Source of the DNA: Neptuniibacter halophilus
GTDB taxonomy: Bacteria > Pseudomonadota > Gammaproteobacteria > Pseudomonadales > Balneatricaceae
Assembly: GCF_030295765.1 (NCBI RefSeq)
Contig: NZ_AP027292.1
Span: 1,178,001 to 1,242,000, forward strand
DNA: 64,000 nucleotides
Direction: 5' to 3'
Positions 1 through 64,000 of this stretch are shown here, one piece after another. The position numbers and the translations under genes are program-made. Positions within the stretch are counted from its first letter, which is position 1. Every line of letters starts with the position of its first letter. The notes beneath the pieces were generated by a model. That model saw nothing but the letters and a program-made list of their open reading frames with translations, was not told where the DNA came from and ran no database searches.

Positions 1-505
1 GATCAAACCTGATGCGACCCAACTGGCTACGGCCTTGGGCCCCCACTCCAGCGAGAACCTGAAAACACTGCAACGCGCGGCGGATGCTGAGAATTTTATC
101 CTCAGTTATGAAACCCTGCAGGAGACGGACAACCCGATTCTTAAGCTGCAGCCTCTGATCAGAAACGCAGACCTGTTTCTGGCATTACCGGATAAATCGG
201 TGTTCAACCGTACTACCGCGAAATGGATACTCTATATCTCATTCCGCCAGCGAATTCCTCTGATCGGTTTTTCCAGAAAGTATGTTGAAGCCGGAGCGCT
301 GGCCAGTGTGTATTCCACACCGGCGCAGATAGGCAAGCAAACCGCAGAAAGCATTCTGGAGAGATCCCGCTCAGGAGATCTCAGCCCGCCACAATACCCT
401 AAGCATTTTTCAGTTGCCGTTAACAAAACCGCAGCACACTCACTGCGGGTCGATATCGCTTCAGAAGAGGAACTGACAGAAAAGCTTCGGGAGCGTGAAC
501 GATGA
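1..505 (+). CDS. ABC transporter substrate-binding protein, 3' part (5' end outside window)
   Basis: The reading frame is open from the left edge, so this is the C-terminal part (about 167 residues) of a longer protein. The visible part resembles the ABC_sub_bind family (PF04392 type): a stretch on being loaded by a 'LFLALPDKSVFNR' strand, then 'RIPLIGFSRKYVEAGALASVYSTP', split here as RIPLIGFSRKYVEAG and ALASVYSTP, which is the family's ligand-cleft region. No signal peptide can be assessed because the start is missing. The stop overlaps the start of the next gene by 4 bp (ATGA), so the binding protein is probably made together with the sensor kinase and may feed it a periplasmic signal; that link is inference. 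A TTG at 35 should not be taken as the true start. Confidence 0.8.
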   Translation, partial: IKPDATQLATALGPHSSENLKTLQRAADAENFILSYETLQETDNPILKLQPLIRNADLFLALPDKSVFNRTTAKWILYISFRQRIPLIGFSRKYVEAGALASVYSTPAQIGKQTAESILERSRSGDLSPPQYPKHFSVAVNKTAAHSLRVDIASEEELTEKLRERER

Positions 506-3132
506 GCCGCCTGACCCTGGGGATTCGCCAGCGCGTCCTGCTCATCACTCTGATTCCGCTGAGCATGATCACCCTGCTACTGGGCAGTTACTTTATCAGC
601 ACGCGACTGGATGACGCCCATAGCGCATTGATTGAAAAGGGCCAGAACATGACCCGCATGATGGCTACTTCTGCGGAATTCGGCATGCTGGCGGGCAACC
701 GTGACATACTTCATGGCCTGATCCGCTCAGCCACTAAAAATGATGAGGTCGATGATGTTGTTTTCCTGTCACCCTCCTTTGATGTGATCGTCCGGGGTAA
801 CCCGATGGCTCCGAAACTGGACAAAAACGCAGGCTACCCACTGCACGAAAATGATCAGGTTCTGTTCCTTCACCCGGTGATCGCGACCGGTCTGGATATA
901 CTCGATATACCCGATCTCAACAGTCAGGAGCAGGAACCGGAATTTATCGGCTGGGTGGTGATCGTACTCTCGGAGAAACCCACAAAGGAGCGGCAGTCAG
1001 AAATTCTGACCAAAGGAATATTGCTGGCGTTCATCGGTCTGCTCGGCACTTTTCTTCTGGCCTCACGCTTCGGCCAGCGGATTACCAACCCGATTCTGGG
1101 CCTGACCCATGTCGTCGAAATGTTACAGCAGGGACATCTTGAAACCCGTGCCAGCCTCTCCAGCACTGGCGAACTTCGCTCGCTGGCTCAGGGCGTTAAC
1201 CGACTCGCACAACGGGTACAGGAATCAAACCAGACGCTGGAAAGCCGGGTTGATAAAGCCACAAAACGGTTGCGGGCCACTCTGGTCCATCTGGAAAAAC
1301 AGAATCAGGCTTTGGTAAAAGCCCGGCGCCGGGCAGATAGCGCCAATCTGGCAAAAGATGAATTCCTTGCCAGAATGAGTCACGAACTTCGCACACCTCT
1401 GACCTCAGTCTCAGGCTTTGCCCGACTGCTCGATCAGACCGATCTTCAAGCGGAACAGAAAGAGTACACCCGGATTATCAACCTGACGTCGGGCCTGCTC
1501 CTGTCGATCATCGACGATATTCTCGACTACTCCAAACTGGAATCTAATGCGATTGAGCTGGAAGAGATCCCGTTTGAACTGGAAAGCTGCGTGCTCGATG
1601 TACTGGAGATGCAGACCGCCACAGCCCACGAGAAAGGCCTGGAACTGATTCCGGTTATAGACCCTGACACCCCCACCTTTATCGTCGGAGACCCGGTTCG
1701 GTTACGGCAGATTCTGACCAATCTGGTCAGCAACGCGGTGAAATTCACCAAACAGGGGCATGTTTGTATCCGCGTCAGTTCGAACAATATCGCCGCCTCC
1801 GAATGCCGGTTAAGCATTGTGGTTGAAGATACCGGCATCGGCATTCCAGAGGCACAGGCCAACCACCTGTTTAAAGCCTTCAGTCAGGCGGATACAACCA
1901 TTACCCGCAAATACGGTGGCTCAGGACTGGGGCTGGTCATTGCCAAACGCCTGACCGAACTGATGGCAGGCAGCATAGAACTCGAAAGCGAAGAGGGACG
2001 GGGAACCCGCATCATTCTTGAAATCCCGTTTGCCGCCAATCACCGGCAGAAACTGACGACCCGCAGGCCAGTCCCCCGGGTGATTGTGTTTGATAAACAC
2101 CCTCTCATACGTCTGGGCCTGAGCAAACAACTGCAAAGTCTGAACAGCGATATTATTGAAGCCCATAGCATCGGCGAGATGATCAGCCTGTCCAGCACCC
2201 AGCCCGATAGCCCGGTCATCTGGGGGCTGGAAACTCGCAAGACCAGCAAAGAAGATATCAACAGCCTGCAACAACTGCTGCAATACACCCGGAGCACCGT
2301 GATTCTGCTCAGTGGCCAGCCGCTGCCGCTCGGCCTCTCAAGTCAGGTGATTCAGTTGCGCAAACCACCCCGCAGCCAGCTACTGCACAATGCATTATCG
2401 CCAGGCTCCTACATGCTGCCGGCACTGTCTCAGGATCTGCCACTGGGGATGCAAAACGCGCCTAAAGTGCTGGTCGCCGAAGATAACGACTTCAACCGCC
2501 TGCTGATCAGAAAGATTCTCGAACAGGCTGGCGCAGAAGTGATCGAAGCGATCACCGGGGAGGAAGCTGTCCAGTTTGCCCTCAAGCAACACCCCGACAT
2601 TATTCTGATGGACGTCCATATGCCGGTTATGGATGGCATAGAAGCCACCCGCAGGATCCGCCTGACACAGGCCAGACTGCCGATTATTGCCCTGACCGCC
2701 AACGTCATCGAAAGTGAACATCAGGTACTGACGAGGGTCGGGGTAAACCAGATTCTGCTGAAGCCGATCAATGACCGGGAACTCTGTCACAGCATCGACC
2801 TCTGCCTGTCTGACACACAAAGCCTGACCCCTTTACAGTCGACTGACGAGGATGGCACCACGAACCTTGAAAGGTATGATATCAGCCGCCATGACCTGAC
2901 GCTGGAATTAGGGAAACAGCTGGATGGCTTGTTACAGGGGTTCAGAGAACGGGATATCAGCCTGATGCGGCATCACAGCCATCAACTGGCAGGGCTGGCC
3001 GGATTGTATGAACTGCCTGAGTTGGAAGCCTGCACCCACGGACTGCACAGTGCGTTAATAGAGCAGGAATACAGAACAATCTGGAAAGCTTTATGGCAAC
3101 TGCAACGCATTATAGAACACGAGCAGTTCTGA
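502..3132 (+). CDS. BarA-like hybrid sensor histidine kinase (HAMP-HisKA-HATPase-REC-REC-Hpt)
   Basis: An 876-residue inner-membrane hybrid kinase. Two membrane segments (about 14-32 and 168-186) flank a periplasmic domain, followed by HAMP and a coiled coil (to about 285). The H-box MSHELRTP carries the phospho-acceptor His294; N and G boxes (VSNAVKF, DTGIGIPE, GSGLGL) define the ATPase. A first receiver-like region (about 515-630) lacks a recognisable phospho-acceptor Asp, the second has Asp704 in LMDVHMPVMDG, and the C-terminal Hpt carries His827 in SHQLAG. This is the BarA/GacS domain order, and the N-terminus resembles BarA's sensor region. The partner regulator is not in the window. The overlap with the upstream binding-protein gene suggests co-sensing; true orthology to barA is not certain. 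Confidence 0.85.
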   Translation: MSRLTLGIRQRVLLITLIPLSMITLLLGSYFISTRLDDAHSALIEKGQNMTRMMATSAEFGMLAGNRDILHGLIRSATKNDEVDDVVFLSPSFDVIVRGNPMAPKLDKNAGYPLHENDQVLFLHPVIATGLDILDIPDLNSQEQEPEFIGWVVIVLSEKPTKERQSEILTKGILLAFIGLLGTFLLASRFGQRITNPILGLTHVVEMLQQGHLETRASLSSTGELRSLAQGVNRLAQRVQESNQTLESRVDKATKRLRATLVHLEKQNQALVKARRRADSANLAKDEFLARMSHELRTPLTSVSGFARLLDQTDLQAEQKEYTRIINLTSGLLLSIIDDILDYSKLESNAIELEEIPFELESCVLDVLEMQTATAHEKGLELIPVIDPDTPTFIVGDPVRLRQILTNLVSNAVKFTKQGHVCIRVSSNNIAASECRLSIVVEDTGIGIPEAQANHLFKAFSQADTTITRKYGGSGLGLVIAKRLTELMAGSIELESEEGRGTRIILEIPFAANHRQKLTTRRPVPRVIVFDKHPLIRLGLSKQLQSLNSDIIEAHSIGEMISLSSTQPDSPVIWGLETRKTSKEDINSLQQLLQYTRSTVILLSGQPLPLGLSSQVIQLRKPPRSQLLHNALSPGSYMLPALSQDLPLGMQNAPKVLVAEDNDFNRLLIRKILEQAGAEVIEAITGEEAVQFALKQHPDIILMDVHMPVMDGIEATRRIRLTQARLPIIALTANVIESEHQVLTRVGVNQILLKPINDRELCHSIDLCLSDTQSLTPLQSTDEDGTTNLERYDISRHDLTLELGKQLDGLLQGFRERDISLMRHHSHQLAGLAGLYELPELEACTHGLHSALIEQEYRTIWKALWQLQRIIEHEQF

Positions 3133-3133
3133 G

Positions 3134-3508
3134 TCAGAACCAGGTACTGGACGGCTCCTGATCGATTAGTTTTTTCAGTTGCAGCATCACAGGGCGCAGC
3201 CTTAACATACCGGCCTGATCAAACAACGCCCCGTTAATCCCCTCTCGTGCTGCAGGCTGATCCCCATCGCCGTAAGCGATCACAAGACACTGACGGCGTA
3301 TCTGCTCAAGCTCGGGATCGTGACCAATAGGCAGTGAAAGAAACAGCTCCCATCGCTCTGTAGAGGCCTGTTTATTCTCAACATCCAGAAGCAACTGCAT
3401 AATCTGCTGGCGCTCAGGGCGATATGCAGGAGGCTTACCCAGCGCAAAAGCGACGGCAACACCCGCGAGCACTAAAAAACTGACAACAAAGACAACAACA
3501 AATTCCAT
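3134..3508 (-). CDS. small membrane-anchored protein of unknown function
   Basis: A 124-residue protein that I do not recognise. It opens with one hydrophobic segment (MEFVVVFVVSFLVLAGVAVA), then a soluble domain rich in charged residues with no catalytic motif that I can see. I chose the ATG right before the membrane segment; a longer frame upstream adds residues that overlap the preceding gene and look non-coding. It starts 4 bp after the stop of the DUF2489-type gene, so the two are almost certainly co-transcribed and may act together at the membrane. Its stop lies 1 bp from the convergent sensor kinase stop with no terminator between them. Confidence 0.65.
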   Translation of the reverse strand: MEFVVVFVVSFLVLAGVAVAFALGKPPAYRPERQQIMQLLLDVENKQASTERWELFLSLPIGHDPELEQIRRQCLVIAYGDGDQPAAREGINGALFDQAGMLRLRPVMLQLKKLIDQEPSSTWF

Positions 3509-3512
3509 AGCT

Positions 3513-3998
3513 TTAATGTAGCAGCCTGTTGAAATCGTACTCTGCAAGCCGGGCAGCCGCAGCACTGACCTCATCCCCCAGTTCAGCATCTACCCGGGCC
3601 ATCTCTTTTTTATACTTCCACTGCGCCTGTTTAGACAGCGCCTTCCACTCGGCCATAATCGGGATATGCTGTGTGCGATTATAAACCTCCTGAATTACGC
3701 TGAATTCAGCCTGCTGCAGTAACTGCGGCGCAAACGACTCCAGCAGAGACGTCAGACGCATGCATGCCTCAGTGTTGCTCAGCTTCTCATCACTCCCCAC
3801 CGCTTTCGCAATCACCTGAATGCTCTCGATCAGATACGCACGACGTTCTTCGTAACGCTGGCGGGTCGCCTGATCCTGCTCCTCCTGCTGAACCTTAGCC
3901 TGACGAATAATCATTAAATGCCGTCGTATATATACCACCGCGACCACACAAGCCGCTAAACCCAAAGCAATCAACAGATAAATTACAGATTGAGACAT
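3513..3998 (-). CDS. DUF2489-type membrane-anchored protein
   Basis: A 161-residue protein with an N-terminal membrane segment (about 4-25), a short basic and glutamine-rich coiled stretch (about 26-55) and a soluble C-terminal domain with the features of the DUF2489 family: 'EACMRLTSLLESF' followed by a spaced 'HIP...W' pair. No function is established for the family. The ATG at 3998 is preceded by GGTGGTG; a GTG one codon earlier is also possible. First gene of a two-gene unit with the small membrane protein downstream. Confidence 0.75.
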   Translation of the reverse strand: MSQSVIYLLIALGLAACVVAVVYIRRHLMIIRQAKVQQEEQDQATRQRYEERRAYLIESIQVIAKAVGSDEKLSNTEACMRLTSLLESFAPQLLQQAEFSVIQEVYNRTQHIPIMAEWKALSKQAQWKYKKEMARVDAELGDEVSAAAARLAEYDFNRLLH

Positions 3999-4122
3999 CA
4001 CACCACCCGGTTACCTACAAAAAATCAGCAGCAGGAATTATACCTGAATGACAAGACAGGCACCTGCCCTAGCGGAATGAATAAGCGAGACGCTGCCCAA
4101 TCCACCGGAGCCTGTTCACTAT

Positions 4123-4461
4123 GTAGGCTGGGTTAGCGTAGCGTAACCCGGCGTGTCGTCGGTGGCGTTGGCAGGAATGGGCGTTATCGGTGCAATACGC
4201 TTAGCTATTGGCACCCTACGGAAGCTGTTAACCACGTAGGCTGGGTTAGCGCAGCGTAACCCGGTGCTTCGTCGGTGGTGTGGTTATTAATCGGCGTTAT
4301 CGGTGCAATACGCTTCGCTATTGGCACCCTACGGAAGCTGTTAACCACGTAGGCTGGGTTAGCGTAGCGTAACCCGGCGTTTGGTCGGCGGGGCTGGCAG
4401 GAATGGGCGTTATCGGTGCAATATGCTTCGCTATTGGCACCCTACGGAGTCTGTTAACTAC
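4123..4461. repeat. three tandem copies of a 113-bp palindrome-rich repeat
   Basis: Copies start at 4123, 4236 and 4349, an exact 113-bp period, ending near 4461. Each unit contains two imperfect palindromes: GGGTTAGCGTAGCGTAACCC near its start and GGTGCAATACGCTTCGC followed by TATTGGCACC in its second half, and ends in CTGTTAAC. The three copies differ at scattered positions, most in the spacer between the palindromes (copy 2 is the most divergent there). This is the look of REP or MITE-like intergenic repeats. No protein is encoded; an 81-residue minus-strand frame across it is not credible. Confidence 0.9.
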
Positions 4462-4567
4462 CGGTGTTTTGCAGGCGGCTGTCTGTGATGACCTACCATG
4501 ATCAGAAACACGGTTGCAGCCCCTGCGGGCGCCGTTGCAGTGACCGAAGATCATCCGATCCAATAAC

Positions 4568-4600
4568 GAAAAAACCCCTACCGCGTAAGCGATAGGGGTT
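4568..4600 (-). terminator. rho-independent terminator of the rRNA operon
   Basis: On the minus strand a hairpin with arms AACCCCTA and TAGGGGTT plus inner CGC/GCG pairs, loop GTAA-like, is followed directly by a run of six T. It lies 14 bp downstream of the 5S rRNA and would end the rrn transcript before the 113-bp repeat array. Confidence 0.85.
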
Positions 4601-4614
4601 CTTCGTAATTAGAT

Positions 4615-4732
4615 GCTTGGCGATGACCTACTCTCACATGGGGAGACCCCACACTACCATCGGCGATGTTGCGTTTCACGTCTGAGTTCGGGATGGAATC
4701 AGGTGGTTCCACAACTCTATGGTCGCCAAGCA
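4615..4732 (-). rRNA. rrf: 5S ribosomal RNA
   Basis: About 118 nt. The ends TGCTTGGCGACC and GGTCATCGCCAAGCA pair to form helix I, and the internal CCGAACTCAGACGTGAAACG block is the universally conserved 5S core. Last gene of the rrn operon, about 140 bp after 23S. Confidence 0.97.
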
Positions 4733-4871
4733 AAACTGTTACAACTCGGATCTGATTCTTCTTAGTATTTGATTTAGAGTTTTGACTGCTTTCTACATAC
4801 CGTCAATTCGTTACTCTCTATCGTCGTGCTTTCGCACTTACAAGTCACTTGCCAAACGCCTTGGGCGTTAT

Positions 4872-7756
<2,885 letters not shown>

Positions 7757-7871
7757 ATATAACCCGAAGGCGTCTGGATCACAGTAACTTGTAAAAGTAA
7801 CGATAGATTTCGCCGAATTGGCGCATGTAGAAAATCTACATGTCAAATCTAAATCAAATGAATCAAATCCA

Positions 7872-7886
7872 AATTGTTAAAGAGCG
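7872..7886 (-). promoter_or_regulatory. boxA-type antitermination site in the 16S-23S spacer
   Basis: On the minus strand CGCTCTTTAACAATT, the classic boxA NusB/NusE binding motif, lies about 115 bp before the mature 23S 5' end and downstream of the tRNA genes. The same 15-base string occurs in the operon leader. It supports Nus-dependent antitermination of the operon. Confidence 0.75.
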
Positions 7887-7952
7887 TTTAAAGCAAAAGC
7901 TTTAAAAGATAAGGCATCAGTATGCGTTATGTTTTAAAACTCTTAAGAGTAA

Positions 7953-8028
7953 TGGTGGAGCTATGCGGGATCGAACCGCAGACCTCCTGCGTGCAAAGCA
8001 GGCGCTCTCCCAGCTGAGCTATAGCCCC
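7953..8028 (-). tRNA. tRNA-Ala (anticodon TGC)
   Basis: A 76-nt cloverleaf starting GGGGCTATAGCTCAG and ending in an encoded CCA. The anticodon loop TTTGCAC gives TGC. The T arm GGTTCGATCC is canonical. It is the second of the two spacer tRNAs. Confidence 0.97.
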
Positions 8029-8117
8029 ATACAGCGTAATTTTCACAAGACAAGGCGTGGGACGGCGAAGCATAGTGTACTATGCGAGTCGTGCCACAAC
8101 GCAGCATTGTGGAAATT

Positions 8118-8194
<77 letters not shown>

Positions 8195-8414
8195 ATTTCT
8201 TTGCGTGTCTTTTTACGCAGTGCGGCGTTGCTGCCTTCGCTCATTCGGTCATGTACTTATGTACACTCCCTCATTCGCTCAGCCCGCGCCTTGCTCTTCG
8301 CAAAAATCCAGGCAAATAAACCACTTAGCCTACAGACTTAGTAGCTACCTTTCCGCTCTCTTCACTTTCTGATCAGATAATTCGTGTGAACGCTTGCCGA
8401 GACGCGGCATTCGT

Positions 8415-9955
<1,541 letters not shown>

Positions 9956-10130
9956 AAATCATATGTGTTACCAGGAATGTGGTAACGGGCTCTAGTACTA
10001 AACAACCGGATAACATTCTTAAGAACGTTAAACCTATTTGTAAATCGCTTAAATGAATTCACTTGGTTGCTTGTCTAGACAAGTAAATGTTGCGTTGTCT
10101 CAACAAGCGCCCACACGAATTATCTGATCA

Positions 10131-10145
10131 AATTGTTAAAGAGCG
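10131..10145 (-). promoter_or_regulatory. boxA antitermination site in rrn leader
   Basis: CGCTCTTTAACAATT on the minus strand, about 35 bp downstream of the P2 -10 element and about 175 bp before 16S. Identical to the spacer boxA upstream of 23S. Confidence 0.75.
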
Positions 10146-10177
10146 TTGCTTGATGTTTCGTCTCAAGCGAGGCGCAT

Positions 10178-10205
10178 ATTCTACTTTGCGCTCATTCAAA
10201 GTCAA
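10178..10205 (-). promoter_or_regulatory. rrn promoter P2
   Basis: On the minus strand TTGACT, a 16-bp spacer, then TAGAAT, with a GC-rich discriminator (ATGCGCC) before the expected start. A short spacer and GC discriminator are typical of stringently and growth-rate controlled rRNA promoters. Confidence 0.75.
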
Positions 10206-10365
10206 CCGTTTATTTTGCAATTTTGTAAAATTTTTTACTCAGCAACCGGACTTTGAATCCTGCTCCGTAAGCACCGTCAAAATCCAATGGATTCAAGCAC
10301 TTACTAAGCACCTTGCTTAGTTCAATCAGCCCCGTTTCGGCGGCCTCCCTAAGCAAGGACGGCGA

Positions 10366-10393
10366 ATTCTACAGCGTTCTGAAAAAGGGTCAA
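10366..10393 (-). promoter_or_regulatory. rrn promoter P1 with A/T-rich upstream region
   Basis: On the minus strand TTGACC, a 16-bp spacer, then TAGAAT, with discriminator TCGCCG. It repeats the layout of P2 188 bp further upstream. Immediately upstream (10400-10436) are three phased A/T tracts that could act as an UP element. P1 is the likely main growth-rate-regulated start. Confidence 0.75.
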
Positions 10394-10520
10394 CACCCTG
10401 TCGTAAAAAAACTGAAAAAAACCGTAAAAAAGTGCCATACCGGCCCTTTTTGATCACTAAACAATCAGCACTGTTTGTTATCTGTACAGAGCGGGTCGTT
10501 TTACGGCCGCAAGAAACAGA

Positions 10521-10577
10521 AAAGGCGTGTTACACACCGATTCTGCTCTGGCAGATTTGGAGTATAGACACGCCTTT
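10521..10577 (-). terminator. possible terminator of tyrS
   Basis: On the minus strand AAAGGCGTGT pairs with ACACGCCTTT over a 37-nt loop that itself can fold (CTGCCAGAGCAG), followed by a T-rich stretch (TCTGTTTC). It sits about 50 bp after the tyrS stop. The long loop makes it weaker than a standard terminator. Between it and P1 I see no gene. Confidence 0.4.
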
Positions 10578-10624
10578 CATATTTACCAGCCAGCATATAT
10601 CAGCCAGCGAGATTCATCCGTCCG

Positions 10625-11920
10625 TTATGCAACAGAAAACAGGTGATGCTTCTTCTTACCCAGTTTCACCAGGAAGTATTTACCAAACAGCGCATTGTCG
10701 CTGGCAAACACTTCTGCCGCTTTCATATTGTCTTCAACGCCGTAAGCCTGACCGTTGACGATTACCGCATTACGCTGCAACGCATCTTTTACCTGCTTAC
10801 CGCCGGGCGCCATGCCGGCCTCAGACAGTATGGTGGTCAGCGGAATCTCTGCCACTTCGGCTGCATTGATAGTTGAAGACGGCAAACCATCCTGAGCCAA
10901 CTGTGCATAGTCCTGCTCGTCCAGAGTGCTGGTATCACCCGAGAACAGCGCCTCAGTAATACGCTGTGCCGCAGCCAGCCCCTCTTCACCGTGAACCAGC
11001 TTAGTCACCTGCTCAGCCAGCACCCGCTGCGCTTCCGGGCGCCCCTGACGTTCAGCGTCAGCCTGTTCCAGCGCATCAATCTCTGCCACCGGCAGGAAGG
11101 TGAAGAATTTCAGGAATCGGTATGCGTCAGCATCCGGGGTCTGCAGCCAGAACTGGTAGAACGCATACTGGGAGGTTTTCTTAGCATCCAGCCATACAGC
11201 ACCACCTTCAGTTTTACCGAATTTAGTCCCATCAGACTTGGTGATCAGCGGCAGTGTCATACCATGTACGCTGGCACCATTCATACGTCGGGTCAGGTCG
11301 ATACCGCCGGTGATATTACCCCACTGGTCGGAACCACCGATCTGCAGAGAGCAACCGTACATCTCGTTCAGCTTCTGGTAGTCGAATGACTGCAGAATTT
11401 GATAAGTAAACTCGGTGAAGGAGATACCGGAATCTTCACGCTCGATACGCTGACGCACGGATTCCTTGGCGATCATTTTATTGACCGTGAAGTGCTTACC
11501 GATATCGCGGAGGAACGAAAGCGTATCGATGCCGGCCGTCCAGTCGTAGTTGTTCGCCAGAATAGCGCCATCATTATCGTTGAATTCGATAAAGCGGCTG
11601 ATCTGGTTCTTCAGACAGTTACTCCACTCAGCCACAATGTCGGTTGAGTTAAGCTGACGCTCTTTATCCTTAAAGCTCGGATCGCCGATCATACCGGTAG
11701 CACCACCCACCAGCGCAATAGGACGATGACCATAATCCTGGAAACGTTTCAGCATCAGCAGCGGTACCAGATGACCAAGATGCAGACTGTCTGCTGTTGG
11801 GTCAAAGCCACAATAAAGCGTCACACTGCCTTCCGCGAGATGCTTTTCCAGTTCCTCTTCACTGGTCATCTGCGCAACCAGTCCGCGCGCTTTCAGGTCT
11901 TGTAACAGTGTTTCACTCAT
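10625..11920 (-). CDS. tyrS: tyrosine--tRNA ligase
   Basis: A 431-residue class I aminoacyl-tRNA synthetase charging tRNA-Tyr. The HIGH signature appears as HLGH (47-50) within a [16 protein letters not shown] context, the KMSKS loop as KFGKT (near 235), and the tyrosine-binding [10 protein letters not shown] motif lies between them. The C-terminal about 70 residues form an S4-like RNA-binding domain ([14 protein letters not shown]). Length is close to the E. coli enzyme. Transcribed away from the M23 peptidase gene and toward the rrn operon. Confidence 0.97.
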
Positions 11921-11968
11921 GGCTTCGATTTGCCCTTAATAAAAGATAGCTGTGATTAAAGAGCGGCT

Positions 11969-11997
11969 ATTTTAGCGGCAGCAGTCGCCGCAAACAA
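11969..11997 (-). promoter_or_regulatory. probable tyrS promoter
   Basis: On the minus strand TTGTTT, a 17-bp spacer, then TAAAAT, about 50 bp upstream of the tyrS start codon. Good sigma-70 spacing and hexamers. Confidence 0.55.
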
Positions 11998-12207
11998 ATC
12001 AGAAAGTGGTTTAAATTCGTTGATCTGCATTAAGCAGCGCTTAAGATTTGTACAATTGTGCCGACTTTATCCTCAGAGAATGGCATAATGCGGCGTTTAT
12101 CTGGCAACCCATGAAGGGGCCTGTGGACAAGTCCTGTGCACTCCGGCTTTAAAAGCATGCAGCAGACCTGTTTACCGGCTCCCAAAAATATAACGAAGGG
12201 GAATAGG

Positions 12208-13572
12208 GTGCTTAATCGCTTTAAACATTTCCGGGGACAGTTTCCGACTGTTCATCTGGTAGCTGTCAGCGCGTGTGTATCTATACTTGGCCTGACCTTA
12301 CTTTTATTACCCAGCCAGCAGGTAGGCGCTACCCGCGGCAACCTTCCTGAGCCGGTTGTTAAAAGCAACCCGCTGCCGACTGAAGCGGCACCTGTCGTTG
12401 AGACGGAGATCTCTGCCTCCTCCCCTTCCACACAGGAAGCAGACGCTACCAACCCAGCCCTGATTGATGACTGGGTTGAATATCAGGTTGGCAGCGGCGA
12501 CAACCTCACCTCTATGTTCAAGAAAGCAGGTCTTGGCGCTCGTGACGTTTATTACGCTGCCAATGCCGACAAAGAAGGTAAGGCCTTCAAGCGCCTGTTT
12601 CCCGGCCAGACACTGGCCTTTGTTATTCGCGGTGGTGAACTGCAAAAACTCAGACACATTAAGTCCGAGCTGGCCAGCACTCTGCTGATCAAAACAACCG
12701 ACGGATACACTGTTGAGGAATTAGAGCGCCAGCCTGAAGTCCGCACACAGTACACCTCCGGCACGATTGAAGATTCACTTTTTCTGGCAGGCGCAGACGC
12801 CGGACTGAGTAATCAGAAAATCATGGAGCTGGCCAGCATCTTCGGCTGGGACGTGGATTTCGTTCTGGATATCCGCAAGGGAGACAGCTTCAGCCTGATC
12901 TACGAGGAGAAGTTCCTCGACGATAAGAAAATTGGTGAAGGTAATATTATTGCCGCCCAGTTTATTAACCGCGGCAATACTTTTACCGCAATTCGCTACA
13001 CCGATAGCGCAGGCGACAGCAGTTATTACACACCTGAAGGTTACAGTATGCGTAAAACCTTTTTACGCTCACCTGTAGATTTTGCCCGCATCAGCTCCCG
13101 CTTCAATCCAAACCGCAAACACCCGGTACTGAATCGCATCCGGGCACACAAAGGCGTGGACTATGCCGCAGGCACCGGCACCCCGATCAAGGCATCGGGT
13201 GATGGAAAAATCATCTTCCGCGGCAAAAAAGGCGGTTTTGGTAATGTTGTCATCCTTCAGCATGGCAGCAATATCACGACACTCTATGCCCATATGAATG
13301 CATTTAAACGTGGTCAGCGGGTCGGCAGCAGAGTTAAACAGGGTCAGGTCATCGGCTTTGTTGGCAAAACCGGACTGGCCAGCGGCCCGCACCTGCATTA
13401 TGAGTTCCGTGTAAACGGTGTTCATAAAAACCCCCTGACGGTTAAACTACCCCAGGCTAAGCCAATAGCCGGCAGCGAACTGAACGCATTCCGTTCAACC
13501 GCCAGCTCCATTCTGGCGCAGCTTGAAACGTATCAGGCAACCGTACTGGCAGAGAATACCGTTCTTAAATGA
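12208..13572 (+). CDS. M23-family murein DD-endopeptidase with OapA/LysM-like region (MepM-type)
   Basis: A 454-residue envelope protein predicted to cut peptide cross-links in peptidoglycan. One membrane anchor (about 17-35), a proline- and acid-rich linker, an OapA/LysM-like domain (about 95-190) and a C-terminal zinc peptidase domain with HKGVDYA, LYAHM and GPHLHYEF, the M23 metal and catalytic motifs. I start at the GTG at 12208 because GAAGGGGA sits 5-6 bases before it; an upstream in-frame GTG at 12136 would add 24 residues without a clear ribosome site. It overlaps anmK by 4 bp, pairing wall cleavage with recycling of its products. Confidence 0.88.
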   Translation: MLNRFKHFRGQFPTVHLVAVSACVSILGLTLLLLPSQQVGATRGNLPEPVVKSNPLPTEAAPVVETEISASSPSTQEADATNPALIDDWVEYQVGSGDNLTSMFKKAGLGARDVYYAANADKEGKAFKRLFPGQTLAFVIRGGELQKLRHIKSELASTLLIKTTDGYTVEELERQPEVRTQYTSGTIEDSLFLAGADAGLSNQKIMELASIFGWDVDFVLDIRKGDSFSLIYEEKFLDDKKIGEGNIIAAQFINRGNTFTAIRYTDSAGDSSYYTPEGYSMRKTFLRSPVDFARISSRFNPNRKHPVLNRIRAHKGVDYAAGTGTPIKASGDGKIIFRGKKGGFGNVVILQHGSNITTLYAHMNAFKRGQRVGSRVKQGQVIGFVGKTGLASGPHLHYEFRVNGVHKNPLTVKLPQAKPIAGSELNAFRSTASSILAQLETYQATVLAENTVLK

Positions 13573-14675
13573 GTGCTTCGCCCCTTTATATTGGTCTGAT
13601 GTCCGGCACCAGTCTCGACAGTATCGATGCGGTTGCCGTTCGCTTTGAACCCACGTTTGAGTTAGTGGCCAGCCACAGCGAGTCATTTCCGGCTCAGCTC
13701 AAACAGGCAATCAGCCAGCTAACCCTGCCCGGCGACAATGAGATTGACCGTATGGGGCGGGTCGATATTGCACTCGGCGACCTGTTCGCGCAGGCCGTTT
13801 CACAACTGCTAACACAACACGGGTTAAATCCTGCAGAAATCAGGGCAATCGGCAGCCACGGCCAGACCATCCGGCACCGTCCTGAATTTAGTTACACCCT
13901 GCAGATTGGCGATGCCAACCGCATCGCCGAACTGACCGGAATCACCACAGTCACTGATTTCCGCCGCAGGGATATGGCGGCCGGAGGTCAGGGCGCACCG
14001 CTGGTACCCGCCTTTCACCGGGCTATGCTGCACAACCCTGAACAGGACCGGGTTTTGCTGAATGTGGGCGGCATGGCTAATCTGACTTTTCTTCCGGCCA
14101 ACCCCTGCGAGCCTGTCAGAGGTTTTGATACCGGGCCGGGTAACATTCTGATGGATCTGTGGATTCAGCACTGTCTTGGCTCTGACTATGACAAGGACGG
14201 CCAATGGGCCAGTAGTGGCAAAGTTAATAACGCATTGTTGCAAGATCTGCTCAGGCTGCCCTACTTTCAACTACCACCACCTAAAAGCACAGGGCGGGAG
14301 CAGTTCAACCAGCAGTGGCTGCAAGACAGTGTCAGCCGGCACGACCTGCCTGCAGAAGATATCCAGCGCACCCTGCTGGAACTAACCGCCCGCAGTGTCG
14401 CCGATAGTCTGCAACAGCATATCCCGAGTCAGTCCTTTGAATTACTGGTGTGCGGTGGTGGCAGTCGCAACGGTCTGCTGCTGCATCGCCTTGCTGAACT
14501 GCTACCCGGTAAGCGCGTCTCACCGACCGATCAGGCCGGAATTGATGCTGACTGGATGGAAGCCGCTGCGTTTGCATGGCTGGCAAAGCGCTGTCTTGAT
14601 GGTATGAGCGGCAACCTGAGCCCCGTGACAGGGGCGGCAGGTGAAAGAATTCTCGGGGCGATCTATCAGGCTTAA
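13569..14675 (+). CDS. anmK: anhydro-N-acetylmuramic acid kinase
   Basis: A 368-residue cytoplasmic kinase that opens and phosphorylates 1,6-anhydro-MurNAc to MurNAc-6-phosphate in peptidoglycan recycling. The N-terminal ATP loop YIGLMSGTSLDSIDAV is diagnostic, as are FRRRDMAAGGQGAPLVP and the GGGSRNG block near the C-terminus. Full length. Translationally coupled (ATGA) to the upstream M23 peptidase. Confidence 0.96.
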   Translation: MSASPLYIGLMSGTSLDSIDAVAVRFEPTFELVASHSESFPAQLKQAISQLTLPGDNEIDRMGRVDIALGDLFAQAVSQLLTQHGLNPAEIRAIGSHGQTIRHRPEFSYTLQIGDANRIAELTGITTVTDFRRRDMAAGGQGAPLVPAFHRAMLHNPEQDRVLLNVGGMANLTFLPANPCEPVRGFDTGPGNILMDLWIQHCLGSDYDKDGQWASSGKVNNALLQDLLRLPYFQLPPPKSTGREQFNQQWLQDSVSRHDLPAEDIQRTLLELTARSVADSLQQHIPSQSFELLVCGGGSRNGLLLHRLAELLPGKRVSPTDQAGIDADWMEAAAFAWLAKRCLDGMSGNLSPVTGAAGERILGAIYQA

Positions 14676-14683
14676 GCTCCGGC

Positions 14684-15133
14684 TCAGAAGTAAAGATAAC
14701 CGCGCGTCTTGAGACGTCGCTCTTCCGCCGGCCCCAGCGGGACTGTATCAATAAAATCAGGCAGTTCCGAACGCTCTACATTATTCAGACGCATCCAGGT
14801 TTCACAGATTCTGATATCGATCACACCCTGCGATTCTAATTTTTTTGCCAGATTCAGCAACTCAGGATACATCGACTGATTCCGCTGGCGAAATGCATGC
14901 GCCTCATCCCCGTGCAGCACAAACACAATCGGGTCATAAGCGCTGAGGTCGGTCCCTTCTTCGAGCAACATACTGGCACGACGAAACAGCATTTCCACTT
15001 CGGTCGGGTTATTTTTCTTGATCAACGCCAGATAGCGCTGATTACTTTGCGGATCGATCGGGGATTGCAACGGCTCAGCCTGAGCACCGAGGGCAAAGAG
15101 CAACGCGATACAGAATAAAGCAGACTTCAGCAT
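14684..15133 (-). CDS. exported DsrE-like protein of unknown function
   Basis: A 149-residue protein with a signal peptide (hydrophobic core [15 protein letters not shown], cleavage near AQA). The mature part matches the general DsrE/DUF1791 pattern: [13 protein letters not shown], then an amphipathic helix, then a cysteine in RICETWMR and a closing [19 protein letters not shown] strand. DsrE relatives handle sulfur or are of unknown role, so the reaction cannot be stated. I begin at the ATG giving a compact signal peptide; ATGs 3 and 10 codons upstream exist. It faces anmK convergently with 8 bp between stops. Confidence 0.65.
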
Positions 15134-15229
15134 GACACTCATCCACAAGGAACAGAACGACAAGCTTATAAGAGCAGAGAGGAGATGAACAGGCTGTTAA
15201 CTGAATCGACAGCCTGCTCAGGAGAGGTA

Positions 15230-15586
15230 TCAGATAGAGAAGGAGGAGCCACAACCACAGGTGGTGGTTGCGTTCGGGTTATTGATCACGAACTGTGAAC
15301 CCTGCAAGCCCTCTTTGAAGTCGACTTCCGCACCCGCGAGATACTGAAAGCTCATAGGATCCACCAGCATAGTTACACCGTCACGCTCAACAACAGTGTC
15401 GTCATCGGCTGCGGTTTCATCGAAGGTAAAGCCGTAGGAGAAGCCCGCACATCCACCACCGGTAATGAATACCCGCAGCTTCAGGTTGTCGTTCTCTTCC
15501 TCTTCGATTAGGGATTTTACTTTGGCAGCAGCGGCCGGAGTAAAAGCCATCTCCTGCTCTACGCTTGGATCAACTGTTTCTATCAT
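15230..15586 (-). CDS. erpA: iron-sulfur cluster insertion protein ErpA
   Basis: A 118-residue A-type carrier that delivers Fe-S clusters to apoproteins. The three ligand cysteines are present: one in [11 protein letters not shown] and two in the C-terminal [11 protein letters not shown]. Length and C-terminus fit ErpA rather than IscA. It stands alone between argC and the DsrE-like gene with gaps of about 60-100 bp. Confidence 0.94.
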
Positions 15587-15647
15587 AGGACCTTACTCAT
15601 ATTGACTGGGCGTAATTATCACCTTAACCGAGTAAAGCAGTCAAGTA

Positions 15648-16682
15648 TTAGGGCATTAACCCAACCACATTCAATCCAGCCCGCTCATCCAGATCGAACA
15701 TAATGTTCATATTCTGAATCGCCTGACCGGCGGCCCCTTTCACCAGATTGTCGATGACCGACAGAACCACCACAGTATCTTCACCCTGCGGGCGGTGCAC
15801 ACTGATACGGCACATGTTGGCACCTTTAACGCTGCGGGTCTGTGGATGACTACCGGCCGGCATGACATCTACAAAAGGCTCATCGGCATAACGCTCTTCA
15901 AACAGCGTCTGCAGATCATGATCCACCGGATCCTTCAGCACGCCATAACAGGTTGAGTGAATCCCACGGATCATCGGCGTCAGATGTGGCACAAAGGTCA
16001 GATGCACCGGACGCTCAGCAGCCAGCGCCAGACCCTGTTTGATCTCTGGCAGATGACGATGCCCCGGCACGCCGTAAGCCATCATGCTTTCACTGGCTTC
16101 ACACAGCAGCATTCCCACTTTCGCGCCACGCCCTGCACCGCTGACGCCGGATTTACAGTCAGCAATCAGGCGACGATGATCGATCAGACGATTTTCCAGC
16201 AAGGGCAGGAAAGCCAGTTGTGTAGCCGTTGGATAACAGCCCGGGCAGGCAATCAGTTGCGCCTGCTTAATCTGTTCGCGATTAACCTCCGGTAAACCGT
16301 ATACAGCGAGCTCGGCCATCTCCGGCTGCGTGTGCTCCATACCGTACCATTTAGACCAGAGCTCCAGATCCTTGATACGAAAATCCGCACCCAGATCGAT
16401 GACACGCACCCCTTTGGCCACCAGCGCAGCAGCCATGTTCATCGCTACGCCATGGGGTGTAGCAAAAAACACCACATCGCAGCCAGCCAGCGTATCCACA
16501 TCCGGCACGCTGAATCGCAGATCATGGTGTCCTCGCAGATTGGGGTACATATCAGCCACACTGACACCCTCTTCGGAACGGGAAGTAATCACCTCTACAC
16601 GTGCCTCAGGATGATTCGCCAACAGACGTAGCAACTCTACACCGGTATAACCGGTCCCACCTACAATACCTACCTTGATCAC
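15648..16682 (-). CDS. argC: N-acetyl-gamma-glutamyl-phosphate reductase
   Basis: A 344-residue NADPH-dependent enzyme making N-acetyl-glutamate semialdehyde, third step of arginine synthesis. It begins with the dinucleotide loop [17 protein letters not shown] and has the catalytic cysteine in the [14 protein letters not shown] block. Full length and complete. Divergent from the CLC gene across 88 bp. Confidence 0.97.
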
Positions 16683-16770
16683 AGGAACCTCTCATCGGGG
16701 TTAAAAACTGGTAATCTATAATACTACAAAAGCCAGCAACCCATTGACTACTAATTAGATTAACCTGCCG

Positions 16771-18495
16771 ATGCCCAGACCCGTTTTTTCCCTGGAACAT
16801 TTCCGCCACCGTTTAGCACACAATGAAGCACTGCCGCAGATGGTGGTGCTGGGCGTTTTATGTGGTCTGGTCTGCGGGCTGGTGCTCGGGCTTTTTCGGC
16901 TGCTGCTGGAATATCCGCTGTCACAACTGCTGCCCGGTGGCGACAACGACAATTTTGAAGGGCTCTCACCCTGGCTGCATTTTTTCCTGCCGGTGCTGGG
17001 AAGTCTGTTATTAATCGCAATCCTGTCACGGGTGACGCCACTAAACCGGAAAGTGGGTGTCGCTCACCTGCTGGAACGGATGGCCTATCACCAGAGCAAG
17101 CTGCCGCTGACCAATGCCCTGATCCAGTTTTTTGCCGCAACCGCCGCACTGCTGTTTGGTCACTCAGTCGGCAAAGAGGGGCCCGCCATCCATCTCGGGG
17201 CGGCCTGCGGCAGTCAGCTCGGCCAGCGCCTGAACCTGCCCAACAATACCCTGCGTATTCTGGCGGGCTGCGGTACCGCCGCAGGCATCGCCGCCATGTT
17301 CAACACCCCCCTTGCCGGCGTGATTTTCGCCATGGAAGTGGTGTTGCTGGAATACAGCGTCATCGGCTTTATGCCGGTAATTGTCTCCGCCGCCACCGGC
17401 GCTCTGGTGGTTCAACTGATGTTTGGCCGCGAGTTAGTGCTTACTGTCCCGGCAATGCATATTGAATCACTGCACGAGATTCCCTACATCGTCTTTCTCG
17501 GTGTCATGATCGGCCTTCTCGCAGTGGTCTTTATCAGCCTGATGCGAGCCACCGCCAAATGGGCCGACCATTCGGTGCTGAGTTACCGCTCCAAGCTGAT
17601 GCTGGCCGGGCTGGCCACCGGCTGCTGTGCTGTATTTTATCCTCAGGTAATGGGCATCGGTTACGATACGGTAGGCGCTGTGCTGGACGGCCAACTGGGT
17701 ATCCAGTTACTGATTGGCATTCTGATCAGCAAATGTCTGCTGACCCCGGTTGTGCTCGCGCTGGGAGTACCCGCAGGCCTCATCGGCCCGGCGATCTTTA
17801 TCGGAGCCATTGGCGGTGGCCTGCTCGGTATTCTCGGCGCCCAGGCAGTCGATCTGAACGTCGCCCACTCTGGCTTTTACGCCCTGCTCGGCATGGCCAG
17901 TATGATGGGTGCTGTCACCAATGCGCCTATGGCTGCGCTGGTTGCCACACTGGAGCTGACCGGCAATCCGAATATTATCTTCCCGGCCATGATATCAATC
18001 GTTATCTCCAACCTGATTGCCCGCTATGTCTTTAACCTGCCATCGGTTTTTATTACGTCCATGCGCTTGCAGGGGCTGGACTACCACTACAATCCACTTA
18101 ACCAGATTCTCAACCGTGCAGCCGTGCGCAGCCTGATGCTGACCGATTACGTCAAAAGCGCCCCACTGATCTCCGCGCAGGGCGCCAGCAATGCGCTCAG
18201 CAACAACCCAAGCTGGATACTGCTCGAGGACGCTGACAAATTCACCCTGCTCTCACCGGGTGATCTGCATCATCAGGTACGCACTGCGGAGTCCGCCGAT
18301 CAGGATATTGATATGCTCACTATTCCCGGTTTACGGCTGGATACCGCCCGGATCGACAGCCGGTCCACTCTGCAACAGGCACTCGACTGCATGAAAGAGC
18401 AGCAGGTTGAAGCCCTCTGCATTACCAATATCCGGGGTCAGGTGATCGGTCTGCTGACCCGGGAACAGATCGAAGACTTTTACCGTAAGAATTAA
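16771..18495 (+). CDS. CLC-family chloride channel/transporter with C-terminal CBS domains
   Basis: A 574-residue polytopic membrane protein. About 10-12 membrane helices fill residues 20-430, followed by a cytoplasmic region with CBS-type repeats (about 445-574). The gate glutamate is kept in VGKEGP (Glu136) and the GVPAGLIGP block corresponds to the GxFxP anion site. Two departures stand out: the usual GSGIP loop reads KVGVAHL, and the position of the internal proton glutamate reads valine (FAMEVV, Glu189 then Val190). In known CLCs this valine goes with channel behaviour, so coupled Cl-/H+ exchange is doubtful. Three bases separate it from thiE. Confidence 0.88.
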   Translation: MPRPVFSLEHFRHRLAHNEALPQMVVLGVLCGLVCGLVLGLFRLLLEYPLSQLLPGGDNDNFEGLSPWLHFFLPVLGSLLLIAILSRVTPLNRKVGVAHLLERMAYHQSKLPLTNALIQFFAATAALLFGHSVGKEGPAIHLGAACGSQLGQRLNLPNNTLRILAGCGTAAGIAAMFNTPLAGVIFAMEVVLLEYSVIGFMPVIVSAATGALVVQLMFGRELVLTVPAMHIESLHEIPYIVFLGVMIGLLAVVFISLMRATAKWADHSVLSYRSKLMLAGLATGCCAVFYPQVMGIGYDTVGAVLDGQLGIQLLIGILISKCLLTPVVLALGVPAGLIGPAIFIGAIGGGLLGILGAQAVDLNVAHSGFYALLGMASMMGAVTNAPMAALVATLELTGNPNIIFPAMISIVISNLIARYVFNLPSVFITSMRLQGLDYHYNPLNQILNRAAVRSLMLTDYVKSAPLISAQGASNALSNNPSWILLEDADKFTLLSPGDLHHQVRTAESADQDIDMLTIPGLRLDTARIDSRSTLQQALDCMKEQQVEALCITNIRGQVIGLLTREQIEDFYRKN

Positions 18496-18498
18496 GCG

Positions 18499-19128
18499 AT
18501 GAACGACAACCTGAAAGGACTGTACGGCATCACCGACAGTGAGCTGATGCCAGATACCGAAACCCTGTTGCGCAAAATTGAACAGAGCCTGCAGGGCGGC
18601 GCCCGGATAATCCAGTACCGGGACAAATCATCTGACCTGAGGAAACGGGTTGAGCAGGCCTCTGCCCTGAACCGCCTCTGCCAGCAATACAAAGTCCCGC
18701 TGCTGATCAACGATGATGCCGGTCTCGCCGCCGGCATTGGTGCAGCAGGTGTTCATCTGGGGCAAAGTGATGGCGCCGTCAGCGAGGCGCGCGAAATGCT
18801 GGGCAGCCAGGCGATTATCGGTGTCACCTGCCACGATTCACTGGCGCTGGCGATACAGGCGCAAGCCGAAGGCGCAGATTACGTGGCCTTTGGTGCATTC
18901 TTTCCCTCACAAACCAAACCCAACGCCAAACCGGCCCCGCTTGAACTGCTCCAGCAGGTGAAAGCCAAAGTTCAGCTTCCAATAGTGGCGATTGGCGGCA
19001 TTAGCGTGGATAATGCCGGTCAGCTTGTGACTGCGGGGGCCGACATGATTGCGGTGATTCATGCACTTTATGGGCAGGGCAAAATATCTGCCACCGCCCG
19101 CGCCTTTCAGCAGCACTTTACCCACTGA
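18499..19128 (+). CDS. thiE: thiamine-phosphate synthase
   Basis: A 209-residue TIM-barrel enzyme that joins HMP-pyrophosphate and thiazole phosphate to form thiamine phosphate. Motifs include IQYRDK at the start, [22 protein letters not shown], the GVTCHDS loop and VAIGGIS near the C-terminus. No THI-box riboswitch is visible upstream; it appears to be read through from the CLC gene and continues to hemL, an order also seen in Pseudomonas. Confidence 0.95.
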
Positions 19129-19147
19129 ATTCAGAGAGAAGATAGCA

Positions 19148-20431
19148 ATGTCCCGTTCCGAACAACTTTTTCAGGCAGCTCAGGTTCATATTCCAGGCGG
19201 AGTAAACTCCCCGGTACGTGCATTTAAAGGTGTAGGCGGCACGCCACTGTTCTTTAAACGCGGCGAAGGGGCCTACCTGTTCGATGAGGACGACAATAAA
19301 TATATCGACTATGTCGGTTCCTGGGGCCCTATGATCCTTGGTCACTGCAACACGACGGTAATGGATGCGGTGCGCGGCTCTCTGGATAACGGTCTCGGCT
19401 TCGGTGCACCTACCGAAATTGAGATCCAGATGGCTGATAAAGTCTGCGAGATCATGCCGGGCATGGACATGGTACGCATGGTCAGCTCCGGTACTGAAGC
19501 CACTATGAGTGCCATCCGTCTGGCGCGTGGCTACACCAAACGTGACAAGATCGTAAAATTTGAAGGCTGCTACCACGGGCACTCTGACTCGCTGCTGGTT
19601 AAAGCCGGTTCCGGCATGCTGACACTGGGCGAACCCAGCTCTCCGGGTGTACCCGCGTCACTGGCAGAACACACCATCACCCTGACCTACAACGATATCG
19701 ACAGTGTTCGTCAGGCCTTCGCCGAAGTCGGCGACCAGATTGCCTGCATCATCGTTGAACCGGTCGCCGGTAACATGAACTGCATCCCACCGGTGCCGGG
19801 GTTCCTTGAAGGCCTGCGTGAAGTCTGTGACGAGCACGGCAGCGTGCTGATTCTGGATGAAGTTATGACCGGATTCCGCGTCGCTCTGGGCGGTGCACAG
19901 TCTGTTTACAACGTGCAGCCAGACCTGACCACGCTGGGCAAGGTGATTGGCGGCGGTCTGCCTGTAGGCGCTTTTGGTGGTAAGAAAGAGATCATGGAAC
20001 ATATCGCCCCACTGGGTGCGGTCTATCAGGCAGGTACCCTGTCCGGTAACCCACTGGCCATGGCTGCAGGTCTGGCCATGCTGAACGAAATCTCCAGACC
20101 GGGCTTTTACGAGCAGCTCAGTGCCAAGGTTGAACTGCTGACGGAAGGCCTCGAAGCGGTCGCGATGGCGAATGGGGTTCCGTTCACCACCAGCCGGGTG
20201 GGTGGCATGTTCGGCCTGTTCTTTACAGAACAGAAACAGGTAACCAGTTTCACAGAAACCATGGCCTGCGATGCCGATAAGTTCTCCCGATTCTTCCACG
20301 GCATGCTGGAACAGGGCGTTTATCTCGCACCTTCTGCGTTTGAAGCCGGCTTTATCTCAGCCGCTCATACTCAGGAAGATATCGAAGCGACGCTGGCAGC
20401 AGCCGATCAGGTTTTTGCCAGCCTGAAATGA
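19148..20431 (+). CDS. hemL: glutamate-1-semialdehyde 2,1-aminomutase
   Basis: A 427-residue PLP enzyme of the C5 haem pathway, converting glutamate-1-semialdehyde to 5-aminolevulinate. The start ATG is preceded by AGAGAGAAG. Motifs: [15 protein letters not shown] at the N-terminus, [15 protein letters not shown] for the cofactor phosphate, [11 protein letters not shown], and the PLP lysine in [17 protein letters not shown]. Full length. It overlaps the following membrane protein gene by 4 bp. Confidence 0.97.
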
Positions 20432-21027
20432 GCCTGTTCTACGTCAGCAGTCAGATCATCCTGTTCGGTTGCGCCCTGTTCCTTGCCGGGCGCAGCTATC
20501 AGGTCGGCGAAAAGTTCGCCCACAGTGCAAGCATGGTCATCAGCCTGGCGGCAGCCTTTATCGCCAGTTCAGCGGCTGCCAACCTGCTGCTTCAACAACC
20601 CGGTCAGGATATTCAGACCCTGCGCAGAATCCTCGATAACCTGGCCTACTTTGCCGCTTTACCCCTGATTGCCAGTGCGTTACTCGCGTATGCCTGGCAA
20701 CAGGACTGGTCAAAGGCCGGCTGGGGGCGTTGGCTTCTGGCCCTGTTCGCCCTGTTTGAGCTCTGTCGCCGTAGCGGTATAGGTGCGGGCTACAGTCAGA
20801 TACTGGCCCTGCTGTGTGTGACCATTACACTGATCAGCCTTTGCAAATTCCGCTCAGGCCAGACCCGCCTGTTCGGCACCCTGAGTCTGCTCTGTCTGGC
20901 GCCTGCGCTGTTGTTGTTCAGCCCGGCCTCGCTGTTGCAGATGAGCAACCCCACGCTCTTCGGGCTAAGTCTGGGCGGCGCTCTGGCACTGCTCAGCCTG
21001 GCGTTGGGTAAGACACGAATCAGTTAA
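20428..21027 (+). CDS. polytopic membrane protein of unknown function
   Basis: A 199-residue protein, very hydrophobic, with about six membrane segments and short loops (charged stretches only near 25-30, 60-70 and 93-102). I recognise no family. Translational coupling to hemL (ATGA) and the terminator 20 bp downstream show it is the last gene of the clc-thiE-hemL unit. Confidence 0.7.
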
Positions 21028-21047
21028 GGTCGTCAGCCAGAAAACGC

Positions 21048-21075
21048 AAAACGCCCGCAGGATGCGGGCGTTTTT
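21048..21075 (+). terminator. rho-independent terminator
   Basis: AAAACGCCCGCA pairs with TGCGGGCGTTTT around a two- to three-base loop, ending in a T run. Ends the thiE-hemL transcript; the symmetric A/T flanks would also work for the convergent lipoprotein gene. Confidence 0.9.
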
Positions 21076-21198
21076 ATTACTTCGCAAAGCTAACAAATAT
21101 CAAGGCAGGCAGCGGCGGCCTGCCCTGTCTGTTTGACAACGACCACAGCACTCAGCGCCACCCTCCTGTGTCACTAAGCGCCACTGCCGGCTTTTAGC

Positions 21199-21765
21199 TT
21201 AGTATTCGAGTGCTTTGCTGCGCGCTTTGGCAGCGCCGGCGCTGTTGCCGGCCCCGCTGCGAATATCTGCGATTAACAGCCATAGACGACGCAGCATCAC
21301 CACGTCGCCTATGGCCATATTGGTGCCTTTCAGCGCCAGTTGTTCGGCCTGTGTCCAGCGCCCTTCAAGACGCCGGATATCCGCCCACTGGTAATAGATC
21401 TCCGGATCTCGCGGAGCAATACGTTGCGCCCGCTCGAGATTACTCTCTGCCGCCTGCATCGCGCCATTGCGCTTCTGCCGGTTAGCATTATCGAGCAGAG
21501 CAATCACTGCCGGGTTCTGCGGCCGGGACGTCACCGGTGTGGGAACGGGGACGTTCACTGGCTGCTCAGTTCGGGATTCCCGGACTACGCCCGGGGAAAT
21601 AATCACTGCCGCGGCGGCGGGTTCGGCCTGCTGGATGCCTCCATCCTGTTCGGTTCTATCCTCAACCGGTGGACGATAGCCTCCTGTTCCACTGACACAT
21701 CCAGTCAGCCCCAGTGCCGTCATTGCCACGAACACCCATTTGTAGCGACCTGTTACCTGAACCAT
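21199..21765 (-). CDS. TPR-containing outer-membrane-type lipoprotein
   Basis: A 188-residue predicted lipoprotein. A short basic N-terminus and hydrophobic core lead to the lipobox LTGC. A proline- and glutamate-rich linker (about 30-80) is followed by two tetratricopeptide-like helical pairs (about 85-165, including a GAMQAAESNLERAQRIAPRDP repeat, whose first part matches TPR spacing). The ATG is within the last codons of mrcB (13-bp overlap), so it is coupled to PBP1b. An LpoB-like role as activator of PBP1b is tempting from position alone, but the fold looks different and this is inference. Confidence 0.75.
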   Translation of the reverse strand: MVQVTGRYKWVFVAMTALGLTGCVSGTGGYRPPVEDRTEQDGGIQQAEPAAAAVIISPGVVRESRTEQPVNVPVPTPVTSRPQNPAVIALLDNANRQKRNGAMQAAESNLERAQRIAPRDPEIYYQWADIRRLEGRWTQAEQLALKGTNMAIGDVVMLRRLWLLIADIRSGAGNSAGAAKARSKALEY

Positions 21766-24083
21766 TTTTTGAACCAATCCAGAGAGTTATTTTGCTGATT
21801 TTCGGCGCACTCAGCGTATTCCTGCGGAGCTGTACCTTTAATGAATGGTAATTGTCGCACACCCTCACAGTGTTCGGCAGAGATGCGACCGGTTTTTTCC
21901 TCCACCCACTGGTACTCAATCCCTTCCGGCTGCACTGCCATGAAGGAGTGCGGGCGTTCCCGTACCATCAGTTCGGTCCAGGCCCGTAAAGCACCACCGG
22001 AACCGGTAAACGGCAGCTTGCCGTTATCATCCAGCCCCAGCCAGACAACTGCCATCCGGTCAGCGGCGAACCCGGCAAACCAGCTATCACGCTGATCGTT
22101 ACTGGTACCGGTCTTACCCGCCAGATTCATCGACGAGGGCAGACGGCTGTAGACATAGCGCGCTGTACCCTCGCGGGTCACAGTCTGCAACGCGTACTGA
22201 ATCAGGTGCATATTTTCTGCCGATACCACCTGCTTCACCTCAAAAGGATAACGCGACAGTTCAACCCCCTCGGAGTCGGTCACCAGACGGATCGCCCGCA
22301 GTGGAGTACGAAAACCGTTGGCAGCCATGGTCTGATAGATCGCCGCTACTTCAAACGGGCTCATCGACTCAGCCCCGAGCAACAGTGACGGGTAAGCCTT
22401 CGGCTCCCGCTCCACACCAAGCCGCTGCAGCAGATCGATAACCCGGGACAAGCCGACATCCATCCCCAACTGCGCTGTACTTTGGTTATAAGATTTCGCC
22501 AGAGCTCTATAGAGAGGGACTTTCCCGTGGCTCTGATGATCAAAGTTCTGCGGCACCCAGCTTTCACCATTTGGCAGGGGCACACTGATGGGTTGATCAT
22601 CCAGCACCGAAGCCAGGGTATAGCCTTCTTCCAGAGCAGCCAGATAAACCGCAGGCTTGACCAGTGAACCGATCGGCCGACGTGCGTCCAGCGCCCGGTT
22701 AAAGCCCTGATAGCGCGCATTGCGCCCACCGACCATTGCCAGCACTTCGCCGGTCTGCGGATCGGTGACAACCATACCGCCCTGCAGATCCTGCACCGGC
22801 TTACCATGGCGCTTCTGCAGATTCGCGATGGTCTTTTCCAGAGCATCGGCACTGTTTGCCTGCACCGCAGGGTCAAGGCTGGTAAACACACGCAGCCCTT
22901 CGGAGTTAAGCACCTCTTCCGGATATTCATCCCGCAACTGACGCTTCACCAGATCCAGATAAGCCGGGTAAGCCCCCTTATGCAAACTACGCTGTCTGAC
23001 CACACCCAGCGGCCGTTTTTCAGCATCAAGACGCTGCTTCATGCTGATTACGCCCTGCTCCTGTAACACCTGCAGCACCAGATTTCGCCGTGCCAGCGCT
23101 CGTTCCGGATGACGTCGGGGATCGTAGTAGGAAGGGCCTTTTACCATACCCGCCAGCAGTGCCACCTGATGCAACTGCAGTTCATTTATTGGCTGAGCAA
23201 AATAGTACTGGCTGGCCAGACCAAAACCATGCACCGCACGGGAGCCTGATTGTCCCAGATAGACTTCATTCAGATACGCTTCAAGGATCTCATCTTTGCT
23301 GTAGTGCAGATCCAGCAGCACAGCCATCGGAATCTCCATCAGCTTACGCGCCAGAGTCCGGTCTGAGGTGAGGTAGAAATTTTTGATCAGTTGCTGGGTC
23401 AGGGTGCTTCCCCCCTGCACAAACCGGCCAACCCGGATATTGACCCACATCGCCCGGGCGATCCCGCGCGGAGAGACGCCGAAGTGCTGGTAGTAATCCC
23501 GGTCTTCAATCTGAATCAGTGCATCCAGCAGGTGCTGAGGCGCCTGTTCCAGACGAATCAGATCACGGTCTTCATTATCTTTGGGGTAAATACCGCCGAT
23601 CAGAATCGGTTCCAGACGACTCAACGGTACCGCCCGGCCATTCTGATCCCGGATCGAGGCTAACTGCCCGCCACTGAAGCTGAGCAGCATTTTACGCGGC
23701 GGTTCATCCCCATCCGGAAAGCTGAAACCACGGGTATAGACCCGCGCCCGGCTGCTGGCCCATTCCACGCTCCCGGGCTGATCGGCCCGGTTTACAAAGC
23801 GATAGCCGAGCCCTTTAAGCTCACGTTTAAGATCTTCCCGCGCCAGCGGCTGACCGGCATACAGTTCCAGCGGGCGAGCGTAAACCTTGGCCGGTAGCGC
23901 CCAGCGCTTGCCTTCGAATTTCTGCTTAACCTGGACATCAAGATAGATCAGCCCGATCCCCCCCAGCACAATCCCGACCAGGGATAGTTTAAACAGGAGA
24001 ATCAATAGCTTTTTCAGGAAGTTGCGCGGCTTTTTAGTACGCTTGCTGCGACTTGACGATTTTGGTGCTCTCTTTTTTGCCAT
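21753..24083 (-). CDS. mrcB: penicillin-binding protein 1B
   Basis: A 776-residue bifunctional class A PBP that polymerises glycan strands and cross-links peptides in the periplasm. Order: basic cytoplasmic tail, one membrane segment (about 25-47), UB2H-like domain (about 60-150, with VYARPLELYAG), glycosyltransferase GT51 (EDRDYYQHFG and GGSTLTQQLIKNFYL), then transpeptidase with the active-site Ser473 in GSLVKP, SYN in SYNQST and KTGT in AGKTGTSNDQRDSW. Length and UB2H place it with PBP1b. Divergent from the APH/kinase gene; co-transcribed with the TPR lipoprotein. Confidence 0.96.
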   Translation of the reverse strand: MAKKRAPKSSSRSKRTKKPRNFLKKLLILLFKLSLVGIVLGGIGLIYLDVQVKQKFEGKRWALPAKVYARPLELYAGQPLAREDLKRELKGLGYRFVNRADQPGSVEWASSRARVYTRGFSFPDGDEPPRKMLLSFSGGQLASIRDQNGRAVPLSRLEPILIGGIYPKDNEDRDLIRLEQAPQHLLDALIQIEDRDYYQHFGVSPRGIARAMWVNIRVGRFVQGGSTLTQQLIKNFYLTSDRTLARKLMEIPMAVLLDLHYSKDEILEAYLNEVYLGQSGSRAVHGFGLASQYYFAQPINELQLHQVALLAGMVKGPSYYDPRRHPERALARRNLVLQVLQEQGVISMKQRLDAEKRPLGVVRQRSLHKGAYPAYLDLVKRQLRDEYPEEVLNSEGLRVFTSLDPAVQANSADALEKTIANLQKRHGKPVQDLQGGMVVTDPQTGEVLAMVGGRNARYQGFNRALDARRPIGSLVKPAVYLAALEEGYTLASVLDDQPISVPLPNGESWVPQNFDHQSHGKVPLYRALAKSYNQSTAQLGMDVGLSRVIDLLQRLGVEREPKAYPSLLLGAESMSPFEVAAIYQTMAANGFRTPLRAIRLVTDSEGVELSRYPFEVKQVVSAENMHLIQYALQTVTREGTARYVYSRLPSSMNLAGKTGTSNDQRDSWFAGFAADRMAVVWLGLDDNGKLPFTGSGGALRAWTELMVRERPHSFMAVQPEGIEYQWVEEKTGRISAEHCEGVRQLPFIKGTAPQEYAECAENQQNNSLDWFKKWFR

Positions 24084-24122
24084 CGGCTCAGTATAATGCC
24101 TTCCCTCAGCAAGTAATACAGA

Positions 24123-25661
24123 ATGTTTATGACGCTTATTGACGCTTTAACCCGGCCGGAGTTCTATCCGCATCCGGTCGAACAGATCGAGGTAATCGAA
24201 ACCCATATCTCCTGGTTATTTTTAACCGGCGATTATGCCTATAAGGTTAAAAAACCGGTGGATTTTGGTTTTCTCGATTTTACCACGCTGGAAAAGCGTC
24301 AGCATTTCTGTGAAGAGGAACTGCGTCTCAACCAGCGTCTCGCGCCCGACATCTATCTGCAGGTCATCGCTATCGGCGGAACGCCTGACGCACCGCAGTT
24401 TGCCCCTGAGGAAGGGGCTGAAATCATCGAATATGCCGTACAGATGCAGCAGTTTAACCCGCAGATGCGTCTGGACCTGTTACTTGCCAAGCATCGCTTT
24501 GAAGCCGGCTGGATCGACACTCTGGCCGAACAGATCGCCGATTTTCACGGCCGTATTCCGATTGTCGCCAAAGACAGCCCCTGGGGAGAACCGGAGACCA
24601 TCTGGGAGGTGGTCTCGGATAACTTCAGTCATATCATCAGCGCCGCTACCGATATGGACGATCTGGAGAAAGTTCAGCAGCTTTCCAATTTCACCGCACA
24701 ACAGTTCCGTAAACTGACCCCACTGATTCAGCGACGCAAAGCTGAGGGGCACGTGCGCGAATGTCATGGCGACCTGCATCTGGCCAATATCACCCTCTAT
24801 CACGAAGAGCTGCGCCTGTTCGACTGCATCGAATTCAATTTGCAGTTCCGCTGGATAGACAGCATCAGTGACCTGGCCTTCCTGCTGATGGATCTTGAAG
24901 CCAACGGCGAATTTCGCTGGGCCAACCGCTGCCTGAACCAGTATATGGAGATCAGTGGTGATTATCAGGCCCTGCCGTTGCTGAACTTTTACAAGGCGTA
25001 TCGTTCAATGGTGCGCGCCAAAGTGGCGGTACTCGGCCCTGAGGAGATGCACGATCTGCCCACCCTGCGCCGCTACCTGCGTCTGACCGATTACTACGCG
25101 CGTGAACCAAGACCTGCGCTGTTCCTGATGCACGGTGTCTCCGGCAGCGGTAAGAGCCATCTCAGCCAGCAGTTAGTTGATCAGACCGATACTATCCGCA
25201 TCCGCTCCGATGTAGAGCGCAAACGTCTGTTCCGCGAACTGAGCCTTAAAGGTGAGAAAGTCGAGCTGTACAGCCCGAAAATGAATGCCCACACCTTTAA
25301 CCATCTGTTCGATACCAGCGCAGAACTGCTGCGTAATGGCTACTCGGTGGTGGTCGATGCCACGTTTATCCGTCAACGCACCCGGCAGAACTACATCGAT
25401 CTGGCCGAACAGCTAAATATTCCGATCCGGATTATCAGTTGTGAGTGCGAGCAGAAACTGATCGAAGCCCGACTGAAGCGACGCGCGACAGAAGGCAATG
25501 ATGCCTCTGATGCCGACGTACAGGTCATGCAGGATCAGTTGCAGCTACAGCAGCCCCTGAGCGAAGCGGAGCAGGAACTGACCATCACCATCAATACCGA
25601 TGATGATGACGCCATCAGCCGCCTGCTGGAGCAGTTGCGTATTCAGGAGGTGATCTTCTGA
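24123..25661 (+). CDS. two-domain protein: APH-like kinase fused to P-loop nucleoside-kinase-like ATPase
   Basis: A 512-residue cytoplasmic protein. The N-terminal about 320 residues have the aminoglycoside-phosphotransferase/choline-kinase fold signature: HGDLHLANI (catalytic loop) and LFDCIEFN (metal loop). The C-terminal part starts with a Walker A loop, MHGVSGSGKSHLS (about 340), and continues like zeta-toxin/AAA_33 small-molecule kinases (VVDATFIRQRTRQNY). The family is widespread in proteobacteria as a conserved unknown; no substrate is known to me. A TATAAT at 24092 is a possible -10. It overlaps the Rieske gene by one base. Confidence 0.85.
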   Translation: MFMTLIDALTRPEFYPHPVEQIEVIETHISWLFLTGDYAYKVKKPVDFGFLDFTTLEKRQHFCEEELRLNQRLAPDIYLQVIAIGGTPDAPQFAPEEGAEIIEYAVQMQQFNPQMRLDLLLAKHRFEAGWIDTLAEQIADFHGRIPIVAKDSPWGEPETIWEVVSDNFSHIISAATDMDDLEKVQQLSNFTAQQFRKLTPLIQRRKAEGHVRECHGDLHLANITLYHEELRLFDCIEFNLQFRWIDSISDLAFLLMDLEANGEFRWANRCLNQYMEISGDYQALPLLNFYKAYRSMVRAKVAVLGPEEMHDLPTLRRYLRLTDYYAREPRPALFLMHGVSGSGKSHLSQQLVDQTDTIRIRSDVERKRLFRELSLKGEKVELYSPKMNAHTFNHLFDTSAELLRNGYSVVVDATFIRQRTRQNYIDLAEQLNIPIRIISCECEQKLIEARLKRRATEGNDASDADVQVMQDQLQLQQPLSEAEQELTITINTDDDDAISRLLEQLRIQEVIF

Positions 25662-25972
25662 TGACCCGACTGTGCCTGTTCAGCGAGATTGAAGAGGGCA
25701 ACGCCAAAGGCTTTGAGCTGGCGGGGCGAAAACTGTTTGCCGTGAAGTTTCGTGGCGAGCTGTATATCTACGAAAATAGCTGTCCGCACCGGAGCATCCC
25801 TCTGGAATGGCAGCCGGATCAGTTCCTCGACTACGAAAAAACCTTTATCCAGTGCGCCACCCACGGTGCGCTGTTCAAGATCGAGAGTGGCCAGTGCATC
25901 TCCGGCCCCTGTGTCGATGACCACCTGACCGCCGTGCCCTTTAAACTGGATGGCGATCAGGTGCTGATCTGA
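25661..25972 (+). CDS. Rieske [2Fe-2S] protein, small ferredoxin type
   Basis: A 103-residue soluble Rieske protein. The cluster ligands are clear: CPHRSIPL (Cys-x-His) and, about 22 residues on, CATHGALF (Cys-x2-His). It has no membrane anchor, so it resembles the small NirD/BphF-type electron carriers rather than the bc1 subunit. The TGATG junction couples it to the APH/kinase gene. No partner oxygenase or reductase lies nearby. Confidence 0.88.
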   Translation: MTRLCLFSEIEEGNAKGFELAGRKLFAVKFRGELYIYENSCPHRSIPLEWQPDQFLDYEKTFIQCATHGALFKIESGQCISGPCVDDHLTAVPFKLDGDQVLI

Positions 25973-26674
25973 TCAGAAAACGACAGGTAATTTTTTACAG
26001 ATTCTGACCTGACCCGGATCAATCTCGGCCGCATAAGCCAGCACCTCAACCCCGGCTTCAGCCGCCTGCCGCAGCAAACGCCCGTATTCCGGATCGATCT
26101 GATCCGCTGGCCGTACCTGCTGAATACCGGTGTGAGGCACACAGAACAGCATCACCGCCCGATCGCCCTGCGCCACCATCGTCATTAGCTCCTGCAGGTG
26201 CTTGGCACCCCGCTGTGTTACCGCGTCCGGGAAGCTGCCCCAGTTTCCCTCTTCCAGCAGCGTTACGTTTTTGATTTCAACCCAGACACAGGGTCGGTCA
26301 TCCGATTCGAGCAGCAGGTCGATGCGGCTGTTTTCACCGTAACGCACCTCCTGACGGATACTCTGATAGCCTGCCAGTTCACTGATTACTCCCGCCTCAA
26401 TGGCTTCGCGCATCAGTTTGTTAGCGCGCCCGGTGTTGATACAGGCCAGATAACGCTGTTCTACCTCCACCAGCTCCCAGCCCAGTGGATACTTGCGCTT
26501 CGGATTACCACTGTCCTGCAACCAGACCCGGCTTCCCGGATCGGCGCAGTTTTTCATCGAACCGGTGTTCGGGCAGTGCACCGTCACTTCGCGGCCATCT
26601 GCCAGTTCGACATCGGCCAGAAAGCGCTTATAACGCTTGATCAGACGCCCTTCGATCAGGTTATCCAGATGCAT
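25973..26674 (-). CDS. sfsA: SfsA family protein (sugar fermentation stimulation protein A)
   Basis: A 233-residue protein of the SfsA family. Conserved blocks: [19 protein letters not shown] at the N-terminus (OB-like), [15 protein letters not shown], and a nuclease-like core '[22 protein letters not shown]'. The family carries an endonuclease-like fold and has been linked to maltose gene expression in E. coli; its molecular role is unsettled. Its start overlaps the stop of the aminotransferase gene by one base, so the two are coupled. Confidence 0.94.
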
Positions 26675-27837
26675 CAGCCACTGATCCTTTGCTGCAGCCG
26701 ATCCAGCATCAGTTGAATCCGGTCCAGCCCCGTGGTGTAAGAGAAGCGGATAAACTCATTACAGCGATGACGGCCAAAATCCAGACCCGGTGTCGTGGCA
26801 ATATGATTTTCTTCCAGCAGGGACCAGCAGAAATCGTAACTGTTATCGGTCAGATGAGAAGCGCCGGCATAAACATAAAAAGCCCCCTCAGGCGTAACCG
26901 GCAGATCGAACCCCAGTTCACGCAGGCCGCTGACCAGCAGATCCCGACGCAAACGGAACTCCGCTTTGCGCTGTTCCAGAATGTCCAGCGTTTCCGGCCG
27001 GAACGCAGCCAGCGCAGCATACTGGGATACCGTATGGGGTGAGATCATCAGATTCTGCGCCAGCTTTTCCAGCTCAGGCGCCGCTTCGGCGGGCGCCACC
27101 AGCCAGCCCAGACGCCAGCCGGTCATACCGAAGTATTTGGAGAAGCTGTTGATCACAAACGCATCCGGATCGACCTCCAGCACGGAAGGCGCATCACAGC
27201 CATAGGTTAAACCGTGGTACAGCTCATCTACCACCAGAGAACCACCCAGCGCGCGTACCTGATCGGCCATCGCCTGCATCTCCTGCCGGTGTACTACAGC
27301 GCCGGTAGGATTGGCCGGAGATGCCAGTAACACACCGGCAGTATTTTTCTGCCAGTGTTGTTTTATCAATTCAGCATTAAGCTGAAAGTTCTGCTCGGCG
27401 TCTACCGCCACCAGTTGCGCCTGGGCTTCGAGAAAGCGCAGAAATTGTCGGTTACAGGGATAACCGGGGTCCGCCATCATAAACGACTGGCCCGCTTCGG
27501 CCAGCAGAGAAAACACCATCAGCAGTGCACTGGAGGCACCGGTGGTGACAATAATCCGTTCCGGGCAGATATCCAGCCCGTATTTATCCTGATACCACTG
27601 GCTGATCGCCTGACGCAGCTCGGGGATCCCTGCCGCCGGTGTGTACTGAGTCAGCCCCTGATCGATTGCCGCTTTGGCGGCAGCAGCAATCGGTGGCGCC
27701 GTGGCAAAATCCGGTTCACCGGCTTCCATATGAACCACATCATAGCCTTCAGCATCCAGTTGTTTGGCCCGCTTCAGCAGATCCATCACTTTAAAGCTTT
27801 CGATTTCGGCGACACGTTTACTGGGATGAAATGCCAT
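26674..27837 (-). CDS. PLP-dependent class I/II aminotransferase
   Basis: A 387-residue fold-type I aminotransferase. The start ATG is preceded by AGGAACAG; the longer frame upstream looks non-coding. Motifs: [30 protein letters not shown], and the cofactor lysine in [16 protein letters not shown]. The set is that of alanine/aspartate-type aminotransferases; the exact amino donor cannot be read from sequence. Upstream of dksA, divergent from it over 280 bp. Confidence 0.9.
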
Positions 27838-28117
27838 CTCTGTTCCTGATTCTGTGCAAAATCGCAGTATACCCCAGACCACAATGGAACCTGCGAATAA
27901 ATCTGACAGAGGCCTTAATTTACAAGCGAGAAGAACTGAGCTAGACCTAATGGGATAGCCGGTTGATGCCTGTTGGACGAATTTAGGGCTAGCGTAACGC
28001 TTAGGCATCTGGTAATTTTCCTGCCTTTCATGCTAATTGATGCGTCGTTGCGCATTACAAACACAGGCAAGTGAAGCCATCCTCTGGTGGCTTACGAAAG
28101 AGAGTGAGGCAGCGCTT

Positions 28118-28546
28118 ATGCCAAACAAGAGCGAATCTTTCACACATTTTGAGCCTTACCCGATCGTTGAGGGTGAGGAATACATGAATGAGAAGCAGAA
28201 GGATCATTTCCGCGCCATTCTTGGTGCTTGGAAGCAGGAACTGATGGAAGAGGTTGACAGTACAATCCATCACCTGCGAGAAGAGCCTTCTAACTTCGCT
28301 GATCCCAGCGACCGTGCCAGCCAGGAAGAGGAGTTCAGCCTTGAACTCCGGACTCGTGACCGGGAACGTAAGCTGATCAAAAAGATCAACGAATCTATGG
28401 AACTGATCGACGAAGACGAATACGGCTACTGCGATGCCTGCGGCATCGAAATCGGTATCCGCCGCCTCGAAGCCCGTCCGACCGCGTCCCTTTGCATCGA
28501 CTGCAAAACGCTGGCCGAGATTAAAGAAAAACAGCTTGGCGGCTGA
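28118..28546 (+). CDS. dksA: RNA polymerase-binding transcription factor DksA
   Basis: A 142-residue regulator that enters the RNA polymerase secondary channel and with ppGpp represses rRNA and activates biosynthetic promoters. The coiled-coil tip aspartates are in FADPSDRASQEEEFSLELR, and the zinc finger is CDACG...LCIDC. The start at MPNKSES gives a length near E. coli DksA; a longer frame upstream adds unlike residues. A hairpin (AAGCCA/TGGCTT, 28074-28093) lies in the leader. First gene of the conserved dksA-gluQ-cbr cluster. Confidence 0.96.
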   Translation: MPNKSESFTHFEPYPIVEGEEYMNEKQKDHFRAILGAWKQELMEEVDSTIHHLREEPSNFADPSDRASQEEEFSLELRTRDRERKLIKKINESMELIDEDEYGYCDACGIEIGIRRLEARPTASLCIDCKTLAEIKEKQLGG

Positions 28547-28596
28547 CCGAAGATAGAGCCGGCCTCCGGGCTGGCTCACGCCGGATCTCCTGACGC

Positions 28597-29478
28597 GTGT
28601 CCTATATCGGTCGATTTGCTCCATCCCCAACCGGACCATTACATTTTGGTTCACTGCTTGCTGCACTCGCCAGTTTCCTCGACGCCCGGGCCAATCAGGG
28701 TCAGTGGCTGTTGCGTATCGAAGACCTTGATCCACCACGGGAACAACCCGGTGTAAAAGAGGAATTCCCCGAAATCCTCGAAGCCTTTGGTCTGTACTGG
28801 GATGACGAACTGAGCCTGCAGAGCGAACGTCTGGATCTTTACCAGAACGTACTCGATCAGCTTCAGCAGCAACATCATGCCTATCCTTGCAGTTGCTCCC
28901 GCAAACAGATCATGGAGCGCTGTGAAAATATGGTTTATGACCGGCACTGCCTCTACCATCCGCCGGCCGCAGATCAAAACTGTGCAATCCGGATCAAAGC
29001 TGAGGACAGCCTGATCAGCTTCCGTGACATCATTCAGGGACCTCATGCTTACAACCTGAAGCAAAGCGGCGACTTTGTTGCATACCGCCGCGATGGCCTG
29101 TTCGCTTATCAGTTGGCGGTTGTCGTAGATGACTACCTGCAGGGAATCACCCATGTTGTCCGTGGCTCTGACCTGCTCGATGAAACCGCCCGGCAGATCC
29201 ATCTGCAACAACTGCTTGGTTACCCGACCCCGGCTTATGCCCATATTCCTGTTGCCACCAATAGCGAAGGCCAGAAACTGAGCAAGCAGACCTATGCACC
29301 GGCTCTGGACACCACAGAGCCGGTCAAGCTGTTGTATCAGGCACTGCAGTTTCTCGATCAGCAACCACCGGCCGGGCTGCTTCACGCCAGCCGCGATGAA
29401 CTGCTGCAATGGGCGATTGCACACTGGAATCTGCGCCAGATCCGGAACACACCCGGCAAACCGCTCAGCGAAGGGTAA
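28597..29478 (+). CDS. gluQ: glutamyl-Q tRNA(Asp) synthetase
   Basis: A 293-residue truncated glutamyl-tRNA synthetase that attaches glutamate to the queuosine base of tRNA-Asp. The HIGH-like motif reads APSPTGPLHFGSLLAALASF, the zinc site is CSCSRKQIMERC with a later CLYHP, and the KMSKS-like site is GQKLSKQ. It lacks the anticodon-binding half, as expected. GTG start at 28597. Followed 4 bp later by the small cbrX-like gene. Confidence 0.95.
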   Translation: MSYIGRFAPSPTGPLHFGSLLAALASFLDARANQGQWLLRIEDLDPPREQPGVKEEFPEILEAFGLYWDDELSLQSERLDLYQNVLDQLQQQHHAYPCSCSRKQIMERCENMVYDRHCLYHPPAADQNCAIRIKAEDSLISFRDIIQGPHAYNLKQSGDFVAYRRDGLFAYQLAVVVDDYLQGITHVVRGSDLLDETARQIHLQQLLGYPTPAYAHIPVATNSEGQKLSKQTYAPALDTTEPVKLLYQALQFLDQQPPAGLLHASRDELLQWAIAHWNLRQIRNTPGKPLSEG

Positions 29479-29482
29479 AGCG

Positions 29483-29653
29483 ATGTATTTTCACCGCGTA
29501 CTTCTGCTGCTTATTCCGGCCCTGTATATGGTATTACCGCTGATCATCGATAGCTGGCAAGCCCTGCGTGGCCCCTGGTATCTGCCCTATTTCGCCTGGG
29601 CCATGGTCATACTGATCGCTTTTTTAGTGGAGAAAAGACGCCACGATGTTTAG
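29483..29653 (+). CDS. cbrX: CbrX-like small inner-membrane protein overlapping cbrA
   Basis: A 56-residue protein with two membrane segments (about 5-23 and 35-49) joined by a short loop, ending in the basic tail EKRRHDV. Its last 8 bases overlap the start of the large kinase gene. Size, topology, position and overlap match the small protein described before cbrA in Pseudomonas, whose translation is tied to that of cbrA. No direct function is known. The name rests on context and topology; sequence similarity could not be tested here. Confidence 0.65.
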   Translation: MYFHRVLLLLIPALYMVLPLIIDSWQALRGPWYLPYFAWAMVILIAFLVEKRRHDV

Positions 29654-32570
29654 CCTGCCCTCCCTGATTCTGATTGGTGTGGCCTATCTGCTGTTCCTGT
29701 TCGGAACCGCTTACATGACCGAACGCGGCATGCTGCCCAACAAGCTGGTCCGCCACCCGCTGACACATGTGCTTTCCATCGGCGTATATGCCAGCGTCTG
29801 GACCTTCTACGGCTCTTTCGGCGTTGCTCAGGAATCCGGCTTTAACTACCTGGCTTCGTACTTTGGCGCGGTGCTGACCTTTATCCTCGGACCGGCCCTG
29901 CTGATCCCCATTCTCAGGATCACCCGCACCTATCAGCTCAGCTCTCTGCCGGATCTGCTGGCCTTTCGCTTTCGTAGCGGCATGATAGGCAGCTACACCA
30001 CTCTGCTGATGGTGTTTGCCACCCTGCCGATGCTGTCGATTCAGATTCAGGCGGTCACCGATGCGCTCTATCTGCTGAATGACCAGTTCAGCGCTGACCA
30101 GATCGGTCTTGGTTTCTGTTTCGTCATCGCCCTGTTTTCGATCCTGTTCGGTGCCCGCCACGCCTCCCTGCGTACCAGCCATAACGGCCTGATGGTGGCC
30201 ATGGCCGTAGAGTCCCTGATCAAGCTGATTGCGTTACTGGTGATCGCAGGCTTTGCCCTGTTTTCGGTATTGGGAGGTGTCGAAGGCACCCAGCAGTTCC
30301 TGCTCAGCCACCCTGACGCACTGACTCAACTGGAAAAGCCATTCAACGCCGATGCCTGGCGCACGATGCTGTTGGCATTTTTTACCGCCGCTATCGTCAT
30401 GCCGCATATGTTCCATATGCTGTTCACCGAAAACGCTTCCGATGAAACCCTGTATAAGGCCACCTGGGCCATGCCGCTGTTTCTGTTACTGATGGCGATC
30501 GCAGTACCTCCCATTTTATGGGCCGGTGAGGCACTGGGAGTCGGTGGTGAGGATCAATTCATCGTCCTTAATCTGGGGATTCTGCTGAACTCAACCTGGC
30601 TTGCGGTGCTGGCCTTTATCGGTGGCCTTTCCGCCGCCAGCGGAATCATGATAGTCGCCACCGTGGCCATGGCTTCAATGCTGCAGAACCATATTATTCT
30701 GCCACTGATTCCAAAACCGAAAACACCCCGTTTCTATGCCTGGCTGCTCTGGCTCCGCCGCAGCCTGATTATGACCATGCTGCTGGCCAGCTACCTGTTT
30801 TATCGCCAGATCGGTAATCATCATGATCTGCAGCTCATGGGCATTGTCGCCGTCGTTGCAGCCCTGCAGTTCCTCCCCGGCCTGCTGGTGACCTTGTTCT
30901 GGCCACGTGCCAACCGCTGGGGGCTGTTATTGGGGCTCACCACCGGTACGGGCATCTGGCTCTACCATATGGTGCTGCCACTGTTTGTGAATGAACCGCA
31001 ACTGGCCCCCTTCAACCTGAACGGCAGTAACTGGGATCAGATCGCTATTCTCTCTCTGCTGTTCAACACGCTGCTGCTGACCGTGGTTTCTCTGGTCAGC
31101 GGTCAGTCGGAGGAGGAGAAAAGCGCCGCGCAAGCCTGCCTGATCAACGCGCTGGAAAAACCCCGTGCGAGCAACCTGCGCGCCTCACGACCAAAAGATT
31201 TTGTCGATATGCTCTCCGGGCGCCTCGGTCGTAAAGCGGCCGAACGGGAGGTGCAGAAAGCACTGGAGGACGGCAACCTGCCCCCGGATGCCAGCCGCCC
31301 TGTGGACCTGCTGCGACTGCGAATCCTGCTGGAACAGAACCTCTCCGGCCTGCTTGGACCGGTAGAAGCGGCTGCGCTGCTGGAACCGCTGGACCGGCCA
31401 TCCGACCCTCTGGCTTTCAAAGCCGGAAATGTCCACCTGATCGAAAACCAGTTGGAGAACTATCAGTTACAGCTTACCGGTCTGGCCGCAGAGCTGGATG
31501 AGATGCGCCGCTATCACCGCCTGACTCTGCAGAAACTGCCGGTTGGCGTCTGCACGCTGGATACGGAATATCAGGTTCTGTTCTGGAATACCGAGATGGC
31601 CCGCCTGACCGGTATCAGTGCCGATCAGATCATCGGTTCGAAACTGGATACCAGCAGTAACATCTGGAGCCAGACGCTGAACGAGTTTGCCCATGCACCG
31701 ATGGATCATCAGTTGGGTCAGCAACTGGAGATAGATCATCAGACCCACTGGTTCAGTCTGCACAAATCGATCCTCAAGGAGCGGCGCGATATCGGCATGG
31801 TCATCCTGCTGGAGGACGAAACCGAAACCAAATCCATGCAGGATAAACTGGCACACAGTGAACGTCTGGCTTCGATCGGCCGGTTTGCTGCCGGGGTTGC
31901 CCATGAGATTGGCAACCCGGTGACCGGGATCGCCTGTCTGGCGCAAAACCTGAAGCTTGAAACTGACAACCACTATATCCTTGAAACCGGCGACCAGATT
32001 GTCGACCAGACCAAGCGGATCAGCCGGATTGTGCAGTCACTGGTGCGATTCGCCCACGCGGGTAAAGCCGAGGCTAACCGCGAACATCTGCCGGTTTCCC
32101 TCTCCCATTGTGCAGAAGAAGCGATCCATCTGCTGACGCTGGACAGTCATGGCAAACGCCTTAACTATATCGATCAGATCCCCGGCGATGTACGAGTCAG
32201 TGGCGATCCGCAGCAATTACTGCAGGTGTTCGTCAATCTGCTGCAGAACGCGGGGGATGCCAGTGACGAAGGCGGCCGGATCTGGCTGACCCTGACCCAG
32301 CAGGAAGAAACCCTGCAACTGCAGATTACCGACGAAGGCTGCGGCATCAGCGCAGACAGCAGGGACCGCCTGTTCGAACCCTTTTTCACCACCAAAGATC
32401 CGGGTCAGGGCACAGGACTGGGGCTATCATTGGTCTACAATATTATCGAGGAACATTATGGTAGTATTGAGATTCTGAGCCCGGCCAACAACAAACAGAA
32501 TAAAGGCACTCAAGTGGTGATAACGCTCCCGCGACTGAAATGGACGGAAGATCCTGACAGCCTGGGATAG
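29646..32570 (+). CDS. cbrA: sensor histidine kinase with SLC5 transporter-like N-terminus, CbrA
   Basis: A 974-residue membrane kinase, close to Pseudomonas CbrA in length. The N-terminal half (about 1-490) is a sodium:solute-symporter-like domain with about 13 membrane helices. It is followed by a linker, a PAS domain (about 630-730) and the kinase core: H-box GVAHEIGNPVTGI with His753, N-box QVFVNLLQNAGD, and G-boxes DEGCGI and GTGLGLSL. With CbrB it forms the two-component system that sets the carbon/nitrogen balance and catabolite repression. The signal may be transported or just sensed; the sequence cannot decide. Coupled to cbrX upstream, 18 bp before cbrB. Confidence 0.93.
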   Translation: MFSLPSLILIGVAYLLFLFGTAYMTERGMLPNKLVRHPLTHVLSIGVYASVWTFYGSFGVAQESGFNYLASYFGAVLTFILGPALLIPILRITRTYQLSSLPDLLAFRFRSGMIGSYTTLLMVFATLPMLSIQIQAVTDALYLLNDQFSADQIGLGFCFVIALFSILFGARHASLRTSHNGLMVAMAVESLIKLIALLVIAGFALFSVLGGVEGTQQFLLSHPDALTQLEKPFNADAWRTMLLAFFTAAIVMPHMFHMLFTENASDETLYKATWAMPLFLLLMAIAVPPILWAGEALGVGGEDQFIVLNLGILLNSTWLAVLAFIGGLSAASGIMIVATVAMASMLQNHIILPLIPKPKTPRFYAWLLWLRRSLIMTMLLASYLFYRQIGNHHDLQLMGIVAVVAALQFLPGLLVTLFWPRANRWGLLLGLTTGTGIWLYHMVLPLFVNEPQLAPFNLNGSNWDQIAILSLLFNTLLLTVVSLVSGQSEEEKSAAQACLINALEKPRASNLRASRPKDFVDMLSGRLGRKAAEREVQKALEDGNLPPDASRPVDLLRLRILLEQNLSGLLGPVEAAALLEPLDRPSDPLAFKAGNVHLIENQLENYQLQLTGLAAELDEMRRYHRLTLQKLPVGVCTLDTEYQVLFWNTEMARLTGISADQIIGSKLDTSSNIWSQTLNEFAHAPMDHQLGQQLEIDHQTHWFSLHKSILKERRDIGMVILLEDETETKSMQDKLAHSERLASIGRFAAGVAHEIGNPVTGIACLAQNLKLETDNHYILETGDQIVDQTKRISRIVQSLVRFAHAGKAEANREHLPVSLSHCAEEAIHLLTLDSHGKRLNYIDQIPGDVRVSGDPQQLLQVFVNLLQNAGDASDEGGRIWLTLTQQEETLQLQITDEGCGISADSRDRLFEPFFTTKDPGQGTGLGLSLVYNIIEEHYGSIEILSPANNKQNKGTQVVITLPRLKWTEDPDSLG

Positions 32571-32588
32571 TGGATAAAGGTAGAGCCT

Positions 32589-33983
<1,395 letters not shown>

Positions 33984-33984
33984 G

Positions 33985-34070
33985 GTAACAACCGGTAACA
34001 AAGGCCGGTAACGTTTCGGGTGTTACCTTAGTACCCAACAAGTAGTACTTAAGCGTAACACTGAGTAACA
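33985..34070 (+). promoter_or_regulatory. array of GTAAC half-sites, likely CbrB upstream activating sequences
   Basis: GTAACA occurs at 33985, 33995, 34055 and 34065, GTAACG at 34008, and the inverted form TGTTAC at 34021. Pairs at 33985/33995 and 34055/34065 are each 10 bp apart, one helical turn. The array ends about 75 bp upstream of a sigma-54 promoter, the normal place for activator sites. TGTTAC/GTAACA is the half-site reported for CbrB in Pseudomonas. Confidence 0.7.
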
Positions 34071-34142
34071 AAACCTACACCTTAGTAGGTATATAAAAAC
34101 AACATAAACCATAACTGCATGTTTTGTAAGGAGTTTTAAAAA

Positions 34143-34160
34143 CTGGCACAACGCATGCAA
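34143..34160 (+). promoter_or_regulatory. sigma-54 promoter
   Basis: CTGGCACAACGCATGCAA: the -24 GG (34145-34146) and -12 GC (34157-34158) are separated by exactly 10 bases, as required, with TGGCAC perfect and ATGCA close to TTGCA. Transcription would start near 34170. Confidence 0.85.
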
Positions 34161-34169
34161 TCTATTAAC

Positions 34170-34380
34170 GCGAAAACAAAAAGAAGCACGCTTCGAAACC
34201 TGGACCGTCAATAAAAATAAAAACTGGGAAAGAGTTGAGAAGTACCCGCCTCGAATAAAAATAACAATGAGGCTTAGAAAGGCTGATCGTAGCGATGCCG
34301 TAACGATCAATAAGCTCTTAGAACAAAAACAACAAACTAAGAAAAGTGTTGTTGCCTGAGATGCGATCAGCTTCCCCCTC
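34170..34380 (+). ncRNA. crcZ: CrcZ-like Hfq/Crc-sequestering small RNA
   Basis: Non-coding region between cbrB and pcnB downstream of the sigma-54 promoter. It holds four A-rich ARN-type (CA) motifs of the kind bound by the distal face of Hfq with Crc: near 34173 (AAAACAAAAAGAA), 34211 (ATAAAAATAAAAAC), 34254 (AATAAAAATAACAAT) and 34322 (AACAAAAACAACAAA). The third lies in the loop of a GCCTC/GAGGC hairpin and the fourth in the loop of a TCTTAG/CTAAGA hairpin. Position, promoter type, activator sites and motif repetition match CrcZ of Pseudomonas. The 3' end is not defined: I see no strong terminator before pcnB, so the transcript may be longer than drawn. Confidence 0.72.
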
Positions 34381-34546
34381 CCTCTCAATCTTTCGCTATA
34401 AGCTTATACTCCCAATCGACACCCCAACAGTGGTATCATTGCGCACCCGAGTGTATCTGGGACGCTGATCTGCCAGTTGGTCACTACTAACTCAGTCGAT
34501 ACGGTCCCCCTAGATCAGGTCATTAAACTGTTGAGTAGGCACTACC

Positions 34547-35956
34547 TTGCTTAAAACCATTAGCAAAGCGCTGAGCAAAGTCTTTGGCGGTAACGAAAGC
34601 ACAGCAGACACGGCAACTACCGCCCACGTCACCGAGATTAACAAACAGGTCATTCCGGAACAGGAACACAATATTCCACGCCGTTACCTGGATGATAACG
34701 CCCTCAAGGTTGCTTACCGGCTGCAGGACGCTGGCTATGAAGGCTACCTGGTAGGCGGCTGCATCCGTGACCTGCTCCTGAAGAAAAAACCCAAAGATTT
34801 TGATGTGGCGACCGATGCCCATCCGGAAGAGGCCGCAGAGCTGTTTCGCCGCTCCCGTCTGATTGGCCGCCGCTTCAAGCTGGTTCACGTCCGTTTCGGG
34901 CGCGACCTGATCGAAGTCGCCACCTTCCGCGCCAACCACGACAGCCAGGCTGAAGACAGTGAAGGCGAAGATGGCAAGCAGTGTGACAGCGGCATGATCC
35001 TGCGCGATAACGTTTACGGCACCATTGAAGATGACGCCCTGCGCCGCGATTTCACTGTAAACGCCCTCTACTACTGCCCGAAAGATCATGCCGTCTACGA
35101 TTTTGCTAACGGCTATTCCGATCTGCAACAGGGTATTCTGCGCATGATCGGCGACCCGGAAGCGCGCTATAAAGAGGACCCGGTACGCATGCTGCGGGCC
35201 GCGCGTTTTGCCGCCAAACTGGATTTTCATATCGAACCTAACTCCGAAGCACCGATCAGGCCACTGGCGCCGATGCTGAAACGGATCGCACCTGCGCGCC
35301 TGTTTGATGAAGCGCTGAAACTGCTTCAGTCCGGCCATGCGATCAACTCCTACCAGCAACTTCAGCGTCTGGAACTGTTCGAGCCCCTGTTCCCACAGGT
35401 TCAGCGCCTGCTTGAATCAGATAACCTGGACGTGCCACTGGAGCCACTGATCGAGAACGCCCTGCGCAATACAGACCGCCGACTGGCTCAGCGCAAGAGC
35501 GTAACACCGGCGTTTCTGTTTGCCGCTATCCTCTGGTACCCAACCCAGATCCGGATGCAGCAACTGATCAAAGAGAATAAAATGCCTCCCCTGCCGGCGC
35601 TGCATGAAGCCGCCAATCAGATACTCGCTGAGCAGGTGCGTTCTACCGCTATTCCACGCCGTTTCTCCACTCCAATCCGCGAGATATGGGAGCTGCAGCT
35701 ACGCCTGCCAAGACGTCAGGGTAACCGCGCGCATCGCCTGATGGAGCACCCTCGTTTCCGTGCCGCCTACGATCTGCTGCTGTTACGTGAAACCAGCGGA
35801 GAAGAGCTGGGAGGTTTGAGCCAGTGGTGGACCGACTTCCAGAACGCCAACGAGAGCAACAAAGAACAGATGCTGCAGGGCACCGGCAAAAGCGAGAAGC
35901 CACGTCGCCCGCGCAGACGCCGTAGCAACCGGACCCGCCAAGAGCCCTCGGTATGA
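34547..35956 (+). CDS. pcnB: poly(A) polymerase I
   Basis: A 469-residue enzyme that adds A tails to RNA 3' ends and so promotes decay. The nucleotidyltransferase core is LVGGCIRDLLLKKKPKDFD with catalytic aspartates in DFDVATD, followed by RRDFTVNALYY and an RNA-binding KEDPVRMLRAARF block; the C-terminus is very basic (RRPRRRRSNRTRQ). TTG at 34547 is the only early start that gives the full family N-terminus; weak non-ATG starts are known for E. coli pcnB. It overlaps folK by 4 bp. Confidence 0.95.
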   Translation: MLKTISKALSKVFGGNESTADTATTAHVTEINKQVIPEQEHNIPRRYLDDNALKVAYRLQDAGYEGYLVGGCIRDLLLKKKPKDFDVATDAHPEEAAELFRRSRLIGRRFKLVHVRFGRDLIEVATFRANHDSQAEDSEGEDGKQCDSGMILRDNVYGTIEDDALRRDFTVNALYYCPKDHAVYDFANGYSDLQQGILRMIGDPEARYKEDPVRMLRAARFAAKLDFHIEPNSEAPIRPLAPMLKRIAPARLFDEALKLLQSGHAINSYQQLQRLELFEPLFPQVQRLLESDNLDVPLEPLIENALRNTDRRLAQRKSVTPAFLFAAILWYPTQIRMQQLIKENKMPPLPALHEAANQILAEQVRSTAIPRRFSTPIREIWELQLRLPRRQGNRAHRLMEHPRFRAAYDLLLLRETSGEELGGLSQWWTDFQNANESNKEQMLQGTGKSEKPRRPRRRRSNRTRQEPSV

Positions 35957-36438
35957 GCACCCCGGTTCGTTGTTTTATCGGTCTGGGCAGTAATCTGGAA
36001 AACCCGATCGAACAGGTCAGCTCCGCTATCGAGGAGCTGGCTGCATTGCCGGAAACCCAGTTACTTAACGCCTCATCGCTGTATCGCTCTGCTCCCGTAG
36101 GCCCTCAGGACCAGCCCGATTTCATCAATGCGGTAGCCGAGCTGGAAACTCAGCTTGAAGCACACGCACTGCTTGACCAGCTTCAGGCTCTGGAACAAAA
36201 ACATCAGCGAATCCGCGAGCGTCACTGGGGTCCGCGGACTCTGGATCTCGACCTGCTACTCTATGGCGAGCAGCATATCGACACCGAACGACTCCGGGTT
36301 CCACACCCGTTTATGCGGGAACGAAGCTTCGTTCTCCACCCTCTGGCAGAGATCTGTCCCGATCTGCGCCTACCTGATGGCGAACCCCTCGCCAGCCTGA
36401 TAATGGAAAACCCTATGGGCAGTCTGGCAAAGATATAG
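35953..36438 (+). CDS. folK: 2-amino-4-hydroxy-6-hydroxymethyldihydropteridine diphosphokinase
   Basis: A 161-residue HPPK that activates the pterin for folate synthesis, supplying the substrate of FolP encoded about 21 kb away. FIGLGSNLENP at the N-terminus and the signature HWGPRTLDLDLLLYG are present, as is the C-terminal HPLAEICPDLRLPDG. Coupled to pcnB through ATGA. A TATAAT at 36440 just after it may serve panB. Confidence 0.95.
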   Translation: MSTPVRCFIGLGSNLENPIEQVSSAIEELAALPETQLLNASSLYRSAPVGPQDQPDFINAVAELETQLEAHALLDQLQALEQKHQRIRERHWGPRTLDLDLLLYGEQHIDTERLRVPHPFMRERSFVLHPLAEICPDLRLPDGEPLASLIMENPMGSLAKI

Positions 36439-36478
36439 GTATAATCCCGCCAACGCGTAACCACAGGAAGCTAATTCC

Positions 36479-37273
36479 ATGAGCAATATTACTCTGCACA
36501 CGTTGTCCAGCATGAAGGAAAACGGCGAAAAATTCGCAGTCTTAACAGCCTACGACGCCTGTTTCTCCCACCTGGTCAGTTCCGCTGGCACAGAAGTGAT
36601 TCTGGTAGGTGACTCATTGGGCATGGTGCTTCAGGGCAACGACAGTACACTACCCGTGAGCGTCGAGGAGATGGCCTACCACACCCAGGCCGTTGCCAAA
36701 GGTAACCAGGGCAGCCTGATCATGGCTGACCTGCCCTTTATGAGCTACGCAACCCCTGAACAGGCGATGGACAGCGCTGCGGTACTGATGCAGGCCGGCG
36801 CGAACATGGTCAAGCTTGAAGGCGGTGCCTGGCTGGCTGAAAGCATCAGCCTGCTGGCGGAGCGTGGGGTTCCGGTTTGCGCCCATCTGGGCCTGACGCC
36901 TCAGACCGTCAACAAACTGGGTGGCTACCGGGTTCAGGGCCGCGATCAGGAAACGGCACAGCAGATGATCAACGACGCAATCCTGCTGCAGGATGCAGGA
37001 GCCAGCATTATTCTGCTGGAATGCGTCCCGGCGATCCTCGCTAAAGAGATCACGCTGGCACTGAGCGTTCCGGTCATTGGCATTGGTGCCGGTGCAGATA
37101 CCGATGCTCAGGTACTGGTACTGCACGACATGCTGGGCATCACTCCGGGTCGCCGACCAAAATTCGTCAAAGACTTTATGGCCGACGCCAGCAGCATTGA
37201 AGAAGCCGTGAAAAATTACGTGCTTGAGGTTAAAGACGGAACATTTCCGTCAGCAGAACACGGATTCGCCTGA
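36479..37273 (+). CDS. panB: 3-methyl-2-oxobutanoate hydroxymethyltransferase
   Basis: A 264-residue enzyme making ketopantoate from ketoisovalerate and methylene-tetrahydrofolate, first committed step to pantothenate. Metal and substrate motifs: [31 protein letters not shown], and [18 protein letters not shown]. Full length. AGGAAG ribosome site before the ATG; 2 bp to panC. Confidence 0.96.
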
Positions 37274-37275
37274 TT

Positions 37276-38124
37276 ATGATGACTATCCACACCATTGCCG
37301 AACTGCGTTCTGCGCTGCGTGAAGCACGTATGGCAGGTAAGCGCATCGGCTTTGTCCCGACCATGGGCAACCTCCACGAAGGTCACATGCAACTGATCGA
37401 TCTGGCCAATAGCAAGAGCGATATCGTTGTATCCTCCATCTTCGTCAACCCACTGCAGTTTGGTCTGAATGAAGATCTCGACAGCTATCCACGCACCCTG
37501 CGCGAAGATCAAGAAAAGCTCAGTGCCCGTGGCTGTGACATTCTGTTCGCACCAACCAACGATGAGGTCTACCCGCACGGTCAGGACGCACAGACTCAGG
37601 TAGAAGTTCCCCTGATCTCTGATCTCTATTGCGGTGCCAGCCGTCCGGGACATTTCCGCGGCGTGGCCACGGTAGTGACCAAACTGTTCGGCATGGTACA
37701 ACCGGATCTGGCGGTATTTGGTGAGAAAGACTTCCAGCAGTTGATGGTGATTCGGCGCATGACTGAAGACCTGAGTCTGCCGGTAGAGATTATCGGCGCC
37801 CCGATTGCCCGTAATGAACAGGGCCTGGCCCTGAGTTCGCGTAATGGCTACCTCTCTGCAGAGGAGCTGGCAACGGCGGTTCATCTCAATGCCAGCCTGC
37901 GCCATGTGGCCGCGCGGCTTCAGGAGGGCGAACGGGATTTCAGCGCACTTCAGGAACAGGCACAGCAGACGCTCGAAGAGGTCGGCTTTAAGCGTGACTA
38001 TTACGTCATCTGCCGCCGTGATGATCTGCAGCCGGCCAGCGCAGAGGATAAACAACTGGTCATTCTGGCCGCCGCCCGCCTTGGCCCTGCTCGCCTGATC
38101 GATAATATTCAGATCGATCTGTGA
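37276..38124 (+). CDS. panC: pantothenate synthetase
   Basis: A 282-residue ATP-dependent ligase of pantoate and beta-alanine. The HIGH-like motif is PTMGNLHEGHMQLI, with FVNPLQFG, FGEKDFQQLMVIRRM and the KMSK-equivalent LALSSRNGYLS. Two consecutive ATGs open the frame. Last gene of the cluster; no panD is in the window. Confidence 0.96.
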   Translation: MMTIHTIAELRSALREARMAGKRIGFVPTMGNLHEGHMQLIDLANSKSDIVVSSIFVNPLQFGLNEDLDSYPRTLREDQEKLSARGCDILFAPTNDEVYPHGQDAQTQVEVPLISDLYCGASRPGHFRGVATVVTKLFGMVQPDLAVFGEKDFQQLMVIRRMTEDLSLPVEIIGAPIARNEQGLALSSRNGYLSAEELATAVHLNASLRHVAARLQEGERDFSALQEQAQQTLEEVGFKRDYYVICRRDDLQPASAEDKQLVILAAARLGPARLIDNIQIDL

Positions 38125-38130
38125 CCGTTT

Positions 38131-38157
38131 CCGGGCAGAGCCCCTGCCCGGAACTTT
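38131..38157 (+). terminator. probable terminator after panC
   Basis: A perfect 8-bp stem CCGGGCAG/CTGCCCGG with a 5-base loop, 6 bp after the panC stop. The following AACTTTATG has only a short T stretch, so termination strength is uncertain. Confidence 0.55.
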
Positions 38158-38499
38158 ATGATATATAAAACTTTTCCTGCCCTTCAGCCTTGTTCTTTTT
38201 GCGGTGCAATAATACCCCCTTCCAACATAAGTCTTATACACCCCAGTACTTTAGCGCCTTGACAAGCGGGCGTCCGCTCCCGCAGACTGCTATGACGATG
38301 AGTTCTTGCACTGCAATATAATAATAAAGAGTTGTATGAGTGCTCAGAAAAACGGACTTTAGTCGGCCGTACAATAAGGAAGAAGCTGACGGCCGCTGCA
38401 TTAACGCCGCTTTTCACCTGAAATATCCGGGTCATCTCCATGGCCTATGATCATCATCGTGAACGAACATTGTACTAGCTAAGCTAAGAGGCATTTCGA
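38158..38499. other. 342-bp intergenic region upstream of thiolase
   Basis: No credible gene. An 85-residue minus-strand frame lacks recognisable features. An AT-rich element ATATAATAATAAAG at 38316-38329 could contain a -10 box, but I find no good -35 partner. A short GC palindrome (GCGGGCGTCCGCTCCCGC, 38264-38281) lies 35 bp earlier. The long leader suggests a regulated thiolase promoter. Confidence 0.5.
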
Positions 38500-39681
38500 A
38501 TGCGTGACGTTGTTATTGTTGCTGCCGGTCGCACCGCGGTAGGCACATTTGGTGGTTCCCTTTCTAAAATTACAGCATCTGATCTGGGTGCTACGGTTAT
38601 CAAAGGTCTGCTCGAAAAGATCGATCTGGACCCTTCCAAAGTAGATGAAGTTATTCTTGGTCAGGTACTGACCGCTGGCTGTGGCCAGAACCCGGCCCGT
38701 CAGGCTACCCTGAATGGCGGCCTGCCAATTGAAGTTCCTGCCATCACCATCAACAAAGTGTGTGGTTCCGGCCTGAAAGCCGTACAGATGGCAACTCAGG
38801 CGATCCGCTGCGGTGACGCAGATATCATCATCGCCGGTGGTCAGGAGAACATGAGCATGTCTCCGCACGTGGTACCTAACTCCCGTAACGGCGCACGCAT
38901 GGGCGACTGGAAGATGGTCGACTCTATGATCAAAGATGGCCTGTGGGATGCGTTCAACGACTACCACATGGGTATCACCACGGAAAACATCGTCGAAAAA
39001 TACGGTTTCACCCGTGAAGAGCAGGATGCATTTGCTGCCGCCTCTCAGAACAAAGCAGAAGCCGCCGTGACTTCCGGCCGTTTCAAAGATGAAATCATCC
39101 CGGTGTCTATCCCGCAGCGTAAAGGTGATCCGATTGTATTCGACACCGACGAACAGCCACGCTTCGGTTGCACTGCTGAAGCACTGGGTAAACTGCGTCC
39201 TGCATTCAAAAAAGATGGCACCGTAACCGCAGGTAACTCTTCCACCATCAACGATGGTGCGGCTGCAGTGATCGTCTGCTCCGCTGAGAAAGCTGCTGAA
39301 CTGGGTCTGCCGGTTCTGGCTAAAATCAAAGCCTACGGCAATGCGGGTATTGATCCGTCCATCATGGGTACAGGCCCGATCTGCGCCACTCAGAAAGCAC
39401 TGGAAAAAGCGGGCTGGAGTGTAGACGATCTGGAACTGGTTGAAGCGAACGAAGCGTTTGCTGCTCAGGCGATGTCCGTGAACAAAGATCTGGGCTGGAA
39501 TACTGAGATTGTTAACGTCAACGGCGGTGCGATCGCACTGGGTCACCCGATCGGTGCATCCGGCTGCCGCGTATTTGTCAGCCTGATCCACGAAATGATC
39601 AAGCGCGACGCCAAGAAAGGCCTGGCTACCCTGTGTATCGGTGGTGGTATGGGTACCGCACTGGCAATCGAACGAGACTAA
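38500..39681 (+). CDS. acetyl-CoA C-acetyltransferase (thiolase, PhaA/AtoB type)
   Basis: A 393-residue biosynthetic-type thiolase condensing two acetyl-CoA to acetoacetyl-CoA. Nucleophile Cys is in [13 protein letters not shown] (near 89), and the two C-terminal catalytic blocks are [17 protein letters not shown] (His) and CIGGGMGTA (Cys). Single gene with its own leader and terminator. No phaB or phaC is adjacent, so a role in polyhydroxybutyrate synthesis or in degradation cannot be decided from context. Confidence 0.93.
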
Positions 39682-39700
39682 ACTAGACTTAAGTCTAGTT
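39681..39700. repeat. perfect 20-bp palindrome at thiolase stop
   Basis: AACTAGACTTAAGTCTAGTT, self-complementary with no loop, beginning at the last base of the thiolase stop codon. It contains two CTAG tetramers, which are rare in many enterobacteria-like genomes. It could fold in the mRNA just before the terminator or be a protein site. Confidence 0.6.
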
Positions 39701-39718
39701 ACACCGTCCTACCTATTT

Positions 39719-39748
39719 AAACCGCAGCTCCGCTGCGGTTTTTTTCTG
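39719..39748 (+). terminator. rho-independent terminator of thiolase gene
   Basis: AACCGCAGC/GCTGCGGTT stem of 9 bp with a 3-base loop and seven following T. A-rich bases before the stem are short, so it is mainly directed to the plus strand. Confidence 0.92.
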
Positions 39749-39775
39749 CCTGTTGCAGGCAGTGCTGAGGCTGAA

Positions 39776-40612
39776 TCAGGCTTCCGCAATCGCGCCTTTA
39801 CCCACCCCTTCATACGCCCGCACCAGTACGCGGTCCTGTGGATAAGCTTTTTTGATCTGAGCCGCCAGATGAGCCGCAATCAGTTCAACCGTGCTGTCCG
39901 TATCAATCAGGTAGCAGACTGACGCAGGCAGGCTGATATCAAAACGTCCCTGAGGGGCCTCATAGGCGTAATCATGGCGCTGCTCACTCTGTGCGCTCAG
40001 GTGGTCTTCGGAGCCGATGTAGATATCACGGAAACGCTCCGCCCATTCAGCCTCAAGTGACTCTTCACGCTGATCGTTAAGATAGATCTCGATCCGTGAA
40101 CGGTGGCCGTGGGCGATTCGCTGACAGTTACCATCATGCTTCTGCAGGCCATGGCTGTAATGGTAGAAAGCACCGTCGATTTTCTCCGGCACAAAACCGA
40201 TCTTCAGACCTTTCACCTCGCCCGGAAAAAGTTCCAGCAGCTTGTCACGACACCAGTCAGCCAGTGTCTGCTCGTTGATCTCCGGCATCCCCACCAGACA
40301 GATCGCCTGCTCCGGTGAGCGACAGAAGAAACGCTCGCCATCGGCGTAGAGCCACTCCACCTCGGTGTAACCATCCGCAATGCGATGACTGAGTCGTGGC
40401 ATACCGGTTGGAACCACCAGCGCATGGTCAACCCAGCGGTCGAACCAGTTTTTCACCTCTTTCTTCACAATCCCAAAATCGCAGATCATCCCCTGCTCAT
40501 TCAAACTGCCATCCAGCTCGAGCTGAACCAGCCAGGACTCGCCCAGCAAACCACGCTGTGGGTGCAGGTAGGAAAAATCAACATTGGTCAGGTTATCTAC
40601 GAAAAGTTTCAC
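39776..40612 (-). CDS. QueD-like 6-pyruvoyl-tetrahydropterin synthase family protein, two T-fold halves
   Basis: A 278-residue protein, about twice the QueD length. The second half has the family zinc ligands (His154 in YSHGL, Cys163, His168 and His170 in AHGHRS) and ends with VELIAAHL and RAYEG (Glu268). The first half has DFGIVKKEVKNW and a DHALVVP block, which in ordinary QueD follow the zinc site, but has lost the HGH motif. The active site therefore seems to be assembled from both halves. A pterin or queuosine-pathway substrate is likely, but the reaction is unknown. Divergent from rsuA. Confidence 0.8.
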   Translation of the reverse strand: MKLFVDNLTNVDFSYLHPQRGLLGESWLVQLELDGSLNEQGMICDFGIVKKEVKNWFDRWVDHALVVPTGMPRLSHRIADGYTEVEWLYADGERFFCRSPEQAICLVGMPEINEQTLADWCRDKLLELFPGEVKGLKIGFVPEKIDGAFYHYSHGLQKHDGNCQRIAHGHRSRIEIYLNDQREESLEAEWAERFRDIYIGSEDHLSAQSEQRHDYAYEAPQGRFDISLPASVCYLIDTDSTVELIAAHLAAQIKKAYPQDRVLVRAYEGVGKGAIAEA

Positions 40613-40740
40613 AAAGAGGCTCCAAATTTGAAGGCGCTATAGTAACCGAAAAGCGATAATGAAAAAACGCCGCACGCTATAGGGTCTCTGCCGCTTCCGG
40701 TATAATACCTGCTCATTCCAGACGATACTGATAAGGTCCA

Positions 40741-41430
40741 ATGCGCCTAGATAAATACCTAGCACAATCCACCGGCTTTTCCCGCAAAGAGGTCCGTCGT
40801 TTTATGAAAGCGGGAGATGTGGTGGTCAACGATCAGGAGGTCTCCGACCCGTCTCTGCATATTGACGAGGAGGATGAGGTCTACCTGAGTGGTTTTCCGG
40901 TAGAAGCACCCGGCGACAAGTACCTGATGCTGCACAAGCCTCTCGGTTGCGTCTGTTCCAATGACGATGGCACTCATCCTACGGTACTCAGCCTGATCGA
41001 TCTGCCCCGCGCAGAGGAGCTGGCGATCTGCGGCCGGCTGGATGTCGACACCACCGGACTGGTTCTGATTACCAGTGATGGCAAATGGGCGCACAAGATC
41101 ACTTCGCCAAAACATAAAACCGGTAAGCGTTATCTGGTGACGACCGCTGACCCTATCCCTGCAGATGCGGTGGATAAGTTTGCCCGGGGACTGATGCTGA
41201 ACAATGAAAAAGTACGCACCAAGCCTGCAGAATTAACCATTACCGGCGACTATGAAGCAGAGGTCATTCTGACCGAAGGCCGCTACCATCAGGTAAAACG
41301 TATGTTTGCTGCAATCGGCAACCGTGTAGAAGCCCTGCACCGGGCCAGCATTGGCAACATTGAACTGGATGAAACCCTGGAACCCGGCGAGTTCCGCTTC
41401 CTGACCGACGAAGAGATCAACAGCATCTGA
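40741..41430 (+). CDS. rsuA: 16S rRNA pseudouridine(516) synthase
   Basis: A 229-residue RsuA-family enzyme. S4 domain at residues 1-45 (MRLDKYLAQSTGFSRKEVRR), catalytic Asp in CGRLDVDTTGLVLIT (about 101-103), and a C-terminal EGRYHQVKRMFAAIGN block. The N-terminal S4 domain separates it from RluE-type relatives. A TATAAT at 40701 lies 35 bp upstream. Its stop overlaps the start of the methyltransferase gene by one base (TGATG). Confidence 0.92.
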   Translation: MRLDKYLAQSTGFSRKEVRRFMKAGDVVVNDQEVSDPSLHIDEEDEVYLSGFPVEAPGDKYLMLHKPLGCVCSNDDGTHPTVLSLIDLPRAEELAICGRLDVDTTGLVLITSDGKWAHKITSPKHKTGKRYLVTTADPIPADAVDKFARGLMLNNEKVRTKPAELTITGDYEAEVILTEGRYHQVKRMFAAIGNRVEALHRASIGNIELDETLEPGEFRFLTDEEINSI

Positions 41431-42470
41431 TGAGCGATACAGCATTCAATCAACTGGCTCCCCTGATCCGTCAGGCCAGTGGAAAAACCCTGTGGCTGGC
41501 CGATGAGAACCTGCTTAGCGCACGCCTCAGCCCTAACCCGGCGGTTACCGTCATCACCAACCGCATCGATCTGTATCAGCAGTTGCAGCAACAGGGCTGG
41601 CAGGCACAGTTCTCCGATTATGATCTCAGCGAGATTCCCGATCAGTCATTCGATACTGTGATCTACCGGGTCTCAAAGGAGAAACCGGTGGTCCACCATC
41701 TGATCAACGAGGCGTTTCGCTGCCTGAAGCCAGAAGGTCAGATGTTCCTTTCCGGCGATAAGAGCGAAGGGATCAAATCTTACTTCAGCAAGGCCCGTAA
41801 ACTATTTGGCGGTGGCGAAAGCAGCAAAGCAGAGAAAGACACCTGGCTGGTCAGCCTGGCAAAATACAACACCGGTTCTGATGATTTTCTCGACAGCAAA
41901 GCTTATCCACAGCTTCGGGTCTGCTGTCAGGACGAACAGTTCGAATATTGGAGCAAACCGGGTGTCTTTGGCTGGGACAAAGTCGACAAAGGCAGCGCCT
42001 ACCTGATCGAACATCTGGACAACTTCCTGATGACCCTGCCGGAACCGCCCAGGAACGCCCTTGATCTGGGTTGCGGCTATGGCTATCTCTCCCTGAACAT
42101 CAGCTCACTGGGGATTCCGGTTACCGCCACCGATAACAATGCCGCCGCGCTGCTGGCCTGTGAGCGTAACTTTGAGCGTTATCCGCTACAGGGTAAAGTG
42201 GTTCCTGCCAGTTGTGCCGAAGGGATCAGCGAGAAGTTTGACCTGATACTCTGCAACCCGCCGTTTCATGCCGGGTTTTCGGTAGATGGCGATCTGACTG
42301 ACCGCTTTCTGAAGGCCGCCCACGACCGCCTGAGCAGCCGCGGTGTCGCCTGTTTTGTAACCAATCTGCACATCCCGCTTGAACGTAAAGCCGCGGCCTG
42401 TTTTCATCAGGCCGAGTGCATTGCCGCCAATGGCAATTTCAAACTGGTGCGCCTCACTCACAAAACCTGA
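41430..42470 (+). CDS. rsmC: 16S rRNA (guanine-N2)-methyltransferase, RsmC-like
   Basis: A 346-residue protein with the RsmC/RlmG layout: a degenerate N-terminal methyltransferase-like half and a catalytic C-terminal half with the SAM loop ALDLGCGYGYLSL (about 208-220) and the NPPFHAG motif (about 275) typical of base-amine methylation. RsmC (G1207 of 16S) is the better fit than RlmG by length and by coupling to another 16S modifier, rsuA, but the distinction is not proven. Confidence 0.85.
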   Translation: MSDTAFNQLAPLIRQASGKTLWLADENLLSARLSPNPAVTVITNRIDLYQQLQQQGWQAQFSDYDLSEIPDQSFDTVIYRVSKEKPVVHHLINEAFRCLKPEGQMFLSGDKSEGIKSYFSKARKLFGGGESSKAEKDTWLVSLAKYNTGSDDFLDSKAYPQLRVCCQDEQFEYWSKPGVFGWDKVDKGSAYLIEHLDNFLMTLPEPPRNALDLGCGYGYLSLNISSLGIPVTATDNNAAALLACERNFERYPLQGKVVPASCAEGISEKFDLILCNPPFHAGFSVDGDLTDRFLKAAHDRLSSRGVACFVTNLHIPLERKAAACFHQAECIAANGNFKLVRLTHKT

Positions 42471-42480
42471 GCTGTAATGC

Positions 42481-43365
42481 TCAGGCTGGCCGTCTGCGGT
42501 TGGTAAGGTAGACCCCGCAGACCGCCACCAGCATTCCCAGAACAGCACTGCCGTTCAGCGTCTCGCCAAACAGGAACCACGCCTCCAGCGCCGTCAGCAC
42601 CGGTACCAGATAAAAATAACTGGCCACCTTGCTGGCTTCACCTTCGCGAATCATCACTAACAGCAGCAAAACAGCCACCAGCGACAGCGCAATCACCATC
42701 CAGGCCAGCGCAGCCGCCAGCGTCCAGTTCCACTGCACAACCCCGGAGTCAAATTGCCAGGCGAGCAACGCCATAGTCACAGCGGTGGCCAGATACTGAA
42801 AAAAGATTCCCACCACCAGATCGACTCCCGTGCCAAAGCGTTTCTGGTAAAGCGTACCAATGGAGATGGCCAGCAGTGCGATCATACAGGCCGCCCAGGC
42901 ATCATAGCCTGCAACAGTGCTTCCGGTCTGGCCATTCTGACTGACAACCAATACCACACCTGCCAGCCCTAACAGTAAGCCCAGCCACTGACTCCGGCGC
43001 AGGGCTTCACTCAGCCAGAGCCAGCCGATCAGCGCCGTCAGAAGTGGCTGCAGCCCCATAATCAGAGAGGTAACGCCCGCCGGCATCGACCAGTCAATGG
43101 CAGCGAATACACCACCCAGGTAACAGGCATGAACCAGAAACCCAACCACCATCTGATGACCCGCCTGCGCAGGCGTACACCACTTGGGCTTACGCCACCA
43201 TAGCAGAACCGACAGCAGCAACAGGGTTAACAACACGCGCAATAAGAGCACACTGAATGGGTCCATATAGGGCACCGCATACTTAGCACCAATAAAACCG
43301 GTGCTCCAGATACCCACAAATGCCCAGGGAACCAGCGCTAACCACTGCTGCTTGTTCATTATCAT
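42481..43365 (-). CDS. EamA/DMT-family transporter
   Basis: A 294-residue inner-membrane protein with ten predicted helices in two EamA repeats (about 10-140 and 150-290). The motif GIWSTGFIGAKYAVP and a C-terminal 'FGETLNGSAVLGMLVAVCGVYL' region are typical for drug/metabolite exporters of the RhaT/RarD superfamily. Substrate unknown. I chose the ATG preceded by GGAGTG; upstream codons look non-coding. It converges on rsmC with 10 bp between stops. Confidence 0.88.
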   Translation of the reverse strand: MIMNKQQWLALVPWAFVGIWSTGFIGAKYAVPYMDPFSVLLLRVLLTLLLLSVLLWWRKPKWCTPAQAGHQMVVGFLVHACYLGGVFAAIDWSMPAGVTSLIMGLQPLLTALIGWLWLSEALRRSQWLGLLLGLAGVVLVVSQNGQTGSTVAGYDAWAACMIALLAISIGTLYQKRFGTGVDLVVGIFFQYLATAVTMALLAWQFDSGVVQWNWTLAAALAWMVIALSLVAVLLLLVMIREGEASKVASYFYLVPVLTALEAWFLFGETLNGSAVLGMLVAVCGVYLTNRRRPA

Positions 43366-43850
43366 CGCAATCACTCCATGACGGGGGCTACACTCTAAAC
43401 CGAAGCGGCCATAGTGGAAAGGTACAGACCCGCGCCGGTTTTCAGACACAGAACCCGGCAACAATCACAAAAGCACAATCAGGCAAAGCCACGTCAGCAC
43501 CTGACAGGGACACAATATGATCCGCCGCCACAGATCATCCGCAGCCTGTATCAGATAGCCTGTCAGAAATCACTCAACCGGCGCAAAGCCCCATGAGCCG
43601 CCACTTTGGGCCGGTCATACTCAGGCTTCTCACGCACTTATCCACAGAATAGCTGGATAACTTAATAAGCCTTTTAAATCACACCAACCCGTTTACTGAC
43701 AGGACGTTATGCTGAAATGGATTTATTCACCGGCCGTGATAAGTGAATTTACTGCAAGTCTGTTTAAAAATAGTGTGCAATCATCTGATTTATAGCTTTT
43801 TTTCAGAAGTAGACCATACTAAACGGATGGACAAACAGGGTTATTAGCGA
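43366..43850. other. 485-bp intergenic region between EamA gene and DUF342 gene
   Basis: No coding frame that I trust. The last 200 bp before the DUF342 gene are AT-rich, with T tracts near 43794-43802, and should hold its promoter, but no clear -35/-10 pair was found. A consensus-like DnaA box (TTATCCACA, 43638-43646) with an imperfect inverted partner (GCTGGATAA, 43651-43659) is present. Confidence 0.5.
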
Positions 43851-45530
43851 ATGGGATGTTTGAGCTTACGGGAAACCGATGACCATCTCTCCGTTGAGGC
43901 GGTACTGGAACAACCGGAAGAAGGGGATGTTGTCGATACCAGCACCATACAGGAGTTGCTGGCGTTCTCCGGTTATGCTGCCTATAAGCCGGAGGATGAT
44001 GCCATCCACGAACTGCTCGATAGCCTGGGACAGGATGAAGAGCACCCGCCGCAATTCCCCATCACCCTGACCATCGCACGCAAACTTGATGCCCAGCTCT
44101 CGCTCACACTCAGCCCCGACAAACTGTTTGCTACCGCCAGAATACAGGCTGCCTATGGTGGCCAGTGCATCAATGCCAAACAGATTAAACAGGCCCTGAC
44201 GGATGCTCATATCTGTAAAGGCATTCGGGCTCAGGAGATCGGCGCCCTGCTGAAAGCAGCACAACATGCCAAACCGGGAAAAGTTCTGGAAAAAGTTATC
44301 GCCTGCGGCAAACAGCCGGAACATGGTCGGGACGGCGAGTGGATTGCTGATGTCCAGTCCCTGCGCGAGCAGTTGAACCAACCCACTCAGCGCGAAGACG
44401 GCACCGTTGACCTGCTCGACTTCGGTGAGATTATGACGGTCAAAGAGGGTGAGCTGCTGATGCACCTTGAGCCGCCGACGCCCGGCAAACTGGGTTTCAC
44501 CGTCACCGGTGAGGTTATCCCCCCCATCCCCGGAAAAGCCGTTCCCTTTACCCCGGCTGAAGGGGTCAAACTGAATGCGGAAAAAGATCAGATTCTGGCT
44601 ACCCGCAAAGGCCTTCCGGTGCGCCAGCCCCGGGGGATCAGGGTAGATCAGGTTTACACCTGCAGCAAAGTCGATGTAGGTACTGGCCATATCACCTTCG
44701 ATGGCAGCGTTATTATTAAGGGCGATGTAGAAGACTCGATGAAAATCAGCGCTACCGGAGATGTGACCATTGGTGGCTCTGTGTATTACGCCACAATCGA
44801 GGCCGGCGGCGATATCATTGTCAAAAATGGCGTGATCGGCCGCCAGTTACAGGATCAAAACCATCAGTTCAACAGTGATGACATCAACTGTACGCTGCGG
44901 GCAGCCGGCCACATACAGATTGGTTTTGCTCAGTACGCCCGCCTGGAAGCGGGTGCAGGCATCAGTGTTGAAAAGCAACTGCTGCATTGCATGAGCCGTA
45001 CTGCGGGACTGATTGAACTGGGCAAAGGGCAGCGCGATAAAAACAGCAAACTGATCGGTGGTATCAGTTACGCAGGCAGTGGCGTTATCTGTGCAAACTA
45101 CGGGACAGAAGCGTTTATTCCTACCGAGATACGGCTCTGTTTTGATCAGCAAGGCAAAGCTCAGGAACAGGAACTGCTGGAAAAGCTAAACAGTAACAGT
45201 AAGCTGCTGAAAGAGCTGAAGTTATTAATACCCAAGCTGCGAGAGCTACCTAAAACGCCTGAAACAACGGAGAAAACCCAACGTCTGGTCAGTACCATTG
45301 AACACACCAGCAAACTGATTGCCACGCTAAAACACAAGATCCGCAAACTTCGGGTATATCTGCTACAACAGCGTCAGGCCTCTACAATGCTCGCCCGCGG
45401 GCATATCTACCCTAATGTTAAAGTCTATATCGCCGAGCAGCCATTCAAGTTCAGTGAACCCTGCATCGGTGGCGGGGTGAGCTATCAGGGTGGCGAGGTG
45501 GCCTACGATTCTGGCCTGCGCCAGACATAA
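43851..45530 (+). CDS. DUF342 / FapA-like flagellar assembly-type protein
   Basis: A 559-residue cytoplasmic protein with the DUF342 core (about 195-440), a right-handed beta-helix-like region with repeated 'G.I.V.G.V' strands such as DVTIGGSVYYATIEAGGDIIVKNG, here seen across residues about 295-330. A coiled coil follows (about 430-510, EQELLEKLNSNSKLLKELK type) and a short C-terminal strand region. The family includes FapA/YlxA-like proteins reported to affect polar organisation of flagella in Vibrio; the function here is inferred only from the family. Monocistronic, with its own terminator. Confidence 0.82.
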   Translation: MGCLSLRETDDHLSVEAVLEQPEEGDVVDTSTIQELLAFSGYAAYKPEDDAIHELLDSLGQDEEHPPQFPITLTIARKLDAQLSLTLSPDKLFATARIQAAYGGQCINAKQIKQALTDAHICKGIRAQEIGALLKAAQHAKPGKVLEKVIACGKQPEHGRDGEWIADVQSLREQLNQPTQREDGTVDLLDFGEIMTVKEGELLMHLEPPTPGKLGFTVTGEVIPPIPGKAVPFTPAEGVKLNAEKDQILATRKGLPVRQPRGIRVDQVYTCSKVDVGTGHITFDGSVIIKGDVEDSMKISATGDVTIGGSVYYATIEAGGDIIVKNGVIGRQLQDQNHQFNSDDINCTLRAAGHIQIGFAQYARLEAGAGISVEKQLLHCMSRTAGLIELGKGQRDKNSKLIGGISYAGSGVICANYGTEAFIPTEIRLCFDQQGKAQEQELLEKLNSNSKLLKELKLLIPKLRELPKTPETTEKTQRLVSTIEHTSKLIATLKHKIRKLRVYLLQQRQASTMLARGHIYPNVKVYIAEQPFKFSEPCIGGGVSYQGGEVAYDSGLRQT

Positions 45531-45562
45531 AAAAACCGCCGTTAAGTAACGGCGGTTTTTCT
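45529..45562. terminator. bidirectional terminator between DUF342 gene and pnp
   Basis: AAAAAACCGCCGTTA/TAACGGCGGTTTTT hairpin with short loop, A run before and T run after, placed between two convergent stops; it should work for both strands. Confidence 0.93.
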
Positions 45563-45596
45563 TCAGCAGGACGCAGACAATGCGCCTGATTGATGC

Positions 45597-47702
45597 TTAG
45601 CTAACGGCATCATCTGCTTCCAGATCTTTCATAGACAGTTTGATACGGCCACGCTGGTCAACGTCCAGCACTTTAACCTTAACCATCTGATCCATCTGGA
45701 TGTAGTCAGTCACTTTCTCAACACGCTTGTTGTCGATCTGTGAGATGTGAACCAGACCGTCTTTACCCGGCAGGATGTTCACAAACGCACCGAAGTCTTC
45801 GATACGTACAACCTTACCTTCGTAAACCTGGCCGATCTCAGCTTCAGCAGTGATCTCCATGATCTTGTCGGTAGCGGCTTTAGCTGCAGCTTTGTTGTCC
45901 GCGTATACGCGAACAGTACCGTCATCTTCGATATCGATGGCTGCACCGGTCTCTTCAGTCAGCGCACGGATAGTCGCGCCGCCTTTACCGATAACGTCAC
46001 GGATCTTCTCAGGGTTGATCTTAAGCTGAGTCAGAGCCGGAGCGTTTTCTGGCAGTTCAGGACGCGCGTAGCCGATAACTTTCGCCATCTCTTTGAGGAT
46101 GTGAGTACGGGCTTCGTATGCCTGCTCCAGCGCGATATCCATGATCTCTTCGGTGATACCGGTGATCTTGATATCCATCTGCAGTGCAGTCACACCACGC
46201 TCAGTACCCGCTACTTTAAAGTCCATATCACCCAGATGATCTTCGTCACCCAGGATATCGGTCAGAACGGCAAACTTGTCACCTTCTTTAACCAGACCCA
46301 TTGCGATACCGGCAACCGGAGCTTTCAGAGGAACACCTGCATCCATCATGGACAGAGATGCACCACAGACAGACGCCATGGAGCTGGAACCGTTGGATTC
46401 AGTAATCTCAGATACGATACGGATGGTGTACGGGAACTCTTCCTGAGTTGGCAGAACCGCAGAAACACCGCGACGTGCCAGACGGCCGTGACCGATCTCA
46501 CGACGACCAGCACCCATCATACGACCACACTCACCTACAGAGTATGGAGGGAAGTTGTAGTGCAGCATGAACGGATCTTTACGCTCGCCTTCCAGCGCGT
46601 CAATGATCTGCTGATCACGTGCAGTACCCAGAGTACAAGTCGCGATGGCCTGAGTTTCACCACGGGTGAACAGTGCAGAACCGTGTGTACCCTGCAGTAC
46701 GTCGATCTGAACATCGATCCCACGAACAGTCTTGTTGTCACGACCATCAATACGTGGTTCGCCGTTAACGATACGGCCACGTACGATCTCTTTCTCCAGA
46801 GAGCTTACGATACCAGAGATATCGCCTGCAGAAGGCTGACCTTCTTCATCACCCGCCAGTGCTTCAACTGCTTTCGCGCGCAGCTCAGACAGGGCATTCT
46901 GGCGCTGCATTTTGTCAGCAACCTGATACGCCGCTGCAATACCTTCGCCTACTTCAGCACGTACTTTGGCAATCAGATCTTCATCCTTCGCAGGAGCAGT
47001 CCATTCCCACTCAGGCTTGCCAGCTTCAGCTTTCAGTTCGTTGATCGCGTTGATCGCAACCTGCATCTCCTGGTGTGCAAACAGTACCGCACCCAGCATT
47101 TCGTCTTCAGACAGTTCCTGTGCTTCGGATTCAACCATCAGTACTGCATCCGTAGTACCGGCAACCACCATGTCCAGCTCAGACGTAGCCAGTTGCTCGT
47201 AAGACGGGTTCAGCAGGTAGCCTGCATCTTCAGTGAAGCCAACACGTGCAGCACCGATCGGACCCTGGAAAGGGATACCGGAGATAGCCAGAGCAGCAGA
47301 AGTACCGAGCATCGCAGCGATATCCGGATCGTTCTTCTTGTCAGCAGATACGACAGTACAAACCACCTGTACTTCGTTCATGTAACCTTTCGGGAACAGT
47401 GGACGAATCGGACGGTCGATCAGACGGGAAGTCAGCGTCTCTTTCTCGGAAGGACGAGCTTCACGCTTGAAGAAGCCACCCGGGATACGGCCAACTGCGT
47501 AGTATTTTTCCTGGTAGTGGACAGACAGCGGGAAGAAACCCTGACCTTCTTTTGCTTCCTTCGCACCGACAACGGTACACAGTACTTCGTTGCCACCCAT
47601 TTTGACCAGAACGGAACCTGTAGCCTGGCGCGCAACGCGGCCAGTCTCGATAGTCACTTCCTGACCACCAAACTGGAATGTTTTTGTTGTTACTTGGAAC
47701 AC
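45597..47702 (-). CDS. pnp: polyribonucleotide nucleotidyltransferase (PNPase)
   Basis: A 701-residue phosphorolytic 3'-5' exoribonuclease of the RNA degradosome. Two RNase PH-like halves (about 1-230 and 310-550) joined by a helical linker, then KH ([20 protein letters not shown]) and S1 ([21 protein letters not shown]) domains. The second core has the conserved [15 protein letters not shown] motif as [14 protein letters not shown] start with AAGGAA 5-6 bases upstream. A long hairpin in its leader suggests RNase III-dependent autocontrol as in E. coli. Confidence 0.97.
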
Positions 47703-47767
47703 ACTAATTTCCTTTTCTTAATGGTGGGGCAGCGTGCGGATAACGGTTCATTCTCTATGTCTTGCCA

Positions 47768-47809
47768 GTACTCTGATGGACTCTTGTGAGCGAAAGCCCA
47801 TCAGAGTAC
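47768..47809 (-). promoter_or_regulatory. pnp leader hairpin, probable RNase III site
   Basis: On the minus strand GTACTCTGATGG pairs perfectly with CCATCAGAGTAC (12 bp) around an 18-nt loop, about 65 bp upstream of the pnp start. E. coli pnp mRNA has a comparable leader stem that is cut by RNase III and then degraded by PNPase itself. Confidence 0.6.
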
Positions 47810-47847
47810 AGGCGGGATGAAAACGTTAACCGGTTGCCAGACCCCGG

Positions 47848-47879
47848 ATAAAATCAGGGCCATACAATGTATGGCCCTG
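47848..47879 (-). terminator. rpsO terminator (partial, in rpsO-pnp spacer)
   Basis: On the minus strand CAGGGCCATAC/GTATGGCCCTG, an 11-bp perfect stem with a 3-base loop, followed by ATTTTATCC. It begins 16 bp after the rpsO stop. In related bacteria this terminator is leaky and lets part of the transcripts enter pnp. Confidence 0.85.
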
Positions 47880-47895
47880 AGGAATTCACACTAAC

Positions 47896-48165
47896 TTAGC
47901 GACGCAGACCCAGACGCTTGATCAGATCCAGGTAACGATCAGCATCTTTACCTTTCAGGTAGTCCAGCAGCTTACGACGCTGGTTTACCATGCGGATCAG
48001 ACCGCGACGAGAGTGATGGTCGTGCTTGTTTGCTTTGAAGTGAGACTGCAGACCTTCGATGTTAGCAGACAGCAGAGCTACCTGAACTTCCGGGGAACCA
48101 GTATCGCCTTCGCCACGTGCAAACTCAGCAACGATAGCCGCTTTTTTCTCAACAGTTAGAGCCAT
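47896..48165 (-). CDS. rpsO: 30S ribosomal protein S15
   Basis: An 89-residue primary 16S-binding protein. Start at MALTVEKK with AGGAG seven bases before. Signature blocks: [29 protein letters not shown] and LLDYLKGKD. Between truB and pnp as in E. coli. Confidence 0.98.
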
Positions 48166-48290
48166 TGTAAATCTCCTAAAAAATATGCACACAGCTCAAT
48201 CGGAGCTGCCGGATTAATTGAAACGATGCACCGAGCATATTTTCAGTGCAACGCCACAGTTCTGAGTCTCGTATGAGGCTCAAAAATTCT

Positions 48291-49256
48291 TTATTGATCG
48301 TCTTCGGTACAGACCAGACGTTTCGGTTTGAAACGCTGTTCTACGACTTCAGCCACGCCCAGAAAGCGCGGTGTTTCAGCCGCAGTGAATAACCGCACCA
48401 TTGAACCTTCAGGGTAGCTGTCCTGAACGACAGACTGACCATGCAGAATCAGATCACTCTGCTTCTGATCGAGGCTCGCTGCCGGCAAATCTGCCACAGC
48501 GGCCCAGGCCGGCAATAATAGCTTATCCAGCTCGGTTTGTATGCCCTTTTGCTCGGATTCACCGGCATTTTCCGGGACTTTCTCCCGGAGTTCATCCAGG
48601 CTCATCATCTGCTCTGATTTAAACTCACCGACATCCAGCCGGTGCAGCATACTCACATGCGCACCGCAGCCCAGCAGATGACCCAGATCCTCGACAATGG
48701 AGCGGATATAGGTTCCCTTAGAACAGAAAACCTCAAGATCCAGCTCATCCTCGCGCAGATCGGTCAGCCTGATCTCATGAATCGTAACCTGCCGGGGTTT
48801 GACCTCAACCTGAATGCCTTTACGCGCCAGCTTATACAGCGGCTGTCCCTGATGTTTCAGGGCGGAAAACATCGAAGGCACCTGCTCAATCTGGCCACTG
48901 AAATGCTCAATTAACAGCGCTTCAATCTGTGCCCGACTGAGATTATCCGGTACCGGCTTCTGCTCAACTATTTCACCATCCGCATCACTGGAATCCGTTC
49001 GAATGCCCAGCTTCGCCGTGGTGATGTAGCGCTTATCTGAATCCAGCAGGTGCTGGGAAAACTTGGTCGCCTCACCCAGACAAATGGGCAACATCCCCGT
49101 CGCCAATGGATCGAGCGCACCCGTATGACCGGCCTTAGCCGCGCCATAGATACGACGAACCTGCTGCAGAGCTGAATTGGAGGAGATACCAGGCGGTTTA
49201 TTCAACAGGAATACACCGTCGACCGCCCGGCCCCGGGATTTTCTACGACGCCCCAC
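48291..49256 (-). CDS. truB: tRNA pseudouridine(55) synthase
   Basis: A 321-residue enzyme forming the pseudouridine of the T loop in nearly all tRNAs. Motifs: FLLNKPPGISSNSALQ, catalytic Asp in GHTGALDPLATGMLP, and SKGTYIRSIVEDLG. A C-terminal PUA-like domain covers about 250-320 (GVAEV at the end). GTG start, 2 bp after rbfA. Confidence 0.96.
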   Translation of the reverse strand: MGRRRKSRGRAVDGVFLLNKPPGISSNSALQQVRRIYGAAKAGHTGALDPLATGMLPICLGEATKFSQHLLDSDKRYITTAKLGIRTDSSDADGEIVEQKPVPDNLSRAQIEALLIEHFSGQIEQVPSMFSALKHQGQPLYKLARKGIQVEVKPRQVTIHEIRLTDLREDELDLEVFCSKGTYIRSIVEDLGHLLGCGAHVSMLHRLDVGEFKSEQMMSLDELREKVPENAGESEQKGIQTELDKLLLPAWAAVADLPAASLDQKQSDLILHGQSVVQDSYPEGSMVRLFTAAETPRFLGVAEVVEQRFKPKRLVCTEDDQ

Positions 49257-49258
49257 GC

Positions 49259-49660
49259 TTACTCCTCGTCGGTGTCGTTATTCGGATTCTGATTTTCCTG
49301 GCGGATAGCCGCCTCGATCAGATGGTGCAGATGTCGGCCACGCTCGATGGTTTCATCGAAGTGGAAACGCAACTGCGGCATGATACGAAGTTTGATCTTT
49401 CGGGCCAGCTCACCGCGCAGGAAACCTGCAGCGCTGTTCAGCACCTTAAGTGAATCGACGATCGCTTCTGCCTCATCCTTGCCGTTCAACGGCATTACGG
49501 TGATGTAGACATCAGAGAACCCCAGATCCTTGCTCACTTTGACATGGCTGACAGTCACCATGCCAAGGCGAGGATCTTTTACTTCAAACTGGATCAACTG
49601 AGCCAGCTCACGCTGGAGCTGGTCAGCAATCCGTTCTGTACGACTATAATCGCGTGCCAT
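49259..49660 (-). CDS. rbfA: ribosome-binding factor A
   Basis: A 133-residue 30S maturation factor with a KH-like fold. Conserved N-terminus ([17 protein letters not shown]), the [19 protein letters not shown] block and [13 protein letters not shown]. The C-terminal tail is acidic. Lies between infB and truB in the usual order. Confidence 0.95.
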
Positions 49661-49677
49661 AAAGGGTATTTATTACC

Positions 49678-52218
49678 TTAAAGTGTGCGCTGAACTTCAA
49701 CTGTGTCGTAAACCTCAATCTGGTCGCCGACTTTAACATCATTGTAGTTCTTAACGCCGATACCACATTCCATACCCTGACGGACTTCGTTAACGTTATC
49801 TTTGAAGCGGCGCAGGGATTCCAGCTCACCTTCATAGATAACCACGTTTTCACGCAGAACACGGATACGCTTATTACGGAATACGGTACCCTCTGTAACC
49901 ATACAGCCGGCCACCGCACCAATCTTAGGCGCCTTGAAGACATCACGTACTTCGGCAATACCCACGATCTCTTCACGGTATTCAGGAGAGAGCAGACCGC
50001 CCATCGCCTGTTTAACGTCATCGATGATGTCGTAGATAACGCTGTAGTAACGCAGTTCAATACCTTCACGTTCCAGTACCTGACGCGCCTGAGCGTCAGC
50101 ACGAACATTAAAGCCGACCATCAGTGCCGAAGCGGTCACAGCCAGGTTGGCATCGGTTTCTGCGATACCACCTACACCACCGGAAACGATATTTACCTTC
50201 ACTTCGTCGGTAGACAGATCTTCCAGTGCGTGAGTCAGTGCTTCCAAAGAACCACGAACGTCGGTTTTAAGTACGATGTTGAATGTCTTCACATCGCCCG
50301 CCTGCATGTTCGCAAACAGGTTTTCCAGCTTGGATTTCTGCTGACGCGCCAGTTTCACATCACGGTATTTACCCTGACGGAACAGAGCGACTTCACGGGC
50401 TTTCTTCTCATTGGATACCATGGTGAATTCATCACCCGCATCCGGAGTACCGTCCAGACCCTGAATCTCAACAGGGATTGCAGGACCCGCTTCCTCGATT
50501 GGCTTACCGTTTTCATCCAGCATCGCACGGATACGACCGTAATGCAGACCAGCCAGAACGATGTCACCTTTACGCAGTGTACCGTTCTGTACCAGAACCG
50601 TAGCCACAGGACCGCGACCTTTATCAAGACGGGATTCAACAACCACGCCCTGACCCGGTGCGTTTGGCACTGCTGTCAGTTCAAGAATCTCAGCCTGCAG
50701 AAGAACAGCGTCCAGCAGCTCATCGATACCCTGACCGGTTTTCGCAGAAACGTTAACAAACTGGTTCTCACCACCCCACTCTTCAGGGATGACATCGAGG
50801 GCAGCCAGCTCATTCTTAACACGATCCGGATCAGCCTGTTCTTTATCAATCTTGTTGACCGCTACCACCAGAGGTACACCCGCCGCTTTGGCGTGTTTTA
50901 CCGCTTCTTCGGTCTGCGGCATTACGCCGTCATCGGCTGCTACCACCAGAATAACGATATCCGTTACCGAGGCACCACGTGCACGCATCGCGGTGAAGGC
51001 TGCGTGGCCCGGTGTATCCAGGAAGGTCACCATGCCGTTATCGGTATCTACGTGGTAAGCACCAATGTGCTGGGTAATACCACCGGACTCGCCGGAAGCA
51101 ACACGGGATGAACGGATGTAGTCCAGCAGAGACGTCTTACCATGGTCTACGTGACCCATTACGGTAACAACCGGCGCACGGCTGGCAGCCTCACCCTGCT
51201 GTGCCTGAATGCTTTCCAGCAGCGCTTCTTCCACTGCGTTTTCCTGCAGCGGCTTCGGCGTGTGGCCCATCTCTTCAACAACCAGAGTGGCAGTATCCTG
51301 ATCAATTACCTGGTTAATAGTCGCCATGGCGCCCATACCAAACATGATCTTGATCACCTCGGCCGCCTTGACGTTCATCTTCTTCGCCAGATCAGCTACA
51401 GTGATGCTCTCAGGAACGCTGACTTCCAGAACCTGCTGAGTGGTTGGCTCCTTGAAGCCATGCTCGTTTGGTTTGTTGGAGATCGGTCTACCGTTCTTAC
51501 CGCGGTTACGGCTGATCTTGCCACCACGACGGTCATTACGGTTGTCAGGGCCTTTTTTCTTACCTTTAGGGGCACGACGATCATCGCGCGGAGCGGCTTC
51601 TTTCTTCTTCGCCTGCTCCTGAGCCTGGAAACGAGCTTCCGCTTCAGCTTCCGCCTTCTGACGACGCGCTTCCTCTTCCTCTTCACGCTTGACCCGTGCA
51701 GCTTCTTCCGCTTCGCGCTGTTTACGCTCAGCATCTTCAGCCTGTTTTTCACGGTCCGCTGCTTCTGCAGCTTCACGCTCCGCCTGTTCAGCGGCGTCTT
51801 TAACCGCCTGCTCTTCTGCTTCGCGCTGCAGACGCTCCTCTTCGAGACGGCTCTCTTCAGCTTTCTGGGCTTCCAGTGCTGCGGCTTCCGTCTGTTCAGC
51901 GCCATCCATTTCGGAGCGCTTCACATAGGTGCGTTTTTTACGTACTTCAACATTGACGGTTTTCTTCTTACCGGATGCACCGGCAACCTTCAGCGTCGAG
52001 GTTGTCTTACGCTTCAGGGTGATCTTCTTCGGCTCACCGTCGCTGTTCTCTTCACCGTGGCTCCGCTTGAGGTGGGTGAGCAGTGTCTGCCGCTCACCCT
52101 CGGAAACCTCAGCGGTCTCATTCTTACCTGAAATGCCAGCTTCCTGCATTTGCTCCAGCAAACGCTCAACGGAAACACCAACCATTTCGGCAAGTTGCTT
52201 AACTGTTACTTCTGCCAT
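49678..52218 (-). CDS. infB: translation initiation factor IF-2
   Basis: An 846-residue GTPase that places initiator tRNA on the 30S subunit. An N-terminal IF2_N domain is followed by a long charged, Glu/Ala/Lys-rich linker (about 105-225) and an Arg/Lys/Gly stretch; a second IF2_N domain sits near 270-320. GTPase motifs are GHVDHGKT (from residue 355), DTPGH and NKID. Domains II, III and C2 follow in full. The gene order with nusA and rbfA is canonical. Internal starts as in E. coli are possible but cannot be shown. Confidence 0.97.
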
Positions 52219-52245
52219 AAAGGAGGCTCCTCTTTCCGTTAATCT

Positions 52246-53733
52246 TTACTCTTCAGCAAACCATGGTGCGCGAGCAGTCATGATTAACTCTGCGGCCCGT
52301 TCTTCAGTCAGGCCTTCGATCTCAAGCAGGTCATCAATTGACTGTTCTGCCAGATCTTCCATTGTGATCACGCCCTGAGCGGCCAGTTGGAAAGCGAGGT
52401 GCTTGTCCATACCGTCCATCTCCAGCAGATCCTGCGCCGGTTCCGCATTGTCCAGCTTCTCTTCGCTGGCAATCGCCAGGTTCAACAGCGCATCTTTCGC
52501 CCGTTTACGCAGCTCTTCAACGATATCTTCATCGAAACCGTCAATCTCAAGCATCTCGTCAACCGGGACATAAGCCACCTCTTCAAGGGTGGTGAAACCT
52601 TCTTCAACCAGCACTTCCGCAACGTCTTCATCAACGTCCAGGTGATTGATAAAGGTATCGATAACAGAGCCCACCTCAGACTGATGCTTCTGCTGGGCTT
52701 CCTCTTCGGTCATCACGTTCAGTTCCCAGCCGGTCAGCTCAGAGGCCAGACGCACGTTCTGTCCGCTGCGACCAATCGCCATTGCCAGGTTCTCTTCAGC
52801 AACCGCCACATCCATGGAGTGGGTCTCTTCATCCATCACGATGGATGCCACATCAGCCGGCGCCATGGCATTGATCACCAACTGCGCAGGATTGTCATCC
52901 CACAGCACGATATCAACACGCTCACCGCCCAGCTCGTTAGAAACCGCCTGAACACGGGAACCACGCATACCTACGCAGGCACCCACAGGATCGATACGGC
53001 CATCGTTAGTTTTCACCGCGATTTTGGCGCGAGAGCCCGGATCACGGGAAGCCGCACGAATTTCGATCACCTCTTCAGAGATCTCCGGTACTTCGATGCG
53101 GAACAGTTCGATCAGCATCTCATTACAGGAGCGGCTCATAATAAGCTGAGGACCACGACCCTCTGAGCGAACCTCAAGCAGAACAGCACGTACACGGTCA
53201 CCCATGCGGAACGCTTCACGCTGGATCAACTGATCGCGTGGCAGCAGCGCCTCGGCGTTGTTGCCCAGATCTACAATAATGTTATCGCGTGTCACTTTTT
53301 TAACACTGCCCGAGATCAACTCGCCCTGACGATCGCGATACTGCTCAACCACTTTTGCGCGCTCAGCTTCACGTACTTTCTGTACGATAACCTGCTTTGC
53401 AGTCTGTGCAGCAATACGGCCAAACTTAACCGACTCGACCTGCTCTTCGTGCATATCGCCTGGCTGCAGTGCGCTGTCGATCTCTTCAGCTTCCTGCATT
53501 GTCAGCTCAGTACCCAGTGCAGGTACCGCATCGTTGCTCACTACCAGCCAACGACGGAAGGTTTCGTAATCGCCTGTAGCGCGGTCAATAACCACGCGAA
53601 TATCGGCTTCTTCCTCATAACGCTTCTTAGTGGCTGTAGCCAGCGCCACTTCAATGGCTTCGAAAATAACTTCTTTCGGAACGTCTTTCTCGTTAGAAAC
53701 TGCTTCCGCAACCAACAGAATCTCTTTATTCAT
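52246..53733 (-). CDS. nusA: transcription termination/antitermination factor NusA
   Basis: A 495-residue RNA polymerase-binding factor. N-terminal domain (1-125), S1 domain (about 130-200), two KH domains ([20 protein letters not shown] and the [20 protein letters not shown] block), and two acidic C-terminal repeats (about 365-420 and 440-490) typical of gammaproteobacteria. It is expected to act at the boxA sites of the rrn operon in this window. Confidence 0.97.
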
Positions 53734-53765
53734 GCCTCTGCCTCGCCTAGACCTCTAATCCACGT

Positions 53766-54221
53766 TTAGAACTGAGGGATAATGTTTGCCCGATCGATAT
53801 AATCGATTGGCAGCATATATTCTTCATTGTCGACCACGACCAGTATGTCTTCGCCTTCAACACCATTGAGTACGCCTTTAAACTTACGGCGACCCTCAAA
53901 CGCAATTCGCAATTTCACCTGCACCTGATGGCCGGCATAATCTGCGAACTGTTCCAGAGTAAAAAGGGGACGGTCCATACCCGGGGAGGACACCTCAAGG
54001 GTGTAGTTTCCGGCAATCGGATCTTCTACATCCATAATACCGCTGACCTGATGGCTGACTTTAGCGCAGTCGTCTACGTTAATGCCGTTCTCAGAATCGA
54101 TATACACCCGCAGGGTGCTGTGTTTTCCCTGTGAGAGAAACTCAATACCCCAGAGCTCAAACCCCAGTGCGGTAACCGAGGGTTCAATCAACTCCTGTAA
54201 AAGTTTCATTTTCGCTGACAC
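53766..54221 (-). CDS. rimP: ribosome maturation factor RimP
   Basis: A 151-residue 30S assembly factor. Conserved [35 protein letters not shown] and [13 protein letters not shown] blocks. I use the GTG at 54221 because AGGTGGG stands 7 bases before it and the length then equals that of E. coli RimP; the ATG four codons later is the alternative. First protein gene of the rimP-nusA-infB operon. Confidence 0.93.
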
Positions 54222-54302
54222 GAATAGCCCACCTGTACTAACACTACGCAACAAAACCTACTATGTAACAAATAGTTAGATTAAGTTTCGTGAAATTTAA
54301 AA

Positions 54303-54328
54303 ACAAAAAATGGGTCTAATGACCCATT
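54303..54328 (-). terminator. terminator or attenuator before rimP
   Basis: On the minus strand AATGGGTC/GACCCATT, 8-bp stem with loop ATTA, followed by TTTTTTG-type T run. It lies about 80 bp upstream of rimP and downstream of the initiator tRNA gene. Confidence 0.75.
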
Positions 54329-54371
54329 CCCTTTTCGCAACGAAACTCATGTTTTCGCCACTTTACAGCTA

Positions 54372-54396
54372 CGAAAAAGCCCCTTAAAAGGGGCCT
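54372..54396 (-). terminator. terminator after tRNA-fMet
   Basis: On the minus strand GCCCC/GGGGC stem with loop TTTTAA and a following TTTTT. It comes about 45 bp after the tRNA 3' end. Together with the next hairpin it makes a tandem barrier between the tRNA unit and rimP. Confidence 0.75.
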
Positions 54397-54441
54397 TACG
54401 TATACATACCCGGCCGCAACCGGATACAGACTTAATAAGGT

Positions 54442-54518
<77 letters not shown>

Positions 54519-54570
54519 TCAAAACGAGTGCAAATTGTATCTGCACCCAACACCTTTATCAAGATGATAA

Positions 54571-54657
54571 TGGTGCCCAAGGCCGGACTTGAACCGGCAC
54601 GGCCTGACGGCCACTACCCCCTCAAGATAGCGTGTCTACCAATTCCACCACTTGGGC
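54571..54657 (-). tRNA. tRNA-Leu (anticodon GAG)
   Basis: An 87-nt class II tRNA with a long variable arm (TAGTGGCCGTCAGGCCGT region) and encoded CCA; anticodon loop TTGAGGG gives GAG. It follows secG by 17 bp, as leuU does in E. coli. Confidence 0.96.
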
Positions 54658-54674
54658 AACAAACTTGTGTGCTG

Positions 54675-55061
54675 TCAGTCTGCTTTCGGAATATCTGATT
54701 CAGCAGGCGCAGCCGCTGGTTCAGAAGATTCCAATGCAGGCAGCTGAGCTTCCTGAGCAGCCGCGGCTTCTGCAGCCTGGCTTTCAATCAACTCGGCAGA
54801 AGGGATTCCTGCATCACTGACAGAGTCAGCTTTATTCTTGGCATAAACAGCCAGAATAAAACTGGTTGCAAAGATACCGGCCGCCACAATCGCAGTCATA
54901 CGCGACAGGAAGTTACCGCTACCCGAACTACCAAAAACGGTCTGAGAAGCACCCGCTCCGAAAGAAGCGCCAGCCTCAGCACCTTTACCCTGCTGAAGCA
55001 GAATCAGGCCGATAACAGCCGCTGCTAACAGCACATGTACAATCAGAACTACTGTTTCCAT
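54675..55061 (-). CDS. secG: protein translocase subunit SecG
   Basis: A 128-residue SecYEG accessory subunit. Two membrane segments (about 2-20 and 55-72) flank the conserved LLQQGKGAEAGASFGAGASQ loop. The C-terminal 50 residues are Ala/Glu/Pro-rich, which is normal for the family. Co-transcribed with tpiA upstream and tRNA-Leu downstream. Confidence 0.96.
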   Translation of the reverse strand: METVVLIVHVLLAAAVIGLILLQQGKGAEAGASFGAGASQTVFGSSGSGNFLSRMTAIVAAGIFATSFILAVYAKNKADSVSDAGIPSAELIESQAAEAAAAQEAQLPALESSEPAAAPAESDIPKAD

Positions 55062-55076
55062 CTCTGAACCGTCTGT

Positions 55077-55832
55077 TTATGCACCTGCCGCCTGGCAGAT
55101 GGCAATGAAATCATTTGCTTTGAGAGAGGCACCGCCTACCAGGCCTCCATCAACATCCTCATTCGCAAACAGCTCCGCAGCATTTGCTGCATTGACGCTG
55201 CCGCCGTAAAGGATACGCAGTTTATCTGCAATCTCAACACTGTTCTGCGCCAGAATCTGGCGAATCTCAGCATGGACTTCCTGAGCTTGCTCAGGGGTCG
55301 CTGTTTTTCCGGTTCCTATTGCCCAAACAGGCTCATAGGCGATGACAGCATCAGCAAACTTATCAATACCGGCTGCTTCAATCACTGCGTTTAGCTGGCG
55401 CGCAACCACTTGCATGGTTTCGCCCTGCTCCCGCTCCTCGAGCGTTTCACCAACACAAAGGATTGGCTTCACACCCGCAGCTACGGCTGCAACAAATTTT
55501 TCAGCAACCAACTGATCGTTTTCACCGTAAAGGCTACGACGCTCAGAGTGGCCCAGAATCACATATTCACATCCCAGATCCTGGAGCATTGCCAGGGATA
55601 TCTCACCAGTGAAGGCGCCGTTGGCCTGCTCACTGACATTCTGTGCACCCAGCTGAATCGCGGATTCGGCTGTGAGGCTGCTAACCTGCGCCAGATATAC
55701 TGCTGGCGGGCACAGAAGCACGTCTGCATTGACCGAAGCGGCGGAACTATTGACCAACGAATTAACCAACTCATTAATAAAGTCAGTATCGCCATTCATC
55801 TTCCAGTTTCCGGCTACTAAGGCTTTACGCAT
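55077..55832 (-). CDS. tpiA: triosephosphate isomerase
   Basis: A 251-residue TIM barrel interconverting dihydroxyacetone phosphate and glyceraldehyde-3-phosphate. Active-site residues are Asn and Lys in AGNWKMNG (9-14), His in ILGHSERR (about 95) and Glu in AYEPVWAIGTG (about 167). I start at MRKALVAGNW; an upstream ATG adds five residues. GGGGG just before the start is the ribosome site. Confidence 0.97.
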   Translation of the reverse strand: MRKALVAGNWKMNGDTDFINELVNSLVNSSAASVNADVLLCPPAVYLAQVSSLTAESAIQLGAQNVSEQANGAFTGEISLAMLQDLGCEYVILGHSERRSLYGENDQLVAEKFVAAVAAGVKPILCVGETLEEREQGETMQVVARQLNAVIEAAGIDKFADAVIAYEPVWAIGTGKTATPEQAQEVHAEIRQILAQNSVEIADKLRILYGGSVNAANAAELFANEDVDGGLVGGASLKANDFIAICQAAGA

Positions 55833-55861
55833 TGATACCCCCGTCAAAAGAGGCGCAAATA

Positions 55862-57223
55862 TTAACTGGCTTCCCCGGAAGTTTCAAGCGCCTTCAGTGC
55901 TTTTTCCACATCATCAGCCAATTGCTTACAGAGGCTCCCGACCAGCTCCGGATCTTCCCCTTCAATCATCACCCGCACAACCGGCTCCGTTCCGGATGGA
56001 CGCAGCAAGACCCGGCCGCTATCGGCCAGTTTTGCCTCTACGGCGGCCACGGCGCTATCAATCGCAGCCACGCCCTCAATACTCACTTTTCGCTCCATGC
56101 GCACATTGATCATTTTCTGCGGCAATTTTGCCATACCTGCGCGCAGCTCGGTCAGTGAACGGCCGGTTTCGACTATCGCTTTGAGCACCTGCAAAGCGGC
56201 TACCGTTCCATCACCGGTGGTCGTAAGGTGACGACAGACAATGTGCCCGGAGCTCTCGCCTCCCAGCAACCAGCCCTGTTCATCAAGCTGCTCCATGACA
56301 TAGCGGTCACCGACCTTAGCCCGCAGGAACGGAATGTTCTCCCGTGCATAGGCCTGCTCAAGCCCGTAGTTGGTCATCAATGTACCGACCACTCCACCGC
56401 TAAAGCTACCTTCACGCCGCATCTGTTCGGCAATGATATAAAGCAACTCATCACCGTCTACCTCTTCACCCTGCTGGTCTACCATGATCACGCGATCACC
56501 GTCCCCATCCAGCGCGATCCCCATATCGGCCTGCTCTGCCATCACAACTTTACGCAACCGACCGGTTGCAGTGGCACCGCACTCTTCGTTGATATTCAGC
56601 CCGTCGGGAGAGGAAGCGATCTGCACTACTTCGGCACCCAGCTCAGAAAATACAGCTGGCGCCACATGATAGGTAGCGCCATTAGCGCAATCGAGAACAA
56701 TACGCAGCCCCTTCAGGCTGATACCACCTGCCGTGGCCTTACAGAATTCAATATAACGCCCTGCGGCATCATCAATACGCCGCGCCTTACCCAGCTCTGC
56801 TGAATCCACTGTGGTCATGGCGATATCCATCTGCGCTTCAATCGCCTGCTCGATCTCATCCGGCAGCTTGGTACCCGCAGCGGAAAAGAATTTGATGCCG
56901 TTATCATAAAACGGGTTATGCGAAGCACTTATCACAATGCCGGCATCCGCACGGAATGTCCGCGCCAGATAAGCCACCGCCGGCGTTGGCATTGGCCCGG
57001 TCAGTAACACATCAACGCCCGCGGCAGAGAGCCCCGCTTCGAGCGCAGACTCAAACATATAGCCAGAGATACGCGTATCTTTGCCGATCAGTATTTTGCT
57101 GTGACCTTCACGGGAAAAGACTTTCCCCGCAGCCCACCCCAGCTTCAGAACAAAGTCCGGGGTTATGGGGAACTGCCCCACCTTGCCACGAATCCCATCT
57201 GTTCCAAAATAACGCTTACTCAT
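55862..57223 (-). CDS. glmM: phosphoglucosamine mutase
   Basis: A 453-residue enzyme converting glucosamine-6-phosphate to the 1-phosphate for wall precursors. The phosphoserine is Ser101 in [12 protein letters not shown], the metal loop is DGDGDRV and the sugar loop GGESSGHIV; the phosphate-binding loop [12 protein letters not shown] is near the C-terminus. Overlaps folP by 4 bp. A few residues longer at the C-terminus than in E. coli. Confidence 0.97.
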
Positions 57224-58092
57224 AGTTGTTCCTCAACTTGCTCTGGCGACTCAGCCATAATCGCCCGGGTCATTCTTACCACATCAACCGTTTCCGCCAC
57301 ATCATGTACACGGATAATTTCTGCTCCCTGCATCACTGCTGAGGCCACTGTTGCCAGACTGCCGGCCAGGCGATCACCTACCTCACGCCCCAGTGTCTGA
57401 CCAATCATCGACTTACGTGATGTCCCGATCAGTAGAGGCAGGCCCGGTTTTCTCAGCCGATCCAGGTTATTCATTAAACGAAGATTATGCTCTACCGTCT
57501 TGCCAAAACCAAAACCCGGATCAAGAATCAGGCGATCTTTGCTGATACCTGCGGCTGCACAATCCATAATCCGCTGCTGCAGGAACGCCTCTACTTCATC
57601 CAGTACATCTGCATACTCAGGCTGATCCTGCATTGTCGCCGGGCTGCCCTGCATATGCATCAGGCAAACAGGCAAGCCGGTATCCGCTGCGGCCTGCAGT
57701 GCTCCCTCACGCCCCAGCGCACGGACATCATTAATCAACCCCATGCCACTGGCAGCCGCAGCCGTAATCAGTTCCGGACTACTGGTATCCACGGAGATCA
57801 CTACATCCAGCTCAGCAGCGATTTTTTCAACCACGGGCAGTACCCGATCCATCTCCTCCTGCAAACTGACAGCGGCAGCACCCGGACGGGTCGATTCCCC
57901 GCCAATATCCAGCAGGGTAGCGCCATCAGCAACCATCTGTGCGGCGATCTGCATTGTTTTATCCAGCAGCAGCGCCTTACCGGTGTAAAGGCGGCCACCA
58001 TCGGAGAAGGAATCCGGGGTTACATTTACAATCCCCATCACGTGGGTTTTAGTCAGATCAAGCGTGCGTTTCCCGCAAACAAGTTGGTGCAT
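57220..58092 (-). CDS. folP: dihydropteroate synthase
   Basis: A 290-residue TIM-barrel enzyme joining the pterin pyrophosphate from FolK to p-aminobenzoate. Signatures [34 protein letters not shown] and DPGFGFGKT are intact. It is the sulfonamide target; nothing suggests an acquired sul-type variant. Between ftsH and glmM as in E. coli, with a terminator separating it from ftsH. Confidence 0.97.
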
Positions 58093-58119
58093 GGTTTCAG
58101 TCAGCCGTTATCAAAAGCA

Positions 58120-58152
58120 TTAAAAAAGGCCGGCTTTTCCAAGCCAGCCTTT
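58120..58152 (-). terminator. terminator after ftsH
   Basis: On the minus strand AAGGCTGGCTT/AAGCCGGCCTT (11 bp with one G-T pair), loop GGAA, and six T. It lies about 20 bp after the ftsH stop, so folP-glmM either depend on read-through or have their own promoter. Confidence 0.85.
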
Positions 58153-58171
58153 TATCTGTTTCCACTACGGG

Positions 58172-60139
58172 TTAGTGGATATTGTTATCCGGTGAATCAG
58201 GCACATCCGGATCCGTACGATCTGAATCAGCGTTACCTTCCGGCCCCGCTTCGGCTTCCGCTTCTGCTGCCGGTGAAGCACTGCCCTTGCCATTGTCGCC
58301 TTTATCTTCGTCTACCCAGCCTTCAGGCGCAGAAACCGGTTCACGATTCATCAGTTGATCAATCTGCTGACTATCGATGGTTTCATACTTCATCAGAGCC
58401 TGACACATAGATTCCAGAATATCGCGGTTATCTTTAAGAATCTGTTCTGCTTTCTGGTAACACTCATCGATAATACGACGGGTTTCCGTGTCGATACGAC
58501 GCTGCGTTTCCTCAGCCAGCGGCTTCGCCCCCTGACCGTAACCACGGTTAAATGGATCGGACTCTTCTTCATCGTAAAGCAGTGGGCCCAACTCATCTGT
58601 TAAGCCCCACTTCGCTACCATATTGCGGGCAAACGAGGTCGCACGCTGAATATCGTTGGATGCACCGGTGGTCACGCCCTCTTTACCCAGCGTCATCTCC
58701 TCAGCAATACGTCCGCCGTAAAGCGAGCAGATGTTCGACAGAATAGACTGACGACTGTGGCTGTAGCGATCTTCCTCAGGCAGGAACATGGTCACACCCA
58801 GCGCACGGCCGCGCGGAATAATCGATACTTTATACACCGGGTCATGCTCCGGCATCATACGACCAACAATCGCATGGCCCGCCTCATGATAAGCCGTGTT
58901 CAGACGCTCTTTTTCAGACATCACCATGGATTTGCGCTCGGCACCCATCATGATCTTGTCTTTTGCCTTTTCGAACTGCTCCATGCTGACGGTGCGCTTA
59001 CTCGCCCGTGCAGCAAACAGTGCTGCTTCGTTCACTAGGTTTGCCAGATCAGCACCGGAAAAGCCCGGTGTCCCCCGCGCAATCAGCTCAGGTTTCACAT
59101 CTTCGCCCAGCGGCACTTTGCGCATGTGGACTTTAAGAATCTTCTCACGACCACGGATATCCGGCAGGCCAACGTGTACCTGACGGTCAAAACGACCGGG
59201 ACGCAGCAGTGCAGGGTCCAGCACATCAGGACGGTTAGTCGCGGCGATAACGATAATGCCTTCGTTACCTTCAAAACCATCCATCTCTACCAGCAACTGG
59301 TTAAGGGTCTGCTCGCGTTCGTCATTACCGCCGCCCATACCGACACCACGGTGACGGCCTACGGCATCAATCTCATCGATGAAAATAATGCATGGCGCAT
59401 TCTTTTTCGCCTGATCAAACATGTCACGGACACGTGAGGCACCGACACCCACAAACATCTCAACGAAATCAGAGCCGGAGATACTGAAAAACGGTACTTT
59501 GGCTTCACCGGCAATCGCCTTTGCCAGCAGCGTTTTACCGGTACCCGGACTGCCTGCCATCAGAACGCCGCGGGGAATATGTCCGCCCAGACGCTGGAAC
59601 TTACCGGGATCACGCAGGAAGTCGACCAGTTCGCGTACGTCCTCTTTGGCCTCTTCAACGCCCGCTACATCATCAAAGGTCGTTTTAATCTGATCTTCGC
59701 TCATCATACGGGCTTTAGATTTGCCGAATGACATCGGGCCGCCTTTGCCGCCCCCGCCCTGCATCTGGCGCATAAAGAACATGAAAACAGCGATAATCAC
59801 CAGAATAGGGAAAGAAGCGACCAGCAACTGCGTCCAGATGCTCTGCTGTTCCGGCTGCTTACCTTCAATGATCACATTATGATTGATCAGATCATCAACC
59901 AGTTTCGGGTCCTGCAACGCCGGGCGAACGGTCTCGAACATCTCGCCGTTGCTGCGCTGTCCCTGAATAATGTACCCGTCGATGACCACTTTGGTGACCC
60001 GGTCATCCTGTACTTCTTTGACAAAATCTGAATAGCTCAGGCGGCGAGACTCGCTGCCCTCATTAAAATTATTAAATACAGTCAGCAATACCGCTGCGAT
60101 CACCAGCCAAAGAACCAGATTTTTCGCCATATCATTCAA
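58172..60139 (-). CDS. ftsH: ATP-dependent zinc metalloprotease FtsH
   Basis: A 655-residue membrane AAA+ protease. Two membrane segments (about 7-24 and 108-125) flank a small periplasmic domain; then Walker A GSPGTGKT, Walker B IIFIDEID, the SRH arginines and the zinc site HEAGH. The C-terminal tail is acidic. TTG at 60139 has GAGGG seven bases upstream; the ATG three codons later (MAKNL) is the usual family start but has no ribosome site at proper distance, so the TTG start is plausible. Confidence 0.96.
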
Positions 60140-60232
60140 TGGAATACCCTCAATTTGCTGATTTAGCTTAGCTTTCCGCCCAAACGCTAAACACTATACT
60201 ATGCAGCCACAGTTGACTACCTAAAACCCGCT

Positions 60233-60886
60233 TTAACCCTTAAACCCTTTGCCTAACAGATAAACCTCACGGGAGCGGGAGCGGGATGAGTCAGGTTTAC
60301 GCGTCACCACCTTCTGAAAACTGGTACGCATATCCTGCATATATTGATCAAAACCTTCGCCCTGAAATACTTTTGCGACAAAATTACCACCGGGCTTTAA
60401 TACTTCACGCGCCATATCCAGCGCCAGCTCAACCAGATACATCGCCGCTGGCTGGTCAACCGCAGACATACCACTCATATTGGGGGCCATATCTGAAATT
60501 ACAAGGTCTGCCGGCTCATCTCCCAGAGCATTGAGGATTCTCTGCAACACCTCCTCTTCGGTAAAATCTCCCTGCACAAATTCCACACCCGCCATACTGT
60601 CCATCGGCAGAATATCCGAGGCAACGACACGCCCCCTGTCACCAACCCGCTCCGCCGCAATCTGGGACCAGCCACCCGGCGCTGCACCCAGATCCACAAC
60701 GGTCATCCCCGGACGGAACAACTTATCCTTTTCATCCAGTTCAATCAGTTTGAAACTGGCCCGGGAACGGTAACCGAGCTCCTTTGATTTTTTGACATAA
60801 TGATCATCAAAATGTTCTTTTAGCCAGCGTTCACTGCTTGTCGATTTTGCCACGGAGAATCTGCTCTTAATGATTGAACCGGTCAC
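60233..60886 (-). CDS. rlmE: 23S rRNA (uridine(2552)-2'-O)-methyltransferase
   Basis: A 217-residue RrmJ/FtsJ enzyme methylating the A loop of 23S rRNA late in 50S assembly. Conserved [31 protein letters not shown] region (residues about 16-47), SAM loop [12 protein letters not shown] and catalytic [11 protein letters not shown] start assumed; a GTG 11 codons later would match E. coli length better but lacks a good ribosome site. Upstream of ftsH as in E. coli. Confidence 0.95.
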
Positions 60887-60988
60887 CCGCTACTCAGAGC
60901 GGTACAACTCAGGTAAAATTGTCCTATTGAATCTGCTGATCCCGACTCATTCCTGAGTCCAGCCAAACTTGAGGCAACGTATTTTAAT

Positions 60989-61291
60989 ATGAGCTTGAAT
61001 CCTGAGCAAAAGAAGCATTACCGCACGCTGGGCCACAAACTGAATCCTATTGTAACTGTAGCAGGAAAAGGCCTGACAGAAGCGATTCAGCTTGAGGTAG
61101 ACCGTGCTCTGGAAGACCACGAACTGATCAAGGTGAAGTTTGCCGTTGGTGACCGTGAAGTTAAAAAGCAGCTGATTCGTCAGCTATGCGAGATTGTTGA
61201 AGCTGAGCTGATCCAGGAGATCGGCCATATCGCTCTGATCTATCGCAAAGCCGAAGAACCAAACCCAAAGCTTTCCAACCTGCTGCGCTGA
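60989..61291 (+). CDS. yhbY: ribosome assembly RNA-binding protein YhbY
   Basis: A 100-residue CRM-domain protein binding 50S precursors. LGHKLNPIVTVAGKGLTEA and the basic VGDREVKKQLI segment are typical, as is the GHIALIYRK ending. Divergent from rlmE over 102 bp and followed by a strong terminator. Confidence 0.95.
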   Translation: MSLNPEQKKHYRTLGHKLNPIVTVAGKGLTEAIQLEVDRALEDHELIKVKFAVGDREVKKQLIRQLCEIVEAELIQEIGHIALIYRKAEEPNPKLSNLLR

Positions 61292-61312
61292 GTCTTGGTT
61301 ACTTACTGAATA

Positions 61313-61341
61313 CAAAAAAGGGTGCCGATGGCACCCTTTTT
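61313..61341. terminator. bidirectional terminator between yhbY and greA
   Basis: AAAAAAGGGTGCC/GGCACCCTTTTT stem with loop GAT, flanked by A and T runs, between two convergent stops. Confidence 0.93.
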
Positions 61342-61354
61342 ATTCACAGCCTGC

Positions 61355-61831
61355 TCAGATATGAGCGACCTCTTCGATCTCATATTCAGCAGCACCACCC
61401 GGCGTCTGAATATTGACGATATCACCTTCCTCTTTACCCACGAGACCGCGGGCAATCGGAGAGTTTACCGAGATCTTATTGGCTTTAATGTCCGCTTCAT
61501 CATCGCCTACGATTTGATAAGTTTTCGTCTCATCAGTATCCAGGTTGATAATGGTGACTGTCGTGCCAAAGATCACTTTGCCTGTGTGAGGGATCGAAGT
61601 GACATCGATCACCTGACAGTTAGACAACTTTGCTTCCAGCTCCTGAATCCGCCCCTCAATAAAACCCTGTTGTTCACGCGCAGCGTGATACTCAGCATTC
61701 TCTTTCAGGTCACCATGCTCACGGGCTTCTGCAATTGCAGCAATCACCCGTGGGCGGTCTTCAGTTTTAAGCTGATCAAGCTCTGTCCGAAGCGCTGCTT
61801 CACCCGCAGCGGTCATTGGTACTCGATTCAC
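61355..61831 (-). CDS. greA: transcription elongation factor GreA
   Basis: A 158-residue factor that rescues backtracked RNA polymerase. N-terminal coiled coil with [21 protein letters not shown] (split tip acidic residues near 41-44) and a C-terminal FKBP-like domain ([12 protein letters not shown]). I use the GTG at 61831 because GGGAG lies 7 bases upstream; another GTG two codons earlier is too close to it. It begins 2 bp after the carB stop, so they form one operon. Confidence 0.95.
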
Positions 61832-61833
61832 GC

Positions 61834-64000
61834 TCACGCTCCCAGATCCTGTACACGACGAACTTCTTTCTCTTCGCCGAACTGAAGCGCCATAACCACC
61901 GCTTCGGCGCCCGCCAGCGTTGTGGTGTAGGGCACTTTGTGCTGCAGCGCGCTGCGACGGATGTCGGCAGAGTCTTCAATCGCCTTACGGCCTTCCGTGG
62001 TGTTAACAATGTAAACGATTTCGTCGTTTTTAATCATATCGATGATATTAGGACGACCCTCTTTCACCTTGTTCACCAGCTCAACCTCAACACCGTTGTC
62101 AGTCAACAACTGCGCAGTGCCTTTGGTAGCCACCAGTTTAAAGCCCAGTTCAACCAACTGTTTAGCCACATTCAGCACATTCGCTTTATCCGCTTCGCGA
62201 ACAGATACGAACGCCTTACCCGGCTTAGGCAGTTTGTCGCCAGCACCGATATGCGCTTTCATGAACGCTTCACCGAAGGTTGCGCCCACACCCATGACCT
62301 CACCGGTAGACTTCATCTCCGGTGACAGAATCGGGTCAACACCCTGGAACTTGTTGAACGGGAACACCGCTTCTTTCACGTTAAACAGTTTTGGCACGAT
62401 CTCTTCAGTAAAGCCCAGCTCTGCCAGCGTTTTACCTGCCATCACCTGCGCACCGATTTTCGCCAGAGAAACACCTATACACTTGGAAACAAACGGTACA
62501 GTACGGGATGCACGCGGGTTAACTTCGATCACGTAGATCTCACCGTCCTGATACGCAAGCTGAGTATTCATCAGACCGACAACGCCCAGTTCCAGCGCCA
62601 TCTTGCGTACCATTTCACGCATTTCATTCTGCACATCTTCCGCCAGATTGTATGGCGGCAGTGAACACGCAGAGTCACCGGAGTGGACGCCCGCCTGTTC
62701 GATATGCTGCATGATGGCACCAATCACAACCGTTTCACCGTCGCAAACTGCGTCGATATCCACTTCGATCGCTGCATTCAGGAAGTGATCCAGCAGAACC
62801 GGTGCGTCGTTAGACACCTGTACCGCAGTATTCATGTAGCGGCGCAGCTCTTCCTCTTTGTAAACAATCTCCATCGCACGTCCACCCAGTACATAGGATG
62901 GACGAACAACCAGCGGGTAACCCAGCTTTTCAGCTTCGATTACTGCTTCTTCCATAGAACGAACTGTCGCGTTATCCGGCTGTTTCAGACCCAGTCGTTT
63001 CAGCATCTGCTGGAACAGTTCACGATCCTCTGCACGGTCAATCGCTTCAGGAGAAGTACCGATAATCGGCACACCCGCCTGCTCAAGCGCAACCGCCAGT
63101 TTCAGTGGCGTCTGGCCACCGTACTGTACGATAACGCCTTTTGGCTTCTCGACATTAACGATCTCCAGAACATCTTCCAGCGTAATCGGCTCGAAGAACA
63201 GACGATCGGAGGTATCGTAGTCAGTAGATACGGTTTCAGGGTTACAGTTCACCATGATGGTCTCAAAACCATCATCGCGCGCTGCCAGCGCTGCGTGTAC
63301 GCAGCAGTAATCGAATTCAATACCCTGACCGATACGGTTCGGGCCACCGCCGATAACCATGATTTTTTCACGGTCAGACGGGTTCGCTTCACACTCTTCC
63401 TCGTAGGTTGAGTACATGTAAGCAGTATCAGAAGAGAACTCGGCAGCGCAGGTATCCACACGCTTATAGACCGGACGTACATCCAGACCCTGACGGTGTT
63501 TACGGAACTGTTTTTCAGACACACCCAGCAGCGTAGCCAGACGCGCGTCAGAGAAGCCTTTGCGCTTGAGACGATAAACCGAATCTTTATCCAGATCAGA
63601 CATGGCCATCTCAGACACACGCTGCTCGTCTTTGATGATATCTTCAACCTGTACCAGGAACCACGGATCGATACCGCTGATTTCGTACAGCTCTTCAACG
63701 CTCATACCCAGACGGAATGCATCACCCAGATACCAGATACGCTCTGCGCCCGGCTCTTTCATTTCACGAACAATGATCGCGCGCGCATCTTCGCTTTCCA
63801 GATCCACGATCGGGTCAAAGCCGGTTGCACCCACTTCAAGGCCACGCAGGGCTTTCTGCAGGGATTCCTGCTGAGTACGACCAATCGCCATCACCTCACC
63901 CACAGATTTCATCTGTGTGGTCAGGCGGTCATTGGCCTGCGGGAATTTTTCAAAGGTAAAGCGAGGAATCTTGGTAACAACGTAGTCTATAGACGGCTCA
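61834..64000 (-). CDS. carB: carbamoyl-phosphate synthase large subunit, 3' two thirds (5' end outside window)
   Basis: The frame runs off the right edge; the visible 721 residues correspond to about residue 350 onward of a protein of about 1,070. It opens with [19 protein letters not shown] and [12 protein letters not shown] from the first ATP-grasp half, then the oligomerisation domain (about 400-550), the second ATP-grasp half starting near [17 protein letters not shown], and the C-terminal allosteric domain ([14 protein letters not shown]). The enzyme makes carbamoyl phosphate for arginine and pyrimidines. greA follows directly. Confidence 0.97.

What the first reader, a model, noticed from the sequence alone, without database searches (positions are those of the whole stretch)
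33984..34546. Probable CrcZ-type Hfq/Crc decoy RNA between cbrB and pcnB
Seen: a GG-N10-GC sigma-54 promoter (34145/34157), no credible frame downstream, and four A-rich ARN-type repeats at 34173, 34211, 34254 and 34322 in about 165 nt. Known: in Pseudomonas, CbrB with sigma-54 drives CrcZ from exactly this locus, and its CA motifs titrate Hfq/Crc to relieve catabolite repression. Inferred: the same carbon-control RNA operates in this lineage. The primary sequence outside the motifs looks free to vary, so homology searches may miss it.
Basis: partly seen in the sequence, partly recalled or inferred. Interest (0 to 1): 0.78.

Follow-up and report, generated by a model that had tools for sequence, protein, structure and literature searches.

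The report
CrcZ-like Hfq/Crc decoy RNA gene
Between two conserved genes lies an unannotated small RNA gene, apparently switched on by a carbon-sensing regulator, whose product probably soaks up the RNA-binding protein Hfq and its partner Crc, in a lineage where this control circuit had not been expected.

Summary
Confirmed, and stronger than first stated. The cbrB-pcnB spacer holds a sigma-54 site, five CbrB hexamers and four (AAN)4-5 runs. The same unit lies in 77 of 80 readable spacers of the family. Rfam's CrcZ model misses it: 9.8 bits against a cut-off of 95; 0 of 99 family genomes pass.

(2) Copies found elsewhere by an RNA model without the promoter have CbrB hexamers and a GG-N10-GC core upstream in 17 of 17 cases in CbrB-positive genomes; the RNA kept by seven CbrB-negative relatives has no CbrB hexamer in 0 of 7, although they keep RpoN and Crc. 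(3) Ten loci hold 2-3 tandem units. (4) CbrB relatives and such spacers occur across many families of the order, while two papers call the system unique to Pseudomonadaceae.

Hfq and Crc are encoded. Transcription, Hfq/Crc binding and carbon control are inferred. Verdict: a diverged CrcZ-type decoy RNA.

The parts
29483..29653 (+). cbrX-like small ORF overlapping the start of cbrA
   Evidence: 56 aa, 35% identical over 54 residues to the same place in Pseudomonas fildesensis (L032)
29646..32570 (+). cbrA, sensor kinase
   Evidence: 974 aa; HisKA, HATPase_c, PAS; 49% identical to the L032 protein over residues 2-963; first 618 aa match PDB 10ed_A 'histidine kinase', 574.9 bits
32589..33983 (+). 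cbrB, sigma-54 activator
   Evidence: Response_reg and Sigma54_activat domains; 63% identical to the L032 protein
33985..34000 (+). two GTAACA hexamers (33985-33990, 33995-34000), possible extra CbrB half-sites
34021..34070 (+). CbrB-type half-sites: TGTTAC 34021-34026 (F, -123), GTAACA 34055-34060 (R, -89) and 34065-34070 (R, -79), counted from 34144
   Evidence: hexamers as defined in P. putida (PMC6296734)
34144..34159 (+). sigma-54 promoter TGGCACAACGCATGCA
   Evidence: conserved in eight congeners
34170..34395 (+). decoy RNA; 5' end predicted about 12 nt after the GC (inference), conservation ends about 34372, 3' end unknown
   Evidence: model R1 match 34166-34395, 192.6 bits (the window's own sequence is one of the 31 rows of the model)
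34175..34186 (+). ARN motif 1, AACAAAAAGAAG, no stem of its own
34190..34243 (+). hairpin P1: outer 34190-34193 with 34240-34243, inner 34205-34206 with 34226-34227; holds motif 2 at 34210-34224
   Evidence: covariation; only about 0.2 pairing probability in the window's own sequence
34248..34273 (+). hairpin P2: GCCTC 34248-34252 with GAGGC 34269-34273; motif 3 at 34254-34268 in the loop
   Evidence: 100% of cells paired; pairing probability 0.99
34282..34371 (+). long-range helix P3: GCTGATCG 34282-34289 with CGATCAGC 34364-34371, enclosing P4
   Evidence: 100% of cells paired, 5 of 8 pairs with changes on both sides; 0.62-0.70 in the window
34317..34341 (+). hairpin P4: CTTAG 34317-34321 with CTAAG 34337-34341; motif 4 at 34322-34336 in the loop
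   Evidence: 94.8% of cells paired; 0.39 in the window, where motif 4 can also pair elsewhere
34547..35956 (+). pcnB, downstream neighbour
   Evidence: TIGR01942, 534.7 bits

Best explanation
A CrcZ-type regulatory RNA of roughly 200-235 nt. On poor carbon CbrA activates CbrB, which binds the TGTTAC/GTAACA half-sites and drives sigma-54 RNA polymerase at 34144. The RNA's four (AAN)4-5 runs, one at the free 5' end and three displayed in hairpin loops, each dock on the distal face of an Hfq hexamer together with Crc, drawing Hfq/Crc away from A-rich ribosome-binding sites of catabolic mRNAs and so lifting catabolite repression. Shown here by computation: place, promoter, hexamers, motifs, their conservation, a fold supported by covariation in the family, genes for Hfq, Crc and RpoN, and the coupling of promoter type to CbrB presence. 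Inferred: transcription and its induction, Hfq/Crc binding, effect on carbon use.
For: Gene order gluQ-cbrX-cbrA-cbrB-spacer-pcnB-folK-panB as in Pseudomonas fildesensis, whose spacer scores 349.6 bits as CrcZ. Unit in 77 of 80 readable family spacers (units were picked by promoter pattern plus at least two AAN runs). In 89 units F lies within -130 to -112 in 65, R within -88 to -74 in 69, both in 59; letter shuffles give 0.8%, 1.0%, 0. Model R1, which leaves the promoter out, finds 17 copies away from cbrB-pcnB in CbrB-positive genomes; 17 of 17 have a GG-N10-GC core and at least one F and one R hexamer upstream. Of seven CbrB-negative genomes that keep the RNA, 0 have CbrB hexamers or a TGGCA-type promoter within 180 nt upstream, while 7 of 7 keep RpoN and Crc. 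Fold: 96.0% of cells paired against 86.2% shuffled; 97 cells changed on both sides against 28.6; 0 of 500 shuffles reach either. Hfq: 67 of 76 aligned residues identical to P. aeruginosa Hfq. Crc: 287.1 bits to P. aeruginosa Crc, 49.7 to E. coli ExoIII. In P. aeruginosa, CrcZ's A-rich stretches bind and titrate Hfq (PMC4063720, passages).
Against: No expression or binding data. Rfam CrcZ is not matched, and R1 finds nothing convincing in the named Pseudomonas, Serpens, Halomonas, Litchfieldella, Gilvimarinus and Cellvibrionaceae loci (best 15.7 bits, E 0.15), so kinship with CrcZ rests on place and promoter, not on the RNA itself. No + strand intrinsic terminator was found. In the window's own sequence P1 (about 0.2) and P4 (0.39) are weak and 7 of 15 bases of motif 4 are paired in the minimum-energy fold. 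In 11 of 18 CbrB-negative genomes R1 finds nothing at pcnB, yet 9 of those 11 keep Crc, so Crc can be kept without this RNA. The window's best IHF match is only 7 of 9.
Confidence: 0.87

Rival explanations
1. A structured 5' leader of pcnB (attenuator or Hfq-controlled leader) rather than a free decoy RNA.
For: It lies upstream of pcnB on the same strand with no + strand intrinsic terminator found between, and stays beside pcnB where cbrAB are gone.
Against: Conservation falls to 15-19% between the closing helix and pcnB; 17 copies lie elsewhere; ten loci have tandem units.
Confidence: 0.06
2. A CbrB/sigma-54-driven small RNA that uses Hfq as a chaperone to base-pair with mRNAs; the A-rich loops only load it on Hfq.
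For: ARN motifs also serve in Hfq-dependent base-pairing RNAs (recalled); the sequence between the motifs is conserved within the genus.
Against: Four repeated distal-face motifs, stems that keep pairing while letters change and copy-number growth fit titration better; no conserved unpaired seed was searched for.
Confidence: 0.05
3. Chance A-rich spacer without function.
For: The sigma-54 match alone is not unusual with one mismatch allowed.
Against: Shuffles, conservation, hexamer positions and covariation.
Confidence: 0.01

Closest known systems
CrcZ of Pseudomonas and Azotobacter (Rfam RF01675)
   Same: Between cbrB and pcnB; sigma-54 promoter; F hexamer at -124 as in P. fildesensis; several A-rich Hfq motifs; hfq and crc in the genome.
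   Different: Conserved core about 200 nt (CrcZ is 407 nt, PMC4063720); 9.8 bits against a cut-off of 95; four AAN runs, three displayed in hairpin loops inside a family-specific fold; tandem units in some relatives.
CrcY and CrcX, CrcZ paralogues of Pseudomonas and Azotobacter
   Same: Extra copies elsewhere in the genome under CbrB-type hexamers and sigma-54 cores, as reported for CrcY (PMC6296734, PMC6292655, passages).
   Different: Here the extra copies belong to other genera of the family; the window's genome has one copy only at E <= 0.01.
CsrB/RsmZ-type decoy RNAs (recalled, no call)
   Same: Repeated protein-binding motifs displayed in hairpin loops to titrate an RNA-binding regulator.
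   Different: Target is inferred to be Hfq/Crc through ARN runs, not CsrA through GGA.

Membership tests
CrcZ (Rfam RF01675) | Score at or above the gathering score (95 bits) | tested here: not met
   9.8 bits in the window; 0 of 99 family genomes pass; positive control P. fildesensis 349.6
CrcZ-type decoy RNA (kind) | Lies between cbrB and pcnB | tested here: met
CrcZ-type decoy RNA (kind) | Sigma-54 promoter with CbrB half-sites upstream | tested here: met
   sequence match only; binding not shown
CrcZ-type decoy RNA (kind) | Several A-rich ARN/CA motifs for Hfq | tested here: met
   four (AAN)4-5 runs, 0 of 2000 shuffles
CrcZ-type decoy RNA (kind) | Genome encodes Hfq, Crc, CbrA, CbrB and RpoN | tested here: met
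CrcZ-type decoy RNA (kind) | Transcribed under CbrB and RpoN, more on poor carbon | not testable with these tools
   indirect only: promoter type follows CbrB presence
CrcZ-type decoy RNA (kind) | Binds and titrates Hfq/Crc, relieving repression | not testable with these tools
   inferred from motifs and partners
Crc | Nearer to Pseudomonas Crc than to ExoIII | tested here: met
   287.1 against 49.7 bits; neighbours read as rph and pyrE (recognised by eye)
CbrA | SLC5 transporter-like domain fused to a kinase | tested here: inconclusive
   Pfam finds no family in the first 618 aa of either this protein or the P. fildesensis one; both align over nearly full length, 49%; PDB 10ed_A 574.9 bits

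The most novel reading that the evidence does not exclude
CbrAB-CrcZ is an ancestral carbon-control circuit of the whole order whose RNA has been rebuilt family by family: here as a folded scaffold that displays ARN runs in hairpin loops, multiplied in tandem to raise decoy dose, and, in relatives that lost cbrAB, kept before pcnB under a new sigma-70-like promoter as an Hfq/Crc buffer freed from the carbon signal.
Probability: 0.55. Interest if true: 0.72.

Novelty: new variant of a known kind. Interest (0 to 1): 0.62.

Why it matters
A review and a research paper call CbrAB unique to Pseudomonadaceae (PMC8871633, PMC6296734; passages). If the present reading holds, Hfq/Crc catabolite control with an RNA antagonist is spread over many families of a large order and is largely invisible to the current Rfam model. 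The family offers natural experiments in which decoy dose (one to three tandem units) and signal (RNA with and without CbrB) vary apart, and a compact folded RNA for studying Hfq-Crc assemblies.

Tried and rejected
Rfam as a route to membership: only sub-threshold matches; in nine of 99 family genomes one falls just downstream of cbrB, which pointed to kinship but is no test. Coding gene on either strand: rejected. Intrinsic terminator: none on the + strand. IHF site (consensus recalled): 8-9 of 9 in 67 of 89 family units against 15 of 89 shuffled, but 7 of 9 in the window, so no claim is made for the window. R1 on nine named or MAG loci: only 15.7 bits in L037. R1 matches of 28-36 bits in four of ten genomes of genus g2 lie at another locus and are not counted as kept RNAs. 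From the RNAalifold structure I dropped a two-pair helix (columns 219-220 with 225-226), broken in 12 of 62 cells. For the pair count, 37 of 89 units were aligned first; six of the most diverged were left out of the 31-row alignment. Paper searches for CbrAB or CrcZ outside Pseudomonadaceae and for tandem copies showed none in their listings; only open-access papers are held and few listed papers were opened.

Full report
OBSERVATION. The spacer between the cbrB stop (33983) and the pcnB start (34547) is 563 nt. It holds a sigma-54 site at 34144-34159, the only perfect match to the pattern in the window, although one-mismatch matches are not enriched (3 against 6.5 expected), and four (AAN)4-5 runs at 34175, 34210, 34254 and 34322. 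Five such runs lie on the + strand of 64 kb, four of them here; 0 of 2000 shuffles of the RNA region give four. Five TGTTAC/GTAACA hexamers, the CbrB half-sites of P. putida (PMC6296734, passages), precede the promoter; the whole window has 34.

PARTNERS. CbrB and CbrA are 63% and 49% identical to the proteins of the same locus in Pseudomonas fildesensis, and gluQ-cbrX-cbrA-cbrB-spacer-pcnB-folK-panB is in the same order. The genome has one Hfq, 67 of 76 aligned residues identical to P. aeruginosa Hfq, with Phe at position 25 where that has Tyr; one RpoN; and a Crc whose best PDB match is P. aeruginosa Crc (287.1 bits; E. coli ExoIII 49.7), between genes that I read as rph and pyrE (by eye).

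RELATIVES. In 99 genomes of the family CbrB is found at E <= 1e-100 in 81. One contig ends at cbrB; of the other 80 stretches 77 hold at least one unit, 89 units in all. Units were picked by a promoter pattern (score 10 or more of 12) and at least two AAN runs, so promoter presence is by construction; 86 of 89 have three or more runs, 71 four or more. The three without are L118, L119 and L135 (G049, G023, G008); G008 and G023 have copies elsewhere. F lies within -130 to -112 in 65 of 89, R within -88 to -74 in 69, both in 59; shuffles 0.8%, 1.0%, 0. All seven named outgroup units (Pseudomonas, Serpens, two Gilvimarinus, Litchfieldella, Halomonas, a Cellvibrionaceae genome) have an F at -123 to -125, and six of seven an R at -104 to -80; Serpens has an R only at -150.

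FOLD. Stems around the motifs were compared with stems made from the partner flank of another sequence: motif 2 -6.52 against -3.16 kcal/mol (82 distinct flank pairs), motif 4 -5.28 against -2.83 (71), motif 3 -7.13 against -6.18 (74; nearly invariant stem, little power), motif 1 -1.22 against -1.17 (72; no stem). On the 31-row alignment the named 25-pair structure is paired in 96.0% of cells (shuffled 86.2%, slid 13-42%), with 97 cells changed on both sides (shuffled 28.6); further pair types do not exceed the control (33 against 31.2; 107 of 500). Parts of the structure were chosen on this same alignment, so the slid control leans its way. In the window's own sequence the fold is better than shuffles (z -2.50), but only P2 is firm (0.99); P3 is 0.62-0.70, P4 0.39, P1 about 0.2, and 7 of 15 bases of motif 4 pair in the minimum-energy fold. 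Over the family units the runs are mostly open: mean unpaired probability 0.80, 0.93, 0.89, 0.81 for motifs 1-4, against 0.52 over all bases. With shuffled flanks as control, loop display is clear here (76% against 24% of 265 motifs), high in two Halomonadaceae loci (89% against 61%, 9 motifs), partial in four Pseudomonadaceae loci (46% against 19%, 13) and in other families (29% against 10%, 89), absent in three Cellvibrionaceae loci (6% against 4%, 18).

INDEPENDENT TEST. Model R1 covers the transcribed part only. It finds matches at E <= 0.01 in 87 of 99 genomes, and one in the window's genome. In CbrB-positive genomes 17 matches lie away from the cbrB-pcnB locus; 16 were examined and one: 17 of 17 have a GG-N10-GC core and at least one F and one R hexamer upstream, though in L187 the core is otherwise poor. 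Of 18 CbrB-negative genomes, seven keep a clear match: G055 of the window's own genus and six of six of genus g4. In six of these the RNA lies between gluQ and pcnB with no cbrA or cbrB match there; the seventh stretch (L182) is cut by its contig end. None of the seven has CbrB hexamers or a TGGCA-type promoter within 180 nt; L182 has a stray GG-N10-GC. All seven keep Crc and RpoN. Just before the RNA stand TTGAAT-17-TATAGT in L177 and TTGCTA-18-TATAGT in L176; about one such match per region is expected by chance, so only the placement is suggestive, and the other five were not scanned with that tool. The remaining 11 CbrB-negative genomes (ten of g2, and G009) have no match at pcnB; four of g2 have weak matches at another locus; 9 of the 11 keep Crc.

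TANDEM UNITS. Of 77 loci eight have two and two have three units, 565-893 nt apart and 61-92% identical.

BREADTH. In 244 genomes of the order, CbrB at E <= 1e-140 occurs in 177 genomes and 89 of 113 genera. From matches with listed coordinates I fetched 38 stretches in 33 other families. Taking in each the best-scoring candidate unit, 31 have a promoter score of 10 or more, 29 have pcnB within the stretch, 23 have three or more AAN runs, 15 have F and R both in place, and 21 meet promoter, at least one hexamer in place and three runs together; 5 have no candidate at all. Rfam CrcZ passes its cut-off in 3 of the 38. A CbrB tree of 64 rows puts the family in one clade (100/99) apart from Pseudomonadaceae (some long branches). 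This conflicts with statements that CbrAB is unique to Pseudomonadaceae (PMC8871633; PMC6296734; passages).

VERDICT. A CbrB- and sigma-54-controlled CrcZ-type decoy RNA. By all that sequence can tell it works like CrcZ; by score it is not in RF01675, and kinship of the RNA itself with Pseudomonas CrcZ rests on place and promoter.

Noticed in passing
window 47702, - strand: The first codons of an ORF that reads as pnp (recognised by eye) carry an AAN4 run, one of few in the window; a possible Hfq/Crc target site.
   Followed up: no
window 34322-34355: In the window's minimum-energy fold part of motif 4 pairs with a downstream GUUGUU stretch (34349-34354), which recurs in many but not all family rows of the alignment; motif 4 may be able to open and close.
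   Followed up: partly
L183-L186 (genus g2, no CbrB): An A-rich element with weak R1 matches in four of ten genomes of g2; in the three stretches whose ORFs were read it lies near genes that read as hslU and typA. Possibly another Hfq-binding RNA.
   Followed up: partly
L001 1483-1722: Hfq has Phe at position 25; in P. aeruginosa a Y25D change abolishes CrcZ binding (PMC4063720, passages). Phe is aromatic and may serve.
   Followed up: no
L121 and L170: Three tandem units of the RNA between cbrB and pcnB; L121's genome (G018) has two more copies elsewhere.
   Followed up: partly
window 48109-48216, - strand: Ribosomal S15 leader, RF00114, 65.1 bits.
   Followed up: no
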